This document shows positions 1 through 64,000 of a stretch of DNA of 64,000 nucleotides, piece after piece. The translations under genes were made by a program, and so were the position numbers. Position 1 is the first letter of the stretch, and the number at the start of each line of letters is the position of its first letter. The notes under the pieces were generated by a model, which saw nothing but the letters and a program-made list of their open reading frames with translations, did not search any database and was not told the origin of the DNA. The DNA is from an uncultured Hyphomicrobiales bacterium (lineage in GTDB: Bacteria > Pseudomonadota > Alphaproteobacteria > Rhizobiales > Xanthobacteraceae), in assembly GCA_903878085.1 (NCBI GenBank), contig CAIRGJ010000008.1, positions 124,001 through 188,000 on the forward strand, given 5' to 3'.

Positions 1-363
1 TCAGGCGGCGGTGCAATGGGCGGCGGCGGTGCGAGGGCTCCGGCCGCGCAGCAGAATGCCGGCCCGCGCGGCGGCAATTTCGGCGGTGGCCGCAGTGGCG
101 TTGTTGGCGGCGGTGGCCCGAACCGGCAGGCCTCGAGCGGACGTCAACGCCGTGGCGGCTATCGAGGCGGATATGTCGGCGGCCCTGCTTTTGGCGGCCC
201 GTTCTGGGGCGGCAGCCCTTACGCCTATGACGATGGCTACTATGTCGAAGGGCCGGCCGTGGTCGACGGCGATGTCGGCTACTGCATGCGCCGCTTCAAG
301 TCGTACGATCCGGGCAGCGGCACCTATCTCGGCTTTGACGGCCGCCGCCACCCCTGCCCCTGA
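1..363 (+). CDS. BA14K-family protein, C-terminal part (5' end outside window)
   Basis: The frame is open from base 1 and stops at TGA 361-363; an internal ATG lies at 16. The visible 120 residues start with a Gly/Ala/Arg-rich low-complexity stretch. They end in the BA14K-type tail with CMRRFKSYDPGSGTYLGFDG and a final HPCP. The family is secreted or membrane-anchored in Rhizobiales (immunoreactive 14-kDa Brucella protein, lectin-like). The N-terminal signal or anchor would lie upstream of the window. The family call is from the C-terminal motif; the role here is unknown. Confidence 0.75.
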   Translation, partial: SGGGAMGGGGARAPAAQQNAGPRGGNFGGGRSGVVGGGGPNRQASSGRQRRGGYRGGYVGGPAFGGPFWGGSPYAYDDGYYVEGPAVVDGDVGYCMRRFKSYDPGSGTYLGFDGRRHPCP

Positions 364-381
364 ACTCGATCATCATAAAAT

Positions 382-445
382 CTAACCGTGGTGAGCGATG
401 CCAAGCGCGTCCTCGCCACGGTCCACGATTACCAACAGCGGCAGC
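382..445 (-). pseudogene. Relic of a hemerythrin gene 3' end (copy 1)
   Basis: Read on the minus strand this stretch ends ...VDRGEDALGIAHHG-stop, against ...LDRGEDALGVAHHG-stop for the intact hemerythrin gene at 1442-2101. At DNA level 386-423 matches 1446-1483 with 4 mismatches in 38. Upstream of about base 445 the similarity fades and no intact gene continues. It is a decayed or transferred fragment carrying the last 15-20 codons. Confidence 0.6.
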
Positions 446-540
446 ATCCCGCTTTTGACAACTTCGCCAGTGGAAAAGCGCGAGTGCAATCCACTTAAAT
501 CCCGGTATTGAGGGGTGCAGTGCTTGCGCATCGATCGAGG

Positions 541-590
541 CTACGATTAGCCTAAGGATCACCAGCAGCGGCGGTAATCCCTTGCCTACA
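541..590 (-). pseudogene. Possible second, more decayed hemerythrin 3' relic (copy 2)
   Basis: Bases 557-580 resemble 427-450 (both run gat-acca-cagcggc-atccc with small changes). The minus-strand reading LPPLLVILR recalls the LPLLVIVDR of copy 1 and VPLILDR of the intact gene. The match is short, so this is tentative. It lies directly in front of the FkbM start codon. Confidence 0.3.
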
Positions 591-1445
591 ACCACCGGCG
601 ATCAGGCACCAGCGACAGCGTCCGCTGCGGCGATAATACAGCTGGCCGATATTGGCGCGGCCTTTTTTGCGGAAACACCGCCTTACCAGCCTCTGCTGGA
701 CGGAGGCTTGGCCCGATTATTTGCGTTCGAACCCGATCCACGCGAAACCGAAAATCTGCGGCGGCATCTCGGCAAAACCGGACAGGTTATTCCTTACGCC
801 GTCGCCGACGGCGCGACGCATATTTTTCATTCGTGCCACAAACTGTCCGGCATGAGTTCGCTGCTCGAGCCCGACCCAAGCGCTTTGGGTTTTTTCAATC
901 AGTTTCCCGTATTCGGCGCGGTTGAGTCGACCAGCCCGATGGACACTCGCCGTCTCGACGATATCGGGGAAGTACCGCAAATCGATTTTCTCAAAATGGA
1001 TATTCAGGGCGCCGAGTTGATGGTCCTGAAAAACGGACGAAAAAAGCTTTCGGACTGCGTCGTCATCCAGACCGAGATCTCGTTCATCGCATTATACAAA
1101 AGCCAGCCGAGCTTCGGAGACATCGATCTTGAGCTTCGGTCGCAAAACCTAATTCCTCATTGCCTTACGGCAATAAAGCGTTGGCCGATTACGCCAGCCA
1201 TCCGCGACAACGACCCGCGCAAGCCGTTCAATCAGCTTCTCGAAGCGGATATCGTGTATATTAGGGATATTATTCATCCCGACACCATGAGCGACCTGCA
1301 GATCAGGAAACTCGCGACCATCGCGCATGTTGTCTATGACTCGCCGGATCTGGTCATTCGCTGTCTCGCCGAATTGCAGAATCGGAAGGCGTGCGACCAG
1401 CAAGCCGTCGATCAATACATGCAGACGCGTGAGTTGCCGGCTTAG
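582..1445 (+). CDS. FkbM-family SAM-dependent methyltransferase
   Basis: A 287-residue protein. It has a SAM-fold entry (LADIGAAFFAETPP, residues about 21-35), the acidic end of strand 2 (FAFEPDPRETEN), and the FkbM signature IDFLKMDIQGAELMVLKNG near 130-150. FkbM enzymes O-methylate sugars or polyketide hydroxyls and often sit in polysaccharide loci; no substrate can be inferred. The start used is TTG 582; the frame stays open upstream without a better start or clear ribosome site, so the N-terminus is uncertain. Its TAG stop (1443-1445) overlaps the stop of the convergent hemerythrin gene. It is bracketed by direct copies of that gene's 3' end, suggesting insertion here. Confidence 0.8.
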   Translation: MPTTTGDQAPATASAAAIIQLADIGAAFFAETPPYQPLLDGGLARLFAFEPDPRETENLRRHLGKTGQVIPYAVADGATHIFHSCHKLSGMSSLLEPDPSALGFFNQFPVFGAVESTSPMDTRRLDDIGEVPQIDFLKMDIQGAELMVLKNGRKKLSDCVVIQTEISFIALYKSQPSFGDIDLELRSQNLIPHCLTAIKRWPITPAIRDNDPRKPFNQLLEADIVYIRDIIHPDTMSDLQIRKLATIAHVVYDSPDLVIRCLAELQNRKACDQQAVDQYMQTRELPA

Positions 1446-2101
1446 CCGTGATGGGCGACGCCAAGCGCATCCTCGCCACGGTCGAGGATCAGCGGCACGA
1501 TCAGATCTTCCTCGTCGTCGAGATGGCGGATCAAACCCTTGAGCAGCCCGCCGCTGGCTTTCGCATAAGCGTCGCTGCAGCGGATCAGCGTGTCGTTATC
1601 GCCTGACAAAGCCCGCAACAGCGCATTGGCGGTGTCCGCCGTGGCGGCCATGTCGGCATGAATGGCGTGATGGTCGCCTTCCAGCACGTCGAAGCCGCGC
1701 GCCAGCCGGTCTTCCGCCGCGCGGAAAATCGGGAAGTAGTGCAAATCCTCGATCTGGTGATGCACGTTGAGTTGCTGCAGCAGAAACTGCAGCCGCGGCA
1801 CCAATTGGCGCGGAAATTCGGCGGCCGCCAGCGTGCCGTTGCGGAATTGCGCGGTGGTATCCCCGATCGCCCCTGACAACTCTCGAAACATGACGTGCCG
1901 CGACAGCCAGAATTGCGCCATGCTGCCAAGATTGGCATGGCCCTCCCATTGCTCGCGGGGAAACCGGGCGATCAGGACACGCAGATCGTCCGGCCAGCCG
2001 CTGCGGCTGGCAAGATCGAGGATTTCGGTATCGGTGGCGCTGGGCTTTTCAAGCATGGACGCTAGATAGCGATTGACGGGGCAATCGCCAACCGTTGTCA
2101 T
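1442..2101 (-). CDS. Hemerythrin HHE cation-binding domain protein
   Basis: A 219-residue helical protein with His/Glu/Asp in the pattern expected of a di-iron hemerythrin: HHQIEDLHYF (about 130), LEGDHHAIHAD (about 152) and HLDDEEDLIVP (about 195). Such proteins bind oxygen, NO or iron in the cytoplasm and often act in redox stress. The ATG at 2101 lies 9 bp from the divergent prmA start. An alternative ATG at 2056 would remove 15 residues. The much longer open frame upstream is antisense to prmA and is not part of this gene. The TAA stop interlocks with the FkbM stop. Confidence 0.82.
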   Translation of the reverse strand: MTTVGDCPVNRYLASMLEKPSATDTEILDLASRSGWPDDLRVLIARFPREQWEGHANLGSMAQFWLSRHVMFRELSGAIGDTTAQFRNGTLAAAEFPRQLVPRLQFLLQQLNVHHQIEDLHYFPIFRAAEDRLARGFDVLEGDHHAIHADMAATADTANALLRALSGDNDTLIRCSDAYAKASGGLLKGLIRHLDDEEDLIVPLILDRGEDALGVAHHG

Positions 2102-2110
2102 CCCTCCATC

Positions 2111-2989
2111 ATGACCGCTCCCACCTCCGTCGCCCGCCTGATCTGCAACGAGTCCACCGCCCGCCGGCTGGCGACTTATTTCAGCGAATGCCTCGACCCC
2201 GACGATACCGCCTGCGCGGCCTTCGAGGGCGAGGATGGGCGCTGGCAACTGGCGATCCATTTCCGCGAAACGCCGAACGAGACCGCCTTGCGCGCGCTGA
2301 TGGAGCTCGGCGCCGACACCGACGCGGCCGAGGCTTTGACCATCGAGCCGGTCGAGGCCGCCGACTGGGTGGCGGAAGGCCTGGCCGGCCTCGCGCCGGT
2401 GCGCGCCGGCCGCTTCGTCGTGCATGGCGCTCACGATCGCGCCAAGCTGCGGCCGAACGAGATCGGCATCGAGATCGAGGCCGCGCTCGCCTTCGGCACC
2501 GGCCATCACGGCACCACCCGCGGCTGTCTGCTGGCACTCGACGATATGGTGAAGCGGCGGCGCCCGCGGCGGGTGCTCGACATCGGCACCGGCTCCGGTG
2601 TGTTGGCGATCGCGGCGGCGAAAATCTTGCGGACGCCGATTGTCGCCAGCGACATCGACCTCGTCGCCGTGACCGCCGCCAAATCCAACACGCGATTGAA
2701 TCGCGTCGCACCGTGGATCACGCTGGCGCATGCGGTCGGCACGCGCTCGCACGCGATCAAGGCCGGCGCACCCTACGACCTCATCTTCGCCAATATCCTG
2801 CTGGGGCCGCTGATGCGGCTCGCGGTCGCCGTCAAGCACCTAACCGCGCCGGGCGGTCGCGTCGTGCTGTCCGGCTTGCTGCCGTCGCACGCCAATGCGG
2901 CGCTGGCGGCCTATCGCGCGCAGGGACTGGTGCTCGAGAAGCGCATCCCGCTCGATGGCTGGATGACGCTGGTGTTGAAAAATTCGTAG
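2111..2989 (+). CDS. prmA: Ribosomal protein L11 methyltransferase
   Basis: A 292-residue class I SAM methyltransferase. The N-terminal substrate-recognition region has IEPVEAADWV. The catalytic domain has AFGTGHHGTTRG, the SAM loop LDIGTGSGVLAIAAAK (about 160-175), ASDID at the end of strand 2, and FANILLGPL (the NPPY-like catalytic loop written as N-I-L). PrmA trimethylates lysines and the N-terminus of L11. It is divergent from the hemerythrin gene with almost no spacer. A strong hairpin follows its stop. Length and motifs match the family. Confidence 0.9.
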   Translation: MTAPTSVARLICNESTARRLATYFSECLDPDDTACAAFEGEDGRWQLAIHFRETPNETALRALMELGADTDAAEALTIEPVEAADWVAEGLAGLAPVRAGRFVVHGAHDRAKLRPNEIGIEIEAALAFGTGHHGTTRGCLLALDDMVKRRRPRRVLDIGTGSGVLAIAAAKILRTPIVASDIDLVAVTAAKSNTRLNRVAPWITLAHAVGTRSHAIKAGAPYDLIFANILLGPLMRLAVAVKHLTAPGGRVVLSGLLPSHANAALAAYRAQGLVLEKRIPLDGWMTLVLKNS

Positions 2990-3002
2990 GCATGAAGACA
3001 CA

Positions 3003-3036
3003 AAGCCGCCCCGGGCGGGGACATCCGGGGCGGCTT
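3003..3036. terminator. Perfect 12-bp stem between prmA and the convergent small gene
   Basis: AAGCCGCCCCGG (3003-3014) pairs perfectly with 3025-3036 around a 10-nt loop. It sits just after the prmA stop and just after the stop of the opposite-strand gene, so it can serve as a bidirectional terminator. An A-run at 3044-3050 gives U-like tails only for the minus strand. Confidence 0.75.
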
Positions 3037-3056
3037 CGCTGGTGAAAAAAGAACGC

Positions 3057-3287
3057 TCACCAACCGCCGAACGGTTCGTTCTCGCGGCGAGCCTGGGTCC
3101 GCGCGTAATCGCGCGGCAGCAGAAAGGAGTAGTAAGCGAGCTCGCGCTCCGCCCGTTTCATCTGCGACTCGACGATCGCGTCATAGAGACGCGTCCAGAA
3201 ACCCTTGGATTTCTGGCCTTCGGACTTTTTGCCGACAGTGTCCGCCGGAACCGCAATGCCGGCGCCGTTATAGGTCGTAGCAACCAT
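3057..3287 (-). CDS. Small conserved hypothetical protein
   Basis: A 76-residue protein with an ATG at 3287 and GGAG 9 bases upstream. The C-terminal half, about residues 29-65, is charged and aromatic (FWTRLYDAIVESQMKRAERELAYYSF) and is probably an amphipathic helix. There is no signal peptide and no membrane segment. I recognise the general look of a small soluble protein conserved in Bradyrhizobium relatives but no function. Convergent with prmA; its upstream region is unusually AT-rich. Confidence 0.65.
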   Translation of the reverse strand: MVATTYNGAGIAVPADTVGKKSEGQKSKGFWTRLYDAIVESQMKRAERELAYYSFLLPRDYARTQARRENEPFGGW

Positions 3288-3462
3288 TTTTCGTTCTCCA
3301 TCTCGGAAGCAGTTAGGCCGACTCCTCGAGAATCATCCCTGACGTTGCATTGCAACATAGTTCTTTTCGCATCTGCGAACACCCTCGAATAATGCATAGA
3401 AGGTCCGTCATTACGGATGATTTGATTAATCTTTAGGTAGGACCCGCGTCTGAATTGCGACA

Positions 3463-3492
3463 GAATTATTGCAATGCACAATTTTGAGTCAA
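3463..3492 (-). promoter_or_regulatory. Possible sigma70-type promoter for the small gene at 3057-3287
   Basis: On the minus strand TTGACT (3492-3487), an 18-bp spacer and TAATTC (3468-3463). The 280-bp gap 3288-3567 also has a near-palindrome GTTGCATTGCAAC at 3344-3356 and a related TTGCAATGCA at 3469-3478, which could be operator half-sites. Nothing else is visible in the gap. Confidence 0.35.
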
Positions 3493-3567
3493 TCAGGCTA
3501 AGGCAATTGCCGAATTGCTCGCCATAGCGCGTTGCCCGCCGCGCACAGGACGTTATGGTGCGCCACC

Positions 3568-5412
3568 ATGTTCGAGGCCCGTTTCCAGACATTCGACGAC
3601 GCCAGCAGCCGCGCGCAAAGCGCAGGTCGCGTTGCCGCGTTGCGTGCCGAGCTCAAGCGCCGCGGGCTCGACGGCCTGGCGGTGCCGCGCGCCGACCGCC
3701 AGCAGAACGAATATCTGCCGGCGAGCGAAGAGCGGCTGGCCTGGCTGACCGGCTTCACCGGCTCGGCCGGTGCTGCGATCGTGCTCACCGAGCGCGCCGC
3801 GGTGTTCGTCGATGGCCGCTATACCGTGCAGGCCTTGGCGCAGATCGACGGCAAGGTTTTTGCCATCGAGCATCTGGTCGAGAAGCCGCCGGAGCAGTGG
3901 CTGGAGCAAAATCTCAAAGCCGGCGCGCGGTTGGGCTACGATCCGTGGCTGCACACCGCCGACGGCGCCGAGAAGCTGAAAAAGGTTTGCGCGACGGTCG
4001 GCGCGACCTTGGTGCCGGTCGACGGCAACCCGATCGACGCGCTGTGGAGCGACCGCCCGGCGCCGCCGTCCGGGCCGGTGGTGCTGCGCGACATCAAGCT
4101 CGCTGGCGAGAGCACCGCCGACAAGCTCAACCGCATTCGCGTCGAGATCGATAAATTGCGCGCCGACGTGCTGGTGGTGTCGGATCCGCAGAACGTCGCC
4201 TGGACCTTCAACATTCGCGGCTCGGATGTGGCGCATACGCCGCTGGCTTTGGCTTTTGCGACGATCCCGCGCGACGGCCGGCCAGCGCTCTATGTCGATG
4301 GCGCCAAGCTCGACAATACCGTACGGAGCGCACTGGAAGAATTCTCCGACGTGCGCAGCCCCGGCGACCTGATCCGCGATCTGGCTGCGTTGAAAGACAA
4401 GGCCGTGCGGCTCGACCAGGGCAGCGCCGCCGACGCGCTGACCCGGCTGATCGCCGATAATGGCGGCGAATCTTTGGGCGGCAAGCCGGTGCGCGGCGCC
4501 GATCCGATCACGCTGATGAAGGCTACGAAGAACCACGCCGAGATCGCCGGCATGAAGGCCGCGCACATACGCGACGGCGTGGCGATGACGCGGTTCCTGC
4601 ATTGGTTCGACGGCGCGGCGGCCTCCGGCAAACTGACCGAGATCGAAGCGGTGGCGGCGCTGGAAAACTTCCGGCGCGACACGGGGCTGCTCAAGGACGT
4701 TTCGTTCCCGACCATTTCCGGTTCCGGGCCGAACGGCGCGATCGTGCATTACCGTGTCACGCAAAGCTCGAACCGCACCATCGGCAATAACGAACTGTTC
4801 CTGATCGATTCCGGCGCGCAATACGAAGACGGCACCACCGACATCACCCGCACCATCGCTGTCGGCGCGCCGAGCGAGGAGATGCGCGACCGTTTCACCC
4901 GCGTGCTCAAGGGCCACATCGCCATCGCCTCAGCGGTGTTTCCCGACGGCACCAGCGGCGCGCAGCTCGATCCGCTGGCGCGCGTCGCGCTGTGGCAGGC
5001 CGGGCTCGATTTCGACCACGGCACCGGCCACGGCGTCGGCAGTTATCTGTCGGTGCATGAAGGCCCGGCGCGCATTTCCAAGCTCGGCACCGTCGCGCTC
5101 AAGCGCGGCATGATCCTGTCCAACGAGCCGGGCTACTACAAGACCGGCGCCTATGGCATCCGCATCGAGAATTTGGTGCTGGTGACGGCTGCGCCTGCGC
5201 CGGAGGGCGCCGAGAAACCGCTCAACGCATTCGAGACGCTCACGTTCGCTCCGATCGACCGCCGGCTGATCCTGACCCGGATGCTGACCGCCAAGGAGCG
5301 CGCCTGGATCGACGCCTATCACGCGCAGGTCCAAAAGGTGCTCGGGCCGCTGCTCGAGGCGCCGGCGCGGGCCTGGCTCAATGCCGCCACCCGGCCGCTC
5401 GGGCCAAGCTGA
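3568..5412 (+). CDS. Xaa-Pro aminopeptidase (M24B family)
   Basis: A 614-residue cytoplasmic metallopeptidase removing N-terminal residues next to proline. It has two creatinase-N-like domains (about 1-310) and the pita-bread catalytic domain. The five metal ligands are visible in order: the two aspartates in LFLIDSGAQYEDGTTDITRT, histidine in GTGHGVGSYLSVHEGP, glutamate in SNEPGYY and glutamate in GIRIENL. The ATG at 3568 begins MFEARFQTFDD; the frame is open a little further upstream but without a better start. Its stop overlaps the next gene's ATG, so the two are probably co-transcribed. Confidence 0.9.
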   Translation: MFEARFQTFDDASSRAQSAGRVAALRAELKRRGLDGLAVPRADRQQNEYLPASEERLAWLTGFTGSAGAAIVLTERAAVFVDGRYTVQALAQIDGKVFAIEHLVEKPPEQWLEQNLKAGARLGYDPWLHTADGAEKLKKVCATVGATLVPVDGNPIDALWSDRPAPPSGPVVLRDIKLAGESTADKLNRIRVEIDKLRADVLVVSDPQNVAWTFNIRGSDVAHTPLALAFATIPRDGRPALYVDGAKLDNTVRSALEEFSDVRSPGDLIRDLAALKDKAVRLDQGSAADALTRLIADNGGESLGGKPVRGADPITLMKATKNHAEIAGMKAAHIRDGVAMTRFLHWFDGAAASGKLTEIEAVAALENFRRDTGLLKDVSFPTISGSGPNGAIVHYRVTQSSNRTIGNNELFLIDSGAQYEDGTTDITRTIAVGAPSEEMRDRFTRVLKGHIAIASAVFPDGTSGAQLDPLARVALWQAGLDFDHGTGHGVGSYLSVHEGPARISKLGTVALKRGMILSNEPGYYKTGAYGIRIENLVLVTAAPAPEGAEKPLNAFETLTFAPIDRRLILTRMLTAKERAWIDAYHAQVQKVLGPLLEAPARAWLNAATRPLGPS

Positions 5413-6614
5413 TGCACGCCCCCGGGCCGACGGCCAAACAGGCCACGCCGTGGCGGCTGCTGGCGCTGCTGATGGCCATGACCGCCATCGGTCCGGCCAC
5501 GCTCAACATGGTGGTGCCGGCTTTGCCCGCGTTGACGCGGCAGCTCGCCACCGACGCCGGCACCGTGCAACTGACGCTGTCGCTGTATCTGCTGAGCTTG
5601 GCCACCGCGCAGCTGCTGCTCGGGCCGTTGTCCGACCGTTTCGGCCGCAGGCCGGTGGTGCTCGGCGGGCTCTCGATTGCGGTACTGGCCTCGCTCGCGG
5701 CGATCGCCACTTCATCGATCGGCGCACTGATCGCGGTGCGCATCGTGCAGGCGGTCGGCGCCGCGACCGGCATCGTGATGGGCCGCGCCATCATCCGCGA
5801 TCTGTTCGAGCGCGACCGCGCCGCCGCCATGATCGGCCTCGTCACCACCGCGATGGTGATCGCGCCGATGGTGTCGCCGCTGCTCGGCGGCATTCTCGAC
5901 ACCGCCTTCGGCTGGGAAGCGATCTTTTTGTTCATCGCCACGTTCAGCGCCATCGTGCTGAGCTGGGCTTTCATCGTGCTGCCGGAGACGCGGCCCGCCA
6001 ACGTTTCGCACACACCGGCCAGCCTGTGGCTGGACACGCGCAGCCTGCTCGGCACGGCGAAATTCCACGGCTACGTGCTGGCCGCCGCGCTCGGCTCGGC
6101 GCCGTTCTTCACCTTTCTCGGCGGCGGACCGCATGTCGTGGTGACGCTGATGGACCGCTCGTCGGCCGAATTCGGCCTGTGGTTCGCGGTGACCTCGCTC
6201 GGCTATATGAGCGGCAATTTTTCGGTGTCGCGGCTGTCGCAGCGCTTCGGCATCGACGCTTTGATCGTGGCCGGCATCGGCTTCGAATTGCTCGGCGCCG
6301 GCCTCACCGCGATTCTGGTGGCGACCATGCCGAACGGCGGACCGGCGATTATTTTCTTGCCGCAGATGGTGATTTCCTACGGCAACGGCCTGCTGCTGCC
6401 GAACTGCATCGCCGGCGCGATCAGTGTGCGGCCGCAGGCGGCGGGGACAGCCGCCGGCATGACCGGCTTCGTGCAGATGGCGATGGGCGCCCTCTCGACG
6501 CAACTGGTGTCGGTGTTGCTCGAGGGTGCCTCGACCGCGATGCCGATGGCCTGGATGCTGGTGTTCATGGCGGGCGCCGCCGCCGTGGCCTACGGCACGC
6601 TGGTTAGGCGTTAA
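5412..6614 (+). CDS. MFS drug-efflux transporter, Bcr/CflA type
   Basis: A 400-residue inner-membrane protein with about 12 hydrophobic segments. The MFS motif A LLGPLSDRFGRRPVVLGG lies after segment 2 (about 70-87), and RIVQAVGAATGIVMGRAIIRDLF is typical of Bcr/CflA exporters. The likely role is proton-coupled efflux of small hydrophobic drugs or metabolites. It overlaps the aminopeptidase stop by one base (ATGA). Its TAA is immediately adjacent to the convergent ligA stop. Substrate unknown. Confidence 0.85.
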   Translation: MHAPGPTAKQATPWRLLALLMAMTAIGPATLNMVVPALPALTRQLATDAGTVQLTLSLYLLSLATAQLLLGPLSDRFGRRPVVLGGLSIAVLASLAAIATSSIGALIAVRIVQAVGAATGIVMGRAIIRDLFERDRAAAMIGLVTTAMVIAPMVSPLLGGILDTAFGWEAIFLFIATFSAIVLSWAFIVLPETRPANVSHTPASLWLDTRSLLGTAKFHGYVLAAALGSAPFFTFLGGGPHVVVTLMDRSSAEFGLWFAVTSLGYMSGNFSVSRLSQRFGIDALIVAGIGFELLGAGLTAILVATMPNGGPAIIFLPQMVISYGNGLLLPNCIAGAISVRPQAAGTAAGMTGFVQMAMGALSTQLVSVLLEGASTAMPMAWMLVFMAGAAAVAYGTLVRR

Positions 6615-8795
<2,181 letters not shown>

Positions 8796-10466
8796 CTACG
8801 ACGCCGCCTTGATCAGGCGTTCGGCGGCGGCGCGGGCCTCGTTGGTGATTTCGGCGCCGGCCAGCATGCGGGCGATTTCCTCGCGGCGGCGGTCCTCGGC
8901 CACCTCGGTCACACGGGTGGCGACCCGCTTGCCCTTCTCCAGCGCATCCTTGCTGATGACGTAATGCCGGTCGGCCTGCGCCGCGACCTGCGGCGCATGG
9001 GTCACCGCCAACACCTGCACGCCACGGGCGAGCCGCGCCAGACGCACGCCGATGGCATCGGCCACCGCACCGCCGACGCCGGTATCGATTTCGTCGAACA
9101 CCAGCGTGGGCGCCGAGCCGCGATCGGCCAGCACTACCTTGAGCGCCAGCAGGAACCGCGCCAGTTCACCGCCGGAGGCGATCTTCATCAGCGGGCCCGG
9201 CTTGGTACCCGGATTGGTCTGCACCCAGAATTCGACGCGGTCGATGCCGTTTAGCCCCGCGGCGGCCGGATCGGTTTCGATCTTGGTCGAGAAATTGGCG
9301 CGCTCCAGCTTGAGCGGTTTCAACTCGGCATTGACCGCCTTGTCGAGCGCGGCGGCCGCCTTGGCGCGCGACTTGGACAGAGCCTCGGCGCTTTGGCGGA
9401 AATCGGCGTCGGCCTTTTCCGCGGCGGCGACCAGCGTCTTGAGTTGCGCTTCGCCGGCGTCGATCAGCGCGATGTCGTTGTTGTATTTAGCCGACAGCGC
9501 CGCGAGATCGTCGACCGGCACGTTGTATTTGCGTGCCGCCGCGCGCAGCGCAAACAGCCGCTCCTCGTTACGCTCCAGCTCGGCCGGATCGAAATCGGCG
9601 GTGCGCAGCGCGGCCTCGAGATGGCCGCGGGTTTCTTCCAGCGCGTTGAGCGCGACGTCGAGCGACTTCACCGCAGGCTCGACCAGGCTCGGCGCCTGGG
9701 TGCTGCGGCGCTCCAGCCGGCGGATGACGCCGGCGAGCGCGGGCACGCTGGAGTTCGACCCGGCAAGGATGTCATAGGCGTCGCGCAGATCCTCGGCGAC
9801 TTTTCCGGACTGCATCATCACGGTGCGGCGGGTGGCGAGCGTGGTCTCCTCGCCGGCTTGCGGCGCCAGTTTGTCGAGCTCGTCGACCGAATGGCGCAGC
9901 CAGTCGCTTTCGCGCTTGGCGCGTTCGACCTCGGCACGATGGGCGTCGGCGGCGTCCTGCGCTGAGCGGCGCGCCTCCCACAACGCGGCGACCTTGGCGG
10001 CGTCGGCTTCCAGCGCGCCATACGCGTCGAGCAGGCTGCGGTGGGTGCCGGCATCGACCAGCGCGCGGTCGTCATGCTGGCCGTGGATTTCAACGAGGGC
10101 AGCACCAAGTTGCCGCATCACCTGGACGCTGACCGGCTGGTCGTTGACGAAGGCGCGGGTGCGGCCGTCGGACAACTGGACCCGACGCAAAATGAGTTCG
10201 TCGTCCGCGGCGATATCGTTGGCCTTCAGCAGCGCGCGCGCGGGATGCTTGGGCGAGACTTCGAACACCGCGATCACCTGGCCCTGCTCGACGCCCTGGC
10301 GCACCAGGTTCTGGTCGCCGCGGCCGCCGAGCGCCAGCGCGAAGGAATCCAGCAAAATCGATTTGCCGGCGCCGGTCTCGCCGGTGAGCACGGCAAGGCC
10401 CTCGGCAAAATCGATGTCGAGCCGGTCGATCAGGACGATATCGCGGATCGAGAGACGGGAGAGCAT
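8796..10466 (-). CDS. recN: DNA repair protein RecN
   Basis: A 556-residue SMC-like ATPase of double-strand-break repair. Walker A is GETGAGKS (about 30-37). A long helical/coiled middle runs from about 150 to 380. The C-terminal signature is ASGGELARFLLALK and Walker B is TLVFDEIDTGVGG. The ATG at 10466 gives the canonical MLSRLSIRDIVLIDRL start; an upstream frame extension is not family-like. It lies between bamD and ligA, a common alphaproteobacterial order. The 147-bp gap to bamD carries a palindromic repeat. Confidence 0.95.
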   Translation of the reverse strand: MLSRLSIRDIVLIDRLDIDFAEGLAVLTGETGAGKSILLDSFALALGGRGDQNLVRQGVEQGQVIAVFEVSPKHPARALLKANDIAADDELILRRVQLSDGRTRAFVNDQPVSVQVMRQLGAALVEIHGQHDDRALVDAGTHRSLLDAYGALEADAAKVAALWEARRSAQDAADAHRAEVERAKRESDWLRHSVDELDKLAPQAGEETTLATRRTVMMQSGKVAEDLRDAYDILAGSNSSVPALAGVIRRLERRSTQAPSLVEPAVKSLDVALNALEETRGHLEAALRTADFDPAELERNEERLFALRAAARKYNVPVDDLAALSAKYNNDIALIDAGEAQLKTLVAAAEKADADFRQSAEALSKSRAKAAAALDKAVNAELKPLKLERANFSTKIETDPAAAGLNGIDRVEFWVQTNPGTKPGPLMKIASGGELARFLLALKVVLADRGSAPTLVFDEIDTGVGGAVADAIGVRLARLARGVQVLAVTHAPQVAAQADRHYVISKDALEKGKRVATRVTEVAEDRRREEIARMLAGAEITNEARAAAERLIKAAS

Positions 10467-10539
10467 GGCGACCTTGTAGCAAAGATTCGGGCTGGCCGGA
10501 TCATCGCAAGGGTGCAAGACGACGATCCCCGGCACAAGA

Positions 10540-10573
10540 GGGCGTTCACGCCCGTCTTCGACGGGCTATGGCC
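10540..10573. repeat. Dispersed palindromic element, copy A
   Basis: GGGCGTTCACGCCC is followed by GTCTTCGACGGGC then TATGGCC. The same layout (GCG-TTTACGCGC-GTC-TTTCGCGC-TATGGCC) recurs at 11509-11543 on the other side of bamD. Both can fold into tandem short hairpins. The type is common between genes in Bradyrhizobium relatives. Confidence 0.55.
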
Positions 10574-10613
10574 GCGCGTCATGATGTGGGTAAGTTCCAG
10601 ACGGTGGCAGGCC

Positions 10614-11486
10614 TCAGCCCAGCCCGACTTTCTTGAAAGCCTTGCTGATCCAGGAGCCCTTGTTCTCGGCCGGCTCGACGCCGCCGCCCTTCACCAGGGC
10701 ATAAGCGCGGCTGTACCATTCGCTGTCCGGGAAATTGTGCCCGAGCACGGCGGCGGCGGTCTGCGCTTCGTCGATAATGCCGAGCGCCATATAGGCCTCG
10801 ACCAAGCGCAACAGCGCCTCTTCGACGTGGCGCGTGGTCTGATATTTAGTGACCACGACCTTGAAGCGGTTGATGGCGCCGGTCCAATCCTTGCGTTCCA
10901 GGTAATAGCGGCCGGTCAGCATTTCCTTGCCGGCGAGCTGATCGCGCGCCACTTGCATCTTCTGCTTGGCGCTGACGGCGTATTCGGTGCCGGGATATTT
11001 GCGCACCACCTCATCGAGCGCGTCGAGCGCCTTGTCGGTGCGGGCCTGGTCGCGGGTGATGTCCGGGATTTCGTCGAAAAACGACGCGCCGATCAGATAT
11101 TGCGCGTAGGCGGCGTCCGGGCTGCCGGGGTGCAGCGAAATGTAGCGCTTGGCCGCGGTGACGCTTTCGTCAAATTGGCTGGATTCGTAATAGGCGTAGG
11201 ACGACATGATCAGCGATTTGCGCGCCCATTCGGAATAGGGGTGCTGGCGGTCGACCTCTTCGAATTTCTTGATCGCTTCCTTCGGGTCCTTCTTCTGGTT
11301 GAGAAGATAGAGGCCCTCGTTATAGAGCCGCTCGGGCGGCTCATCGGGTGCAACGTCGTCCTTTTTACCGAACAGATCGAGGCTGCCGCAGGCAGCGACG
11401 CTGAGCGCCAGCAGGATCACCACCGCGGCGCGCGCAAAGCGCGACCGGCGCCGGTTGGCAGGAACCGATTTCGACACAAACAGCAT
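10614..11486 (-). CDS. bamD: Outer membrane assembly lipoprotein BamD
   Basis: A 290-residue lipoprotein of the BAM complex. Arg-rich n-region, hydrophobic segment and lipobox LSVAAC place the acylated cysteine at residue 33. TPR-like repeats follow (LYNEGLYLLNQKKDPKEAIKKFEEV and later FDESVTAAKRYISLHP, NRFKVVVTKYQTTRHVEEALLRLVEAY). It tethers to BamA and folds outer-membrane proteins. The position downstream of lpxC and upstream of recN is the usual one in this group. Confidence 0.92.
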   Translation of the reverse strand: MLFVSKSVPANRRRSRFARAAVVILLALSVAACGSLDLFGKKDDVAPDEPPERLYNEGLYLLNQKKDPKEAIKKFEEVDRQHPYSEWARKSLIMSSYAYYESSQFDESVTAAKRYISLHPGSPDAAYAQYLIGASFFDEIPDITRDQARTDKALDALDEVVRKYPGTEYAVSAKQKMQVARDQLAGKEMLTGRYYLERKDWTGAINRFKVVVTKYQTTRHVEEALLRLVEAYMALGIIDEAQTAAAVLGHNFPDSEWYSRAYALVKGGGVEPAENKGSWISKAFKKVGLG

Positions 11487-11508
11487 GGACGCGTTCGATC
11501 CGTTCCCT

Positions 11509-11543
11509 AAAGCGCGTTTACGCGCGTCTTTCGCGCTATGGCC
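11509..11543. repeat. Dispersed palindromic element, copy B
   Basis: A second member of the family at 10540-10573: AAAGCGCGTTTACGCGCGTC (11509-11528) followed by TTTCGCGCTATGGCC. It lies 23 bp before the bamD start, within the 181-bp lpxC-bamD gap. The rest of the gap contains TTAA-rich sequence (11632-11650) but no clear promoter. Confidence 0.55.
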
Positions 11544-11667
11544 GGACAGCTCCCGGCAAACCCTTGATCCACGCAGATTTAGACGAAAAAGCGCGGTCCC
11601 GCCAAGGGATTACGCAGACATTCAGCCGGGATTAAGGCGAGGGTTAAGTGCCGGGGACCTGAGAATC

Positions 11668-12630
11668 TCAGGATACGTCCGGGGCGTAGGCCGGAACGGC
11701 GAGGCCGGCGCCGATATCGGCATGGCCGCGGGCGCGGCGGACCGGCGCGGCGGTAGACGGAGCCTCGACCACACGCCAGGCGCTGGTATCGGCCATCAGC
11801 GCCGACAGCACGGCGTGATTGAGGTTATGGCCGCCACGGACGGTGCGATAGGCAGCCAGCAGCGGCTGGCCCGCCAACGCCAGATCGCCGATAGCGTCGA
11901 GCACCTTGTGGCGCACGAATTCGTCGGCGAAACGCAGGCCTTCCGGATTGAGCACGCGGTCTTCGCTGATCACCAGCGTATTGGCGAAATTGGCGCCGAG
12001 CGCGTAACCGGCGCTCCACAATTTGGCGACGTCCTTCATGAAGCCGAAGGTGCGGGCCGGCGCGATCTCGCGGCGGAACGTGTTCGGCTCGATGTCGAGC
12101 GCGAGCGCCTGCTTGCCGATCAGCGGATGATCGAATTCGATTTCGGCTTCGACGCGGAAGCCGTGGCTGTAGGGCCGCAGTTCGCCGAACGCCTTATCCT
12201 TGGTGACACGAACCGGCTTGATAACTTCGATGTAGCGGCGCGGCTGCGCGCGCGTGGTCAGACCGGCCTGATCGAGCGCATCAACGAAAGCCACGGCGCT
12301 GCCGTCCATGATCGGCACTTCAGGGCCGTCGATCTCGACGATGACGTTGTCGACGTGCAGGCCGCGCATCGCCGCCAGCAGATGTTCGGCGGTCGAGCAG
12401 ATCGGGCCCTTCGAGTCGCCCAGAACGGTGGCAAATTCGGTGGCGGTGACGGAGCGGACGTCGGCGCGGACTTCGCGCTCGATCGAACCGTCCGCGGAGA
12501 CGCGGCGGAAGACGATGCCTTCGTCGTCGCCGGCTGGATTCAATGTCAAGGTGGCGGGCAAACCGGAATGCACGCCGATGCCGGAAACGGCAATCTGGTC
12601 GCGCAACGTGGTCTGCTTAGCGCCCTTCAT
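11668..12630 (-). CDS. lpxC: UDP-3-O-acyl-N-acetylglucosamine deacetylase
   Basis: A 320-residue zinc enzyme for the committed step of lipid A synthesis. Zinc ligands and catalytic residues are visible: STAEHLLAAM (H, E), HKVLDAIGDLALAG (H, D) and GGHNLNHAVL (catalytic H). The core TFGFMKDVAKLWSAGYALGAN is typical. The C-terminal tail beyond residue 285 is alanine-rich. It sits between ftsZ and bamD on the same strand, but a terminator and 421 bp separate it from ftsZ, so it probably has its own promoter and leader. Confidence 0.95.
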   Translation of the reverse strand: MKGAKQTTLRDQIAVSGIGVHSGLPATLTLNPAGDDEGIVFRRVSADGSIEREVRADVRSVTATEFATVLGDSKGPICSTAEHLLAAMRGLHVDNVIVEIDGPEVPIMDGSAVAFVDALDQAGLTTRAQPRRYIEVIKPVRVTKDKAFGELRPYSHGFRVEAEIEFDHPLIGKQALALDIEPNTFRREIAPARTFGFMKDVAKLWSAGYALGANFANTLVISEDRVLNPEGLRFADEFVRHKVLDAIGDLALAGQPLLAAYRTVRGGHNLNHAVLSALMADTSAWRVVEAPSTAAPVRRARGHADIGAGLAVPAYAPDVS

Positions 12631-12969
12631 CGACCCCTAATCCGCACGCACAAACCGTGCGGTCCCCTTCGTGACCCCGTAGGGCCACATTGCTGCCTTC
12701 AACTCGGTACGCCCGAAGGTAGTGGCGCAATACCCCCAAGGACTACAAAAGTCCTTTTCCGCGCTGCAACTTAGGCAGAAGCCTCTGCCCTCGCCAACTC
12801 ACGGTTTCTTACCGACTGTTACTCTTTTTTGCCGCATTTAGAGACAGGTTGCATGCAGTTGCTGGGGTTTACGTTACCGACGAAACCACGCCACGCTGCC
12901 GATTGTGACAAAGACGGCACCCGCCGCACGCACTTGTTCTTATAAAAACTAATATTTTCAATTACTTAG
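12631..12969 (-). other. Long lpxC upstream region with several hairpins
   Basis: No gene of family size is seen. Reading toward lpxC there is an AT-rich stretch (12930-12968) that could hold a promoter. Then come hairpins: AAGGACT/AGTCCTT (12734-12752), GGCAGA/TCTGCC-type pairing near 12775-12790, and CCGCACG/CGTGCGG (12642-12662) ending 12 bases before the lpxC ATG. A short frame with ATG TGG CCC ends TAG just in front of lpxC. A structured leader or leader peptide is possible but unproven. Confidence 0.35.
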
Positions 12970-12996
12970 AACAAAACCCCCGTGGCTCTGCCGGGG
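12970..12996 (-). terminator. Rho-independent terminator after ftsZ
   Basis: On the minus strand CCCCGGC-AGA-GCC-A-CGGGG (12996-12977) is followed by GTTTTGTT. It is preceded by a larger perfect stem, 13000-13011 pairing with 13019-13030 over 12 bp. Together they separate ftsZ from lpxC transcription. Confidence 0.75.
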
Positions 12997-13051
12997 CAAC
13001 CGTCCCGCTCCAGGTTCCGGAGCGGGACGGGTCATTGGCGTTCAGACCGGG

Positions 13052-14737
13052 CTAGTTGGCCTGCCGGCGCAGGAAGGCCGGGATGTCGAGTTGATCTTCC
13101 TCGGCCGGATTATGCACAGTCGCGGGGCGGCCGTGAGGGTCGAGACCTTGCGGTGCAGCACGGCGGGCATATTCGGACACCGGGTCCGCAAGTTTGCTTT
13201 CAGGATGCCGGCCCTCGGGCTGGCGGGCGGTCGGCCGGGCGGCCGGACGCTCGAACTGTGGCATCGGGCGGGCGACACGCGGCGCCGGCGGTGCTTCAGC
13301 TTCCTCCGGCTTGCGGCCGAGGCCGACCGAAGCCAGCCGCTGCATCAGCGACATGCGGCGCTTTTCCGGGTGATCGTCGGAAAGTTCGCCGCGCTGGGCC
13401 CGCATCTCGTTCTGCGCCGGCATCGGCAGTTCGTCGATCCGCGGCATCCGCGGCTGACGCAGCGTGCGTTCCGGCGCCGGCGGAATGAAGGCGGCCGGCA
13501 TCGGCATCTCGATCTGCGGCTGCTCACCGGCAGGCTCGAACAGCGACGGCTTCATCGGCATCGGGCGGATCGAGACTTCTTCGTTGGTGGCCGGCGGCGG
13601 CAGCAGAGCAGCTGCGACCGCCGCGTGCGCGGCGGATTCGACCGAGCCGGCGGTGGCGGGCTGCGGGTTGGTGCGCTCGATGCGATCAGCAATACGTTTG
13701 CTGTCGTTGCGCATCTTGCCGGCGAGTTCCTTGAGCGCGTTTTCGGCAGGCTGCTGGGCGCGCGGCGCATTGGCGTGATCGATGCCGGTCGCCACCACCG
13801 AAACGCGGATGATGCCTTCCAGGGTTTCGTCGAAGGTGGCGCCGACGATGATGTTGGCGTCCTGGTCGACTTCCTCACGGATGCGGGTGGCGGCTTCGTC
13901 GACTTCATAAAGCGTGAGGTCTTTGCCGCCGGTGATCGAGATCAGCAAACCGCGCGCGCCCTTCATCGAGGCGTCGTCGATCAGCGGATTGGAGATCGCG
14001 GCTTCCGCCGCGGTCAGCGCCCGCTTTTCGCCGGAGGCTTCGCCGGTGCCCATCATCGCCTTGCCCATCTCCTTCATCACCGCTCTGACGTCGGCGAAGT
14101 CGAGATTGATCAGGCCTTCCTTGACCATCAGGTCGGTGATGCAGGCGACGCCCGAGTAGAGCACCTGGTCGGCCATCGCGAAGGCGTCGGCGAAGGTGGT
14201 CTTTTCGTTGGCGACGCGGAACAGGTTCTGGTTCGGGATCACCAGCAAGGTGTCGACGACCTTGTGCAGTTCGACGATGCCAGCCTCGGCAAAGCGCATG
14301 CGGCGGGCGCCTTCGAAGTGGAACGGCTTGGTGATGACGCCGACGGTGAGGATGCCGAGTTCGCGGGCGACCTTGGCGACCACGGGGGCGGCCCCGGTGC
14401 CGGTGCCGCCGCCCATGCCGGCGGTGACGAATACCATGTGCGCGCCCGAGAGATGATCGCGGATTTCGTCGATCACTTCTTCCGCGGCGGCGCGGCCGAC
14501 CTCTGGCTGCGAGCCGGCGCCGAGACCCTCGGTGACCTGCGTGCCCATCTGGATGATGCGTTCGGCCTTCGACAGCGTCAGTGCCTGCGCGTCGGTATTA
14601 GCGACGACGAAGTCGACGCCCTGGAGGCCCGCCGTGATCATGTTGTTCACGGCATTACCGCCGGCGCCGCCGACGCCGAACACGGTAATTCGCGGCTTCA
14701 TCTCGTGGATGTCTGGGATCTTCAGGTTGATGGTCAT
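13052..14737 (-). CDS. ftsZ: Cell division GTPase FtsZ
   Basis: A 561-residue tubulin homologue forming the Z ring. [17 protein letters not shown] at the N-terminus, tubulin signature [10 protein letters not shown] (about 105), NQNLFR, and the T7 loop [11 protein letters not shown] follow the family order through about residue 318. A long Pro/Ala/Arg-rich linker (about 320-545) and a C-terminal [12 protein letters not shown] peptide for FtsA/ZipA-type partners follow. The size fits alphaproteobacterial FtsZ. The ATG at 14737 is chosen because [21 protein letters not shown] is standard; an upstream extension is not. Confidence 0.97.
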
Positions 14738-14858
14738 TTGGTTGCCTTTGTAAATGCACGGGCAGCAAGCTTGAACGAAGCGCCGTTTGCGCAAACGCCG
14801 CTTGACGCCGCCGAATAAGCCGGTCCGCCACCGGCCGCTTCGAGGTGAGTTGTGTGGG

Positions 14859-16181
14859 TCAGAAGCTTTCGCGCAGCCATCGTCCGACCCGTGCCATATA
14901 GCCGCCTGTTCCTGTCATCAATTGCCGCGTTTGCCGCGGTTCGAAGTGTTCAAGATGTGCCGCCTGCGGGAAGACCAAGAGGCCTGCCGCCACGGCGAAT
15001 GCCGGTGACTTTGCGGCGTCCGGTAGCCCGGCCAGTCCGAGCGGACGTCCGATCCGCACCGGCCGGCGCAAGATACGCGAAGCCAAATCGGCGATGCCCG
15101 AGAGCTGGCTACCGCCGCCGGTCAGAACCACGCGGCCGCGCGGCTCCGCGGCAAAGGGCGAGACCGCAAGGCGATCGCGCACCATTTCCAGAATCTCTTC
15201 GACCCGCGGCTTGACGATGCGCACCAGCCCTGCCCGTGAAACGAATTGTGGCGGCTCGCGTTCGTCGTCGCCGACCGGCGGAACCGTGATCATGTCGCGC
15301 TCATCCGACCCACCGGACAAAACACTGCCATAAATCGCTTTGATTCGCTCAGCATCCGCAATGCGGGTGTTGAGACCGCGGGCCAAGTCCATGGTGACGT
15401 GGTGGCCGCCCAGCGCGAAGCCGTCGGCATGGACGAAGCGCCCGCCGGAGAACACCGCCATGGTCGTGGTGCCGGCGCCCAGATCGATGCAGGCAGCGCC
15501 CAGGTCGGCTTCGTCGTCGGCGAGGACCGAAAGACCGGCCATGTAGGGCGCCGCGACCAAAGCCTCGATCGCCAGATGGCTGCGTTCGACGGTCAGCATC
15601 AGATTGCGCACCGTCGCCACGTCGGCGGTGACCATGTGCATATCGACGCCGAAACGGTGCCCGAGCATGCCGCGGGGCTCGCGAATGCCGGCGGCGGCGT
15701 CGACTGCATAACCAATAGGCAGCGAATGCAGCACGGCGCGGCCATCGCGCACCGAATGGCGGCTGGCAGCGCCAAGCACGCGCGAGATATCGTTGTCAGT
15801 GACCGCGCCGCCCGTAAGCTCAACATCGGCGACGAAGCGCTCGCTGCCGAGCCTGCCGCCGGACAAAGAAACCACAACGGATTCCAGTTGAACTCCGGCC
15901 ATGGTCTCGGCGAGGGAAATCGCCTGGCGGGCCATGGCTTCGGCCTCGTTGAGATCGACGACCGCGCCGCCTTTCATGCCGCTGGCCGCGGTATGGGCAA
16001 AGCCCAAGATGCGCACGCCGTGGCTACGCCTTCGCAGCACGTCCTGCGGCGCCTGCGGCTCGAGCCGCGCGATCATGCAGACGATCTTGCTGGTGCCGAT
16101 ATCGAGACCGGCGACCACGGCGGCGCGCTTGGGCGAAACCGGTTTCATCTTGGGCGTCAGGCCGAAGCGCAGCACGGTCAT
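14859..16181 (-). CDS. ftsA: Cell division protein FtsA
   Basis: A 440-residue actin-fold ATPase anchoring FtsZ to the membrane. Phosphate loop [15 protein letters not shown] (about 24-38), the 1C domain after it, [14 protein letters not shown] (phosphate 2), [24 protein letters not shown], and [11 protein letters not shown] (adenosine motif). The C-terminal [13 protein letters not shown] is an amphipathic membrane-targeting helix. It overlaps the ftsQ stop by 4 bases; 121 bp separate it from ftsZ. Confidence 0.95.
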
Positions 16182-17146
16182 GCTTCGCCCCCTTTCCCGC
16201 CCTTGGCCTTGCGGGCCTTTTCGGCGGCCTTGACCGCCTCGTCGCGCACCGCGGCGGCGGCATCCGACTGCCGCACCGTAATGCGATCGGCCAGCCGCAG
16301 ATCGACCGCGACGATATCGCGCGACATGAGCTTCTTGGTGCGGTTGAGATCGACCAGAGTCGCGAGCGCGCGTTCCGGCTCATTTTCCGGCAGCAGCACG
16401 TCGAGGCCGCCCTTGAGATGCAGGTTCCAGCGGCGCTCGGCCACCAGCACCGAGGCTTCGACCGTTTCCGCGACGTCCGGGAAACGGGCGAGTAAGCTGA
16501 GAAAATCCTGACCGGCGCGTTCGGCGCCGGCGCCGACCAATCGCGGCAGGCCGGCAAAGCGCTGCGGCACATGGCGCTCCAGCACGGCACCGTCGGCGGC
16601 GATCAGCGACACCTGGCCGTCCTTCTGCCACAGCGCGAAAGCGGCGCGTTCCTTGATCTCGATGCGCAGGCGGCTGGGATAAAGCTTCAGCACCGTCGCT
16701 TCGGCGATCCACGGATTGGCCAGCAGCCCGGCGCGCATGCGCGCGGCATCGAGAAACAGCAGCGACGAGCGTTCGGTAACGCCGGCAAAGTTGAGGATGT
16801 CGTCGCGGCGGACTTCATACTGGCCTGAGAGCGCGACTTCGGCGATGCCGAAGCCTGCGCCAATGGCGGCCTGATTGCAGATGTCCTGCACCTGCGTGGC
16901 GATATCCTGGACGTGATCGCCTTTGACCGCGCCATAGCTGGCGCTGGCGAGCAGCAGCAAGGCCGCGGCCGAGGAGCCGGCGCCGCGCGGCACGTTGAGT
17001 TCGATGAGAGCCGTGAACCAGCGGCGCAGCAGACGGAAAGCCCGGTTCGAGGCCAAAAAGCCGTGCGAATGCGGCCGCGTGTCGGCCACGGCGCGTCGGG
17101 GACGCTTTGGTTTTAGCGACTGAGCGAGGCGTGCTCGATCATCCAT
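16178..17146 (-). CDS. ftsQ: Cell division protein FtsQ
   Basis: A 322-residue bitopic protein. Basic cytoplasmic tail (about 1-55), one membrane helix (SSAAALLLLASASYGAV, about 58-74), periplasmic POTRA domain (VALSGQYEVRRDDIL...WIAEATVLKLYPSRLRIEIKERAAFALW) and FtsQ beta domain. The tail ends in a Lys/Ala/Gly-rich segment. It links FtsB/FtsL with the divisome. It is coupled to ftsA by ATGA overlap. The 213-bp gap upstream has an AT-rich block (17281-17310) that may hold the ftsQAZ promoter. Confidence 0.92.
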   Translation of the reverse strand: MDDRARLAQSLKPKRPRRAVADTRPHSHGFLASNRAFRLLRRWFTALIELNVPRGAGSSAAALLLLASASYGAVKGDHVQDIATQVQDICNQAAIGAGFGIAEVALSGQYEVRRDDILNFAGVTERSSLLFLDAARMRAGLLANPWIAEATVLKLYPSRLRIEIKERAAFALWQKDGQVSLIAADGAVLERHVPQRFAGLPRLVGAGAERAGQDFLSLLARFPDVAETVEASVLVAERRWNLHLKGGLDVLLPENEPERALATLVDLNRTKKLMSRDIVAVDLRLADRITVRQSDAAAAVRDEAVKAAEKARKAKGGKGGEA

Positions 17147-17359
17147 CGCGAGCGGCTCTTCAAGTTAGGCCCCGCATGGGGCCGCAAACCTGGCGGTTCG
17201 TCCCGAAAAGCCTGCCCGCACGCGTATCTGTGCGGCCCAGCGTTCGAGAAACGCCACCGCGTCTAGTCTTGAGGCGCTTTGGTAAATGATTAGTAAAGTT
17301 TAACGGAATTTAGGGGGTGGGCGGTAACTTATGGACAGGTCGCTATTCCGCCTCCGCCC

Positions 17360-18277
17360 TCACCGCTCCAGCGACGCGTCCTCGATCATCCAGGCCACAA
17401 GCTGCTCAAACGAGATGCCGGCGTAAGCGGCGAGCTCGGGCACCAGCGAGGTTTCGGTCATGCCGGGCTGGGTGTTCACCTCGAGGCAGGCGAGGCCTTT
17501 GATGCCGAGGCTGTCGTCGTAACGGAAGTCGGAGCGCGTGACGCCGCGGCAGCCGAGCGCTTCATGCGCCAACAGCGACAGCTGGCGGCACTCCTCGTAG
17601 ATCTCCGCCGACACCGGGGCCGGCAGCAGATGCGTCGAGCCGCCGGGCGCGTATTTGGCTTCGTAATCGTAAAATTTGGTATTGGCGACGATCTCGATGA
17701 CGCCAAGCGCACGATCGCCCATCACCGCGCAGGTCAGTTCCTTGCCGGGAATGAAGGGCTCGATCAGAATTTTTTCGCCGAAGGCCCAGTCGGCACGCGT
17801 CAATTCCTGCGGCGGATGGGCGTGGTCCTTTTGCACGATGAAGACGCCGACGCTGGAGCCTTCCGCCAGCGGCTTGATGACATAAGGCGGCGGCAGCAGA
17901 TGTTGTTTGGCGGCGTCGAGGCGCGACACCACCATGCCGCCCGGCACCGGCACGCCGCCGGCCTTGAGCACGGTCTTGGCGATGTCCTTCTGCATGGCGA
18001 CCGCGGAGGCCATCACGCCGGAATGCGTGTAGGGCAGCCCAAGAATTTCCAGGAGGCCTTGCAGCGTGCCGTCTTCACCGGGACGGCCGTGCAAGACATT
18101 GAGCGCAACGTCGGGCTTGAGCGCACGCAAGGTCGCGGCGATCTCGCGGTCGACATCGACGCGGCTGACGCGATAGCCGGCACGCTCGGCGGCGTCGGCG
18201 CAGGCCTTGCCGGAGCGCAACGACACTTCGCGCTCGGCCGACCAGCCACCCATCAAGACTGCGACGTGTTTCGTCAT
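17360..18277 (-). CDS. ddl: D-alanine--D-alanine ligase
   Basis: A 305-residue ATP-grasp ligase making the D-Ala-D-Ala end of the peptidoglycan stem. MGGWSAEREVSLRSG (substrate-binding N-domain), NVLHGRPGEDGTLQGLLE, PYVIKPLAEGSSVGV (ATP grasp), and CLEVNTQPGMTETSLVPELA with the magnesium Glu/Asn residues. Between murB and ftsQ as usual. The upstream gap contains a dispersed palindrome overlapping the murB end. Confidence 0.95.
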   Translation of the reverse strand: MTKHVAVLMGGWSAEREVSLRSGKACADAAERAGYRVSRVDVDREIAATLRALKPDVALNVLHGRPGEDGTLQGLLEILGLPYTHSGVMASAVAMQKDIAKTVLKAGGVPVPGGMVVSRLDAAKQHLLPPPYVIKPLAEGSSVGVFIVQKDHAHPPQELTRADWAFGEKILIEPFIPGKELTCAVMGDRALGVIEIVANTKFYDYEAKYAPGGSTHLLPAPVSAEIYEECRQLSLLAHEALGCRGVTRSDFRYDDSLGIKGLACLEVNTQPGMTETSLVPELAAYAGISFEQLVAWMIEDASLER

Positions 18278-18291
18278 TAGGCTTCCTCTTG

Positions 18292-18340
18292 GCGCATGAT
18301 CTTATCCGAAAACCGGTTCCCACTTTTCGGGATCATGCGC
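18292..18340. repeat. Dispersed 49-bp palindrome overlapping the murB stop
   Basis: GCGCATGATC at 18292-18301 is repeated inverted as GATCATGCGC at 18331-18340. The interior has AAAACCGGTT and a CCGAAAA/TTTTCGG pairing. The outer arm supplies the last murB codons and its TGA stop (18333-18335). The motif is a well-known intergenic repeat type in Hyphomicrobiales. A degenerate relative lies near 58734-58753. Confidence 0.7.
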
Positions 18341-19247
18341 TAACCCCAATCCTCTTAATTTCCCATTCCAGATCGATGCCGGAATGCGCCTTGACGCGGG
18401 CGCGCACGGTTTCGCCCAGAGTTTCGATATCGGCGGCGGTGGCGCCATCGACATTGATCAGGAAATTCGAATGCAACTCGGAGACCTGCGCCCGACCGAC
18501 TTTAAGGCCGCGGCAGCCGGCCTCGTCGACCAGTTTCCAGGCGCTGTGGCCGGGCGGGTTCTTGAAGGTCGAACCGCCGGTGCGATTGCGCGGCTGGCTG
18601 GCTTCGCGCTTGGCCTTGATCGCGGCCATCTCGGCGGCGATCGCGTCCGGATCGCCTTGGCGGCCCTGGAACGTCGCGGAGGTGAAGATGACGTCGTCCG
18701 GCACGCCGCAATGGCGATAGGAGAATCCCATGTCGGCATTGCTGTAGGTGCGGATGTTGCCCTTCCGGTCGACGCCGCGGGCCTCGATCAGCACGTCCTT
18801 GGTTTCGCCGCCATAGGCGCCGCCGTTCATGCGCAGCGCGCCGCCGATGGTGCCGGGAATGCCGCTGTAGAACGCCAAACCCGCGATCCCCGCCTTCTGC
18901 GCCGCGCGCGCGACCATGGCGTCGAGAATGGCGGTGCCCGCGACGACGCGCTCGCCGTCGACCGTAACCTCGTTGAAGCCGCGGCCGAGCCGGATCACGA
19001 CGCCTTCGACGCCGCCGTCGCGCACGATCAGATTGGAGCCGGCGCCGATGACGGTGACGGGAATGTCGGCCGGCATGTTGCGCAGCACGTAAGCCAGATC
19101 GTCGTCGTCCTCCGGCATGAACAGCGCCTGCGCCGGACCGCCGACACGAAACCAGGCAAACTCGCCGAGCGACTGGTTGGCCAAGAGCCGCCCGCGCAAT
19201 TGCGGCAGACGGGCTTTCAGATCGGAGGTGATGTCGGGGAAGGTCAT
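18333..19247 (-). CDS. murB: UDP-N-acetylenolpyruvoylglucosamine reductase
   Basis: A 304-residue FAD enzyme reducing UDP-GlcNAc-enolpyruvate to UDP-MurNAc. FAD motif [63 protein letters not shown] (catalytic region) and [15 protein letters not shown]. The ATG at 19247 is preferred because its ATGA overlaps the toxin stop; an upstream start at 19268 is possible. Placement right behind a toxin gene is unusual for murB. Confidence 0.93.
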
Positions 19248-19546
19248 TCGCGCAGACGCTCGCGCCAATTGGCGGGATCGCGCCTGCCGTGAAAGCAGGA
19301 CAGTATCACGATTTCATCGTCGAAAGCCACGTACAAAATTCCATATTGGAAGCCCGCAACGGGAGCGCGGCGCATTTCATCTTCGACAATCTGGTACTGA
19401 AGAGGGTTATCGACAAGTCTTGCCAGCGTTGATCGGAACTCCCGTGAAAATCTCGCTGCCAATGTCTGACTTCTCTGCTCGCACCAAGCAGCCGCCTCGA
19501 TCACCTCGGCCTCCGCCTCCGGCCGGATGACGAGCGTGCGTGTCAT
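19244..19546 (-). CDS. ParE/RelE-type toxin of a TA module
   Basis: A 100-residue small basic protein: [22 protein letters not shown]...[66 protein letters not shown]. This is the ParE/RelE plasmid-stabilisation fold. ParE toxins poison gyrase and RelE toxins cleave mRNA at the ribosome; which applies cannot be read here. It overlaps the antitoxin (ATGA, 19543-19546) upstream and murB (ATGA, 19244-19247) downstream, so translation of all three is likely coupled. Confidence 0.85.
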
Positions 19547-19767
19547 CCGAAACGCGAGTGCAACCGCGCCAAAATCCGTTCCACGGGAATGGCTGTCGAC
19601 GGATCGCGACGATGCTCTTCCAATCGACGACGCGCCTCCGCCAACTGATCCGGCGTCGGCAGCCATTGCTCGTCGTCGATTACACTGGTCCAGAGATCTT
19701 CGACGAGCTGCAGACGTTCTTCGCGGGGCAACCGCATAGCTTCGGCGATCAAGCTGGCTTTGTTCAT
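19543..19767 (-). CDS. Addiction-module antitoxin (short helical, Unstab_antitox type)
   Basis: A 74-residue protein: MNKASLIAEAMRLPREERLQLVEDLWTSV...[33 protein letters not shown]. This pattern, with conserved LP.EER..L...L and E..RRL.E....P, is the putative addiction module component family paired with ParE/RelE toxins. It starts 31 bp after murC and overlaps the toxin by 4 bases. No separate promoter or operator is obvious in the 31-bp gap, so it may ride on murC transcription. Confidence 0.82.
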   Translation of the reverse strand: MNKASLIAEAMRLPREERLQLVEDLWTSVIDDEQWLPTPDQLAEARRRLEEHRRDPSTAIPVERILARLHSRFG

Positions 19768-19798
19768 GGCGCGATCCCTCGACACAAATCTAGGCTCC

Positions 19799-21202
<1,404 letters not shown>

Positions 21203-21227
21203 GGGAAGCCCCTGATCCTTCGTCGTC

Positions 21228-21250
21228 ATGGCCGGGCTTGTCCCGGCCAT
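21228..21250. repeat. Dispersed palindrome upstream of murC
   Basis: ATGGCCGGG / CCCGGCCAT, a 9-bp stem with a 5-base loop. It is followed at about 21273-21301 by an inverted, imperfect second half (CTGGATGGCCGAAACAAGTCCGGCC-like), so the element spans about 21222-21305. It is a common Bradyrhizobium-type intergenic repeat. The rest of the 476-bp gap 21203-21678 holds one 21-bp repeat (next entry) and otherwise nothing recognisable. Confidence 0.65.
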
Positions 21251-21432
21251 CCACAGCCTTCCTTGTTTAATGCAAGAGCTGGATGGCCGAAACAAGTCCG
21301 GCCGTAGCGGCATGCTTAAAGCCCGCCATTAAGCGATTTTTTGCTGCCCGACAGGATAAGGCCGGCAGCATCCCCCGATTAGAACACCATGCGGAAAGAA
21401 TGCTGCCGATTGATTGCGCCGGCGGCGACCAG

Positions 21433-21453
21433 GTCCGCTTCGCCCCGAAAGCG
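21433..21453 (+). repeat. 21-bp direct repeat, left copy
   Basis: Bases 21433-21453 (GTCCGCTTC-GCCC-CGAAAGCG) recur exactly at 23356-23376 in the same orientation, on the other side of the L,D-transpeptidase gene. The unit is itself hairpin-forming (CGCTTCG/CGAAAGCG) and belongs to a dispersed family. Confidence 0.7.
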
Positions 21454-21678
21454 GCCGTCAGCCGTCAAAGCGCGATCAGTCGTTATGGGCAAATTCAACC
21501 GCGAGCCACCCTTCCTCCCACGAGGGCTGTTGTATAAGAGAATCGCCACCGAAACGTGCCGATAGTTCCCAGGAGCGAATCGGCGGCATGGAACGTGGCG
21601 ATGTTTCGTTGATCCAAAAATCGCGATCTGACACTTTATCGACGCAAGCGCGGGCAGGCATTTCAACCGGAGCAGGGA

Positions 21679-23208
21679 ATGGTCAATCGATTGGCGACGG
21701 CGCAATTCACCGTGGCGATGTGGCGTTGGCGGCCTGCCGCCATCGTAACACTCGCGGCGATGGCCGCGCTTACGGCGCTGACCGCCGACGCCGGTGCGAG
21801 ACAAGCACGCCCCGCGCCACCCCAAGAGACGACGGCGCCGCGCGATGCAGGCGAGCCGATCATGGCGATCGTGTCGATCAAGACCCAGCAGGTCACTTTA
21901 TACGACGCCGACGGTTGGATCCTGCGTGCGCCGGTATCGACCGGCGTCGGGGGGCGCGAGACGCCAGCCGGCGTCTTCGCCGTCATCGAGAAGGACAAGG
22001 ACCACCACTCGAGCATGTATGACGATGCCTGGATGCCGAACATGCAGCGAATCACCTGGAACGGCGTCGCACTGCACGGCGGGCCGCTGCCCGGATATGC
22101 GGCCTCGCATGGCTGCGTGCGCATGCCCTTCGGCTTTGCGGAGAAGCTGTTCGACAAGACACGGATCGGGATGCGGGTGATCATCTCGCCGAACGACGCG
22201 GCCCCGGTCGAGTTTTCCCACCCGGCGCTATTCATGCCGAATGCGGAGGCCGTCGCGGCTGCTCCGGCGCGTGCCGAGACGCTCGCCCGTGAGGCCGTGG
22301 AGGCCGCCAAGGCGGCCGCCGAGGCGAAGAAAGCCGCCGTGACAGCGGCGCGCGAGGCCAAATCGATCACGGCGTCGCTGCGCAAGCTGGAATTGCGCAA
22401 GAGGAGCGCTGACGCCGAGCTCGCGTCCGCCGACAAGGCACTCGACGCACCAAAAACGGACCAAGCCAAGGCGCGGGCCGAGGACCGGAAGCAGAAGGCC
22501 GCGGCCAAGGCCACTGAAGCGGTGACGCAGCTCGACACCGCCACGGCCGACGCGAAGTCAAAACTCGACGCCGCTGCCGCCGCAAAGGACGCCGCCAAGG
22601 CGGCCGACACCAAGAAGGCCACCGCCGCCAAGGCAGCGAACGAAGCAAAGCTCGCGCTCGATCCGGTTTCGATCTACATCAGCCGCGCGACGCAGAAGCT
22701 TTACGTGCGACGCAATACGCATAAGAAGTGGCCCGACGGTGGGGAAGTGTTCGACGCGACCATCGAGGTTCCGGTCACGGTCCGCGATCCAGACAAACGG
22801 ATTGGAACGCATGTGTTCACCGCGATGGCGCGCAACGACGCGGGCCTGCGCTGGACCGCAGTCACGATCGACAACGCGGACGACGCCAAGAACGCGCTCG
22901 ACCGCATCACCATCCCGCAGGATGTGCTCGATCACATCGGGCCGACCGCATTGCCGCGATCCTCAATCGTCGTCTCGGACGAGCCGCTGAGCAGCGAGAC
23001 GAACTATCGCACCGAGTTCGTCGCGGTGCTGAGCAACCAGCCCCAGGGTGGCTTCATAACGCGCGAGCGTTCGACCGATGTCCTCGTTGCGAGCGACAAC
23101 GTCCGGAACGACGACGGCTTCTCTTTTTTCCAGCGCAACTGGGACTTCCAAACTGGCAATACGCGTCGGCGCGGCGACTATCATCGGATGCAACAGTTCT
23201 GGCGGTAA
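21679..23208 (+). CDS. L,D-transpeptidase (YkuD) with long Ala/Lys coiled region
   Basis: A 509-residue protein with a basic N-terminus and one hydrophobic segment (about 19-38, signal or anchor). The YkuD catalytic domain (about 60-172) has His133 and the SHGCVRM motif with nucleophile Cys146 and Arg148. Residues about 190-325 are an Ala/Lys/Glu-rich heptad-like region. A folded C-terminal domain without recognised family follows. It would make 3-3 peptidoglycan cross-links or attach proteins to the stem peptide in the periplasm. It is transcribed against the dcw cluster, between murC and murG, so it is an insertion into conserved order. Start ATG 21679 follows a GGAG. Confidence 0.85.
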   Translation: MVNRLATAQFTVAMWRWRPAAIVTLAAMAALTALTADAGARQARPAPPQETTAPRDAGEPIMAIVSIKTQQVTLYDADGWILRAPVSTGVGGRETPAGVFAVIEKDKDHHSSMYDDAWMPNMQRITWNGVALHGGPLPGYAASHGCVRMPFGFAEKLFDKTRIGMRVIISPNDAAPVEFSHPALFMPNAEAVAAAPARAETLAREAVEAAKAAAEAKKAAVTAAREAKSITASLRKLELRKRSADAELASADKALDAPKTDQAKARAEDRKQKAAAKATEAVTQLDTATADAKSKLDAAAAAKDAAKAADTKKATAAKAANEAKLALDPVSIYISRATQKLYVRRNTHKKWPDGGEVFDATIEVPVTVRDPDKRIGTHVFTAMARNDAGLRWTAVTIDNADDAKNALDRITIPQDVLDHIGPTALPRSSIVVSDEPLSSETNYRTEFVAVLSNQPQGGFITRERSTDVLVASDNVRNDDGFSFFQRNWDFQTGNTRRRGDYHRMQQFWR

Positions 23209-23355
23209 GAAGCGGCACGCCGCGCGTAGGCCGCGTTGTCAGGCCGCCCCGGGATCTCCGCTTTTTGGGGGAAGAAGCGGACATCGTAATAAACGGACGT
23301 AATGTCCGCTTCGGGTCAATCGCGACGGAGCCCTTCTGCGCTAGGACCGCACCGT

Positions 23356-23376
23356 GTCCGCTTCGCCCCGAAAGCG
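23356..23376 (+). repeat. 21-bp direct repeat, right copy
   Basis: Exact partner of 21433-21453, 1,903 bp apart. The 321-bp gap 23209-23529 around it also contains AAGCGGACAT and ATGTCCGCTT (23273-23312), partial members of the same family in both orientations. No gene is seen in the gap. Confidence 0.7.
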
Positions 23377-23529
23377 ACTTCCCAATGCATCACCCCGCAA
23401 TGATGCTCGGCGGCCAACGGCACCCGTAGCGGACGGCATGTCATCGCGTGGACACTGAGTGTCAGATTCAAACCACCAGGTCCGCGCTCGCGCGGGAATG
23501 CGCGGATGAATCGACCGGCCACCTGAATA

Positions 23530-24630
23530 CTATAGTCCCGCCACTTTCATTACCAAATCCGCCAGCCGCTCGGCGGCGTCGGTGGCGCCGGCCGATTTGG
23601 CCGCCTCGGCCATGCGGGAAAGCTGCGCCGGGTCGGCGGCGAGGCGGGTGATCTCCGCCGCCAGCCGCTCGGGGGTGAAGTCGCGCTGCTCGATTCTGAT
23701 TGCACCGCCTGCTTCCTGAAGCACGCCGGCATTGTGGAACTGATCCTGGTCCAGCGCATGCGGCAGCGGCACCAGAATCGAGGGCCGGCCGATGGCGGAC
23801 AACTCCGCCACCGTCGACGCGCCGGAGCGCGCGATCACCAGATGGGCACCGGCGATGCGCGCCGGCAGATCGGAAAAGAACGCGGCGACCTCGGCGGCGA
23901 CGCCGAGCTTGGCGTAGGCGCCCTCTACGTCGGCAATATCTTCGGCGCGCGCCTGCTGCGTCACCGACAGCCGCACCAGGAGTGCGACCGGAATACGCTC
24001 GAACGCCTTGGGCACGATCTCCGACATCACCCGCGCGCCCTGGCTGCCGCCGAACACCAGCAGGCGGATTTTTTCGTTCAATGCGGGCGCGGCGTAAGGC
24101 ACGTGCGAGGCTTCGATCACGACAGGCCGCACCGGATTGCCGGTGAAGGTAATTTTGCCTTGCAGGCGCGGATCGACGCGCGTCAGCTTCGGAAAGCTGG
24201 TGGCGATGGCGGTGACGCGCGAGGCCAGAGCGCGGTTGGCACGGCCCATAACGCCGTTCTGTTCGTGCAGCACGGTCGGCACGGAGCGCAAGCTCGCCGC
24301 CAGCAGCGGCGGCACGGTCGGATAGCCGCCAAAGCCGACCACCACCGCGGGACGGATGCGGCCGATCAGCGTCCAGGCTTTGGCGATGCCGAGCGCCAGC
24401 AGGACGCCGGTTTTCGCCAGCGCGATCGGGTTGCGGCCGCGCACGGTGGCGCTGGGAATGAGGTGCACGTTGCGCGCCGGGAATTTGTAATGAGCGGCGC
24501 GATGGTCGGTGGCGAGATCGACGGTAACACCGCGCTTGTTGAGCGCCACGGCGAGGGCTTCGGCTGGAAACAGATGGCCGCCGGTGCCGCCGGCCGCGAG
24601 CAGCACGAGCGGCGGCGCGCCGGAAGACAT
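23530..24630 (-). CDS. murG: Undecaprenyl-diphospho-muramoylpentapeptide GlcNAc transferase
   Basis: A 366-residue GT-B glycosyltransferase forming lipid II at the inner face of the membrane. LAAGGTGGHLFPAEALA (glycine-rich loop 1), HEQNGVMGRANRALAS, VFGGSQGARVMSEIVP, ARSGASTVAELSAIGRPSILVPLPHALDQDQ (UDP-GlcNAc site). The ATG overlaps the ftsW TAA by one base, indicating coupling. Followed by the oppositely oriented L,D-transpeptidase instead of murC. Confidence 0.95.
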   Translation of the reverse strand: MSSGAPPLVLLAAGGTGGHLFPAEALAVALNKRGVTVDLATDHRAAHYKFPARNVHLIPSATVRGRNPIALAKTGVLLALGIAKAWTLIGRIRPAVVVGFGGYPTVPPLLAASLRSVPTVLHEQNGVMGRANRALASRVTAIATSFPKLTRVDPRLQGKITFTGNPVRPVVIEASHVPYAAPALNEKIRLLVFGGSQGARVMSEIVPKAFERIPVALLVRLSVTQQARAEDIADVEGAYAKLGVAAEVAAFFSDLPARIAGAHLVIARSGASTVAELSAIGRPSILVPLPHALDQDQFHNAGVLQEAGGAIRIEQRDFTPERLAAEITRLAADPAQLSRMAEAAKSAGATDAAERLADLVMKVAGL

Positions 24631-25778
24631 TAAATCAAACTCCCCGCCGGCAGCGGGTCGGGCGCCAGCATGGCCGCGCGCGGTTGCTCGCGCGTGAGAG
24701 CCAGCAGCATGCCCATGGCATAGCTAAGCGAGATCATCGACGAGCCGCCGTAGGAAATGAATGGCAGCGTCATGCCCTTGGCCGGAATCAAATGCAGATT
24801 GACCGACATATTGATCGCCGACTGGGTTGCGAACAGCATGGTCAGGCCGGCGGCGGCAAAGCGCGGGAACGGATCGTCGTTGCGCATGGCGCGGATCAAC
24901 GCGCGGATGACGATGAAGGCGAACAGCGACACCAGCACCAGACACAGCGCGACGCCGAACTCTTCCGCCGCCACCGCGAACACGAAGTCGGTGTGGCTCT
25001 CCGGCAGCAAACGCTTCACCGTGCCCTCGCCCGGGCCCTGGCCGAACCAGCCGCCGCGCATGAAGCTCTCGGTGGCGATGTCGATGTTGAAGGTGTCGCC
25101 CGAGGCCGGATCGAGAAAGCGCTGGATGCGGCGCGCAACGTGCGGCACCGTGAAGTAGGCGCTGAGCAATCCTAAGCCCGCGATGCCGGCGATACCGAAC
25201 ATCCAGACCAGGCGCATGCCGGCCATGAAGAACAGCGCGCTCCACACCAGCACGATCAGCATGGTCTGGCCGAAATCCGGCTGGATGACGAGCAGCGCCA
25301 CCACCAGCAGCAGCATCGCGAGGGCGATGGCGTTGGCCGGCATGTCGGGGCGCCTGGCCGATTCGCCGAACAGCCAGGCGATCAGAATGACGAAAGCGGG
25401 TTTAAGAAATTCCGACGGCTGGATATTGACGCCGAACAAGATCAGCCAGCGCTTGGCGCCCTTGATCTCGGCGCCGAAATGCGGCGTCGCTGCCACCATG
25501 ACCAGGCTGATGGCGAACACCACGATCGACAGCCGGCGGATCTGCTGCGGCGAGAGAAACGACACCGCCAGCATGATGGCGATGGAGGGAAACAGAAACA
25601 GAATGTGGCGGTTGACGAAATAGAACGGATCGAGCCCGAGGCGGCCGGCGACCGGGGGGCTGGCCGCCAGCGACAGCACCACGCCGGTGAGCATCAGCGC
25701 GCCGATGGCGCCGAGCGTCAGCCGGTCGATGGTCCACCACCATTCGCCGAACGGCGTGCGGGTCGCGCGCGAAACCAT
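24630..25778 (-). CDS. ftsW: Septal peptidoglycan polymerase FtsW
   Basis: A 382-residue SEDS-family polytopic protein with about 10 membrane segments. GAKRWLILFGVNIQPSEFLKP carries the conserved region before the catalytic aspartate loop; VIQPDFGQTMLI, HTDFVFAVAAEEFG and GMTLPFISYGGSSM are family landmarks. It polymerises glycan strands with FtsI at the septum. The ATG at 25778 is chosen over a TTG at 25790. The preceding gap of 107 bp separates it from the inserted hydrolase gene. Confidence 0.94.
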   Translation of the reverse strand: MVSRATRTPFGEWWWTIDRLTLGAIGALMLTGVVLSLAASPPVAGRLGLDPFYFVNRHILFLFPSIAIMLAVSFLSPQQIRRLSIVVFAISLVMVAATPHFGAEIKGAKRWLILFGVNIQPSEFLKPAFVILIAWLFGESARRPDMPANAIALAMLLLVVALLVIQPDFGQTMLIVLVWSALFFMAGMRLVWMFGIAGIAGLGLLSAYFTVPHVARRIQRFLDPASGDTFNIDIATESFMRGGWFGQGPGEGTVKRLLPESHTDFVFAVAAEEFGVALCLVLVSLFAFIVIRALIRAMRNDDPFPRFAAAGLTMLFATQSAINMSVNLHLIPAKGMTLPFISYGGSSMISLSYAMGMLLALTREQPRAAMLAPDPLPAGSLI

Positions 25779-25885
25779 GAGAGTCCCCAAGGAAACTACT
25801 GCCGCCGGGCGGCCCGATAGTCCTGCCCCAATATGGTTTCCCGCGGCTTAACAATGTGTTGCTGGGCGGCGGCGGGCGCCGAAGA

Positions 25886-26488
25886 TCAGGGCAAAACGCC
25901 GAAATGCTTGGCCAGATCGGCCGGCATCATGTCGGGCGGTGCCCGGTCGAAGGTGACGCCGGCCAGTTGCAAGGCGCGCGCAATCAGCGACACGCAGCCC
26001 GGTTTGCCGGTGTCCGGTACGCGCAAACGGTCGCCAAGCACGACCGAGAGGGCGAGCAGCAGAAAACCCGCGAGATCGTAGCGCTGGCCGAGACACCCGG
26101 TGGCGTATCGCGCCGCCTCGCGCCGCGCATCCTCGCTCAGGTCGAGCCGTACATAGCAGAAGTCGGTGTCGCGGTATTTCTCGATGCCGCACAGGCCGAC
26201 GCCTCGCGCATGCACTTCAAGCAGATGGCCGGCATCGTTGACCACCAGCGCGGCATGGCTCCAATAACCGTAGCGCAGGTCGTCGTTGCGGAAGCGAGCC
26301 CAGGCGAAGAGCCGGATCGCCCGGCCGAGCCAGCCAGGTCCGCGGATGAGAATGACGTCACCAGGGCGCAAGCCGGTGACGATCTCGCCGGGCGGGCAAC
26401 GGACGTAATCGCACGCCATGCGCCCGCCGAACGGCGCGGCCGTTCCGGTATGTTCAACCGGCGTCGCAACAACGGCGGACCTCGTCAT
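25886..26488 (-). CDS. YiiX/YebB-like permuted papain-fold cysteine hydrolase
   Basis: A 200-residue protein. GDVILIRGPGWLGRAIRLF near the N-terminus, then YWSHAALVV (candidate catalytic His, about 79), CLGQRYDLAGFLLLAL, and GKPGCVSLIARAL (candidate nucleophile Cys, about 167). This order, His before Cys, is the circularly permuted NlpC/P60-like arrangement (YiiX, LRAT relatives). Such enzymes hydrolyse amide or ester bonds of peptides or lipids. There is no signal peptide. The start ATG 26488 is 2 bp from the LamG gene's stop, so it is the last gene of the four-gene insert. Confidence 0.75.
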   Translation of the reverse strand: MTRSAVVATPVEHTGTAAPFGGRMACDYVRCPPGEIVTGLRPGDVILIRGPGWLGRAIRLFAWARFRNDDLRYGYWSHAALVVNDAGHLLEVHARGVGLCGIEKYRDTDFCYVRLDLSEDARREAARYATGCLGQRYDLAGFLLLALSVVLGDRLRVPDTGKPGCVSLIARALQLAGVTFDRAPPDMMPADLAKHFGVLP

Positions 26489-26490
26489 CG

Positions 26491-27503
26491 TCAGCCCGCC
26501 GGTACGGTTGTTTTCCCGCTACCGTCATTGAAATGCGTCAATATATCCCCATCCGAAAGCACGTCATTGTAGATCGCGACATCCTGGATCGTGCCGTTGA
26601 ACGGAAACAATGGAAAGGATGCGTCGGGCCCCCCCGGCGTGCGCGGCAGGAACCATGGCACTCCGACGCCGATCACCAATGGCGACAGCGTGTTGGGCGC
26701 GTAAGTCCCCCCCCCAACGGCGTTAGCACCGACGCGGGATTGCCGTTGATGAAGAGTGTGGCATTGTTGGTATCGTTGACTGTCAGCACGACGTGCGTGG
26801 ACTGCTCCAGGGTCGCAGCTCCGCCGGTGACGAGGACGAATGCCGAGGCCCCTGCGACGCCCAGTTCCGCCTCCCAATTGCCGGCTTCGTTGACGTCGAT
26901 GGCAAAGCCGGTGAAAGCCGTCCCTGTGATATTGCGGGAATCGATAATCACGTGGAACGCCGGCGACGCTGCGGCACTCCACTCCGGCTGCACCCAGCAT
27001 TCGACGGTGAAGGGCGGCGCCGGATTGATGACGCCGTTGACCGGCACGGTGACGAAACCACCATTGACCTGCATGCCGGTCGCGAGGACGTTGGGATCGT
27101 TACCGGGCTGTACGGCGTCGCCCTTCACGATGGACACGACACCAAGCGCCAGCGAGCCGAGCGCTGGCGCGCTATCGACACCTGCGGCGACCTGGAACCC
27201 GGGACAGGGAAACAAATCCGGCGCGTTGCCCTTGTGCGTATAGTGGCCGGTGTGGCCGCCGACGATGTCGGCCGCTTTTGCGGTGGCGACCGGGTTGGCC
27301 GCCGTGGCCGACGGCTCATTCAAGGGCCAATAGGCAACGGCCGAACTATTGCCGGTAACGTCGCCGCTGTATTGGGTGAAGGGTGTGGGCGGCGGCGGGA
27401 CATCCCCGAGGCCATGTGTGTGGAACGCACAGCCGACGAAGCAGAATGTCCCGATCAGAGCGAGAAGCGCGATGGGCACGAAAACGAGCAGGGACGCAGT
27501 CAT
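26491..27503 (-). pseudogene. LamG/concanavalin-like putative lipoprotein, frameshifted at a C9 tract
   Basis: The first frame (27503 down to about 26707) encodes a hydrophobic N-terminus ending FVGC (Cys25), then a LamG-like beta-sandwich: VAYWPLNEPSATAANP, PFTVECWVQPEW, HVVLTVNDTNNATLFINGNPA. The fold finishes in another frame: VIGVGVPWFLP, FNGTIQDVAIYNDVLSDGDILTHF. The switch point is the G9 run (26707-26715 on +). The span is 1,013 bases; one added base gives 338 codons, so the intact protein would be 337 residues. The signal is odd: no Lys/Arg before the hydrophobic core and Phe at the lipobox -3 position. It could be a sequencing error, a real lesion or a phase switch. Confidence 0.75.
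26707..26715. repeat. Nine-base C homopolymer inside the LamG gene
   Basis: Nine consecutive C on the + strand (G9 in the coding sense) exactly where the reading frame of the LamG protein breaks. Runs of this length are prone to slippage in replication and in sequencing. Confidence 0.9.
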
Positions 27504-27589
27504 AGCTTACCCCCAAGTCGCGCGTGCGCATGTGGACGTGGAAGACGAACCACTTCAGCAGCGCTGCGAAAACCGAATACGAAATCTTG

Positions 27590-27643
27590 AACTTATTCTT
27601 GAGCGAACAACGAATAAGTTACTATCCTAAATTGCAATGTCAA
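27590..27643 (-). promoter_or_regulatory. Promoter with overlapping palindrome upstream of the LamG gene
   Basis: On the minus strand a perfect -35 TTGACA (27643-27638), 16-bp spacer, and TAACTT (27621-27616) as -10. AACTTATTC (27590-27598 on +) and GAATAAGTT (27612-27620) form a perfect 9-bp inverted repeat covering the -10 and start region, an expected repressor position. The surrounding DNA is far more AT-rich than the window. The elements begin 7 bp after the lgt stop and lie 87-140 bp before the LamG start. Confidence 0.55.
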
Positions 27644-27649
27644 TTGAGG

Positions 27650-28390
27650 CTATTTCCCTCCCCACAGCCATACGCAAAGCCCGGCCAGCAGCGCCGCCGT
27701 GACGAGAACAGCGGAGGTCTTTTGGACGGCGGCGTTCTCGTCGTCGCCCTCGTCGCGCAGCTTTTGCAGGAAGATGCGGCCGGCCGGTTGGAGCACGAAG
27801 ACCGCACAAGCCACCGCGCCCGAAGGGGGCGAGGCACTGCGCCATGCCAGCATGAGCAACAGCACAAAGGCGGCCCATGCCATCTCTACCAATTGGCTCG
27901 GAAAGCGCCGGCGCCATACGCCACAATGATCGGGCAAGTTGACGCCACACCAGTGATCAGTCGGGAGCCCATAGCAGCACCCGTTCAAGAGACATCCTGC
28001 TTTGGCCACGGCGATGCCGCCCAGCATGCCGAGAACGAGCGCATCCATGAACGGCGCGAACGGCAGATCGAGCGCCCACAACAGCGGGATGGAGCCGGCG
28101 ACTATGCCAAAAAACCCGCCGTGAAGCGCCAGCCCGCCTTCCGAGCGGCGCAGGATGCGGGCCGGGTCGCGCCTGAAGTGTTCCCAGTGACGGGCAACGT
28201 AAAACAGCCGCGCGCCGACGAAAGCGGGGACGAACGAAAGAACGATCGCCAGCGCTGTGCGGTCGGGGTCTAGGCCGTCCGCTTGCGCGAGATGGACGGC
28301 AAGAAACACGGTGACCAGCAGGGCCGCATAGATCATGACGTGGTAGCTGTGCAGAACGAACCCGTGCCAGACGAACAAAATGGGGCGCAT
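27650..28390 (-). CDS. Divergent prolipoprotein diacylglyceryl transferase (Lgt family)
   Basis: A 246-residue polytopic membrane protein. GGLALHGGFFG keeps the HGG motif of Lgt. The signature region reads AKAGCLLNGCCYG where housekeeping Lgt has GRIGNF-NGELWG, so the essential Arg is Lys and other signature positions are Cys. GCCYG variants form a known side branch of PF01790. The reaction expected is transfer of diacylglycerol to a lipobox cysteine. It starts 2 bp after the lspA-like gene and lies directly upstream of a putative lipoprotein gene. The N-terminal extension of the frame is antisense to nothing useful and the start ATG 28390 is clear. Confidence 0.82.
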   Translation of the reverse strand: MRPILFVWHGFVLHSYHVMIYAALLVTVFLAVHLAQADGLDPDRTALAIVLSFVPAFVGARLFYVARHWEHFRRDPARILRRSEGGLALHGGFFGIVAGSIPLLWALDLPFAPFMDALVLGMLGGIAVAKAGCLLNGCCYGLPTDHWCGVNLPDHCGVWRRRFPSQLVEMAWAAFVLLLMLAWRSASPPSGAVACAVFVLQPAGRIFLQKLRDEGDDENAAVQKTSAVLVTAALLAGLCVWLWGGK

Positions 28391-28392
28391 AC

Positions 28393-28818
28393 CTACACCA
28401 AAACCCACAGCGCGAGCGCAAGGCCACCGACAATCGCAAGGTCGGCCAAATTGAATACCCACGGATAGATCGCGATGAAATCGACGGCGCCGCCGCGCTG
28501 CAGGCGGTCCATCAAATTGCCGGTGATGCCGCCGACCGCCATGCCGATGCCGACGGCGGCGACGGTGCCCTGCGCCAGCGGTCCTTGCGACAGCGACAAC
28601 AGCGCGAGCGCGGCGCATAAAATCCATACGCCGACGATCAGCCAACGCGCCCGCAAGGGCATGACGGCCGCGCGCCGATTGAGAATGCAGCGGATCGCAA
28701 AGAACGCCCGCGGCCCCGGCGTATCGCGCCAGCGCGGCTGGGCCAAAACATGGCGCTTGCTCAACTGATCGGCGAGAACAACGGCGGCGCCCGCGACCAA
28801 AGGTTCAAGCCACGCCAT
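28393..28818 (-). CDS. Signal peptidase II-like protein (second LspA)
   Basis: A 141-residue protein with about four membrane segments. GNLMDRLQRGGAVDFIAIYP and VFNLADLAIVGG carry the two catalytic aspartates of LspA. The central LNRRAAV replaces the usual N-x-GAAF motif, so it is divergent. The ATG at 28818 has a perfect AGGAGG 6 bases upstream, the best ribosome site in the cluster. First of the insert, 84 bp downstream of murD. Alternatively it could be the only LspA of the organism, but the dcw position and divergence argue for an accessory copy. Confidence 0.82.
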   Translation of the reverse strand: MAWLEPLVAGAAVVLADQLSKRHVLAQPRWRDTPGPRAFFAIRCILNRRAAVMPLRARWLIVGVWILCAALALLSLSQGPLAQGTVAAVGIGMAVGGITGNLMDRLQRGGAVDFIAIYPWVFNLADLAIVGGLALALWVLV

Positions 28819-28902
28819 GTAGAGCCTCCTGGCGAACACCCACCCGCCGATCGCAATTTATTTCTTGATGCTACAGCGCATGGTTGCGTCTGGAAAGACG
28901 CC

Positions 28903-30321
28903 TCAGGCAATCGGCGTGACGCCCGGCAATGCCAGCACCAGGTCGCTGAAGGCTTTGCCGCGCACCTCGAAGTTCGGGTACTGGTCGAACGAGGCGCAAG
29001 CCGGCGACAGCAGCACGATCGGCTCCTTGAGGCCGGACGCCTCGGCGTCGCGCGTCGCCTGATCGATCGCCGCCGATAGCACGCCGCTGATCTCCCTAGG
29101 CACCTGGCCGTCGAGCGTCCGCGCGAAATCCTGCGCCGCCTCGCCGATCAGATAGGCTTTGCGGATGCGCGGGAAGAACTCGGCTAGGCCCGCAATGCCG
29201 CCGGTCTTCGGCTTGCCACCGGCGATCCAAAAAATATCGGGGAAGCTGGCCAGCGCCTTGGCGACCGAATCGGCATTGGTCGCTTTGGAGTCGTTGACGA
29301 ACAGCACGCTGCCGGCGGCGGTCTTCTTGCGGCCGACCTGCTGCATGCGATGCGCGAGGCCGGGAAAGCTGACCAGGCCTTTCTGGATTTCCGCGAGATC
29401 GAGCCCGAGCGCAACGCAGGCGGCAACCGCGCAGGCGGCATTCTGCGCATTATGCGCGCCGCGCAACGAACCGATGCCAGCGAGTTGCGCCACCGGATGC
29501 GCCTTGCCGCCGACGCCGAGCATGATGCGGCTGCCTTCGGCATAATAACCGTCGCGCAGCGGCCCCAGCACCGACACACGCACGACTTTTTTGCCGGCGC
29601 GTTCGATGCGCTCGGCGGCCTCGCGGGTATAGCGGTCATCGACGCCGATCACGGCGACCTGTTCGGCGGACGCCGCCAGCAGCGTCTTGATCGCGGCATA
29701 GTTCTCGATGGTGCCGTGGCGGTCGAGATGGTCTTCCGACACGTTGAGCAGAATGCCGACGGTCGGCTTCAGCGACGGCGCCAGATCGATCTGGTAGGAC
29801 GACACTTCCAGCACATAGGCGCGACCAAGTCTGCCTATTTGCGCGAACGGCTCCAGCGCCAGCACCGGCACGCCGATATTGCCGCCCATCTGCGCGTCGA
29901 TGCCGGCGCTCTTGAGCAGATGCGCGATCAGCGCGGTGGTGGTCGATTTTCCGTTGGTGCCGGTGATGGCGACCAGCGGGCACGCGGCGCCCGACATGGC
30001 CCGTTGCAGGCAGAACAGTTCGATGTCGCCGATGATCTCGACGCCGGCTTTGGTGGCGAGTTGCACCGACCAATGCGGCGTCGGATGCGTCAGCGGCACG
30101 CCGGGCGCCAGCACCAAAGCCGCGATCTTGGTCCAGTCGAGCTCGCGCAGGTCCTGCGTCGTGACGCCGGCGGCTTTTGCGGCGGCCAAGCTCTTCTCGT
30201 TATCGTCGAAAGCGATGACCTCGGCGCCGCCCTGCATCAAGGCCTTGGCCGACAGCAGCCCCGAATTGCCGAGGCCGAACACCGCGACCGTTTGCCCGAC
30301 GAAGGTGGTGATGGGGATCAT
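28903..30321 (-). CDS. murD: UDP-N-acetylmuramoylalanine--D-glutamate ligase
   Basis: A 472-residue Mur ligase. [15 protein letters not shown] (N-domain), [19 protein letters not shown] (ATP loop), [47 protein letters not shown], and [22 protein letters not shown]. Start ATG 30321 ([16 protein letters not shown]); the longer frame runs into the upstream repeat. It adds D-Glu. Normally followed by ftsW; here by the inserted lspA-lgt-LamG-hydrolase block. Confidence 0.95.
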
Positions 30322-30326
30322 TCTCT

Positions 30327-30420
30327 GTCGTCCCGGCCGAGCGAAGCGAGGGCCGGGACCCATACTCCGCGGCCTATCGGTAGGTCAGTGGTTATGGGTC
30401 CCCGCTTTCGCGGGGACGAC
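30327..30420. repeat. Dispersed inverted repeat in the mraY-murD gap
   Basis: Outer arms GTCGTCCCGG (30327-) and GGGGACGAC (-30420) with inner arms GGGACCCATA and TATGGGTCCC. Each half also folds on itself (CCCGGCC...GGCCGGG; CCCCGC-TTTC-GCGGGG). It fills nearly all of the 109-bp gap. This is an abundant repeat type in Bradyrhizobiaceae genomes. Confidence 0.7.
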
Positions 30421-30430
30421 AACATAAGCA

Positions 30431-31519
30431 TCATCGCAACTTTAGCGTGGCCAAGCCCATCAGCGCCAGCACCACGGCGATGATCCAGAACCGGATCACG
30501 ATCTGCGGCTCGGTCCAGCCCTTCTGCTCGTAATGATGGTGGATCGGCGCCATGCGGAACACGCGTTTGCCGGTCAACTTGAACGAGACCACCTGCACGA
30601 TCACCGACACCGCTTCCAGCACGAACAACCCGCCGATGATGGCGAGCACGATCTCGTGCTTGATCGCGACCGCGACGGTGCCGATCAGGCCGCCCAGCGC
30701 CAGCGAGCCGGTATCGCCCATGAAGATCGAGGCCGGCGGCGCGTTGAACCAGAGGAAGCCGAGCGAAGCGCCGATCACCGCGCCACACAGCACCGCGAGT
30801 TCGCCGGTGCCCGGCACGTAGCGGATCTGCAGATATTCGGCGAACAGCGCGTTGCCGACCAGATACGAGATCAGCCCGAAGCTCGCCGCCGCGATCATCA
30901 CCGGCACGATGGCCAGCCCGTCGAGGCCGTCGGTAAGATTGACCGCATTGCCGGCGCCGACGATGACGAAAGCGCCGAGCAGCACGAAAGCGTAACCGAG
31001 ATTGAACGCCAGATCCTTGAAGAACGGAAACACCAGCGAGGTCGACATCGGCGCGCGGCCGAGATGCGTCAGCGCCACGCAGGCGATCACCGCGATCGTC
31101 GCCTCGGCGAACAGCCGGGTGCGGCCGGAAAATCCGGTGTTGGCTTGCTGCTTGGTGACCTTGAGATAGTCGTCATAAAATCCGATGACGCCGAAGCTCA
31201 GCGTCACGAACAGCACGATCCAGACATAGGGGTTGGCCGGGTTCGCCCACAGCAAGGTCGAGACCAGCAGACCCGACAGAATCATCAGGCCGCCCATGGT
31301 CGGCGTGCCGACTTTGGTGATCAGATGCGACTGCGGGCCGTCGCTGCGGATCGGCTGGCCCTTGCCCTGCTTGAGGCGCAACAGATCGATGATCGGGCCG
31401 CCGAACAGAAACACGAAGACCAGCGCGGTGACGACGGCGCCGCCGGTGCGGAACGTGATGTAACGGAAGACGTTGAGGAACGTGACCTTGTCGGACAGAT
31501 CGGTCAGCCAATAAAACAT
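30431..31519 (-). CDS. mraY: Phospho-MurNAc-pentapeptide translocase
   Basis: A 362-residue polytopic membrane enzyme forming lipid I on undecaprenyl phosphate. [22 protein letters not shown] (catalytic Asp pair), [37 protein letters not shown], and [15 protein letters not shown] (HHH motif) are all present. Between murF (12-bp gap) and murD as usual. Confidence 0.96.
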
Positions 31520-31531
31520 CCGGGAAAACCT

Positions 31532-32965
31532 TTAGGTCGGCGCCTGCTCGAGCGCGGCCTGCTTTGGAAATTGCCGTTCCAGCGCCTTGACGATCGGCCC
31601 CATTTTCGAGCCCAGCGAACCCTTCACCATCACCGCGTCGCCGTCGCGCAGGGCGTCGAGCACGGACGACTCCAGCCCGGCCGCGGTTTCGGCATAGCCG
31701 CCCCGGCGGCCGGAGGGAAGTGCCTCCCACAGAGCGTGCATCTGCGGGCCGGAGCAATACACAAGATCGACATTGGCGGCCTTGAGCGGGCCGGCCAGCG
31801 CGCGGTGCAAGGCCAAGCCCTCGGCGCCAAGCTCCAGCATATCGCCCAGGACGGCGATACGGCGGCCGCGCGGGCCGATCGGGGCCTGGCCGAGCAGCGC
31901 AATCGCCGCCCGCATCGAGGCCGGGTTGGCGTTGTAGCTTTCGTCGATCAGCAGCGCGCTGCCGGTGGGCGTCGTCAAGGTCATGCGCGCGCCGCGCCCG
32001 GTCGCCGGTTTGAGCCGGTCGAGCGCCAAGGCCGCCAACGCCAGATCGGCGCCGGCCAGTGCCGCCGCGGTCAGCACCGCCAGCGAATTGAGCACCAGAT
32101 GCTTGCCCGGCGCGCCGATTTTATAGGTGACGTGCTGCCCGAGAATATCGGCTTCGACTGTGGAACTGTCGGGCTGCAATGAAAAGCGAGTCAGACGAGA
32201 ATCGGCCATCGCGTCCTCGCCGAACGACACGATGCGCGCGACGTTCGCCGCCTTGGCCGCAGCAGCAAGGCGAGCGTACTGGCCGTTGTCGCGGTTGAGC
32301 ACCGCCGCGCCGCCGGGTTCGATGCCGGAAAAGATTTCCGCCTTGGCGTCGGCGATTTTGTCGAGGCTGCCGAAATATTCCAGATGCACCGGCTCGATGG
32401 TGGTGACGATGGCCGCGTGCGGGCGCACCAACGCGGTGAGCGGCGTGATCTCGCCAGCGTGGTTCATACCGATTTCGAACACGGCATATTTCACGTTTGC
32501 CGGACAGCGCGCCAGCGACAGCGGCACGCCCCAGTGATTGTTGTAGGACGCCACCGAGGCATAGGTTTCGCCATCGGCGCCGAGCGCCAGCCGCAGCGCA
32601 TCCTTGGTGCCGGTCTTGCCGACCGAGCCGGTGACGCCGATCACTTTCGCCGATAGCCGCGCGCGCGAGGCGCGGGCGAGATCGCGCAAGGCCTCGAGCA
32701 CATCGTCGACCTCGAGCAGCGGCGCATCCGCAGCGAAGTTGATCGTGCGCTGGCGCGCCACCACCGCGACCGCGGCGCCGGTTTTCAGTGCGGCCTCGAC
32801 GAAGCCGTGGCCATCGCGGTTGTCGCCCTGGATAGCGAAGAAGGCATCGCCTTTGGCCGTGGTGCGGCTGTCGATGGAAATTCCGGTGACGACAGTCGGC
32901 AGCGCGCCGCTGCGCGTGGCGCCCATCGCGGTGGCCATGTCGGAGAGGGTCCACAGCGCGGTCAT
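31532..32965 (-). CDS. murF: UDP-MurNAc-tripeptide--D-Ala-D-Ala ligase
   Basis: A 477-residue Mur ligase. FAIQGDNRDGHGFVEAAL (N-domain), GVTGSVGKTGTKDALRLAL (ATP loop with G-x-x-G-K-T), FEIGMNHAGEI, VLNRDN, LIDESYNANPASMRAAI. It adds the D-Ala-D-Ala dipeptide to complete the pentapeptide. ATG overlaps the murE stop by 4 bases. Confidence 0.95.
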   Translation of the reverse strand: MTALWTLSDMATAMGATRSGALPTVVTGISIDSRTTAKGDAFFAIQGDNRDGHGFVEAALKTGAAVAVVARQRTINFAADAPLLEVDDVLEALRDLARASRARLSAKVIGVTGSVGKTGTKDALRLALGADGETYASVASYNNHWGVPLSLARCPANVKYAVFEIGMNHAGEITPLTALVRPHAAIVTTIEPVHLEYFGSLDKIADAKAEIFSGIEPGGAAVLNRDNGQYARLAAAAKAANVARIVSFGEDAMADSRLTRFSLQPDSSTVEADILGQHVTYKIGAPGKHLVLNSLAVLTAAALAGADLALAALALDRLKPATGRGARMTLTTPTGSALLIDESYNANPASMRAAIALLGQAPIGPRGRRIAVLGDMLELGAEGLALHRALAGPLKAANVDLVYCSGPQMHALWEALPSGRRGGYAETAAGLESSVLDALRDGDAVMVKGSLGSKMGPIVKALERQFPKQAALEQAPT

Positions 32966-34410
32966 GCCACTTTGCCTTTCAGCGCCGCCGCCACCGCGTC
33001 GTGATCGGAAAATGGCAGCACCTTGCCGCCGACAATCTGGCCGGTCTCGTGGCCCTTGCCGGCAATCAGCAGCACGTCGCCGGATTTCAATTCGCCGATT
33101 GCACCGCGGATCGCTTCGGCGCGGTCGCCGATCTCGCCGGCGCCGGGCGCGGCGGCGAGAATGGCACCGCGGATCGCCGCCGGATTTTCGCTGCGCGGAT
33201 TGTCGTCGGTGACGATGACGCGGTCGGCGTTCTCGGCGGCGATGCGGCCCATGATCGGTCGCTTTCCGGTGTCGCGGTCGCCGCCGGCGCCGAACACGAC
33301 AATGAGTCTGCCGCTGGCATAAGGCCGCAGCGCCTGCAGCGCCTTGGCCAGCGCATCCGGCTTGTGCGCATAGTCGATGAAAATGGGCGCGCCGTTGTGG
33401 GTGCCGGCGAGTTCGAGCCGCCCCTTGGCGCCGGTGAGTTTTTCCAGCGCGGCGAACACTTGGCCCGGTTCTGCGCCGGTGGCGATGGCGAGGCCGGCCG
33501 CGACCGCGGCATTCTGCACCTGGAAGCCGCCGACCAACGGCAGCTTCACTTTGTAAGTTTTTCCGCCATGCGCGAGCGTGACCGCCTGCGCGAAGCCATC
33601 GATGGCGCCGCCGACCAATTTAATGTCGTCGCCTTTTTCGCCGACCGTCATGATCTTGAGGCCGCGCTTTTTCGCCGCCTCCACCACCTGCCCCGCATAG
33701 CAATCGTCGACATCGATCACCGCGGTGCCGCCATCGACGATCAAGTCGCTGAACAGCCGCAGCTTGGCGGCGAGATAGGCCTCGATGGTCGGGTGATAGT
33801 CCATGTGGTCGCGCGACAGATTGGTGAAGGCGCCGGCGGCGATGCGCACGCCGTCGAGCCGGTACTGGTCGAGCCCGTGCGACGATGCTTCCAGCGCCAG
33901 GTGCGTGACGCCCTCAGCCGCGAGCTGGTCGAGCGTGCGATGCAATTCCACCGGATCGGGCGTGGTCAGCGAGCCGTAAGTCTCGCCCTTCGGCGACACC
34001 ACGCCGACGGTGCCGACGCTGGCGGCCGGCAGACCGAGCGAGGCCCAGATCTCGCGCGTGAAGGCAGCGACCGAGGTCTTGCCGCTGGTGCCGGTGACGG
34101 CGACGATGGTTTGCGGCTGGCGCGCATAGAACCTCGCCGCGGCGATCGCCAGCGCGTGGCGCGCGTTGGCCGTCTGAACGAAGGCGGCGCTGGCGGGCAG
34201 TCCGTCGACCGGCTGCTCGGCAGCAATCGCCGCCGCACCGCTGGCGGCCGCAGCGAGCGCGAAATGCGCGCCGTCGGCCTTGGCGCCGGCGATGGCTATA
34301 AACAGGAAGCCCGGCTTCACCTTGCGGCTGTCCGACGTCACGCCGGCAATCTCGATCGCGCCGCGACGCGGATCGAGACGAACATCGGGCATGAGATCGG
34401 CGAGCTTCAT
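32962..34410 (-). CDS. murE: UDP-MurNAc-L-Ala-D-Glu--meso-DAP ligase
   Basis: A 482-residue Mur ligase. VTGTSGKTSVAAFTREIW (ATP loop), EASSHGLDQYRLDG, NLSRDHMDYH, and the DNPR box in VIVTDDNPRSENP, which marks meso-diaminopimelate rather than lysine as substrate. GKGHETGQ near the C-terminus also fits. Placed 29 bp after ftsI and overlapping murF. Confidence 0.95.
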   Translation of the reverse strand: MKLADLMPDVRLDPRRGAIEIAGVTSDSRKVKPGFLFIAIAGAKADGAHFALAAAASGAAAIAAEQPVDGLPASAAFVQTANARHALAIAAARFYARQPQTIVAVTGTSGKTSVAAFTREIWASLGLPAASVGTVGVVSPKGETYGSLTTPDPVELHRTLDQLAAEGVTHLALEASSHGLDQYRLDGVRIAAGAFTNLSRDHMDYHPTIEAYLAAKLRLFSDLIVDGGTAVIDVDDCYAGQVVEAAKKRGLKIMTVGEKGDDIKLVGGAIDGFAQAVTLAHGGKTYKVKLPLVGGFQVQNAAVAAGLAIATGAEPGQVFAALEKLTGAKGRLELAGTHNGAPIFIDYAHKPDALAKALQALRPYASGRLIVVFGAGGDRDTGKRPIMGRIAAENADRVIVTDDNPRSENPAAIRGAILAAAPGAGEIGDRAEAIRGAIGELKSGDVLLIAGKGHETGQIVGGKVLPFSDHDAVAAALKGKVA

Positions 34411-34439
34411 GAGTCCCTTTATATCCCGCCCGTCCCCGC

Positions 34440-36209
34440 TTACGGGGAGATGGAAGCGGTAGCGCCCTTGCCCAGAATCAACTGGTCGGCCTTGGGCAAA
34501 TCGAAGCGCGGCGTCAGCCCCAAGAGCGGCGCCACCCGCGCGATCACCTTCTGCGCGGTCGGGCCGGCGTTCCAGCCCGCCGTGGCGTAGCCGTGGGTTT
34601 CCTTCGACGCCTGCGGTTCGTCAAGCATAATGAGCAGCATATAGCGCGGCTTGTCCGACGGCAGAATGGCCATGAAATCGGTCATCAGTTTGGTCTTGGA
34701 ATAGCGGCCGTTGATCACCTTTTCCGCCGTGCCGGTTTTGCCGCCGACATAATAGCCGGGAACGTTGGCCGAGGTGGCGGTGCCCTTTTCGGCGTTCAGC
34801 CGCATCAGATAGCGCATCTTGATGCTGGTTTCCGGCTTGAGCACCTGCTTCGACAAAGCCTTGGCCTCGGCCTCGCTGCGCTTGAGGAAGGTCGGCGGCA
34901 CCAGCCAGCCGCCATTGATGGTGGCGGCGACCCCCATCACCGCCTGCAACGGCGCCACCGACATGCCGTGACCGAAGGCGATGGTGACGGTGTTGAGTTC
35001 GCTCCAGTGCTTCGGCAACAGCGGCTCGGCGCTTTCCGGCAATTCGGTGCGCAACCGGTCGAGCTGGCCGAGCTTGCGCAGGAAGTTTTGATGCCCTTCG
35101 ACGCCGACCGCCAGCGCCATTTTGGCGGCGCCGACGTTCGACGAATAGGTGAATATCTCAGGCACCGTGAGCACACGGTTCTCGGCGTGGTAATCGTGAA
35201 TGGTGAACTTGCCGTAGCGCAGCGATTGGCGCGCATCGAAGGACGAGTTCAAGGTCGCCTTGCCGGAATCCAGCGCCATCGCGATGGTCAACGCCTTGAA
35301 GGTCGATCCCATTTCATAGACGCCGGTGGTCAGCCGGTTGATGCGCGTCGGGTCGTTGGCCTCGCGCGGATTGTTCGGGTCGTAGTCGGGCTCCGACACC
35401 ATGGCGACGATCTCGCCGGTGTTGACGTCGGTAATGACGCCGGCCGCCGCTTTGGCGTTGAACTTCTCGCGCGCCTTGACGAGTTCATCGCGCAGCGCGA
35501 ACTGCACGCGCAGATCGACCGCGAGAGCGACTGGTTTTTGCAGCCGGTCGGTGGCCAGCCCCGCCATATGCAGCGCCGCTAGCCCCTGCCCGTCCACCCA
35601 CTTCTCGAGGCCGGCAATGCCCTGGTTGTCGATATTGACGTGACCGATCTCGTGCGAAATCGTCGGACCGTTCGGATAGACGCGCTTGTTCTCACTCAAG
35701 AAGCCGATGCCGGGGATGCCGAGGCGGTGAACTTCAACTTGTTGCACCGGCGTGATTTCGCGCTTGAGCCAGACGAAGCCGCGCTTCGACGACAGGCGTT
35801 CGCGCACTTCGCTGGCGTCGAGATCGGGCAGCACCGCGGTGAGCAGTTCGACCGCCTCGTCGACATCGATGATCTTGCGCGGCTCGGCAAACAGCGACGG
35901 CGTCTTGACGTCGGTGGCAAGGATCTGGCCGTTGCGGTCGAGAATGTCGGGCCGCGCGGTGGCGACGGCGTCGGCGGCGACGCCGCGGCGCGCGCCGTGG
36001 CCGTCGCTGAAGGTCGCGAACATCACCAGCCGCAGCGCGATGATGCAGTAGAGCGCGCTGAAGGCGACGATGGCGAGGCCGAGCCGCGCCTTAGCTTTGA
36101 CGTTGCGGTCGACATTGGCGCCGTACAGCATCGTGCGCAGCCAGCGCTGCCAGCGAGATTCGCCGGGCTTGCTCGCCGATTTCAGCGGGGTGTCGAGCGG
36201 CGCGGTCAT
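34440..36209 (-). CDS. ftsI: Septal transpeptidase FtsI (PBP3)
   Basis: A 589-residue class B penicillin-binding protein. A cytoplasmic tail, one membrane helix (about 45-65), pedestal domain (RPDILDRNGQILATD), then the transpeptidase domain with SxxK (MGSTFKAL), SxN (TYSSNVGAAKM) and KTG (GGKTGTAEK). It cross-links septal peptidoglycan with FtsW. The ATG at 36209 (MTAPLDTPLK) is one base after the ftsL stop; upstream frame extension overlaps ftsL and is not family-like. Confidence 0.95.
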   Translation of the reverse strand: MTAPLDTPLKSASKPGESRWQRWLRTMLYGANVDRNVKAKARLGLAIVAFSALYCIIALRLVMFATFSDGHGARRGVAADAVATARPDILDRNGQILATDVKTPSLFAEPRKIIDVDEAVELLTAVLPDLDASEVRERLSSKRGFVWLKREITPVQQVEVHRLGIPGIGFLSENKRVYPNGPTISHEIGHVNIDNQGIAGLEKWVDGQGLAALHMAGLATDRLQKPVALAVDLRVQFALRDELVKAREKFNAKAAAGVITDVNTGEIVAMVSEPDYDPNNPREANDPTRINRLTTGVYEMGSTFKALTIAMALDSGKATLNSSFDARQSLRYGKFTIHDYHAENRVLTVPEIFTYSSNVGAAKMALAVGVEGHQNFLRKLGQLDRLRTELPESAEPLLPKHWSELNTVTIAFGHGMSVAPLQAVMGVAATINGGWLVPPTFLKRSEAEAKALSKQVLKPETSIKMRYLMRLNAEKGTATSANVPGYYVGGKTGTAEKVINGRYSKTKLMTDFMAILPSDKPRYMLLIMLDEPQASKETHGYATAGWNAGPTAQKVIARVAPLLGLTPRFDLPKADQLILGKGATASISP

Positions 36210-36210
36210 G

Positions 36211-36612
36211 TCAATGCGTCCCCTGCGGCGCAGGGATGCTGCCTGTGGCATCGGGCATGGCGGGCGGATTTGCCGGCGCAACCATGGGTCCGATCATGGT
36301 GCCGATCGGATCCTGGATCGGCGGCTGCACAACCGGCAGCGGCCGTTCGGGCAGCCGGTCGAGCGTGTCGAACTGGCTCGACACGATCGGCCGCATCGCC
36401 AGGTGGCGGTCGGCGAGGCCCTGGATGCGGCCCGGTGTGTCGAGTTTCGACCATTCGGCGCGCAAGGTGGCAATGGCGTTGCGCTCGCGGCGCAGTTCCG
36501 ACGCCAGCTTGCCGACGCGTTCGGCCTGCAAGGTGGAGTCGAACTTGATCTTGTAGACGAAGGACGCCGCCAGGATCAGCGCCGCGATCACCAGAATGTT
36601 GAGAAGGCGCAT
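36211..36612 (-). CDS. ftsL: Cell division protein FtsL
   Basis: A 133-residue bitopic protein. A membrane helix at 4-20 (LNILVIAALILAASFVY) is followed by a coiled-coil segment (about 28-60, RVGKLASELRRERNAIATLRAEWSKL) and a Pro-rich periplasmic tail. Forms the FtsQLB complex. Recognised by position between rsmH and ftsI and by helix plus coiled coil; sequence conservation of FtsL is low in general. Confidence 0.88.
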   Translation of the reverse strand: MRLLNILVIAALILAASFVYKIKFDSTLQAERVGKLASELRRERNAIATLRAEWSKLDTPGRIQGLADRHLAMRPIVSSQFDTLDRLPERPLPVVQPPIQDPIGTMIGPMVAPANPPAMPDATGSIPAPQGTH

Positions 36613-36613
36613 G

Positions 36614-37648
36614 TCAGTGCCCCTTCATGACGTCGTCGATCGACGGCAGGTGCGGCAACAAATCGGCGGCGTCGCTTAAGTGCGCCGGTGCGGCCGTACG
36701 TTCGGCGGCGCGGAGCTTGGCCGAGCGGGCGCGCGGATTGCGCGACACTTCCTCATCGTCTGCGGTTTCGGGGCGCTTGGTCAGCACGGTGAAGCTCGGC
36801 GCGGGACGCACAATCTCGGGCGCGTGGCGCGAGCCGCCGCGAGTTTCGGAACGGCCGTTGAGAAAAGTTTTGACGATGCGGTCTTCGAGCGAATGGAACG
36901 ACACCACGACCAGGCGGCCGCCGGGCTTGAGGATTCGTTCGGCAGCTTCCAGCGCCGTGACCAGTTCACCCAATTCGTCGTTGACGAAAATGCGCAGCGC
37001 CTGGAACGTGCGGGTCGCGGGATGAATTTCGTTCGGCTTCGAACGCACCACGCGGCCGACAATGTCGGCCAGCGCCCGCGTTGTTTCGATCGGCTTCTCG
37101 GCGCGCACCTTGACGATGGCGCGCGCGACGCCGCGCGAATGCCGCTCCTCGCCAAGCAGGAAAATGATGTTGGCGAGATCGCGCTCGGAGGCTGACGCGA
37201 CGATGTCGGCGGCGCTCGGGCCGTCATTACCCATGCGCATGTCGAGCGGGCCGTCTTGCCGGAAGGAGAAGCCGCGTTCGGCATTGTCGAGCTGCATCGA
37301 CGACACGCCGACATCGAGCACGACGCCGTCGACCGCGTCGTGGCCGCAGCGGCGCGCCACGTCGTCGAGATTGGAAAACCGGTCCTCGATCACGGTCAGA
37401 CGGCCATTCGCCGCCATGACCAGATCGGCGCTCATCGCAACCGCACGCGGGTCGCGATCGATGCCGATGACTTTCGTCCCGGCCGTGGCCAGAATGCCGC
37501 GTGTGTAACCGCCGGCGCCGAAGGTGCCGTCGATATAGACGCCGCCATCACGGACGTTGAGGTGTTTGAGCGCGGCGGCGCCGAGCACGGGAATGTGGGG
37601 GGCTGGTCCGCCAGCGACAGCCGCAAAGCCGTCGCCGCCCGCCGTCAT
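36614..37648 (-). CDS. rsmH: 16S rRNA m4C1402 methyltransferase
   Basis: A 344-residue SAM methyltransferase (MraW). [29 protein letters not shown] (SAM loop), [49 protein letters not shown] and [16 protein letters not shown] are diagnostic. ATG 37648 overlaps the mraZ stop by 4 bases. The much longer open frame upstream is out of phase with mraZ and is not used. Confidence 0.95.
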
Positions 37649-38124
37649 TCCCGTGCTCCGAGCGCGTTGCGCGCCGCCATCGGGGAGCCGAGCTGAGCCT
37701 TGAGCGCGCGCACCTTTTGGGTGGCCTCCGCGAGCTCGCTCTGGAACCGGCCAGGCTCCCAGATCTGAAACTTGTGACCGAGGCCGACAAAGGCGGCCTG
37801 ATCGGTAATCCCGGCGTGACGCTTCAGACTGTCGCTCAACACCACCCGGCCCTCGGCGTCGATCTTGAGCGTCTCGCTGGTGCCGTAGAGCGCCAGCGCG
37901 AACTGCTCGCGTTCTTCCGAAAACGGGGTGTAGCGGCCGATCAACGCTTCGATCTCCGACATCAGTGCATTTCCGCCGGCGTCGATCGCAGGTCGATCGA
38001 GCGCCGGATAGCAGTAGAGTCCGTCGAAGCCGTCGCGGGCCAGAACCGAGCGGAAAGAAGCGGGAATCGAGACGCGCCCCTTGGAGTCGAGCCGCAACGT
38101 CGTATTCGACACGAAGCGGTCCAT
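37645..38124 (-). CDS. mraZ: Division/cell wall cluster repressor MraZ
   Basis: A 159-residue AbrB-fold DNA-binding protein with two tandem MraZ repeats: [16 protein letters not shown] (about 10-25) and [21 protein letters not shown] (about 86-106). It controls the dcw promoter through TGGG boxes. ATG 38124 chosen; a GTG two codons earlier is possible. First gene of the superlocus, with its operator 117 bp upstream of the start. Confidence 0.93.
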
Positions 38125-38240
38125 ACCCACTCACCGACCCGACGGTTACGCTTACGAAGGTCCCCGGAACTGCCGTGCCGCCGAGGCACTCGCCAGGACC
38201 GTTTCGCGGGTCGCGGCGGGCAATTCCTGAGGCTATTTCG

Positions 38241-38270
38241 TGGGATATCATGGGATATTATGGGCGTCAA
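38241..38270 (-). promoter_or_regulatory. Predicted mraZ promoter with triple MraZ boxes
   Basis: TGGG occurs on the + strand at 38241, 38251 and 38261, with TGGA at 38271, an exact 10-bp period (TGGGATATCA, TGGGATATTA, TGGGCGTCAA). On the minus strand TTGACG (38270-38265), 17-bp spacer, and TATCCC (38247-38242) with an extended-10 TG form a promoter for mraZ, so the boxes lie inside it. Known MraZ operators are three TGGG-type repeats with 10-bp pitch. Confidence 0.75.
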
Positions 38271-38414
38271 TGGATTGGCCTGCCCCGGTGCCCGCGCCCG
38301 GGCTCCGACGCACAGCGCTGTCGAAGTCTCATTAACGGCGCTTAGGCTTAAGGATTTGTTGCCGATGGCGGCGGGCAGCCTTCACGGCGGGGCGAACCGT
38401 GATAATCAACGGCC

Positions 38415-39188
38415 ATGGCAACTTTCCAGCCGGATTCCTTCATTGTCGCCGACGTGGCGCCCTCGCCCAATTTGGACGAGCGCGCCGGCGGCGGCCTGCC
38501 CGACATGATCCTGCTGCACTACACTGGCATGCAAACCGGCGAGGCGGCGCTGGCGCGGCTGACCATGGCGGCGAGCAAAGTGTCGTCGCATTACGTGGTG
38601 TTCGAGGACGGCCGCATCGTGCAACTGGTGCCGGAGGCGAAGCGCGCCTGGCATGCCGGCGTGTCGTCCTGGGCCGGCGAGACCGATATCAATTCGCGCT
38701 CGATCGGCATCGAGATCGTGAACCCCGGTCATGAATTCGGCTACCGCAATTTCCCGCTGCGGCAGATCGCGGCCGTCATTTCATTGTGCAAGTCGATCCT
38801 CACCCGCCGCGGGCCGCTCAGCGCCGACCGCATTCTCGGCCATTCCGACGTCGCACCCTCGCGCAAGCAGGACCCCGGCGAGAAGTTCCCCTGGGAGCTG
38901 CTGAGCGAATCCGGCATCGGCCATTGGGTGCGCGCGGCGCCGCTCGATCTCGACGGCCACACGCTCAAGCCCGGCGATCGCGGCGAGCACATCACGCGCA
39001 TGCAGCGCAGCTTGCGGACTTACGGCTACGGCATCGAGGAAACCGGCGTTTATGACGACGCCACCCGCGACGTCATCACCGCGTTCCAGCGCCATTTCCG
39101 CCCGGCCCGCGTCGACGGCATCGCCGATCCCTCGACGCTGCTGACGCTGCGCGCGCTGATCGAGACCAGGCCCGCGCCGCTGGCGTGA
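38415..39188 (+). CDS. N-acetylmuramoyl-L-alanine amidase with PG-binding domain
   Basis: A 257-residue protein: Amidase_2 domain (about 20-165) with zinc ligands in ILLHYTGM and GHSDVAPSRKQDPGEKFPW, plus SRSIGIEIVNPGH; then a PG_binding_1 domain (about 178-245, LKPGDRGEHITRMQRSLRTYGYG). It cleaves the MurNAc-L-Ala bond of peptidoglycan fragments. No signal peptide is visible, as in AmpD/AmiD cytosolic types, so it may serve in recycling. Divergent from mraZ; the 290-bp gap holds the MraZ operator. Confidence 0.9.
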   Translation: MATFQPDSFIVADVAPSPNLDERAGGGLPDMILLHYTGMQTGEAALARLTMAASKVSSHYVVFEDGRIVQLVPEAKRAWHAGVSSWAGETDINSRSIGIEIVNPGHEFGYRNFPLRQIAAVISLCKSILTRRGPLSADRILGHSDVAPSRKQDPGEKFPWELLSESGIGHWVRAAPLDLDGHTLKPGDRGEHITRMQRSLRTYGYGIEETGVYDDATRDVITAFQRHFRPARVDGIADPSTLLTLRALIETRPAPLA

Positions 39189-39234
39189 CGGCAACTTGAC
39201 GCCGCCCGCGCCTGCCCCCACACCTATACCCGTC

Positions 39235-39658
<424 letters not shown>

Positions 39659-39666
39659 ATGTTGAA

Positions 39667-39697
39667 GGGGGCTCGGCGGCAAAACCGCCGGGCCCCC
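39667..39697 (+). terminator. Terminator of rnpB
   Basis: GGGGGCTCGGCGG-CAAAA-CCGCCGGGCCCCC folds into a long, nearly perfect stem 8 nt after rnpB, followed by ACCATTTTATG. It also separates rnpB from the convergent ABC operon. Confidence 0.8.
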
Positions 39698-39736
39698 ACC
39701 ATTTTATGCGTCGCGATTGAGGTTGCGCGCGCCGCG

Positions 39737-40474
39737 CTAAACGACAGCCGTAGTGGCAAGTTGGCGGCCGGCCGCCGCGTCTGTCTCCAACCGGCCGTCG
39801 CGCAGCCGGTAGATGTGATCGAACCGGTCCAGGATCATTTTGTCGTGGGTGACGACAATGATAGCGGCACTCTGCTCGACCGCGATCCGGCGCAGCAGAT
39901 CCATCACAATGCGGGCGCGCGCCGAATCGAGCGGTGCGGTCGGTTCGTCGGCGAGAATGATGCGCGGCCGGTTGGCGAGCGCCCGCGCAATCGCCACCCG
40001 TTGCGCTTCGCCGCCGGAGAGTTGCTTGGGCAAGGCATGCTTGCGATGGCCGACTTCGAGATAATCGAGCAGTTCGATGGCGCGCGTCCGCGCCGCCGCC
40101 GCGCTGAAGCCGGCAAGGTCGAGCACGATGGCGACGTTGTCGCTGCCGTCGAGAAACGGCAACAGATTCGGGTACTGAAAGATGAAACCGATCTTGTCGA
40201 GCCGCAGCCGCCGCAGATCGGCCTTGAGCCAGCGCTCGTCATAGACCGCCTCGCCGTCGAGCGTGATGCGGCCCGAGCTTGGCTCCAGAATGCAGGCAAT
40301 GCAGTGCAGCAGCGTGGTCTTGCCGGAACCGCTCGGCCCCATCAGACCGACCACCTGACCGGGGAAGACTTCCAAATTGATGTCGACCAGGGCATCAACC
40401 CGCGCGGTGCCCTGCCCGAAATGCTTGGACAGATGTTCGACGCGCACGACGGGCTGTCTGCCGGTTTCGGCCAT
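39737..40474 (-). CDS. ABC transporter ATP-binding protein (DevA/MacB/LolD type)
   Basis: A 245-residue ATPase. Walker A GPSGSGKTTLLH, Q-loop IFQYPNLLPFL, signature LSGGEAQRVAIARAL, Walker B IILADEPTAPLD, and switch His in VVTHD. Such ATPases pair with FtsX/MacB-like permeases and power periplasmic or transenvelope export rather than import. Start ATG 40474 (MAETGRQP) lies 4 bp after the permease stop. Confidence 0.92.
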   Translation of the reverse strand: MAETGRQPVVRVEHLSKHFGQGTARVDALVDINLEVFPGQVVGLMGPSGSGKTTLLHCIACILEPSSGRITLDGEAVYDERWLKADLRRLRLDKIGFIFQYPNLLPFLDGSDNVAIVLDLAGFSAAAARTRAIELLDYLEVGHRKHALPKQLSGGEAQRVAIARALANRPRIILADEPTAPLDSARARIVMDLLRRIAVEQSAAIIVVTHDKMILDRFDHIYRLRDGRLETDAAAGRQLATTAVV

Positions 40475-40478
40475 GGCG

Positions 40479-41624
40479 CTAGCCCGAACTCGCCAGCGCT
40501 TCGGCCGGGTCGACCTTGAGCGCGAGCCGGATGCCGAGCGTGCTGGCGGCAAGGCAGATCACCACCGTGATGATGAACACGATGCCGACGCTCTCGGGAT
40601 CGAGCACCAGCCGGCGCGGAAAATACGGCTTGAAGACAAGAACCAGCGCCAGCCCGGCGAAGTAGCCGAAGATTCCCATCGACAGCGCCTGCTGGACGAT
40701 CAGCCCGATGATGGTGCGGTCCGGCGCGCCGACGAATTTGAGCGTGGCGATCGAGCGCACTTTGTCCATGGTCAGCGTGTACACGATCAATGCGATGATG
40801 ACCGCCGAGACGATCACCAGAAGCACCATGATCAGCCCCTGCTGCTTGCGCGCCTTTTCGATCACGAACTTGCTGAGCAAGGTTTCCTGCTGGTCTTGCG
40901 TAAGCGCCGTGAGGTGTTTCCAGCGAGAAAGCGCCGCGGCGACTTCGGCTTCGGGGACATAAGGCGAGACCTTGGCGATGACGGCGTTGATCTGGTCGTT
41001 GGTTTCCAGACCGCCGCCGCGGGCGAGTTCGCGCCGCGCCGCCGGCGGCGCCGACTCGAATTGTAAGGTTTGCGCGTCGCGCAAGGTGATGTAGCCGACC
41101 GGATCGCCGGACGAAGTGACCTCATCGCGCATCAGGCCGACCACGGTGAACCTGTGGCCGTGGGTGCCGAGCGGCACTTCCTGTCCGAGCATGAGCCCGG
41201 ATGAACGATCGACGATCATTTCGTAATGGCTGCGTAGAATTTCGCGCCCGTCCGAAAGCTGGCGCGGTCCGCCGGGGCGGCCCGGCTCGAAGCCGATCAG
41301 GAACAGGCGCAGCGGTTTGTCGCTCACGATGGTCTGGACCGATTGATAAGTGACCGAGCCGGCGCGTTCCACGCCGTAGACTCGGCTGACCAATTCGCGG
41401 GTGTCGCCGGGAATGCGCGAGGCTTCCGCGAACGGCCCGTTGGTGCCGGCCTCGACCACCCAGATATCGGCATTGGCGGCGCGGGCTTGCCGCAGCGCGT
41501 CGTCGATCAGGCCGCCGTAGACGCCGGTGATCATGATCACGATACCGAGCAGCAGGCTCAATCCGAAATTGGTCAGAACGAAGCGCAGCAAATTGTGCTT
41601 GATGTCGCGATAAGCCAAATTCAT
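40479..41624 (-). CDS. ABC permease, FtsX/DevC-like
   Basis: A 381-residue membrane protein with the four-helix FtsX topology. A helix at about 16-38 is followed by a large periplasmic domain (about 40-255). Three helices follow, around 263-287, 310-335 and 345-368 (VLLVIVSAVIIALIVYTLTMDKVRSIATLKFVGA is the FtsX hallmark). It is an exporter subunit; the substrate is unknown. It overlaps the upstream adaptor gene by 4 bases. Confidence 0.9.
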   Translation of the reverse strand: MNLAYRDIKHNLLRFVLTNFGLSLLLGIVIMITGVYGGLIDDALRQARAANADIWVVEAGTNGPFAEASRIPGDTRELVSRVYGVERAGSVTYQSVQTIVSDKPLRLFLIGFEPGRPGGPRQLSDGREILRSHYEMIVDRSSGLMLGQEVPLGTHGHRFTVVGLMRDEVTSSGDPVGYITLRDAQTLQFESAPPAARRELARGGGLETNDQINAVIAKVSPYVPEAEVAAALSRWKHLTALTQDQQETLLSKFVIEKARKQQGLIMVLLVIVSAVIIALIVYTLTMDKVRSIATLKFVGAPDRTIIGLIVQQALSMGIFGYFAGLALVLVFKPYFPRRLVLDPESVGIVFIITVVICLAASTLGIRLALKVDPAEALASSG

Positions 41625-42796
41625 TTGCTTGGCTCTTTGACGGGCGCGGCCGCAATCTTGGCGGCGCGGCCGACGCGCAAGCCGCTGGGCAATGGCGCGA
41701 CCAACGCGGCCTTGTCCGGCACGCCGCCAGTAATTTCATAGCGGCCGTCAAGCAAGCGGTGGCCGAGCGTCACCTCGCGCTGCGCCAGATGGCCGTCTTC
41801 GACCGTCCACACGGTGCCACGATTTTTGCCGAGCCCGACGATCGCCGCCTCCGGCGCCAGCAGCGCCTGAGGAAGAGTGACCGTCGCGATATAGACCTCG
41901 GCCTGCTCGCCCAGATGAAAGTCGGCCGGCAAAGCATCGAACGCGATCGCAACTTTCCGCTCTTCGTTGACGCGATCGCTTTCCGGCTCGATGCGGGCAA
42001 CCTTGCCGGCAAACCGCTGGTTGGGCCGCGACCGCAAAACGATTTCGGCAGGCTTGCCGACCGTGATCTCGCCGGCCTTGCTCTCGTCGATATAGGCGAG
42101 CACCCAGACCGATTTCGGATCGATCAGCGTAAACACCGCCTCGCCCGCGCCGAGCGCGGAACCAAGCTCCTTCAGCCGGGCCGTCGCCATCGCGTCGTAC
42201 GGCGCGACGAGCGTGTGGAAATCCAGTGTCGCGGTTTCCTGTTGCAGTTGCGCCTTGGCGTCGCCGATGGCGGCGCGCGCCACCGCGACATCGCTCGCGG
42301 CCAGGTTCACGTCGGCTTGGGCTGCGTCCTGCGCGGTCTTGGCGGTCTCGGCCGACTCGACCGATGTCGTGCTGCTTTGCACCAGTTTTTGCCGGCGTTC
42401 GCTGATGGTGGAGGCGTTGGCGTGGTTGGCTTGCGCCTTTTGCACATTGGCCTGCGCACGCTGCAAGTTGGCGTCGGCCTGTTCGGTGGCGGCCTTGGCT
42501 CTGGCGGCGCGGGCGGCCTGTTCGCGGTCATCGAGACGGGCCAGAACCGTGCCTTTGGTCACGCGGTCGCCGACATCGGCGCGCAATTCGACCAGGACGC
42601 CGGCAACCTTGAAGCCAACCTTGGAGGTGACGCGCGCCTCGACCGTGCCGAGACCGAATACTTGGACCAATACGTCACGCTCAGGCTGTGAGACCTGCAC
42701 ATCGAGCGCACGGAAAAGCACTATCCACGCAATCGCCCCGGCCGCCACGACCAGCGCGAGGACGGCAGAGATCGTCACGAGGCGTCCACGGCTCAT
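41621..42796 (-). CDS. Membrane fusion (HlyD/DevB-like) adaptor of the ABC operon
   Basis: A 391-residue periplasmic adaptor. N-terminal membrane anchor (about 8-30), lipoyl halves around a long helical hairpin (about 85-180, Ala/Gln/Lys-rich), then beta-barrel and membrane-proximal domains (VWVLAYIDESKAGEITVGKPAEI). With the next two genes it makes a DevBCA-like export system. ATG 42796 preferred over GTG 42805 because a GGAAGG lies 10 bases upstream of the ATG. An FNR/FixK-like box lies about 75 bp upstream. Confidence 0.88.
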   Translation of the reverse strand: MSRGRLVTISAVLALVVAAGAIAWIVLFRALDVQVSQPERDVLVQVFGLGTVEARVTSKVGFKVAGVLVELRADVGDRVTKGTVLARLDDREQAARAARAKAATEQADANLQRAQANVQKAQANHANASTISERRQKLVQSSTTSVESAETAKTAQDAAQADVNLAASDVAVARAAIGDAKAQLQQETATLDFHTLVAPYDAMATARLKELGSALGAGEAVFTLIDPKSVWVLAYIDESKAGEITVGKPAEIVLRSRPNQRFAGKVARIEPESDRVNEERKVAIAFDALPADFHLGEQAEVYIATVTLPQALLAPEAAIVGLGKNRGTVWTVEDGHLAQREVTLGHRLLDGRYEITGGVPDKAALVAPLPSGLRVGRAAKIAAAPVKEPSK

Positions 42797-42870
42797 GGTA
42801 TCCACGCCTTCCCGTAAAATGCGGCAATTGCCTTTGCCTAGATATTTTAAGGCGGATCGCGCCGATCGTA

Positions 42871-42884
42871 CTGATTTACATCAA
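42871..42884. promoter_or_regulatory. FNR/FixK-like box, one mismatch
   Basis: CTGAT-TTAC-ATCAA against the consensus TTGAT-N4-ATCAA. It lies 75 bp before the adaptor start (minus) and 199 bp before the DUF3309 start (plus). No convincing -10 could be placed, so which side it controls is unclear. Confidence 0.5.
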
Positions 42885-43082
42885 GAGCGGCTGGCAAGCC
42901 CGTGGGCGCCCCAATCAGGCGCTACCGCAACTCCGACATCGTCGAAGGCGGCCAAAGCGTAGTTTCTGACGCGGAACTTCTTGCCCGCAGCGCCGTTGAT
43001 AAGCGCCTCACTTATGCGAGGCCGGCAGCGGGCATGGGGCATCAAAGCGCCGCCGCCTATCGCAGCCAAGGGAGATCAAATC

Positions 43083-43247
43083 GTGTCGATCGGAACCATT
43101 ATTCTCATTATTCTCGTCATCGCTTTGCTCGGCGGCTTTTCCGGCATCGGCGGCGGCCCCTTCTACGGCACCGGTTATTACGGCGGTGGCGGTTTGGGTC
43201 TTGTCGTCGTGATCCTGCTGATCCTCATCCTGATGGGCAGGCTCTGA
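43083..43247 (+). CDS. DUF3309 small membrane protein
   Basis: A 54-residue protein: a hydrophobic helix (SIGTIILIILVIALLGG), a Gly/Tyr-rich middle (GIGGGPFYGTGYYGGGGLG) and a second helix (LVVVILLILILMGRL). This matches the DUF3309 pattern. GTG 43083 has GGGAGATC upstream. DUF3309 proteins are small inner-membrane proteins of unknown role, often near stress genes. An in-frame upstream extension to 42981 is open but not family-like. Confidence 0.8.
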   Translation: MSIGTIILIILVIALLGGFSGIGGGPFYGTGYYGGGGLGLVVVILLILILMGRL

Positions 43248-43310
43248 GTTGTTCTGTTTCGCGCGATGAGGCCGGCGTCGCATGCGACGCCGACGCTTGA
43301 GCGCGATACG

Positions 43311-43622
43311 TCAGAGCACGCGGTAGACGCTCCAGAGCGACGAGCCTGAGACCACAAAAGGCTCGAGGTCTTTGCCCCATTGCTTGTGGGCGTCGATCTT
43401 GCCGAGGGCTTCGAAGAAGCCTTCGAGTTGGGCGAGACTTTCCACCGTGTGATTGACCTCGACGGTGGCCTCGCGCGCACCGACCGAACCGGTCAGCAGT
43501 TTGAAATCCATCTTGTCGGTGCCGGCCTTCGAGCCGATGTCGCGTTCCCAGCGGCGCATCAGGTCGACCACATTCTGTTTGTGCCCGAACCGGGCATCGA
43601 TCTGCCATCGTGCAATCAGCAT
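43311..43622 (-). CDS. Small conserved protein, dimeric alpha/beta-barrel-like
   Basis: A 103-residue protein: MLIARWQIDARFGHKQNVVDLMRRWERDIG...FKLLTGSVGAREATVEVNHTVESLAQLEGFFEALGKIDAHKQWGKDLEPFVVSGSSLWSVYRVL. The layout (beta strand, helix, strands, helix, strand) resembles ABM/ferredoxin-like dimeric barrels. ATG 43622 is preceded by GAGGAAAACGAC. It is the last of three minus-strand genes with a SnoaL-like and a CMD-family protein. Function unknown. Confidence 0.7.
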   Translation of the reverse strand: MLIARWQIDARFGHKQNVVDLMRRWERDIGSKAGTDKMDFKLLTGSVGAREATVEVNHTVESLAQLEGFFEALGKIDAHKQWGKDLEPFVVSGSSLWSVYRVL

Positions 43623-43660
43623 GTCGTTTTCCTCGGATGTGTGAAGCGGGTGGCGAAGAT

Positions 43661-43698
43661 TTACTCGTCCCAAGCCTGCTTACTCGTCCCAAGCCTGC
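43661..43698. repeat. Perfect 19-bp tandem duplication
   Basis: TTACTCGTCCCAAGCCTGC occurs at 43661-43679 and again at 43680-43698 with no spacer. The right copy is the end of the SnoaL-like gene (QAWDE-stop); the left copy repeats it beyond the stop. Confidence 0.95.
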
Positions 43699-44054
43699 AC
43701 GACGGTCTGGCGCGCGATCTTGCCGCCCTTGAGATCGCAAAAAGCGAGGCACAGCACTTTCATGCCGTCGGGATAGGCGCAGGCCTGGCTGAAGGCGAGC
43801 TGGTTGGCATTTTCGATGCTGGTCTCGACACGGTGCGTCATGGCGCGGCTGCAGATGTCGTCCCAAAACATGCCAATCGCCGCCTTGCCTTTCAATTCAC
43901 GCGGTTTGCTCGGCGGATTGTTGCGATCGACAATGCGCAACAGCGCATCGTCGGCATAGAAGCTCGACAGCATGTGTCCGTCGCGGCTTTCGAGCGCTTG
44001 CTTGATCGAAGCACCGGTCACCGGGTTGATTTTGGCTTTGGTCTTTGCGTCCAT
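43680..44054 (-). CDS. SnoaL-like / NTF2-fold protein
   Basis: A 124-residue protein with a cone-fold pattern: IKQALESRDGHMLSSFYADDALLRIVDRNNPPSKPRELKGKAAIGMFWDDICSRAMTHRVE...AFSQACAYPDGMKVLCLAFCDLKGGKIARQTVVQAWDE. Families of this fold are isomerases, cyclases or ligand binders; the substrate is not inferable. AGGAGG lies 5 bases before ATG 44054. The last codons are duplicated downstream. Confidence 0.75.
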   Translation of the reverse strand: MDAKTKAKINPVTGASIKQALESRDGHMLSSFYADDALLRIVDRNNPPSKPRELKGKAAIGMFWDDICSRAMTHRVETSIENANQLAFSQACAYPDGMKVLCLAFCDLKGGKIARQTVVQAWDE

Positions 44055-44133
44055 AGGAACCTCCTGATCGTTGCAGCCTGAGGGTGAACCCGCTCCCGGT
44101 CACGGGGAGCGGGCCGCGTCCGGCATGTTGGCG

Positions 44134-44619
44134 CTATTTGCCCATGCCGGCGGTCTTGGCCTTCTCGGCGGCACGGCGCAGAACCGTATCGGTGTCGCGC
44201 TTGAAGCCGTCGAAATCGACCTGCATACCGTTGAGCACGGTGCTCCAATGCCGCGCGATCGCGGCCATCGCCACCGCCTCGCCGATCTCCTGATCGGTCG
44301 CGCCATTGGCCTTGGCCGCGGCGGTATGGAAATAGACGCAATATTGGCAAGGCACCTGCGCCGACACCGCAAGGCCGATCAGTTCCTTGGTCTTGCCGTC
44401 GAGTTTGGTTTTGGGATTGAGCTGGATCGATTTGAATTCGGCCCAGGCCCCGGCGATGCCGGATTCCGGAAATGCCTTGAAGAACGCCGGCACCGAACCG
44501 AGCGTCTGTTCGATGTCGCGATAGGTCGCCTGCGAAGCGTCGTCGGCTTTGGCGATTTGGCCGGCGGCACCGATGGCCAGGACGGCCGTCAATGTGAGAA
44601 TGGCTTTCATGTTGCGCAT
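44134..44619 (-). CDS. Secreted carboxymuconolactone decarboxylase (AhpD-like) family protein
   Basis: A 161-residue protein. Signal peptide MRNMKAILTLTAVLAIGAAGQIAKA, then the CMD domain with a redox CxxC (Cys91, Cys94) and His98 in PCQYCVYFHTAAA, followed by TDQEIGEAVAMAAI. AhpD-type proteins are disulfide reductants or hydroperoxidases. A periplasmic location is predicted, which is less usual. GGAGAACGATC precedes ATG 44619. Confidence 0.82.
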   Translation of the reverse strand: MRNMKAILTLTAVLAIGAAGQIAKADDASQATYRDIEQTLGSVPAFFKAFPESGIAGAWAEFKSIQLNPKTKLDGKTKELIGLAVSAQVPCQYCVYFHTAAAKANGATDQEIGEAVAMAAIARHWSTVLNGMQVDFDGFKRDTDTVLRRAAEKAKTAGMGK

Positions 44620-44730
44620 GATCGTTCTCCTCTTTGCTCGGGGAATATCCCCGCTTGAGGTTCATGGGTAAGCCAAGGCCGCGCACGCCGCTTCGCCCTA
44701 ACGGGCCATTCTGATTGTGGCCCGTTCAGC

Positions 44731-46290
44731 TTATAGGCCGCGCAACGGCTTTTCGCGGCCGATCAATGCGGCCGCCGCCGCACGCGTCGGCAGTTCCAGC
44801 TTGAGCAACATGTTGGCGACGTGCCGCTTCACCGTGTGGTCGCTGAGGTGCAGGCGTTCGGCGATGGCCGCATTGCTCAGGCCGTCGGCGACCAAAGTGA
44901 GAACCTCGCGTTCGCGCGCGGTCAGCGCTTCGAGGCTGGGCTTGCGCGCGGTTTGCGCCCGCGGTTCAAGATGCTGCTCGGTCATGACCGCAAGCAATCG
45001 CAACGGCGCCCGCATGCCCTCGATAGCTTCGCTGGCGCGCTCGGCGAAATGCAGCGCGAAGCCGCCGATCAGATCGCTGACCACCCCGGACACCAGAATT
45101 TCGTCGGCGGCCGCGCGAGCGGCTATGCGCTCGGCCACGTGAATCGCAAAACCGGTGGCCTGCTCATCGTGAATTTCGATCTCTCCGGCGTGAACGCCGG
45201 CACCGAGTTGAAGATCGAGCCCCCGGGCCGCCTCCCTGATCGCGGCGGCGCAATGCACGGCGCGCGCCGGACCGGCAAATCGCGCGCTGATTTCCGCGGC
45301 GCCTTCACCGACCGGCAGGCCGTGGTGCCGCGCGACAATCTGTTTCGCGGCTTCACGAAATGCATCGATCCTTTCGCTCCACAGCCGGTCGCCAAGTTTG
45401 GCCGCCAACCGTTCGGGCGCGACCAGCCGCACGACCAGAATGGTGGCCAAGACCCGCATCTGATCCGGCGGCGGGCGCACGCCGGTGAGGAATTCCTCGA
45501 TCTCATCGACCACGCCGTCGACGTCGCCGGTCCAGATCGGATGATCGCGCCCTGGCATTTCGACAAAGCGCGCGTCTTTAATTTTTTCCGCCAGATAGCG
45601 GCCGCCGGCGATCTTGACCCGGGCATCGTCGGTGCGATGGATCACCAGCGTCGGAACGCGGATCGCCGGCAGCACCGAGCGCACATCGATCGCGGCGTTC
45701 ATGCGCGCCAGCGCCACCGCAGCAGTCGGACTCGCCGAGAGCCGCTCGTAGCGGCCCCACCAGGCCTTGAACCGCGCATCCTGATCCGGCGCAAATTTTG
45801 GCGCACTGGCGCCGGTGCCCCAGGCCTGCTCGATGCCGCGGACAAAATCCTCGAGGCCGTCGCGGCCCAGCACCCAGCTATGGAAATGCGCGTAGGAACC
45901 GTAGAGCACGAGCGCACGCGTCCGTTTGGGATGGGTTGCCGCAAAAAGCACCGACATCGGTCCGCCTTCCGAAGCGCCGAGCAGCGCGGCGCGGCCGCTG
46001 CCAACGGCATCCATCACGGCGCGCAAGTCGTCGATTCGGGTTTCCAACGACGGCAGATGGTGGGCGTCGACGCGGTCGCTCAGTCCGGTGCCGCGCTTAT
46101 CGAACATGATCAAACGCGCAAACGAGCCGAGCCGCGTCATCAGGCGGGCAAAGCCGGGGTCCTCCCACTGCACCTCAAGATTGGAGATGAAGCCGGGCAC
46201 AAACACCAGGTCGATCGGGCCATGGCCGACGACCTGATAGGCAATGCGGACCTCGCCGTTGGTGGCGTATCGGGTCTCTGGCAATGTCAC
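44731..46290 (-). CDS. Alpha/beta-hydrolase-cyclase-like-LuxR fusion regulator
   Basis: A 519-residue protein with three parts. First, an alpha/beta hydrolase (about 1-270) with nucleophile Ser107 in GASEGG, FDKRGTGLSDR, and His in PGRDHPIW. Second, a class III cyclase-like region (about 285-440; ILVVRLVAPERLAAKLGD, GLDLQLGAGVHAGEIE, RIAARAAADEILVSGVV) that lacks the usual FTDI metal motif and is likely non-catalytic. Third, a LuxR-type HTH (about 452-508; LTAREREVLTLVADGLSNAAIAERL). GTG start at 46290. Likely a ligand-responsive transcription factor. Confidence 0.8.
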   Translation of the reverse strand: MTLPETRYATNGEVRIAYQVVGHGPIDLVFVPGFISNLEVQWEDPGFARLMTRLGSFARLIMFDKRGTGLSDRVDAHHLPSLETRIDDLRAVMDAVGSGRAALLGASEGGPMSVLFAATHPKRTRALVLYGSYAHFHSWVLGRDGLEDFVRGIEQAWGTGASAPKFAPDQDARFKAWWGRYERLSASPTAAVALARMNAAIDVRSVLPAIRVPTLVIHRTDDARVKIAGGRYLAEKIKDARFVEMPGRDHPIWTGDVDGVVDEIEEFLTGVRPPPDQMRVLATILVVRLVAPERLAAKLGDRLWSERIDAFREAAKQIVARHHGLPVGEGAAEISARFAGPARAVHCAAAIREAARGLDLQLGAGVHAGEIEIHDEQATGFAIHVAERIAARAAADEILVSGVVSDLIGGFALHFAERASEAIEGMRAPLRLLAVMTEQHLEPRAQTARKPSLEALTAREREVLTLVADGLSNAAIAERLHLSDHTVKRHVANMLLKLELPTRAAAAALIGREKPLRGL

Positions 46291-46370
46291 GGTGTCGCCC
46301 CGCGCAGCCGTTGCGTTTGAAACGTCGCACGCAGCATAGCATGGCGGCCAAACCCCGGCAGCCGCCCCGG

Positions 46371-47867
46371 TTATTTCTTACGGTGCAGTTGCGACAGCTT
46401 ATCCAGCAGCGCCGTGCTTGCCGGCGATGGCTGGTAGGTGCGGATGAGATCTTCGGCTTCGCTTAAGCCCGCCTCGACGTCACAGCCATGCGACGCCAGC
46501 CAGATGACCGCGCCGAACTGGTCGCCGGTGCCAAGACGCAAAAGCAAATCCCGATAGGGCAAAGGCTCCTCCGGCTTGGGCCGATGAATGCGCGCCAGTT
46601 CCTTGTGCAGTTTGACCTGTGCGAAGTCACATAATGCCGGCGTGGCTTCGAGATCGAGCACCGGCAGCAGCCTCAACGCGTTCCAGGGATCGCCTTCGCC
46701 GCCGGACTTCAACATCTCAACCGCGTCGGCAGTGCGATGGTCGAGCTGGCGCGCGCCAGCCAGCGCCCGATCGTGATATTCCTTCTTGTCTTCGAAACTG
46801 AGCCACGCCCGCAAATGCGCCTTGGGCGTGAGTTGAGAGAAACTTTCGGGATAGTTGCGAACGATATGGCCCAATTGTTTCGGGTCGCGCAGCTCGGCCA
46901 ATCGGTGAATATCCCAATTGGTGCCGCGATAGTTCTTGGTCATGTTTCCCCACGCCAGCGACTCAGCCTCGCATGAGCAGTCGTAGCCGACCAGCCATTC
47001 CATCGCCGTGGCCGCTTCTTCGACGGCAATGGCAATGCCGCCATAGGGTTTTGAATCGGGCGCCGTCAGCACCAGCGCCGCGGCGCGCTTGCGCAAAAGG
47101 CTGCGCGCCTTGTCGCACAGTACCGGCGTCGGCATCAGGCCAAGCCGCCCGATGAACCCAAGCGGAAAGTCACCGCGATCGAGCATAAGTTCGGCGTCGC
47201 TCTGCCGCCGGTCGATTTTGCGAATACCGGCAAGAATATCGTTGAGCTTGGTGTCGTTGCGCGTATTGAAGAATGGCACCCAATCCCACAGCGGCGCGTC
47301 CGCCGGCAGCTTGGCGAGATCGTCGTCGTATTTTTGCAGCGCCAGCGCGACGCGCTCGTCGGCGGCGTTGCGAATTTTGTCGAACGGCACAATGGCGACG
47401 CAGAGTATGAAAACTGCACCCCAAGCGACGGCGCCAGCCAGCTTTGCCGGAATTGCGGCGCGCAGCGACGGCAGCAGCGCCCAGAAGCAATAGGCCACGA
47501 CCAGCGGCGGGATCGACGCCGGAATGACGAGCGGCCACAGATGCGGCGGCCGACCAGGCCTTGCGAGAAGCTCAAGCGCGGCGAAAGCGATAAAGCCGGA
47601 GGCCGGCACCAGGATCAGCGCCGCCATCGCCGCAGGCTTCGGCATATCGCCTTTGAAGAAGGCGATCAGCGTGATCACGCACAACAAAACCCAAAGGAAA
47701 ATGATTTCGATCGCGGCATAGGCCTGCGCGTAGCCGTTGCCAGCAGCATCGCTGCCGGCAAGATCGGACAGCGTCACGATCTGCAGCGCATAGAAAAATA
47801 GCGCGACGAAACTTAAGACTGCGGCCAGGACGACCGCACCCGGCGACAGCTGTTTGGTATCCGCCAT
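46371..47867 (-). CDS. Uncharacterised membrane protein with internal duplication
   Basis: A 498-residue protein. About five hydrophobic segments in the first 160 residues (15-33, 52-70, 78-101, 112-133, 142-160), then a soluble part. The soluble part is duplicated: residues about 210-310 and 368-473 share ALAG-R-(I/L)D-R---DA-x-ML, TP-LCD-A---L and a later Cys-x-x-EA pattern (YDCSCEAESL; HGCDVEAGL). The paired Cys suggest structural or metal sites. No family recognised. ATG 47867 follows GAGGGATC. It lies downstream of the TRAP operon behind a strong hairpin. Confidence 0.7.
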   Translation of the reverse strand: MADTKQLSPGAVVLAAVLSFVALFFYALQIVTLSDLAGSDAAGNGYAQAYAAIEIIFLWVLLCVITLIAFFKGDMPKPAAMAALILVPASGFIAFAALELLARPGRPPHLWPLVIPASIPPLVVAYCFWALLPSLRAAIPAKLAGAVAWGAVFILCVAIVPFDKIRNAADERVALALQKYDDDLAKLPADAPLWDWVPFFNTRNDTKLNDILAGIRKIDRRQSDAELMLDRGDFPLGFIGRLGLMPTPVLCDKARSLLRKRAAALVLTAPDSKPYGGIAIAVEEAATAMEWLVGYDCSCEAESLAWGNMTKNYRGTNWDIHRLAELRDPKQLGHIVRNYPESFSQLTPKAHLRAWLSFEDKKEYHDRALAGARQLDHRTADAVEMLKSGGEGDPWNALRLLPVLDLEATPALCDFAQVKLHKELARIHRPKPEEPLPYRDLLLRLGTGDQFGAVIWLASHGCDVEAGLSEAEDLIRTYQPSPASTALLDKLSQLHRKK

Positions 47868-47880
47868 CGATGATCCCTCG

Positions 47881-47924
47881 CCCCCGGCGTCCGTCATTCT
47901 ATGTCGCGCGACGGACGCCGGGGG
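47881..47924 (-). terminator. Perfect 15-bp stem after dctP
   Basis: CCCCCGGCGTCCGTC (47881-47895) pairs perfectly with 47910-47924 around a 14-nt loop. It lies 12 bp beyond the dctP stop and 14 bp before the next minus-strand start. No U-tract follows, so it may be a factor-dependent terminator or an mRNA 3'-end stabiliser. Confidence 0.65.
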
Positions 47925-47935
47925 TTCAAGGTGGG

Positions 47936-48916
47936 CTACATCTTCTTATACGCCGCGATCACCGCCTCACCGTCGGCGCCGGCTTTCTTCAGCCAATCTG
48001 CCGTCAGCGTCTCGCCGAGCTTCTTCAAGCCCGATTGCAGCGCCGGACTCGGCGGCAGCACTTTCATGCCGTGCGACTTGAGTTGATCGAGATACCAGCC
48101 AGCCTTGTCCTGCCACATCTTCCAGCCACGCGCTTCCGCGGCGACGCCGGCCTTGAGGATGGCGTCCTGGGTCGGCTTGTCGAGCGCGTCGAACGCCGCC
48201 TTGTTGACGAAGGTCATGTTCTTCGGGATCCAGGCCTGGGTGTCGTAGAAATACGTCATCGACTCCCACGCCTTGCTGTCATAGCCGGTCGCCGCCGACG
48301 TCAGGAACGACGTCACGACGCCGGTCGCCAGCGCCTGCGCCAACTCGGCGGCCTGTACGGTCACCGATTGCGCGCCGACCAGTTCGCCGATCTTGGCGGT
48401 GCCGACATTGTATGAGCGCCATTTCAGGCCCTTCATGTCGGCGACCGAATTGAGCTCCTGCTTGGCGTAGATACCCTGCGGCGCCCACGGCACCGCGAAC
48501 AGCAGGATCAGCCCTTGCGCGGCGAGCTTCTTTTCGACCGCCGGCTTCGAGGCCTGCCACAGCTTCTGGGATTCCGGAAAGCTGGTGGCGAGGAACGGCA
48601 CCACGTCGATGCCGAAGATCGGGTCTTCGTTCTCGTGCAGCGACATCAGCACTTCGCCGACCTGCGCCTGGCCGGTCTGCACCGCGCGCTTGATCTCCGG
48701 CGCCTTGAACAGCGACGCCGCCGGATGAACGGTGATGGCGAGCTTGCCGCCGGTGGCGTCGGCGACGTCCTTGGCGAACAGCACCAGGTTTTCGCTGTGC
48801 GGATTATCGGCGGGATAGGCCGCCGGCAAATTCCATTTGGTCTGCGCCGACGCAGGCTGCGCGGCGAGCGCCACGGCCGCGACGGCGGCCAGCAACAAAG
48901 TGCGGTGTAGGTTCAT
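47936..48916 (-). CDS. dctP: TRAP transporter solute-binding protein
   Basis: A 326-residue periplasmic protein. Signal peptide MNLHRTLLLAAVAAVALAAQPASA, mature TKWNLPAAYPADNPHS. KGLKWRSYN holds the family's arginine that pairs with a carboxylate ligand. GGAGG lies 7 bases before ATG 48916; the longer upstream frame overlaps dctM and is discarded. It delivers an organic-acid-like solute to DctQM. The divergent hydantoinase suggests a hydantoin, oxoproline or related cyclic amide, but this is inference only. Confidence 0.9.
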   Translation of the reverse strand: MNLHRTLLLAAVAAVALAAQPASAQTKWNLPAAYPADNPHSENLVLFAKDVADATGGKLAITVHPAASLFKAPEIKRAVQTGQAQVGEVLMSLHENEDPIFGIDVVPFLATSFPESQKLWQASKPAVEKKLAAQGLILLFAVPWAPQGIYAKQELNSVADMKGLKWRSYNVGTAKIGELVGAQSVTVQAAELAQALATGVVTSFLTSAATGYDSKAWESMTYFYDTQAWIPKNMTFVNKAAFDALDKPTQDAILKAGVAAEARGWKMWQDKAGWYLDQLKSHGMKVLPPSPALQSGLKKLGETLTADWLKKAGADGEAVIAAYKKM

Positions 48917-48992
48917 GTGTCGCCTCCGGTTCGATTGATGACAAGTCGGGTCGCGCAAGTTTGACGTCAGCCTAGCAGCAAATGAAGCAGCC

Positions 48993-50309
48993 TCAACTCG
49001 GCGGGAACGCCAGATGCGGCAGCACCAGCACGATTTGCGGAAATTCGGTGATGATGAAGACGGCGACCAAGAGCAGCACAAAGAACGGAAACGCCGCGCG
49101 CGCCACCGTGAAGGTGTCGCGCCCGCTCATGTTCTGCAAGACGAACAGATTGAAACCGACCGGCGGCGTGATCTGCGCCATCTCGACGTGGATGACGAGA
49201 TAGACGCCGAACCAGATCAAGTCGAGACCCGCGGTTTTGATCATCGGCAGCACAATCACCATGGTCAGCACGATCATCGAGATGCCGTCGATCAGGCAGC
49301 CGAGCAGGATGTACATGATGGAGAGATAGAGCGCGAGCATGCCGGGCGTGAGGTCCTGACCCTTGACCCATTCGGCGAGCGCCGCCGGGATGCCGGTATA
49401 GGCCATCGCCGCGGTGGTGTAGGCGGCACCGGCCAGAATGAACATGATCATGCAGGTGAGCCGCGTCGCGCTCATCACGCTCTCGAAAAAGCTGGTGCGA
49501 TTGAGCGTGCCGCTCCACCACGCCAGCAGCAGCGCGCCGGAAACGCCCCAGGCGGCGCATTCGGTCGCGGTGGCGAAACCCAGCACCAGCGAAAAGAACA
49601 CGCCGAGGATCAGCAGCAGGCAGGGAATGAGTTTGGTCGACTCGGAAAGCTTCTTAGCGAACGGCATCGGCGGGTCGCGCGGCGGAATCTTGCTCGGATT
49701 GAGCAGCGACCAGATGATGATGTAGCCGGAGTACAGCCCCATCACCAGAACGCCCGGCAGGAAGCCGCCGAGAAACACCTGCAGCACCGAGACGTTGGCG
49801 GTGACGGCGTAGACCACCATCGGGATCGATGGCGGGATCAACAGCCCCAGCGTGCCCGAGCCGGCCAGCGAACCGAGGCTGATGTTCTTGTCGTAGCCGC
49901 GCTTGTCCAGCTCCGGCAACGCGATCTTGCCGATGGTGGCGCAGGTCGCCGCCGACGAGCCCGACACCGCCGCGAAAATGCCGCAGCCGATGACGTTCAC
50001 ATGGATCAGCCGTCCCGGCAGCCATTGCAGCCACGGCGACAGACCGCGGAACATCTCCTCGGACAACCGCGTGCGGAACAGGATTTCGCCCATCCAGATG
50101 AACAGCGGCAGCGCGGCCAGCGTCCACGACGCGCTGGCGCTCCACACCGTGGTCGCCAACACCGCGCCGACCGGCACGTTGGTCGTCAGCAGCATCGCGA
50201 TCAGGCCGATGAGGCCGAGCGCGACCGAGATCCAGACGCCGGTCGAAAGAATGACGACGAGAACGACGAGCAGAATGAGCGATAGGTTGACCAGGCCGAG
50301 GTCGTGCAT
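48993..50309 (-). CDS. dctM: TRAP transporter large permease
   Basis: A 438-residue protein with about 12 membrane segments. LPLFIWMGEILFRTRLSEEMF, IFAAVSGSSAATCATIGKIALPEL, GTLGLLIPPSIPMVVYAV and EMAQITPPVGFNLFVLQ are DctM/YiaN landmarks. It is the sodium-coupled transport subunit. The ATG overlaps the dctQ stop by one base. Confidence 0.93.
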   Translation of the reverse strand: MHDLGLVNLSLILLVVLVVILSTGVWISVALGLIGLIAMLLTTNVPVGAVLATTVWSASASWTLAALPLFIWMGEILFRTRLSEEMFRGLSPWLQWLPGRLIHVNVIGCGIFAAVSGSSAATCATIGKIALPELDKRGYDKNISLGSLAGSGTLGLLIPPSIPMVVYAVTANVSVLQVFLGGFLPGVLVMGLYSGYIIIWSLLNPSKIPPRDPPMPFAKKLSESTKLIPCLLLILGVFFSLVLGFATATECAAWGVSGALLLAWWSGTLNRTSFFESVMSATRLTCMIMFILAGAAYTTAAMAYTGIPAALAEWVKGQDLTPGMLALYLSIMYILLGCLIDGISMIVLTMVIVLPMIKTAGLDLIWFGVYLVIHVEMAQITPPVGFNLFVLQNMSGRDTFTVARAAFPFFVLLLVAVFIITEFPQIVLVLPHLAFPPS

Positions 50310-50854
50310 CAGCCGCCTCCGCCGGCAGCGATGCGTTCGACGAATTCATCGGGCGAAGTCGGCGGTTCCTTCTCGTAGGTCGGCTTGTTGCCCTTGAGCA
50401 CGTGGATCATCTCGTCGACCAGCGCGATCGCCAGAATGATCAAGCCGCCGCAGTAGCCGAGCTGCGGAATCCACAGCGGCACCGCCAGCACGCCCTGCGC
50501 CATGTCGTTGAAGCGCCAGGAATCGTAGGTCATCGACACCGCGTACCAGGTGAAATAGAGCGTGAAAGCCGTCGATATGCCGAGCGCGAAGATTTCCAGC
50601 AGCCAACGTTTGCGGCCGGTGGCTTTTTCGATCAGCACGCCGACGCGGATGATCTCGCCGCGCTTGAAGGTGTGGGCGAGGCCGAGAAACGCCATCGCCG
50701 CCATGCACCAGGAGGCGAAATCGTCGCCAGCGGGGATATTCAAACCAACTTGTCGGCCGACCGACATGAACATCATGATGCCGAAGATCGTCACCAGAAA
50801 CGCGCCGGCGGCGTAGCCCGCGAACAGATACAGCCGGTCGAGAAACACACGCAT
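50309..50854 (-). CDS. dctQ: TRAP transporter small permease
   Basis: A 181-residue protein with four membrane helices (about 6-28, 45-62, 87-108, 127-148). DDFASWCMAAMAFLGLAHTFKRGEIIRVGVL is the DctQ core. ATG 50854 (MRVFLDRLYLF) chosen; upstream extension is not family-like. It heads the dctQ-dctM-dctP operon. Confidence 0.88.
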   Translation of the reverse strand: MRVFLDRLYLFAGYAAGAFLVTIFGIMMFMSVGRQVGLNIPAGDDFASWCMAAMAFLGLAHTFKRGEIIRVGVLIEKATGRKRWLLEIFALGISTAFTLYFTWYAVSMTYDSWRFNDMAQGVLAVPLWIPQLGYCGGLIILAIALVDEMIHVLKGNKPTYEKEPPTSPDEFVERIAAGGGG

Positions 50855-50951
50855 CGATAAAAGCCCCTGGCCGCATGATGGCGGGATGCAGGGGCGGCGC
50901 GCAATAGCCTTTACTGCCGGACAGGCGGGACTTTCGGATAAGTGAACGCCG

Positions 50952-51089
50952 CTAGTGCGCCGGATCGACGCCTTTGGCGCGGAGCGTGGCGGCGTCGGGC
51001 TGTGTGGTCGCGGCACTCAACCCGGCAGCGAAACCGATCCAGGCCTGCACCTCCTGCGCGATCGGCCCGACGATAACGATGCGGGCACG
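50952..51089 (-). pseudogene. Possible gene remnant in the TRAP-hydantoinase gap
   Basis: Minus-strand reading [27 protein letters not shown]...LRAKGVDPAH-stop looks protein-like but opens after an in-frame TGA (51090-51092). No start codon or upstream domain is visible. It may be the tail of a decayed gene or chance. The rest of the 396-bp gap 50855-51250 shows nothing recognisable beyond being the divergent promoter region. Confidence 0.25.
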
Positions 51090-51250
51090 TCAGTCAGGCG
51101 CGTCGCAACGGCCCGACGCGTCACTGCGTTGCCATCCCTGTTGCCAGCTGTTGCTTCGCGCCGGCTTTGTTGTGTTGGGGCGACTTTAGCAGGCTTGTTT
51201 TAACCCCGACAGGGCGGCATCGTGCGGCCTTCGCGCATGGGGCTGGGTCG

Positions 51251-54868
<3,618 letters not shown>

Positions 54869-54919
54869 GCCGGCAGTGGACCGGGCGGCGCAAAAACGGC
54901 GCATGGTTCTGGCTGCGCG

Positions 54920-54933
54920 TTGATCTGAATCAA
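54920..54933. promoter_or_regulatory. Perfect FNR/FixK box upstream of ubiT
   Basis: TTGAT-CTGA-ATCAA, an exact match to the FNR/FixK consensus, 36 bp before the ubiT ATG and 52 bp after the hydantoinase stop. Very likely an activator site for low-oxygen expression of ubiTUV. Confidence 0.85.
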
Positions 54934-54968
54934 ATTCGGCCGTGAGGCGCGGGACTAGCTTCGCCGTC

Positions 54969-55505
54969 ATGTCGGCGTCCTCCCGCGCGCGTGCCACTCC
55001 CACGCCGTTACAATCATTATTGCAAAATGCGCCCAGCCTGCTGCTGGCGCCGGTGCCGCTGGCGGTATTGCAGCCTTTGTTCACCCGCATCGCCACCCAT
55101 GTGGCGCAATCGCGGCCCGAATTGTTTGCCCGTCTTGGGCCGCACGCCGGCAAACGCTTCCTGATCGATCCGATCGACCTGCCCTTCGTGCTGGTGCTGA
55201 CGCCCGACGCCACGCGGCCGAGCCTGACCGCGCATCGCCGCCACGAACGTCCGATCCACGACGCCGGCATCGCCGGCACCTTTTTCAATCTACTCGACAT
55301 GATCGACGGCTCGCTCGACGGCGACGCGTTGTTTTTTTCGCGCGACCTGCGGGTCAGCGGGGATACCGAAGCGGTGGTGGCGCTGCGCAATGCGCTCGAC
55401 GATTTCGAGGGCAGCGCGCTCGACAGCGTGGTCGGCAGCTTCGGGCTGCTGTCGGGGCCGGCGGCGCTGGCTCTGTCGGGGTTGCGCGCGGTGCGGGGGA
55501 AATAA
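54969..55505 (+). CDS. ubiT: UbiT-like SCP2-domain accessory protein
   Basis: A 178-residue protein with an SCP2 sterol-carrier-like fold: FVLVLTPDATRPSLTAHRRHERPIHDAGIAGTFFNLLDMIDGSLDGDALFFSRDLRVSGDTEAVVALRNALDD. UbiT binds lipid intermediates and is required for ubiquinone synthesis without oxygen. ATG 54969 used; an upstream in-frame start (54942) is possible. It is followed after 4 bp by ubiU. Confidence 0.88.
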   Translation: MSASSRARATPTPLQSLLQNAPSLLLAPVPLAVLQPLFTRIATHVAQSRPELFARLGPHAGKRFLIDPIDLPFVLVLTPDATRPSLTAHRRHERPIHDAGIAGTFFNLLDMIDGSLDGDALFFSRDLRVSGDTEAVVALRNALDDFEGSALDSVVGSFGLLSGPAALALSGLRAVRGK

Positions 55506-55509
55506 TGCG

Positions 55510-56526
55510 ATGAGCGAAGCGCAAGGTTACCAGAAGCCGGAACTGGTCTGCCCGGCTGGAACGCCGGCCGCGTTGCGCGCGGCCGTCGATGCCGGGGCCG
55601 ACGCGGTCTATTGCGGTCTGCAGAACGCGACCAATGCGCGCAATTTTCCCGGGCTTAACTTCACGCCGGCCGAGCTCGACCAATCGCTCGCCTATGCGCA
55701 TGCCCGCAACGCCAAGGTGCTGCTTGCGGTCAACACCTTTCCGCCGGCCGGCAAGTTCGAGATGTGGGGCGAGGCGATCGATCGAGCCGCCAAACTCGGC
55801 GTCGATGCCGTCATCGTCGCCGACATGGGCGTAGCCGATTACGCGGCGCGCACGCATCCAAACCTGCGGCTGCATCTGTCGGTGCAGGCCGGCGCTTCGT
55901 CCCCCGAGGCGATCCGGTACTATTGCGAGGAATTCGGCATCAAACGCGTGGTGCTGCCGCGCATGTTGACGGTCGCGGAAATCGCCGAGTTGCATCGCCA
56001 GATTCCGTGCGAAATCGAGGCCTTCGTGTTCGGCAATATCGGGATGATGGCGGAAGGGCGTTGCAGCCTGACCAATTACGTGACCGGCCTGTCGACCAAT
56101 ATGGACGGCATCTGTTCGCCGGCGGCGGATGTGCATTACGAAGAGGATGCCGAACGCAACCTGACCACGCGGCTCGGCGAATACGTGATCGACCGCTTCG
56201 CCTGCGGCGAGAGCGCCGGTTACACGACCATCTGCAAGGGCCGCTATCTGTGCGGGGCGCAGACCGGCGGCTATTACGCCTTCGAAGAGCCGGTCAGTCT
56301 CAATTTGTCGGCACTGCTGCCCGACCTGATGCGCGCCGGGGTTACTGCGCTCAAGATCGAAGGTCGTCAGCGCAGCCGCGCCTACGTCAAGAGCGTGGTG
56401 TCGGCCTTCCGCAAGGCGGTAGACGACATCATGGCGGGCCGCGATGCGGCTTTTGCCAGTCTGCTGGCACTCACCGAAGGCCGCCGCGAGACCGAAGGCG
56501 CCTTCCCCAGCAAGCGTTGGAGATAG
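55510..56526 (+). CDS. ubiU: Oxygen-independent ubiquinone hydroxylation protein UbiU
   Basis: A 338-residue U32-peptidase-family protein. ELVCPAGTPAALRAAVDAGADAVYCGL is the family N-terminus. Cysteines at about 185, 202, 242 and 248 (GRCSLTNY, GICSP, TTICKGRYLCG) are candidates for the 4Fe-4S ligands. With UbiV it hydroxylates the ring using prephenate rather than O2 as oxygen donor. ubiV starts 2 bp after its stop. Confidence 0.93.
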   Translation: MSEAQGYQKPELVCPAGTPAALRAAVDAGADAVYCGLQNATNARNFPGLNFTPAELDQSLAYAHARNAKVLLAVNTFPPAGKFEMWGEAIDRAAKLGVDAVIVADMGVADYAARTHPNLRLHLSVQAGASSPEAIRYYCEEFGIKRVVLPRMLTVAEIAELHRQIPCEIEAFVFGNIGMMAEGRCSLTNYVTGLSTNMDGICSPAADVHYEEDAERNLTTRLGEYVIDRFACGESAGYTTICKGRYLCGAQTGGYYAFEEPVSLNLSALLPDLMRAGVTALKIEGRQRSRAYVKSVVSAFRKAVDDIMAGRDAAFASLLALTEGRRETEGAFPSKRWR

Positions 56527-56528
56527 CG

Positions 56529-57449
56529 GTGCAAAGCCAGACAAGCGAGATCACGCTGGGACCGGTTCTATTCAACTGGAACCCGGAGAATTGGCGCGAT
56601 TTCTATTTCCGCATCGCCGACGAAGCGCCGGTTGAAACCGTCTATCTCGGCGAGGTCATCTGCTTCAAGCGCGCGCCTTTGTTCGAGCCGCAATTCGAGG
56701 CGGTGGCGTCGCGGCTGAAGGCCGCCGGCAAGACCGTGGTGTTCTCCACGCTGGCCGAGGTGATGTCCAAGCACGAACGGCGGCTGGTGGAGAGCATCTG
56801 CGCCGAGCCGACGGCCCTGGTGGAGGCGAACGACGGCTCGGCCTTATTGCAATTGCGCGGGCGGCCGCACCATGCGGGCCCCTATATAAACGTCTACAAT
56901 GAGCGGACGCTGGCCGTGCTGGCGCGCGGCGGCACCTGCAATATCTGCCTGCCGCCGGAAATGCCGGCTGCCGCTATCGGCGCGCTCTGCCCGGAAGCGG
57001 CCAAGCTCGGCGTCACGCTCGAAGTTCAGGTGTTCGGCCGGCTGCCGCTGGCCCTGTCGGCACGCTGCTATCATGCGCGCGCCCATGGCCGCACCAAGGA
57101 TAGCTGCCAGTTCATCTGCGAGAACGATCCCGACGGCATGCCGCTGCGCACGCTCGAAGACAAACCGTTCCTGACGGTGAACGGCGTCCAGACCATGTCG
57201 CACGACTACCTCAATCTGATCGGCGAACTGGCGGATTTGCAGGCGATGGGCGTCAGCCGTTTTCGGCTATCGCCGCATAGCTGCGACATGGTGGAAGTGG
57301 CTACGATCTTCCGCGCCGTCCTCGACCGGGGCATCGACACAGCGGAGGCGGCGGCGCGGCTCGACGCCCTCAAGGTCGGCGCACCGTTTTCCAATGGCTT
57401 CTATTACGGCAAGGCTGGCCATAGCTGGGACCGGCCGAGACCTCATTGA
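56529..57449 (+). CDS. ubiV: Oxygen-independent ubiquinone hydroxylation protein UbiV
   Basis: A 306-residue U32-family partner of UbiU. Cys45 (GEVICFKRAP) and Cys180, Cys193 and Cys197 (SARCYHARAHGRTKDSCQFIC) fit the UbiV iron-sulfur pattern. GTG start at 56529, with GGAG 6 bases upstream, inside the ubiU end. It completes the ubiTUV operon downstream of the FNR box. The longer frame upstream is out of phase with ubiU and not used. Confidence 0.92.
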   Translation: MQSQTSEITLGPVLFNWNPENWRDFYFRIADEAPVETVYLGEVICFKRAPLFEPQFEAVASRLKAAGKTVVFSTLAEVMSKHERRLVESICAEPTALVEANDGSALLQLRGRPHHAGPYINVYNERTLAVLARGGTCNICLPPEMPAAAIGALCPEAAKLGVTLEVQVFGRLPLALSARCYHARAHGRTKDSCQFICENDPDGMPLRTLEDKPFLTVNGVQTMSHDYLNLIGELADLQAMGVSRFRLSPHSCDMVEVATIFRAVLDRGIDTAEAAARLDALKVGAPFSNGFYYGKAGHSWDRPRPH

Positions 57450-57539
57450 CAGCGAAAGGTTCGGCCGCCGATATCCGATTGTTAAGCATGCAATCGGCCA
57501 CCCCTTGATTTTGTGGCCGGCGATGCGAGCTTAATGGGT

Positions 57540-57908
57540 ATGACCATGAAAATAGCCGTCACCACGCTTGTCTTGCTCACCCTCGCCGCGCCGGCGCTCG
57601 CCGCCGACTATCCGGTGGCCGGCAAATGGGGTCAGACGTCGACCTCTGAAAAAGGCCCGGTCGATTGCGGCAAGCTGCGCGTCATTGCCTTCAACGGCGA
57701 CACGCGCACCGACAGCAATGGCGGCGTGCCGGCCTACCGCAACAAGTCGGCGTCGGCGGACGGGTCGAGCTTTCGCATCGTGGACGAATTCACCACCGGC
57801 CAAATTCGAAACGGCAGCATGAAGTATACGCTGCGCCAGGTCGATGCCGACCATATCGAGATGAACATGCAGCCGGGCGGCCTGCTCAAGCTGCAACGCT
57901 GCAAATAA
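57540..57908 (+). CDS. Small secreted hypothetical protein
   Basis: About 122 residues. Signal peptide (MKIAVTTLVLLTLAAPALA) then a mature part DYPVAGKWGQTSTSEKGPVDCGKLRVIAFNGDTRTDSNGG...MNMQPGGLLKLQRCK, with a Cys near the start and one at the very end that could form a disulfide. Three ATGs (57534, 57540, 57546) are in frame; 57540 is a compromise. No family recognised. Convergent with the DUF6101 gene, 3 bp apart. Confidence 0.7.
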   Translation: MTMKIAVTTLVLLTLAAPALAADYPVAGKWGQTSTSEKGPVDCGKLRVIAFNGDTRTDSNGGVPAYRNKSASADGSSFRIVDEFTTGQIRNGSMKYTLRQVDADHIEMNMQPGGLLKLQRCK

Positions 57909-57911
57909 CGA

Positions 57912-58538
57912 TTAGTTTCTCGCGATAATCTCGGTCTCGCCGCGATGCACCGGCGTCGCCGGTGTGAGCTTGCCGGCGCGGCGGCGCAGCGGCATGGTCG
58001 GGCGGCGGCATTTGATGGCGTTGTGGCGGCGGCGGCGCGCGCGAACGCGGGCGATCAGCACCCCACCCATGCGCGCGAAGGGCTCGCGCAATTTGCCGTC
58101 GTCTTCAACCAACAGCGGCACGCCCAGCACACGGCTCCATGAGCGCCACTCGGCAAAGGCTTCGTCGACCTCGGCCGAGACGAACAGCGGCAGCGCCAGC
58201 GACGGATCTTTGTGTTCGAGAACAACGCTGGCGGTGGGTGCTACGCCGTCGGCGCCATCCGTCAGCCTGATGGCGACGCCGATGAAGGCGGTGACCGGCA
58301 TGTTGAGCGCCATGCGCATGCCGGCGAGCGAACGCCGCACCACCACGCGCTCACGATGTAGTTCCACATGCCGCACCCGCTCGTCGGCCGCGGCGTCTTT
58401 CGCCGCAAAACGCACGGGCAGGCAGAACGGGTCGAGTCGCGATACGCGACCCGACCCGGCGGGGATTCCGCCACTACGCATTTGACGCCTCAAACTCTCC
58501 CACGCCGAACTTATTCGTCCGGTCGTTGCGGAGATCAT
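57912..58538 (-). CDS. DUF6101 family protein
   Basis: A 208-residue protein matching the Rhizobiales DUF6101 pattern: RLDPFCLPVRF, RVRHVELHRERVVVRRSLAGMRMALNMPVTAF, LEHKDPSLALPLFVSAE, LLVEDDGKLREPFARMGGV, Arg-rich segment, and HRGETEIIARN at the end. Probably soluble; role unknown. ATG 58538 used; an alternative at 58481 (MRSGGIP) fits some relatives. Confidence 0.78.
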   Translation of the reverse strand: MISATTGRISSAWESLRRQMRSGGIPAGSGRVSRLDPFCLPVRFAAKDAAADERVRHVELHRERVVVRRSLAGMRMALNMPVTAFIGVAIRLTDGADGVAPTASVVLEHKDPSLALPLFVSAEVDEAFAEWRSWSRVLGVPLLVEDDGKLREPFARMGGVLIARVRARRRRHNAIKCRRPTMPLRRRAGKLTPATPVHRGETEIIARN

Positions 58539-58767
58539 GACTCACGGCGGTCGGAAATCGCTTAAGGTACGGGGTTAACTGGACGTAACGCCGCCCGCTT
58601 CGCGCCGCATGATTGACGGCGCGTTGCCAACCATGATTGACGAGGTGTTGATTTTAGCGCGCAAAATGTCCGGACCGGCGGTTGCGCCGCAGGCGGCGAA
58701 GCGCCACTTTAGCTGCGAATTCAACCCAACCCCGATCCCGTTTTCGGATCATGCCTTGAAAGTTCAC

Positions 58768-60129
58768 ATGCTCGCACCCACCGCATCCTTGTTCGACCAG
58801 AGCGCCCTTACCGATCGCGCCGAACGGCTGGTAAAGGCCGCGCGCGCCGCCGGCGCCGATGCCGCCGACGCCGTGGCGGTGCGCTCGCTGTCGCTCGGCA
58901 TCGAGGTGCGCGACGGCGCGGTCGACGAATCCGAGAGTTCGGAAAGCGACGACCTCGGTCTGCGCGTGCTGGTCGGCCGCCGCCAGGCGGTGGTCTCGAC
59001 CAACGACCTCACGGGCGACGTTGCCGCCTTGGCCGAACGCGCGGTGGCGATGGCGCGCGTCGCGCCCGACGACAAATATGCCGGGCTAGCCGACGCAGCG
59101 CTGCTGGCGCATAAGTTCCCCGATCTCGAATTGCTCGATCCGAATCTGCCGACGGTTAAACAACTCGAAACCATGGCGCGCGCAGCCGAGCAGGCCGGGC
59201 TTTCGGTCAAGGGCGTCACCAAGTCGGGCGGCGCGTCGGCCTCGGCCGGCATCGGCGGCATGGTGCTGGTGACGAGCCATGGCTTCCACGGCGCCTATCT
59301 CGGCTCGCACCACGGCGTCTCGATGACCGCGATTGCCGGCGACGGCACCGGCATGGAACGCGACTACGATTATTCCTCGGCGCTGCATGCGTCCGACCTG
59401 GAAAGCCCGGAGAAAATCGGCCGCAGCGCTGGCGAGCGTGCGGTCGAGCGCATCAATCCGCGCAAGGTCACCACCCGCAAAGTGCCAGTGGTGTTCGATC
59501 CGCGCGTCGCCGGGTCGCTGGTGTCGCATCTGGCCAGCGCCGCCAATGGCGCCTCGGTCGCGCGCAAGACCAGTTTCCTCAAAGACAAGATGGGCGCGCA
59601 ATTATTTGCCAGCGGCATCCGCATCATCGACGATCCGCTGCGCAAGCGCGGCCTGCGCTCGCGTCCGTTCGACGGCGAAGGCGTCGCCGGCAAGGCGCTG
59701 GCTTTGGTCGAGGACGGCCGGTTGAACTCTTGGATTCTCGACTGCGCAACCGCGCGCGAGCTGGGTCTGGTGACCACCGGTCATGCCCAGCGCGGCGTAT
59801 CGTCCAGTCCTTCGCCCGGCGCGTCCAATCTGCATCTCGAAGCGGGCAGCGTGAGCCCCGATGAATTGATCGCCGATATTGCCGACGGTTTCTACGTCAC
59901 CGATTTGATCGGCTCGGGCGTCAACGGCGTGACCGGCGACTACAGCCGCGGCGCCTCTGGATTCTGGATCGAAAACGGCAAGCGGACTTATGCGGTCAGC
60001 GAGGTCACCATCGCCGGCCATCTGTTCGACATTTTCCGCACCCTGACGCCGGCCAGCGATCTCACCTTCAAATACGGCACCAACGCGCCGACCGTGCGCC
60101 TAGAGGGCCTGACCGTTGCCGGGCAGTAA
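58768..60129 (+). CDS. pmbA: TldE/PmbA metalloprotease-family protein
   Basis: A 453-residue protein: RSLSLGIEVRDGAVDESESSESDDLGLRVLVGRRQAVVSTND, SHGFHGAYLGSHHGVSM, VVFDPRVAGSLVSHLASAANG, LDCATARELGLVTTGHAQRG. TldD/TldE act together on peptide antibiotics and antitoxins. TldE itself lacks the HExxxH zinc site, as here. ATG 58768 (MLAPTASLFDQSAL) preferred over distant upstream starts at 58609. It overlaps the next gene by 14 bases. Confidence 0.9.
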   Translation: MLAPTASLFDQSALTDRAERLVKAARAAGADAADAVAVRSLSLGIEVRDGAVDESESSESDDLGLRVLVGRRQAVVSTNDLTGDVAALAERAVAMARVAPDDKYAGLADAALLAHKFPDLELLDPNLPTVKQLETMARAAEQAGLSVKGVTKSGGASASAGIGGMVLVTSHGFHGAYLGSHHGVSMTAIAGDGTGMERDYDYSSALHASDLESPEKIGRSAGERAVERINPRKVTTRKVPVVFDPRVAGSLVSHLASAANGASVARKTSFLKDKMGAQLFASGIRIIDDPLRKRGLRSRPFDGEGVAGKALALVEDGRLNSWILDCATARELGLVTTGHAQRGVSSSPSPGASNLHLEAGSVSPDELIADIADGFYVTDLIGSGVNGVTGDYSRGASGFWIENGKRTYAVSEVTIAGHLFDIFRTLTPASDLTFKYGTNAPTVRLEGLTVAGQ

Positions 60130-60910
60130 CCTTCGCGACGGCTTGGAAGCCATCATGCGCGAGGCCGGCGAACTGGCGCGCGTCACATCCCGCGGCGACT
60201 TCAAGCGCTGGACCAAGGGGCACGACAATTCGCCGGTGAGCGATGCCGATATCGCAGTCAACGATCTCTTGAAGCATCGGCTCGCCGCGCTGGCGCCCGA
60301 GGCCGGCTGGCTGTCGGAGGAAACCGAGGACAGCCTGCCGGGCCGTGCGATGACGACCGCCTGGATCGTCGATCCGATCGACGGCACCCGCGCCTTCATT
60401 TCCGGACGCCCCGACTGGACGATTTCGGTGGCGCTGGTCGAGCACGACCGCCCGGTGCTGGCGGCACTTTACGCGCCGGTGACCGACGAGATGTTCTTAG
60501 GGCTGCGCGGCCGGGGCGCCACGCTCAACGGCTTAGCCATCATGGCCGACCGCGGCGGTACGCTGGCACAGGCCAAACTGGCCGGGCCGAAGCGCTATCT
60601 CGACCGCCTGGAACACTTATCCCCGAATATTTTGCCCCAACCGAAAGTGCATTCGCTGGCGTTACGGCTGACCCGCGTCGCGCATGGCGGGCTCGATGCC
60701 GCCATCGCCTCGCCCGGCAGCCATGACTGGGACCTTGCGGCGGCAGACTTGCTGGTCCATGAAGCCGGCGGTGTGATGACCGATTTCAGCGGCCAGCCGC
60801 TGCGTTATAACCAGCCGCATGTGAAACATGGCGCGCTGATTGCAGCCGGCGCCCCGCGTCATGCTACGCTCATCGATCTGGTGCGCGACCGCCAGGCCGA
60901 GTTCGCATAA
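60116..60910 (+). CDS. Inositol monophosphatase/CysQ-like phosphatase
   Basis: A 264-residue metal-dependent phosphatase: NSPVSDADIAVND, WLSEETED (metal Glu), WIVDPIDGTRAFISG (metal Asp and lithium-sensitive motif) and HDWDLAAADLLVHEAGG. Probably a 3'(2'),5'-bisphosphate nucleotidase or related IMPase. TTG start at 60116 (MPGSN) overlaps pmbA; ATG 60155 is the alternative. Tightly placed before DUF4170. Confidence 0.85.
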   Translation: MPGSNLRDGLEAIMREAGELARVTSRGDFKRWTKGHDNSPVSDADIAVNDLLKHRLAALAPEAGWLSEETEDSLPGRAMTTAWIVDPIDGTRAFISGRPDWTISVALVEHDRPVLAALYAPVTDEMFLGLRGRGATLNGLAIMADRGGTLAQAKLAGPKRYLDRLEHLSPNILPQPKVHSLALRLTRVAHGGLDAAIASPGSHDWDLAAADLLVHEAGGVMTDFSGQPLRYNQPHVKHGALIAAGAPRHATLIDLVRDRQAEFA

Positions 60911-60976
60911 ACTTAAGGTTTCTGCCGCTCTGCCCTCGTTTTAGTCCACCGCCGGGCTTTTTCGAAGGAACTTACC

Positions 60977-61219
60977 GTGTCTGACCATATGCCAAAGCAA
61001 CTGCTCCACCTCGTGCTCGGCGGCGAACTGACCGAACTGCACGGCACCGAGTTCAAGGACGTCGACAAGGTCGAAATGGTCGGCATCTACCCGAACTATG
61101 CCAGCGCCTACGCCGCCTGGAAGGCCAAGGCGCAGCACACCGTCGATAACGCCCATATGCGCTATTTCATCGTCCACCTGCACCGCCTGCTCGATCCCGA
61201 CAGCGGCGCCAAAGACTGA
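60977..61219 (+). CDS. DUF4170 domain protein
   Basis: An 80-residue protein: LLHLVLGGELTELHGTEFKDVDKVEMVGIYPNYASAYAAWKAKAQHTVDNAHMRYFIVHLHRLLDP. It matches the alphaproteobacterial DUF4170 family found before the waaA acyltransferase genes. GTG 60977 has GAAGGAA 8 bases upstream. Role unknown; position suggests a link to LPS assembly. Confidence 0.85.
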   Translation: MSDHMPKQLLHLVLGGELTELHGTEFKDVDKVEMVGIYPNYASAYAAWKAKAQHTVDNAHMRYFIVHLHRLLDPDSGAKD

Positions 61220-61275
61220 TCCGACATTGGTTCGCGCCTCGAGTGCCGCACGGCGGACAAAGGCCGGACAGGATC

Positions 61276-62052
61276 ATGCTCGATAAACAAGTGAGGCCGG
61301 GTTTTGATCTGTCCAATCCGATGCGGCGCGCAAGGCTGCTGATGTTTTCAACGAAACGGATCGTCGCATCGCCCATATTCCAAGGCGCCGTCGGCACGGC
61401 GGCGGCGTGGTATTTGAAATTCGTCTGGAACACCAGCCGGGGAACCGTCGACCCGCCGAACATCTTCGACACCATCGAGACCCCGGTTATCGTCGCGATG
61501 TGGCACGGCCAGCATTTCATGGCGCCGTTCATCCAGCCGGCCAAGACCGAAAAATTCCGCGCCAAGGTGTTGATCTCGCGCCATCGCGATGGCGCGATCA
61601 ACGCCATCGCCGCCGAGCGGCTCGGCATCGGCACCATCCGCGGTTCCGGCGCCCATAACGGCGAATTTCACCGCAAAGGCGGCGCGGCGGCATTCACCGA
61701 AATGCTGCGCGCGCTCGAAGAAGGCTACAACATGGCGATCACCGCCGACGTGCCGAAGATTTCGCGCATCGCCGGCATGGGCGTGGTCAAGTTGGCGCAG
61801 TATTCCGGCCGGCCGATCTATCCGGCGGCGATGGCCAGCAGCCGCCGCATTCAACTGAAAAATTGGGACCGCAGCGCGATCAATCTGCCGTTCAGCCGCA
61901 TCGCGCTGGTCGCAGGCGCGCCGATCACGGTGCCGCGCGACGCCGACACCGCGGCGCTGGAGGCCGCCAGGCAACTGGTACAGAACGAGCTTAACCGCGT
62001 CACCGCGGCGGCCTACGCCATCGTCGATCGCACCGGGAGCCGGACGCCGTGA
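61276..62052 (+). CDS. DUF374 lysophospholipid acyltransferase-like protein
   Basis: A 258-residue protein of the LpxL/LABLAT superfamily: VAMWHGQHFMAPF (H-x4-type acyltransferase motif), ISRHRDGAINAIAAERLGIGTIRGSGAH, RALEEGYNMAITADVPK. Position between DUF4170 and waaA suggests acyl transfer to a lipid A or core precursor. ATG 61276 used; GTG 61243 possible. The last 4 bases overlap waaA. Confidence 0.83.
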   Translation: MLDKQVRPGFDLSNPMRRARLLMFSTKRIVASPIFQGAVGTAAAWYLKFVWNTSRGTVDPPNIFDTIETPVIVAMWHGQHFMAPFIQPAKTEKFRAKVLISRHRDGAINAIAAERLGIGTIRGSGAHNGEFHRKGGAAAFTEMLRALEEGYNMAITADVPKISRIAGMGVVKLAQYSGRPIYPAAMASSRRIQLKNWDRSAINLPFSRIALVAGAPITVPRDADTAALEAARQLVQNELNRVTAAAYAIVDRTGSRTP

Positions 62053-63350
62053 GCGACGAACTCACCGTAGCGCTGCGCACCTACCGCCTGATCTCGGCGG
62101 CGGTCATGCCGATCGTGCCGCTGCTGCTGGCGCGCCGGGTCAAGCGCGGCAAAGAGGATCGCGAGCGCGTCTCGGAACGGCGCGGCGAGGCCAGCCTGCC
62201 GCGGCCGGATGGCGCGCTGATCTGGCTGCACGCGGCCAGCGTCGGCGAACTGGCGAGCGTACTGCCGCTGATCGAGCGCATCAGTTCGCGCGGCGTGAAT
62301 GTGCTGGTGACCACCGGCACGGTGACGTCGGGCGGGCTGGCCGAGCAGCGGTTGCCGCGCGGCGTCGTTCATCAATACGTGCCGGTCGATGTGCCATATT
62401 ACGTGCGCCGGTTTCTCGGTCATTGGCAGCCCGATCTGGTGCTGTTCGTCGAATCCGATCTGTGGCCGAACATAATGATCGAGACGTCGCAGCGCGGCGT
62501 GCCTATGATCCTGGTCAATGCCAGGCTGTCGGAGAATTCGTTCCACCGCTGGCGTCAATTGCCGCGCACCATCGGCAATCTGCTGAAGCGTTTCGATCTG
62601 TGCCTGGCGGGCACGCCGGACGACGCCTTGCGTCTGAGCGATCTGGGCGCGCCGCGCGTCGTTACCACCGGCAATCTGAAACTCGACGTGCCGGCGCCGT
62701 CCGCCGACGCCACGCAACTCGCGCAATTGACGGATGCCATCGCCGGCCGGCCGGTGATCGCCGCGACATCGACCCATCCCGGTGAAGACGACATCGTCAT
62801 CGCGGCGCACAAGCGGTTGACGAGCAGTTTTCCGAATTTGCTGACGCTGATCGCACCGCGCCATCCTGAGCGCGGCGCGACAATCGCCGGGATCGCCGCC
62901 GCCGGCTTGAACGTGCGGCTGCGCTCGCGCGGCGAACTGCCCGATGCCACGACCGGCATTTATGTCGCCGACACCATGGGCGAGTTGGGCCTGATCTATC
63001 GTGTCGCGCCGTTGGTGTTTATCGGCGGTTCGCTGGTTCCCCATGGCGGGCAAAATCCGATCGAGGCGGCAAAACTCGGCGCGGCGATCCTGCACGGCCC
63101 GCATGTGTGGAATTTCGCCGAGATCTATGCCGCGCTGGACAAGGCCCATGGCGCCGAGCTGATCACCGACGGCGACCGGCTCACCGCGGGCTTCGGCGCC
63201 TGGCTCAGCGACACCAAGACCGCCGCGCACGTCGCCGGCGTCGGCCGCAACACCGTCGATGCGCTGGGCGGCGCACTCGAGCATACGCTAAAGTCGCTCG
63301 ACCCCTATCTGATGCAGTTGCAACTGCGGCAGCGAGCTTACAATGCGTGA
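62049..63350 (+). CDS. waaA: 3-deoxy-D-manno-octulosonic acid transferase
   Basis: A 433-residue GT-B glycosyltransferase anchored by an N-terminal helix (about 10-30). IWLHAASVGELASVLPLIE with the catalytic Glu, PVDVPYYVRRFLGHWQPDLVLFVESDLWPN, NARLSENSF, IAPRHPERG, and GGSLVPHGGQNPIEAA. It adds Kdo to lipid IVA. GTG 62049 overlaps the acyltransferase stop (GTGA). Confidence 0.95.
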   Translation: MSDELTVALRTYRLISAAVMPIVPLLLARRVKRGKEDRERVSERRGEASLPRPDGALIWLHAASVGELASVLPLIERISSRGVNVLVTTGTVTSGGLAEQRLPRGVVHQYVPVDVPYYVRRFLGHWQPDLVLFVESDLWPNIMIETSQRGVPMILVNARLSENSFHRWRQLPRTIGNLLKRFDLCLAGTPDDALRLSDLGAPRVVTTGNLKLDVPAPSADATQLAQLTDAIAGRPVIAATSTHPGEDDIVIAAHKRLTSSFPNLLTLIAPRHPERGATIAGIAAAGLNVRLRSRGELPDATTGIYVADTMGELGLIYRVAPLVFIGGSLVPHGGQNPIEAAKLGAAILHGPHVWNFAEIYAALDKAHGAELITDGDRLTAGFGAWLSDTKTAAHVAGVGRNTVDALGGALEHTLKSLDPYLMQLQLRQRAYNA

Positions 63351-64000
63351 TCCGGCCTTCTGGTGGCGCGACGGCTCGTTTATTGCGGGCTTGCTCGCAC
63401 CGCTGGGCGCCGTCTATGGCGCCATCGCCGCACGGCGTATGGCCAAGACAGGCGCGCGCGCCGGCGTGCCGGTGATCTGCGTCGGCAATTTCACCCTCGG
63501 CGGCGCCGGCAAGACGCCGACCGCGATGTGGCTCGCCAAGACATTGAAGGCGGCGGGCGAGCAGCCGTGCTGCCTGAGCCGCGGCTATGGCGGCAGCGAT
63601 GCGGGGCCAAAGCTGGTCGATCCGCAGACCGACGCCGCCTCGCAGGTCGGCGACGAGGCGCTGCTGCTGGCGCGCGTCGCACCGACCATCGTCTCGCGCG
63701 ACCGCGTGGCGGGCGCGCTGGCGGCCACCGCGACCGGCGCCAGCGTCATCGTCATGGACGACGGCTTGCAGAATGCGTCGTTGCTAAAGGACTTCACGCT
63801 CGCGGTGGTCGATGGACGGCGCGGCGTCGGCAACGGCTACGTGTTTCCCGCCGGACCGTTGCGCGCGCCGCTCGACGCGCAACTCGCGCGCTGCGACGCG
63901 CTGCTGATCATTGGCGATGCGCAACATGCGGCCGGCGTAATCGCCGCCGCTGGCAAGCGGCCGATTTTCCACGGCCGGCTGGTGCCTGACCCGGCCGCGC
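63343..64000 (+). CDS. lpxK: Tetraacyldisaccharide 4'-kinase, 5' part
   Basis: ATG 63343 overlaps the waaA stop by 8 bases. The 219 visible codons read RDPAFWWRDGSFIAGLLAPLGAVYG, Walker A VGNFTLGGAGKTPTAMWLA, LSRGYGG, VGDEALLLA, VIVMDDGLQNASLLKDFTLAVVDG (Walker B and conserved DDGxQ). The frame is open to the window end. LpxK phosphorylates the 4' position of the lipid A disaccharide. Confidence 0.93.
   Translation, partial: MRDPAFWWRDGSFIAGLLAPLGAVYGAIAARRMAKTGARAGVPVICVGNFTLGGAGKTPTAMWLAKTLKAAGEQPCCLSRGYGGSDAGPKLVDPQTDAASQVGDEALLLARVAPTIVSRDRVAGALAATATGASVIVMDDGLQNASLLKDFTLAVVDGRRGVGNGYVFPAGPLRAPLDAQLARCDALLIIGDAQHAAGVIAAAGKRPIFHGRLVPDPAA

What the first reader, a model, noticed from the sequence alone, without database searches (positions are those of the whole stretch)
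25886..28818. Dedicated lipoprotein-processing module inside the division cluster
Four minus-strand genes sit between murD and ftsW, where these two genes are normally adjacent: a second LspA, a divergent Lgt, a LamG-type putative lipoprotein and a YiiX-like cysteine hydrolase. Gaps are 2, 146 and 2 bp. The client has an abnormal signal (no Lys/Arg before the core, lipobox FVGC), and the Lgt signature is altered (Arg to Lys, Cys at other key positions: AKAGCLLNGCCYG). An inference that fits all of it: a private Lgt/LspA pair matures an atypical lipoprotein that the housekeeping enzymes would not take, and the hydrolase acts on it or with it at the envelope.
Basis: partly seen in the sequence, partly recalled or inferred. 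Interest (0 to 1): 0.85.

Follow-up and report, generated by a model that had tools for sequence, protein, structure and literature searches.

The report
Private lipoprotein-making cassette in Pseudolabrys
Some bacteria of one genus carry, in the middle of their cell-division genes, a four-gene set that looks like a private workshop for putting a lipid anchor on one unusual surface protein, next to the general workshop they also have; its enzymes are altered near their active sites, so the anchor or the way it is added may be unusual.

Summary
Second LspA (28818-28393), divergent Lgt (28390-27650), LamG client and YiiX-like cysteine enzyme (26488-25886) lie between murD and ftsW. No comparable Lgt2 was seen in 397 order and 398 phylum genomes sampled. 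Presence is patchy (3-4 changes on trees), so the set is gained or lost as a unit. From the conserved Met, the client's signal has no charge before the invariant CFVGC in 6 of 6 copies (a charged upstream start is excluded in 2). Lgt2 lacks residues essential in E. coli Lgt (R143 to K, N146 to C, G142 to A, 5 of 5) but keeps R239; LspA2 keeps its aspartates but has a shortened substrate loop. Best reading: a private, client-specific lipidation line, perhaps with a changed lipid. No lipidation was shown; C92 shows no signal peptide and its role is open.

The parts
28393..28818 (-). LspA2, second lipoprotein signal peptidase, 141 aa; catalytic Asp113 and Asp126 kept, extracytoplasmic loop shortened, Gly54 position is Arg49
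   Evidence: Pfam Peptidase_A8 E 2.1e-19; 5-genome alignment; alignment with the housekeeping LspA; PDB profile matches 9emz, 5dir, 6ryo
27650..28390 (-). Lgt2, divergent prolipoprotein diacylglyceryl transferase homologue, 246 aa; K130 for R143, C133 for N146, A129 for G142, Q209 for E243; R205 (R239) and G141 (G154) kept
   Evidence: Pfam LGT E 8.6e-36, NCBIfam lgt below cut-off
26673..27503 (-). LamG client, first frame: uncharged signal, CFVGC, linker, most of the Laminin_G_3 domain (the last residues before the stop are out of frame)
26707..26715 (.). G9 (minus strand) homopolymer at which the LamG frame breaks; assembly error, mutation or slippery tract, not decided
26491..26682 (-). C-terminal part of the LamG domain in the other frame (boundary approximate)
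   Evidence: 86.5 bits, model positions 259-331
25886..26488 (-). C92: permuted papain-like (YaeF/YiiX-like) cysteine enzyme, 200 aa, H78, E91, Y137, C165; no hydrophobic N-terminus
28903..30363 (-). murD, upstream flank
   Evidence: 73-86% identical copies beside the module in four relatives
24630..25778 (-). ftsW, downstream flank

Best explanation
The four genes are one unit: a private lipoprotein-maturation line for one client. The LamG protein is inserted by its short uncharged signal; Lgt2 puts a lipid on the second Cys of the CFVGC box; LspA2, whose entry loop is shortened, removes the signal; the LamG lectin-like domain stays anchored at the cell envelope. The YiiX-like enzyme, from a family with a fatty-acid pocket, is the likeliest to touch the acyl part (add, remove or supply an acyl chain), but where and on what is open. 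Shown: the genes, their conservation as a set, the altered residues, the conserved signal. Inferred: that Lgt2 and LspA2 act on this client, and every chemical step.
For: Set inheritance: Lgt2, client and close C92 in the same 5 of 43 genus genomes, at the same murD/ftsW site with LspA2; the close forms of the three are absent from the other 38 (11 of these have only distant C92 matches of 29.4 bits or less). 26 module-free ftsW loci examined have murD upstream and none of the module genes (loci were held for 30 of 40 ftsW matches). Patchy: 4 changes on the ftsW tree (4 labelled carriers of 30 rows), 3 on the murD tree (5 of 20 rows), both also the least forced by well-supported branches. Constraint: mean pN/pS 0.31-0.49 in the five gene parts tested. 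Client: 0 of 6 copies has K/R/D/E between the conserved Met and the lipobox Cys; CFVGC invariant; signal 67% against mature part 54% mean identity among the five copies of four relatives. Lgt2: K for R143 5/5 against R in 37/37 other Lgts, A for G142 5/5 against G 37/37, C for N146 5/5 against N 36/37. LspA2: both catalytic aspartates invariant, loop about 7 residues shorter than in the housekeeping LspA and NRR for NTG; flexibility of that loop, with Gly54, is proposed to reflect substrate promiscuity (PMC6952399, passages). Housekeeping enzymes exist, so the second pair is not needed for general lipoproteins.
Against: No lipidation data. Linkage alone could keep four neighbouring genes together. 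In this strain the client frame is broken as assembled. Only in the window and L036 is the conserved Met the first possible start; in L035 (both copies), L037 and L043 the frame is open further upstream, with charged residues, so the uncharged n-region rests there on where similarity begins. Lgt2 lacks several residues essential in E. coli Lgt, so it may not be a diacylglyceryl transferase. LspA2 of 3 of 5 genomes lacks Arg110, whose Ala mutant is inactive in S. aureus LspA, while a G54A mutant there is fully active, so the Gly54 change is weak evidence. Trees of the module genes differ from each other and from murD, so parts may have been exchanged separately. C92 shows no signal peptide. One of ten pairs of the relatives' copies has the signal less alike than the mature part.
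Confidence: 0.54

Rival explanations
1. Repurposed enzyme: Lgt2 no longer transfers diacylglycerol from phosphatidylglycerol but moves another lipid, or none, and LspA2 cleaves that product. The module is a different modification built from lipoprotein parts.
For: R143, G142 and N146 replaced in 5/5, H103 and Y235 in 4/5; the authors of PMC13251419 suggest another acyl substrate or mechanism for Lgts that lack R143 and R239 (section 13 read).
Against: R239, R246, G154, D129 and E202 positions are kept and the Y26 position is Tyr or Phe; Lys could still bind phosphate; LspA is known to act on diacylglyceryl-modified substrates.
Confidence: 0.22
2. Spare, inhibitor-tolerant copies: Lgt2 and LspA2 back up the housekeeping enzymes against natural inhibitors such as globomycin or myxovirescin; the LamG and C92 genes are passengers.
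For: Globomycin and myxovirescin producers have extra lspA copies (PMC8689077, passages); the loop altered in LspA2 contacts these antibiotics (PMC6952399, passages).
Against: It gives no reason for an altered Lgt, for the conserved odd client signal or for 5 of 5 linkage with C92.
Confidence: 0.1
3. Chance neighbours in a variable insertion site: the murD-ftsW gap takes up different genes in this genus, and these four happen to sit together.
For: The gap holds another short gene in 8 of 26 module-free loci and extra genes in L036; GC3 of the module genes is lower than that of ftsW and, mostly, murD.
Against: The same four families, order and strand in 5 of 5 carriers with protein identities down to 51%, and patchy presence as a set.
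Confidence: 0.06
4. The client is a plain membrane-anchored protein whose N-terminal helix is never cut; Lgt2 and LspA2 serve other proteins.
For: Uncharged helix, lipobox off consensus at -3 (consensus as).
Against: CFVGC invariant in 6 of 6 while much of the helix varies.
Confidence: 0.05

Closest known systems
Canonical Lgt-LspA-Lnt lipoprotein pathway
   Same: Two enzymes of the same Pfam families beside a lipobox-bearing protein
   Different: Second copies, side by side, altered near the active sites, one client, no Lnt in the set; the general enzymes are encoded elsewhere
Accessory lgt genes in genomes with two or more copies (e.g. M. smegmatis MSMEG_5408, B. cereus-group plasmids), PMC13251419 section 13 (read)
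   Same: Second Lgt; N146C also in MSMEG_5408; plasmids with lgt also encode lipoproteins of conjugation, a precedent for an Lgt with its own clients
   Different: No LspA partner is described in that section; here a chromosomal four-gene set with Lys for R143
PbrC (predicted signal peptidase II) with PbrB in the Cupriavidus lead-resistance operon, PMC3431237 (passages)
   Same: Extra signal peptidase II next to one proposed client
   Different: No Lgt mentioned there, PbrB/PbrC reported as a fusion protein, metal-resistance setting
LnsA of the LnsAB lipoprotein N-acylation system, PMC7387801 (passages)
   Same: Permuted papain-like enzyme with YiiX and LRAT-group homologues, tied to lipoprotein acylation; 189 aa against 200
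   Different: LnsA has a predicted signal peptide and needs LnsB; C92 shows none and no LnsB-like gene is among the four; the sequences were not compared here
YiiX and BcPPNE (2IF6, 3KW0), PMC3142127 (passages)
   Same: His-Glu-Tyr-Cys order; profile match to 3KW0 E 4.1e-6 over the N-terminal half, through three distant relatives
   Different: No PDB match of the five module C92 proteins alone at E up to 10

Membership tests
Lgt (PF01790) | Family profile over its curated cut-off and full length | tested here: met
   123.9 bits against 24.9, positions 1-240 of 240
Lgt (PF01790) | R143 and N146 of the signature motif (required in E. coli, PMC13251419) | tested here: not met
   K and C in 5 of 5; so called Lgt-like, activity not claimed
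Lgt (PF01790) | R239 and G154 | tested here: met
   5 of 5
Lgt (PF01790) | Diacylglyceryl transfer from phosphatidylglycerol | not testable with these tools
   needs mass spectrometry
LspA (PF01252) | Family profile and catalytic aspartate pair | tested here: met
   70.6 bits against 25; D113 and D126 in 5 of 5
LspA (PF01252) | Gly54 and Arg110 among the 14 highly conserved residues named in PMC6952399 | tested here: not met
   Gly54 is Arg in 5 of 5; Arg110 kept in 2 of 5 (list)
Permuted papain-like YaeF/YiiX (C92) | His, acidic residue, Tyr, Cys in that order | tested here: met
   H78, E91, Y137, C165 invariant in 8 of 8 aligned
Permuted papain-like YaeF/YiiX (C92) | Profile match | tested here: inconclusive
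   window protein no match; best of the module's five E 0.067; 5 of 8 in the wider alignment match at E up to 1, best 3.6e-10
LnsA | Signal peptide for export | tested here: not met
   highest 19-residue hydropathy in the first 60 residues 0.71-0.92 in 5 copies as aligned; hydropathy only, no SignalP
LnsA | Partner LnsB (CPBP-like) | not tested
   not among the four genes; the genome was not searched for it
Bacterial lipoprotein precursor | Positively charged n-region | tested here: not met
   0 K/R in 6 of 6 from the conserved Met; an upstream start is excluded in the window and L036 only
Bacterial lipoprotein precursor | Lipobox [LV][ASTVI][GAS]C as given in PMC8689077 | tested here: not met
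   F-V-G-C: -2, -1 and +1 fit, -3 is Phe
Bacterial lipoprotein precursor | Lipid on Cys+1 | not testable with these tools
   needs mass spectrometry

The most novel reading that the evidence does not exclude
A complete private lipid-anchoring line with its own chemistry: Lgt2, with Lys in place of the phosphate-binding Arg143 and three Cys in its signature, attaches a lipid other than phosphatidylglycerol-derived diacylglycerol to a charge-free CFVGC signal, LspA2 cleaves only that product, and the YiiX-like enzyme sets the acyl state, so that one LamG protein carries a lipid tag that the general processing and sorting machinery does not read.
Probability: 0.17. Interest if true: 0.85.

Novelty: new variant of a known kind. 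Interest (0 to 1): 0.6.

Why it matters
Lipoprotein maturation is usually treated as one general line per cell. A cassette in which a divergent Lgt and LspA travel with one odd client and with an enzyme of a fatty-acid-handling family gives a natural, dispensable set in which enzyme and signal may have changed together. It would make testable what Lgt variants without the canonical residues do (a question raised in PMC13251419), and whether YiiX-like enzymes act on lipoproteins (proposed in PMC3142127).

Tried and rejected
Lipo-invert lead: the window LamG protein matched NCBIfam invert_tail weakly (E 0.0093, 16.3 bits against a cut-off of 37); 1 of 6 clients did, and in genomes the model gave sub-cut-off matches at E up to 1 in 18 of 20 genomes (own included) and in all 14 controls, so I take it as a hydrophobic chance match; no paper holds the term.

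TafC fimbrial protein: matches 3 of 6 clients, over the C-terminal LamG half, at 22.4 bits or less against a cut-off of 410; no paper holds TafC with 'fimbri', and the 20 of 244 papers listed for TafC deal with a siderophore.

The distant C92 matches in four order genomes have no Lgt2-, LspA2- or LamG-like match worth naming within the 5-20 kb fetched (tblastn at E up to 1), so they look like stand-alone enzymes. A second GCC-type Lgt in G050 (L117) keeps R143 and has no LspA2- or C92-like match in 20 kb. Plasmids: no match for a relative's client or for C92; Lgt2 matches 232 records, all under 60% identity, 187 of them Enterococcus; one such region is a copper-resistance stretch with no LspA2-like match longer than 17 residues. 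Viral contigs: none confirmed.

Structure of C92: pLDDT 34, unusable, no fold search made; the LamG structure job was never accepted. A control of ordinary lipoprotein signals gave only 3 non-module candidates, each with K/R in its longest start: too few to count. LspA2 was not searched for over the genus on its own; it is known from the five loci. In some searches at most 8 first-look candidates per genome were scored, so weak relatives could be missed. The 37 Lgt comparators are the loci held (not all matches), taken as stop-to-stop frames and found by similarity to Lgt2 or Pfam, so not a random sample.
Full report
WHAT IS THERE. The window lies in a 4.4 Mb genome (99.29% complete by the tool's figure) of a genus that a relative's record names Pseudolabrys (L035 title). 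Between murD and ftsW, all on the minus strand, lie LspA2, Lgt2, a LamG protein and a C92-type cysteine enzyme. One point is not: the LamG gene is broken in the window. Its first frame stops at 26673 and the last part of the domain is in another frame; the break falls at a run of nine G, the only homopolymer of eight or more in 64 kb. Five copies in four relatives are open over the whole domain. Both parts of the window gene show pN/pS values in the range of the relatives' copies, so the break is recent or an assembly error.

IS IT MORE THAN CHANCE. In 43 genomes of the genus, Lgt2 occurs in 5 (E at most 1.1e-76), the client in the same 5, and the close C92 in the same 5 at 355-371 bits, all other C92 matches (in 11 further genomes and as second matches in two carriers) being 29.4 bits or less. 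Each of the five has LspA2, Lgt2, LamG (two copies in L035) and C92 in one order between murD and ftsW. Of 40 ftsW matches in the genus, 30 had loci; 26 of these carry no module gene, and all 26 show murD upstream: 17 with at most about 240 bp between the matches, 1 about 460 bp, 8 about 710-750 bp with another short gene. On the ftsW tree the module label needs 4 changes for 4 labelled carriers in 30 rows (no clustering at all: 500 of 500 shuffles as low); on the murD tree 3 for 5 carriers in 20 rows (28 of 500 shuffles as low); in both the same number is forced by well-supported branches. So the set was gained, exchanged or lost several times. Outside the genus nothing comparable was found: the best other Lgt2 matches are 66.8 bits in 397 order genomes and 65.6 in 398 phylum genomes against 459.1 for the own one; C92 29.0 bits at best in 397. 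These are samples, with at most 8 candidates scored per genome. One scan of GTDB contigs with exact peptide patterns gave one locus, L035, whose contig length equals that of the G064 contig (20,587), so I treat them as the same.

THE GENOME HAS THE NORMAL LINE. Housekeeping lgt (C46, 253.9 bits), lspA (C8, 110.4 bits) and lnt (C4, 315.4 bits) are elsewhere.

THE CLIENT. All six copies begin M-(T/S) at the start of similarity and reach CFVGC with no K, R, D or E between. In the window a stop two codons upstream excludes a longer charged start, and in L036 the same Met is the first possible start; in L035, L037 and L043 the frames are open further up and carry charged residues there, so the absence of charge is certain in two of six and likely in the others. 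CFVGC is invariant. The signal is on average more alike (67%) than the mature part (54%) among the five copies of four relatives, 9 of 10 pairs in that direction and one against. The mature part is a linker and a Laminin_G_3 domain; its only PDB match at E up to 0.01 is near the N-terminus of pappalysin-2.

THE ENZYMES. In E. coli Lgt, Y26, H103, R143, N146, G154 and R239 are given as absolutely required and G142 and Y235 as essential for viability, but H103 varies naturally, N146C and E151C occur in distant Lgts (PMC13251419: section 13 read in full), and E151A and E243A mutants support growth (passages). R143 and R239 surround the ester bond of the lipid donor (PMC4728403, passages). So Lgt2 belongs to the divergent, uncharacterised end of the family. 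LspA2 keeps both catalytic aspartates but is 141 against 171 aa; its extracytoplasmic loop is about seven residues shorter and starts N-R-R instead of N-T-G. Flexibility of that loop, with Gly54, is proposed to reflect substrate promiscuity; but G54A is active there, G54P and R110A are not (PMC6952399, passages). Arg110 is kept in 2 of 5. C92 has H78, E91, Y137 and C165 in all five and in three distant relatives, the pattern of permuted papain-like enzymes; YiiX of this group carries a fatty acid in its pocket and was proposed to act on acylated proteins such as lipoproteins (PMC3142127, passages), and LnsA, needed for lipoprotein N-acylation, has its closest structural homologues there (PMC7387801, passages). 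LnsA has a predicted signal peptide; C92 shows no hydrophobic N-terminus, so it may act from the cytosolic side, or on lipid rather than protein.

HOW IT MOST LIKELY WORKS. A private pair matures one client whose signal and enzymes changed together; confidence 0.54. No chemical step is shown. The main rival is that Lgt2 does a different lipid transfer (0.22); the two share the private line and differ in chemistry. Spare inhibitor-tolerant copies (0.10), chance neighbours (0.06) and an uncut membrane protein (0.05) fit less.

WHAT IS KNOWN. Second lgt genes are common (about 1,300 genomes in PMC13251419), globomycin and myxovirescin makers have extra lspA copies (PMC8689077, passages), and an LspA-like PbrC beside one proposed client is known in the pbr operon (PMC3431237, passages). 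I saw no paper on a joint Lgt/LspA/client/YiiX-like set in the open-access library: listings (20 of 210 papers; 4 of 4; 12 of 72); subscription journals are mostly not covered. Hence a new variant of a known kind.

LIMITS. Four of five carriers are drafts of 64 to about 630 contigs, G027 has 4; G066 has two ftsW loci, one with and one without the module, so its bin may be mixed. Module gene trees disagree with each other and with murD. The C92 model failed.

Noticed in passing
murD-ftsW gap in L091, L095, L096, L099, L103, L104, L105, L110: Eight module-free genomes carry a 165-169 aa frame here whose sequence looks like the YciE/DUF892 ferritin-like family (name recalled, not searched); the site takes different cargo in this genus.
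   Followed up: partly
L036:4048-6612: Between murD and LspA2 of G009 sit an outer-membrane beta-barrel gene and an AraC-type regulator.
   Followed up: partly
window 21679-23205 +: A YkuD L,D-transpeptidase gene lies on the opposite strand between murG and murC; in L037 murG and murC are adjacent.
   Followed up: partly
window 26707-26715: G9 tract inside the LamG gene, the only homopolymer of 8 or more in the window; could be an assembly error or a slippery tract.
   Followed up: partly
L117 about 10013-10573: G050, of another family of the order, has a second GCC-type Lgt that keeps R143 but has Gln at the H103 position.
   Followed up: partly
L043 and L084: G066 holds two ftsW loci, one with and one without the module; a mixed bin or a real duplicate.
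   Followed up: no
L035:8897-10941: Two LamG client genes in tandem, 65% identical in the alignment, in G064.
   Followed up: no
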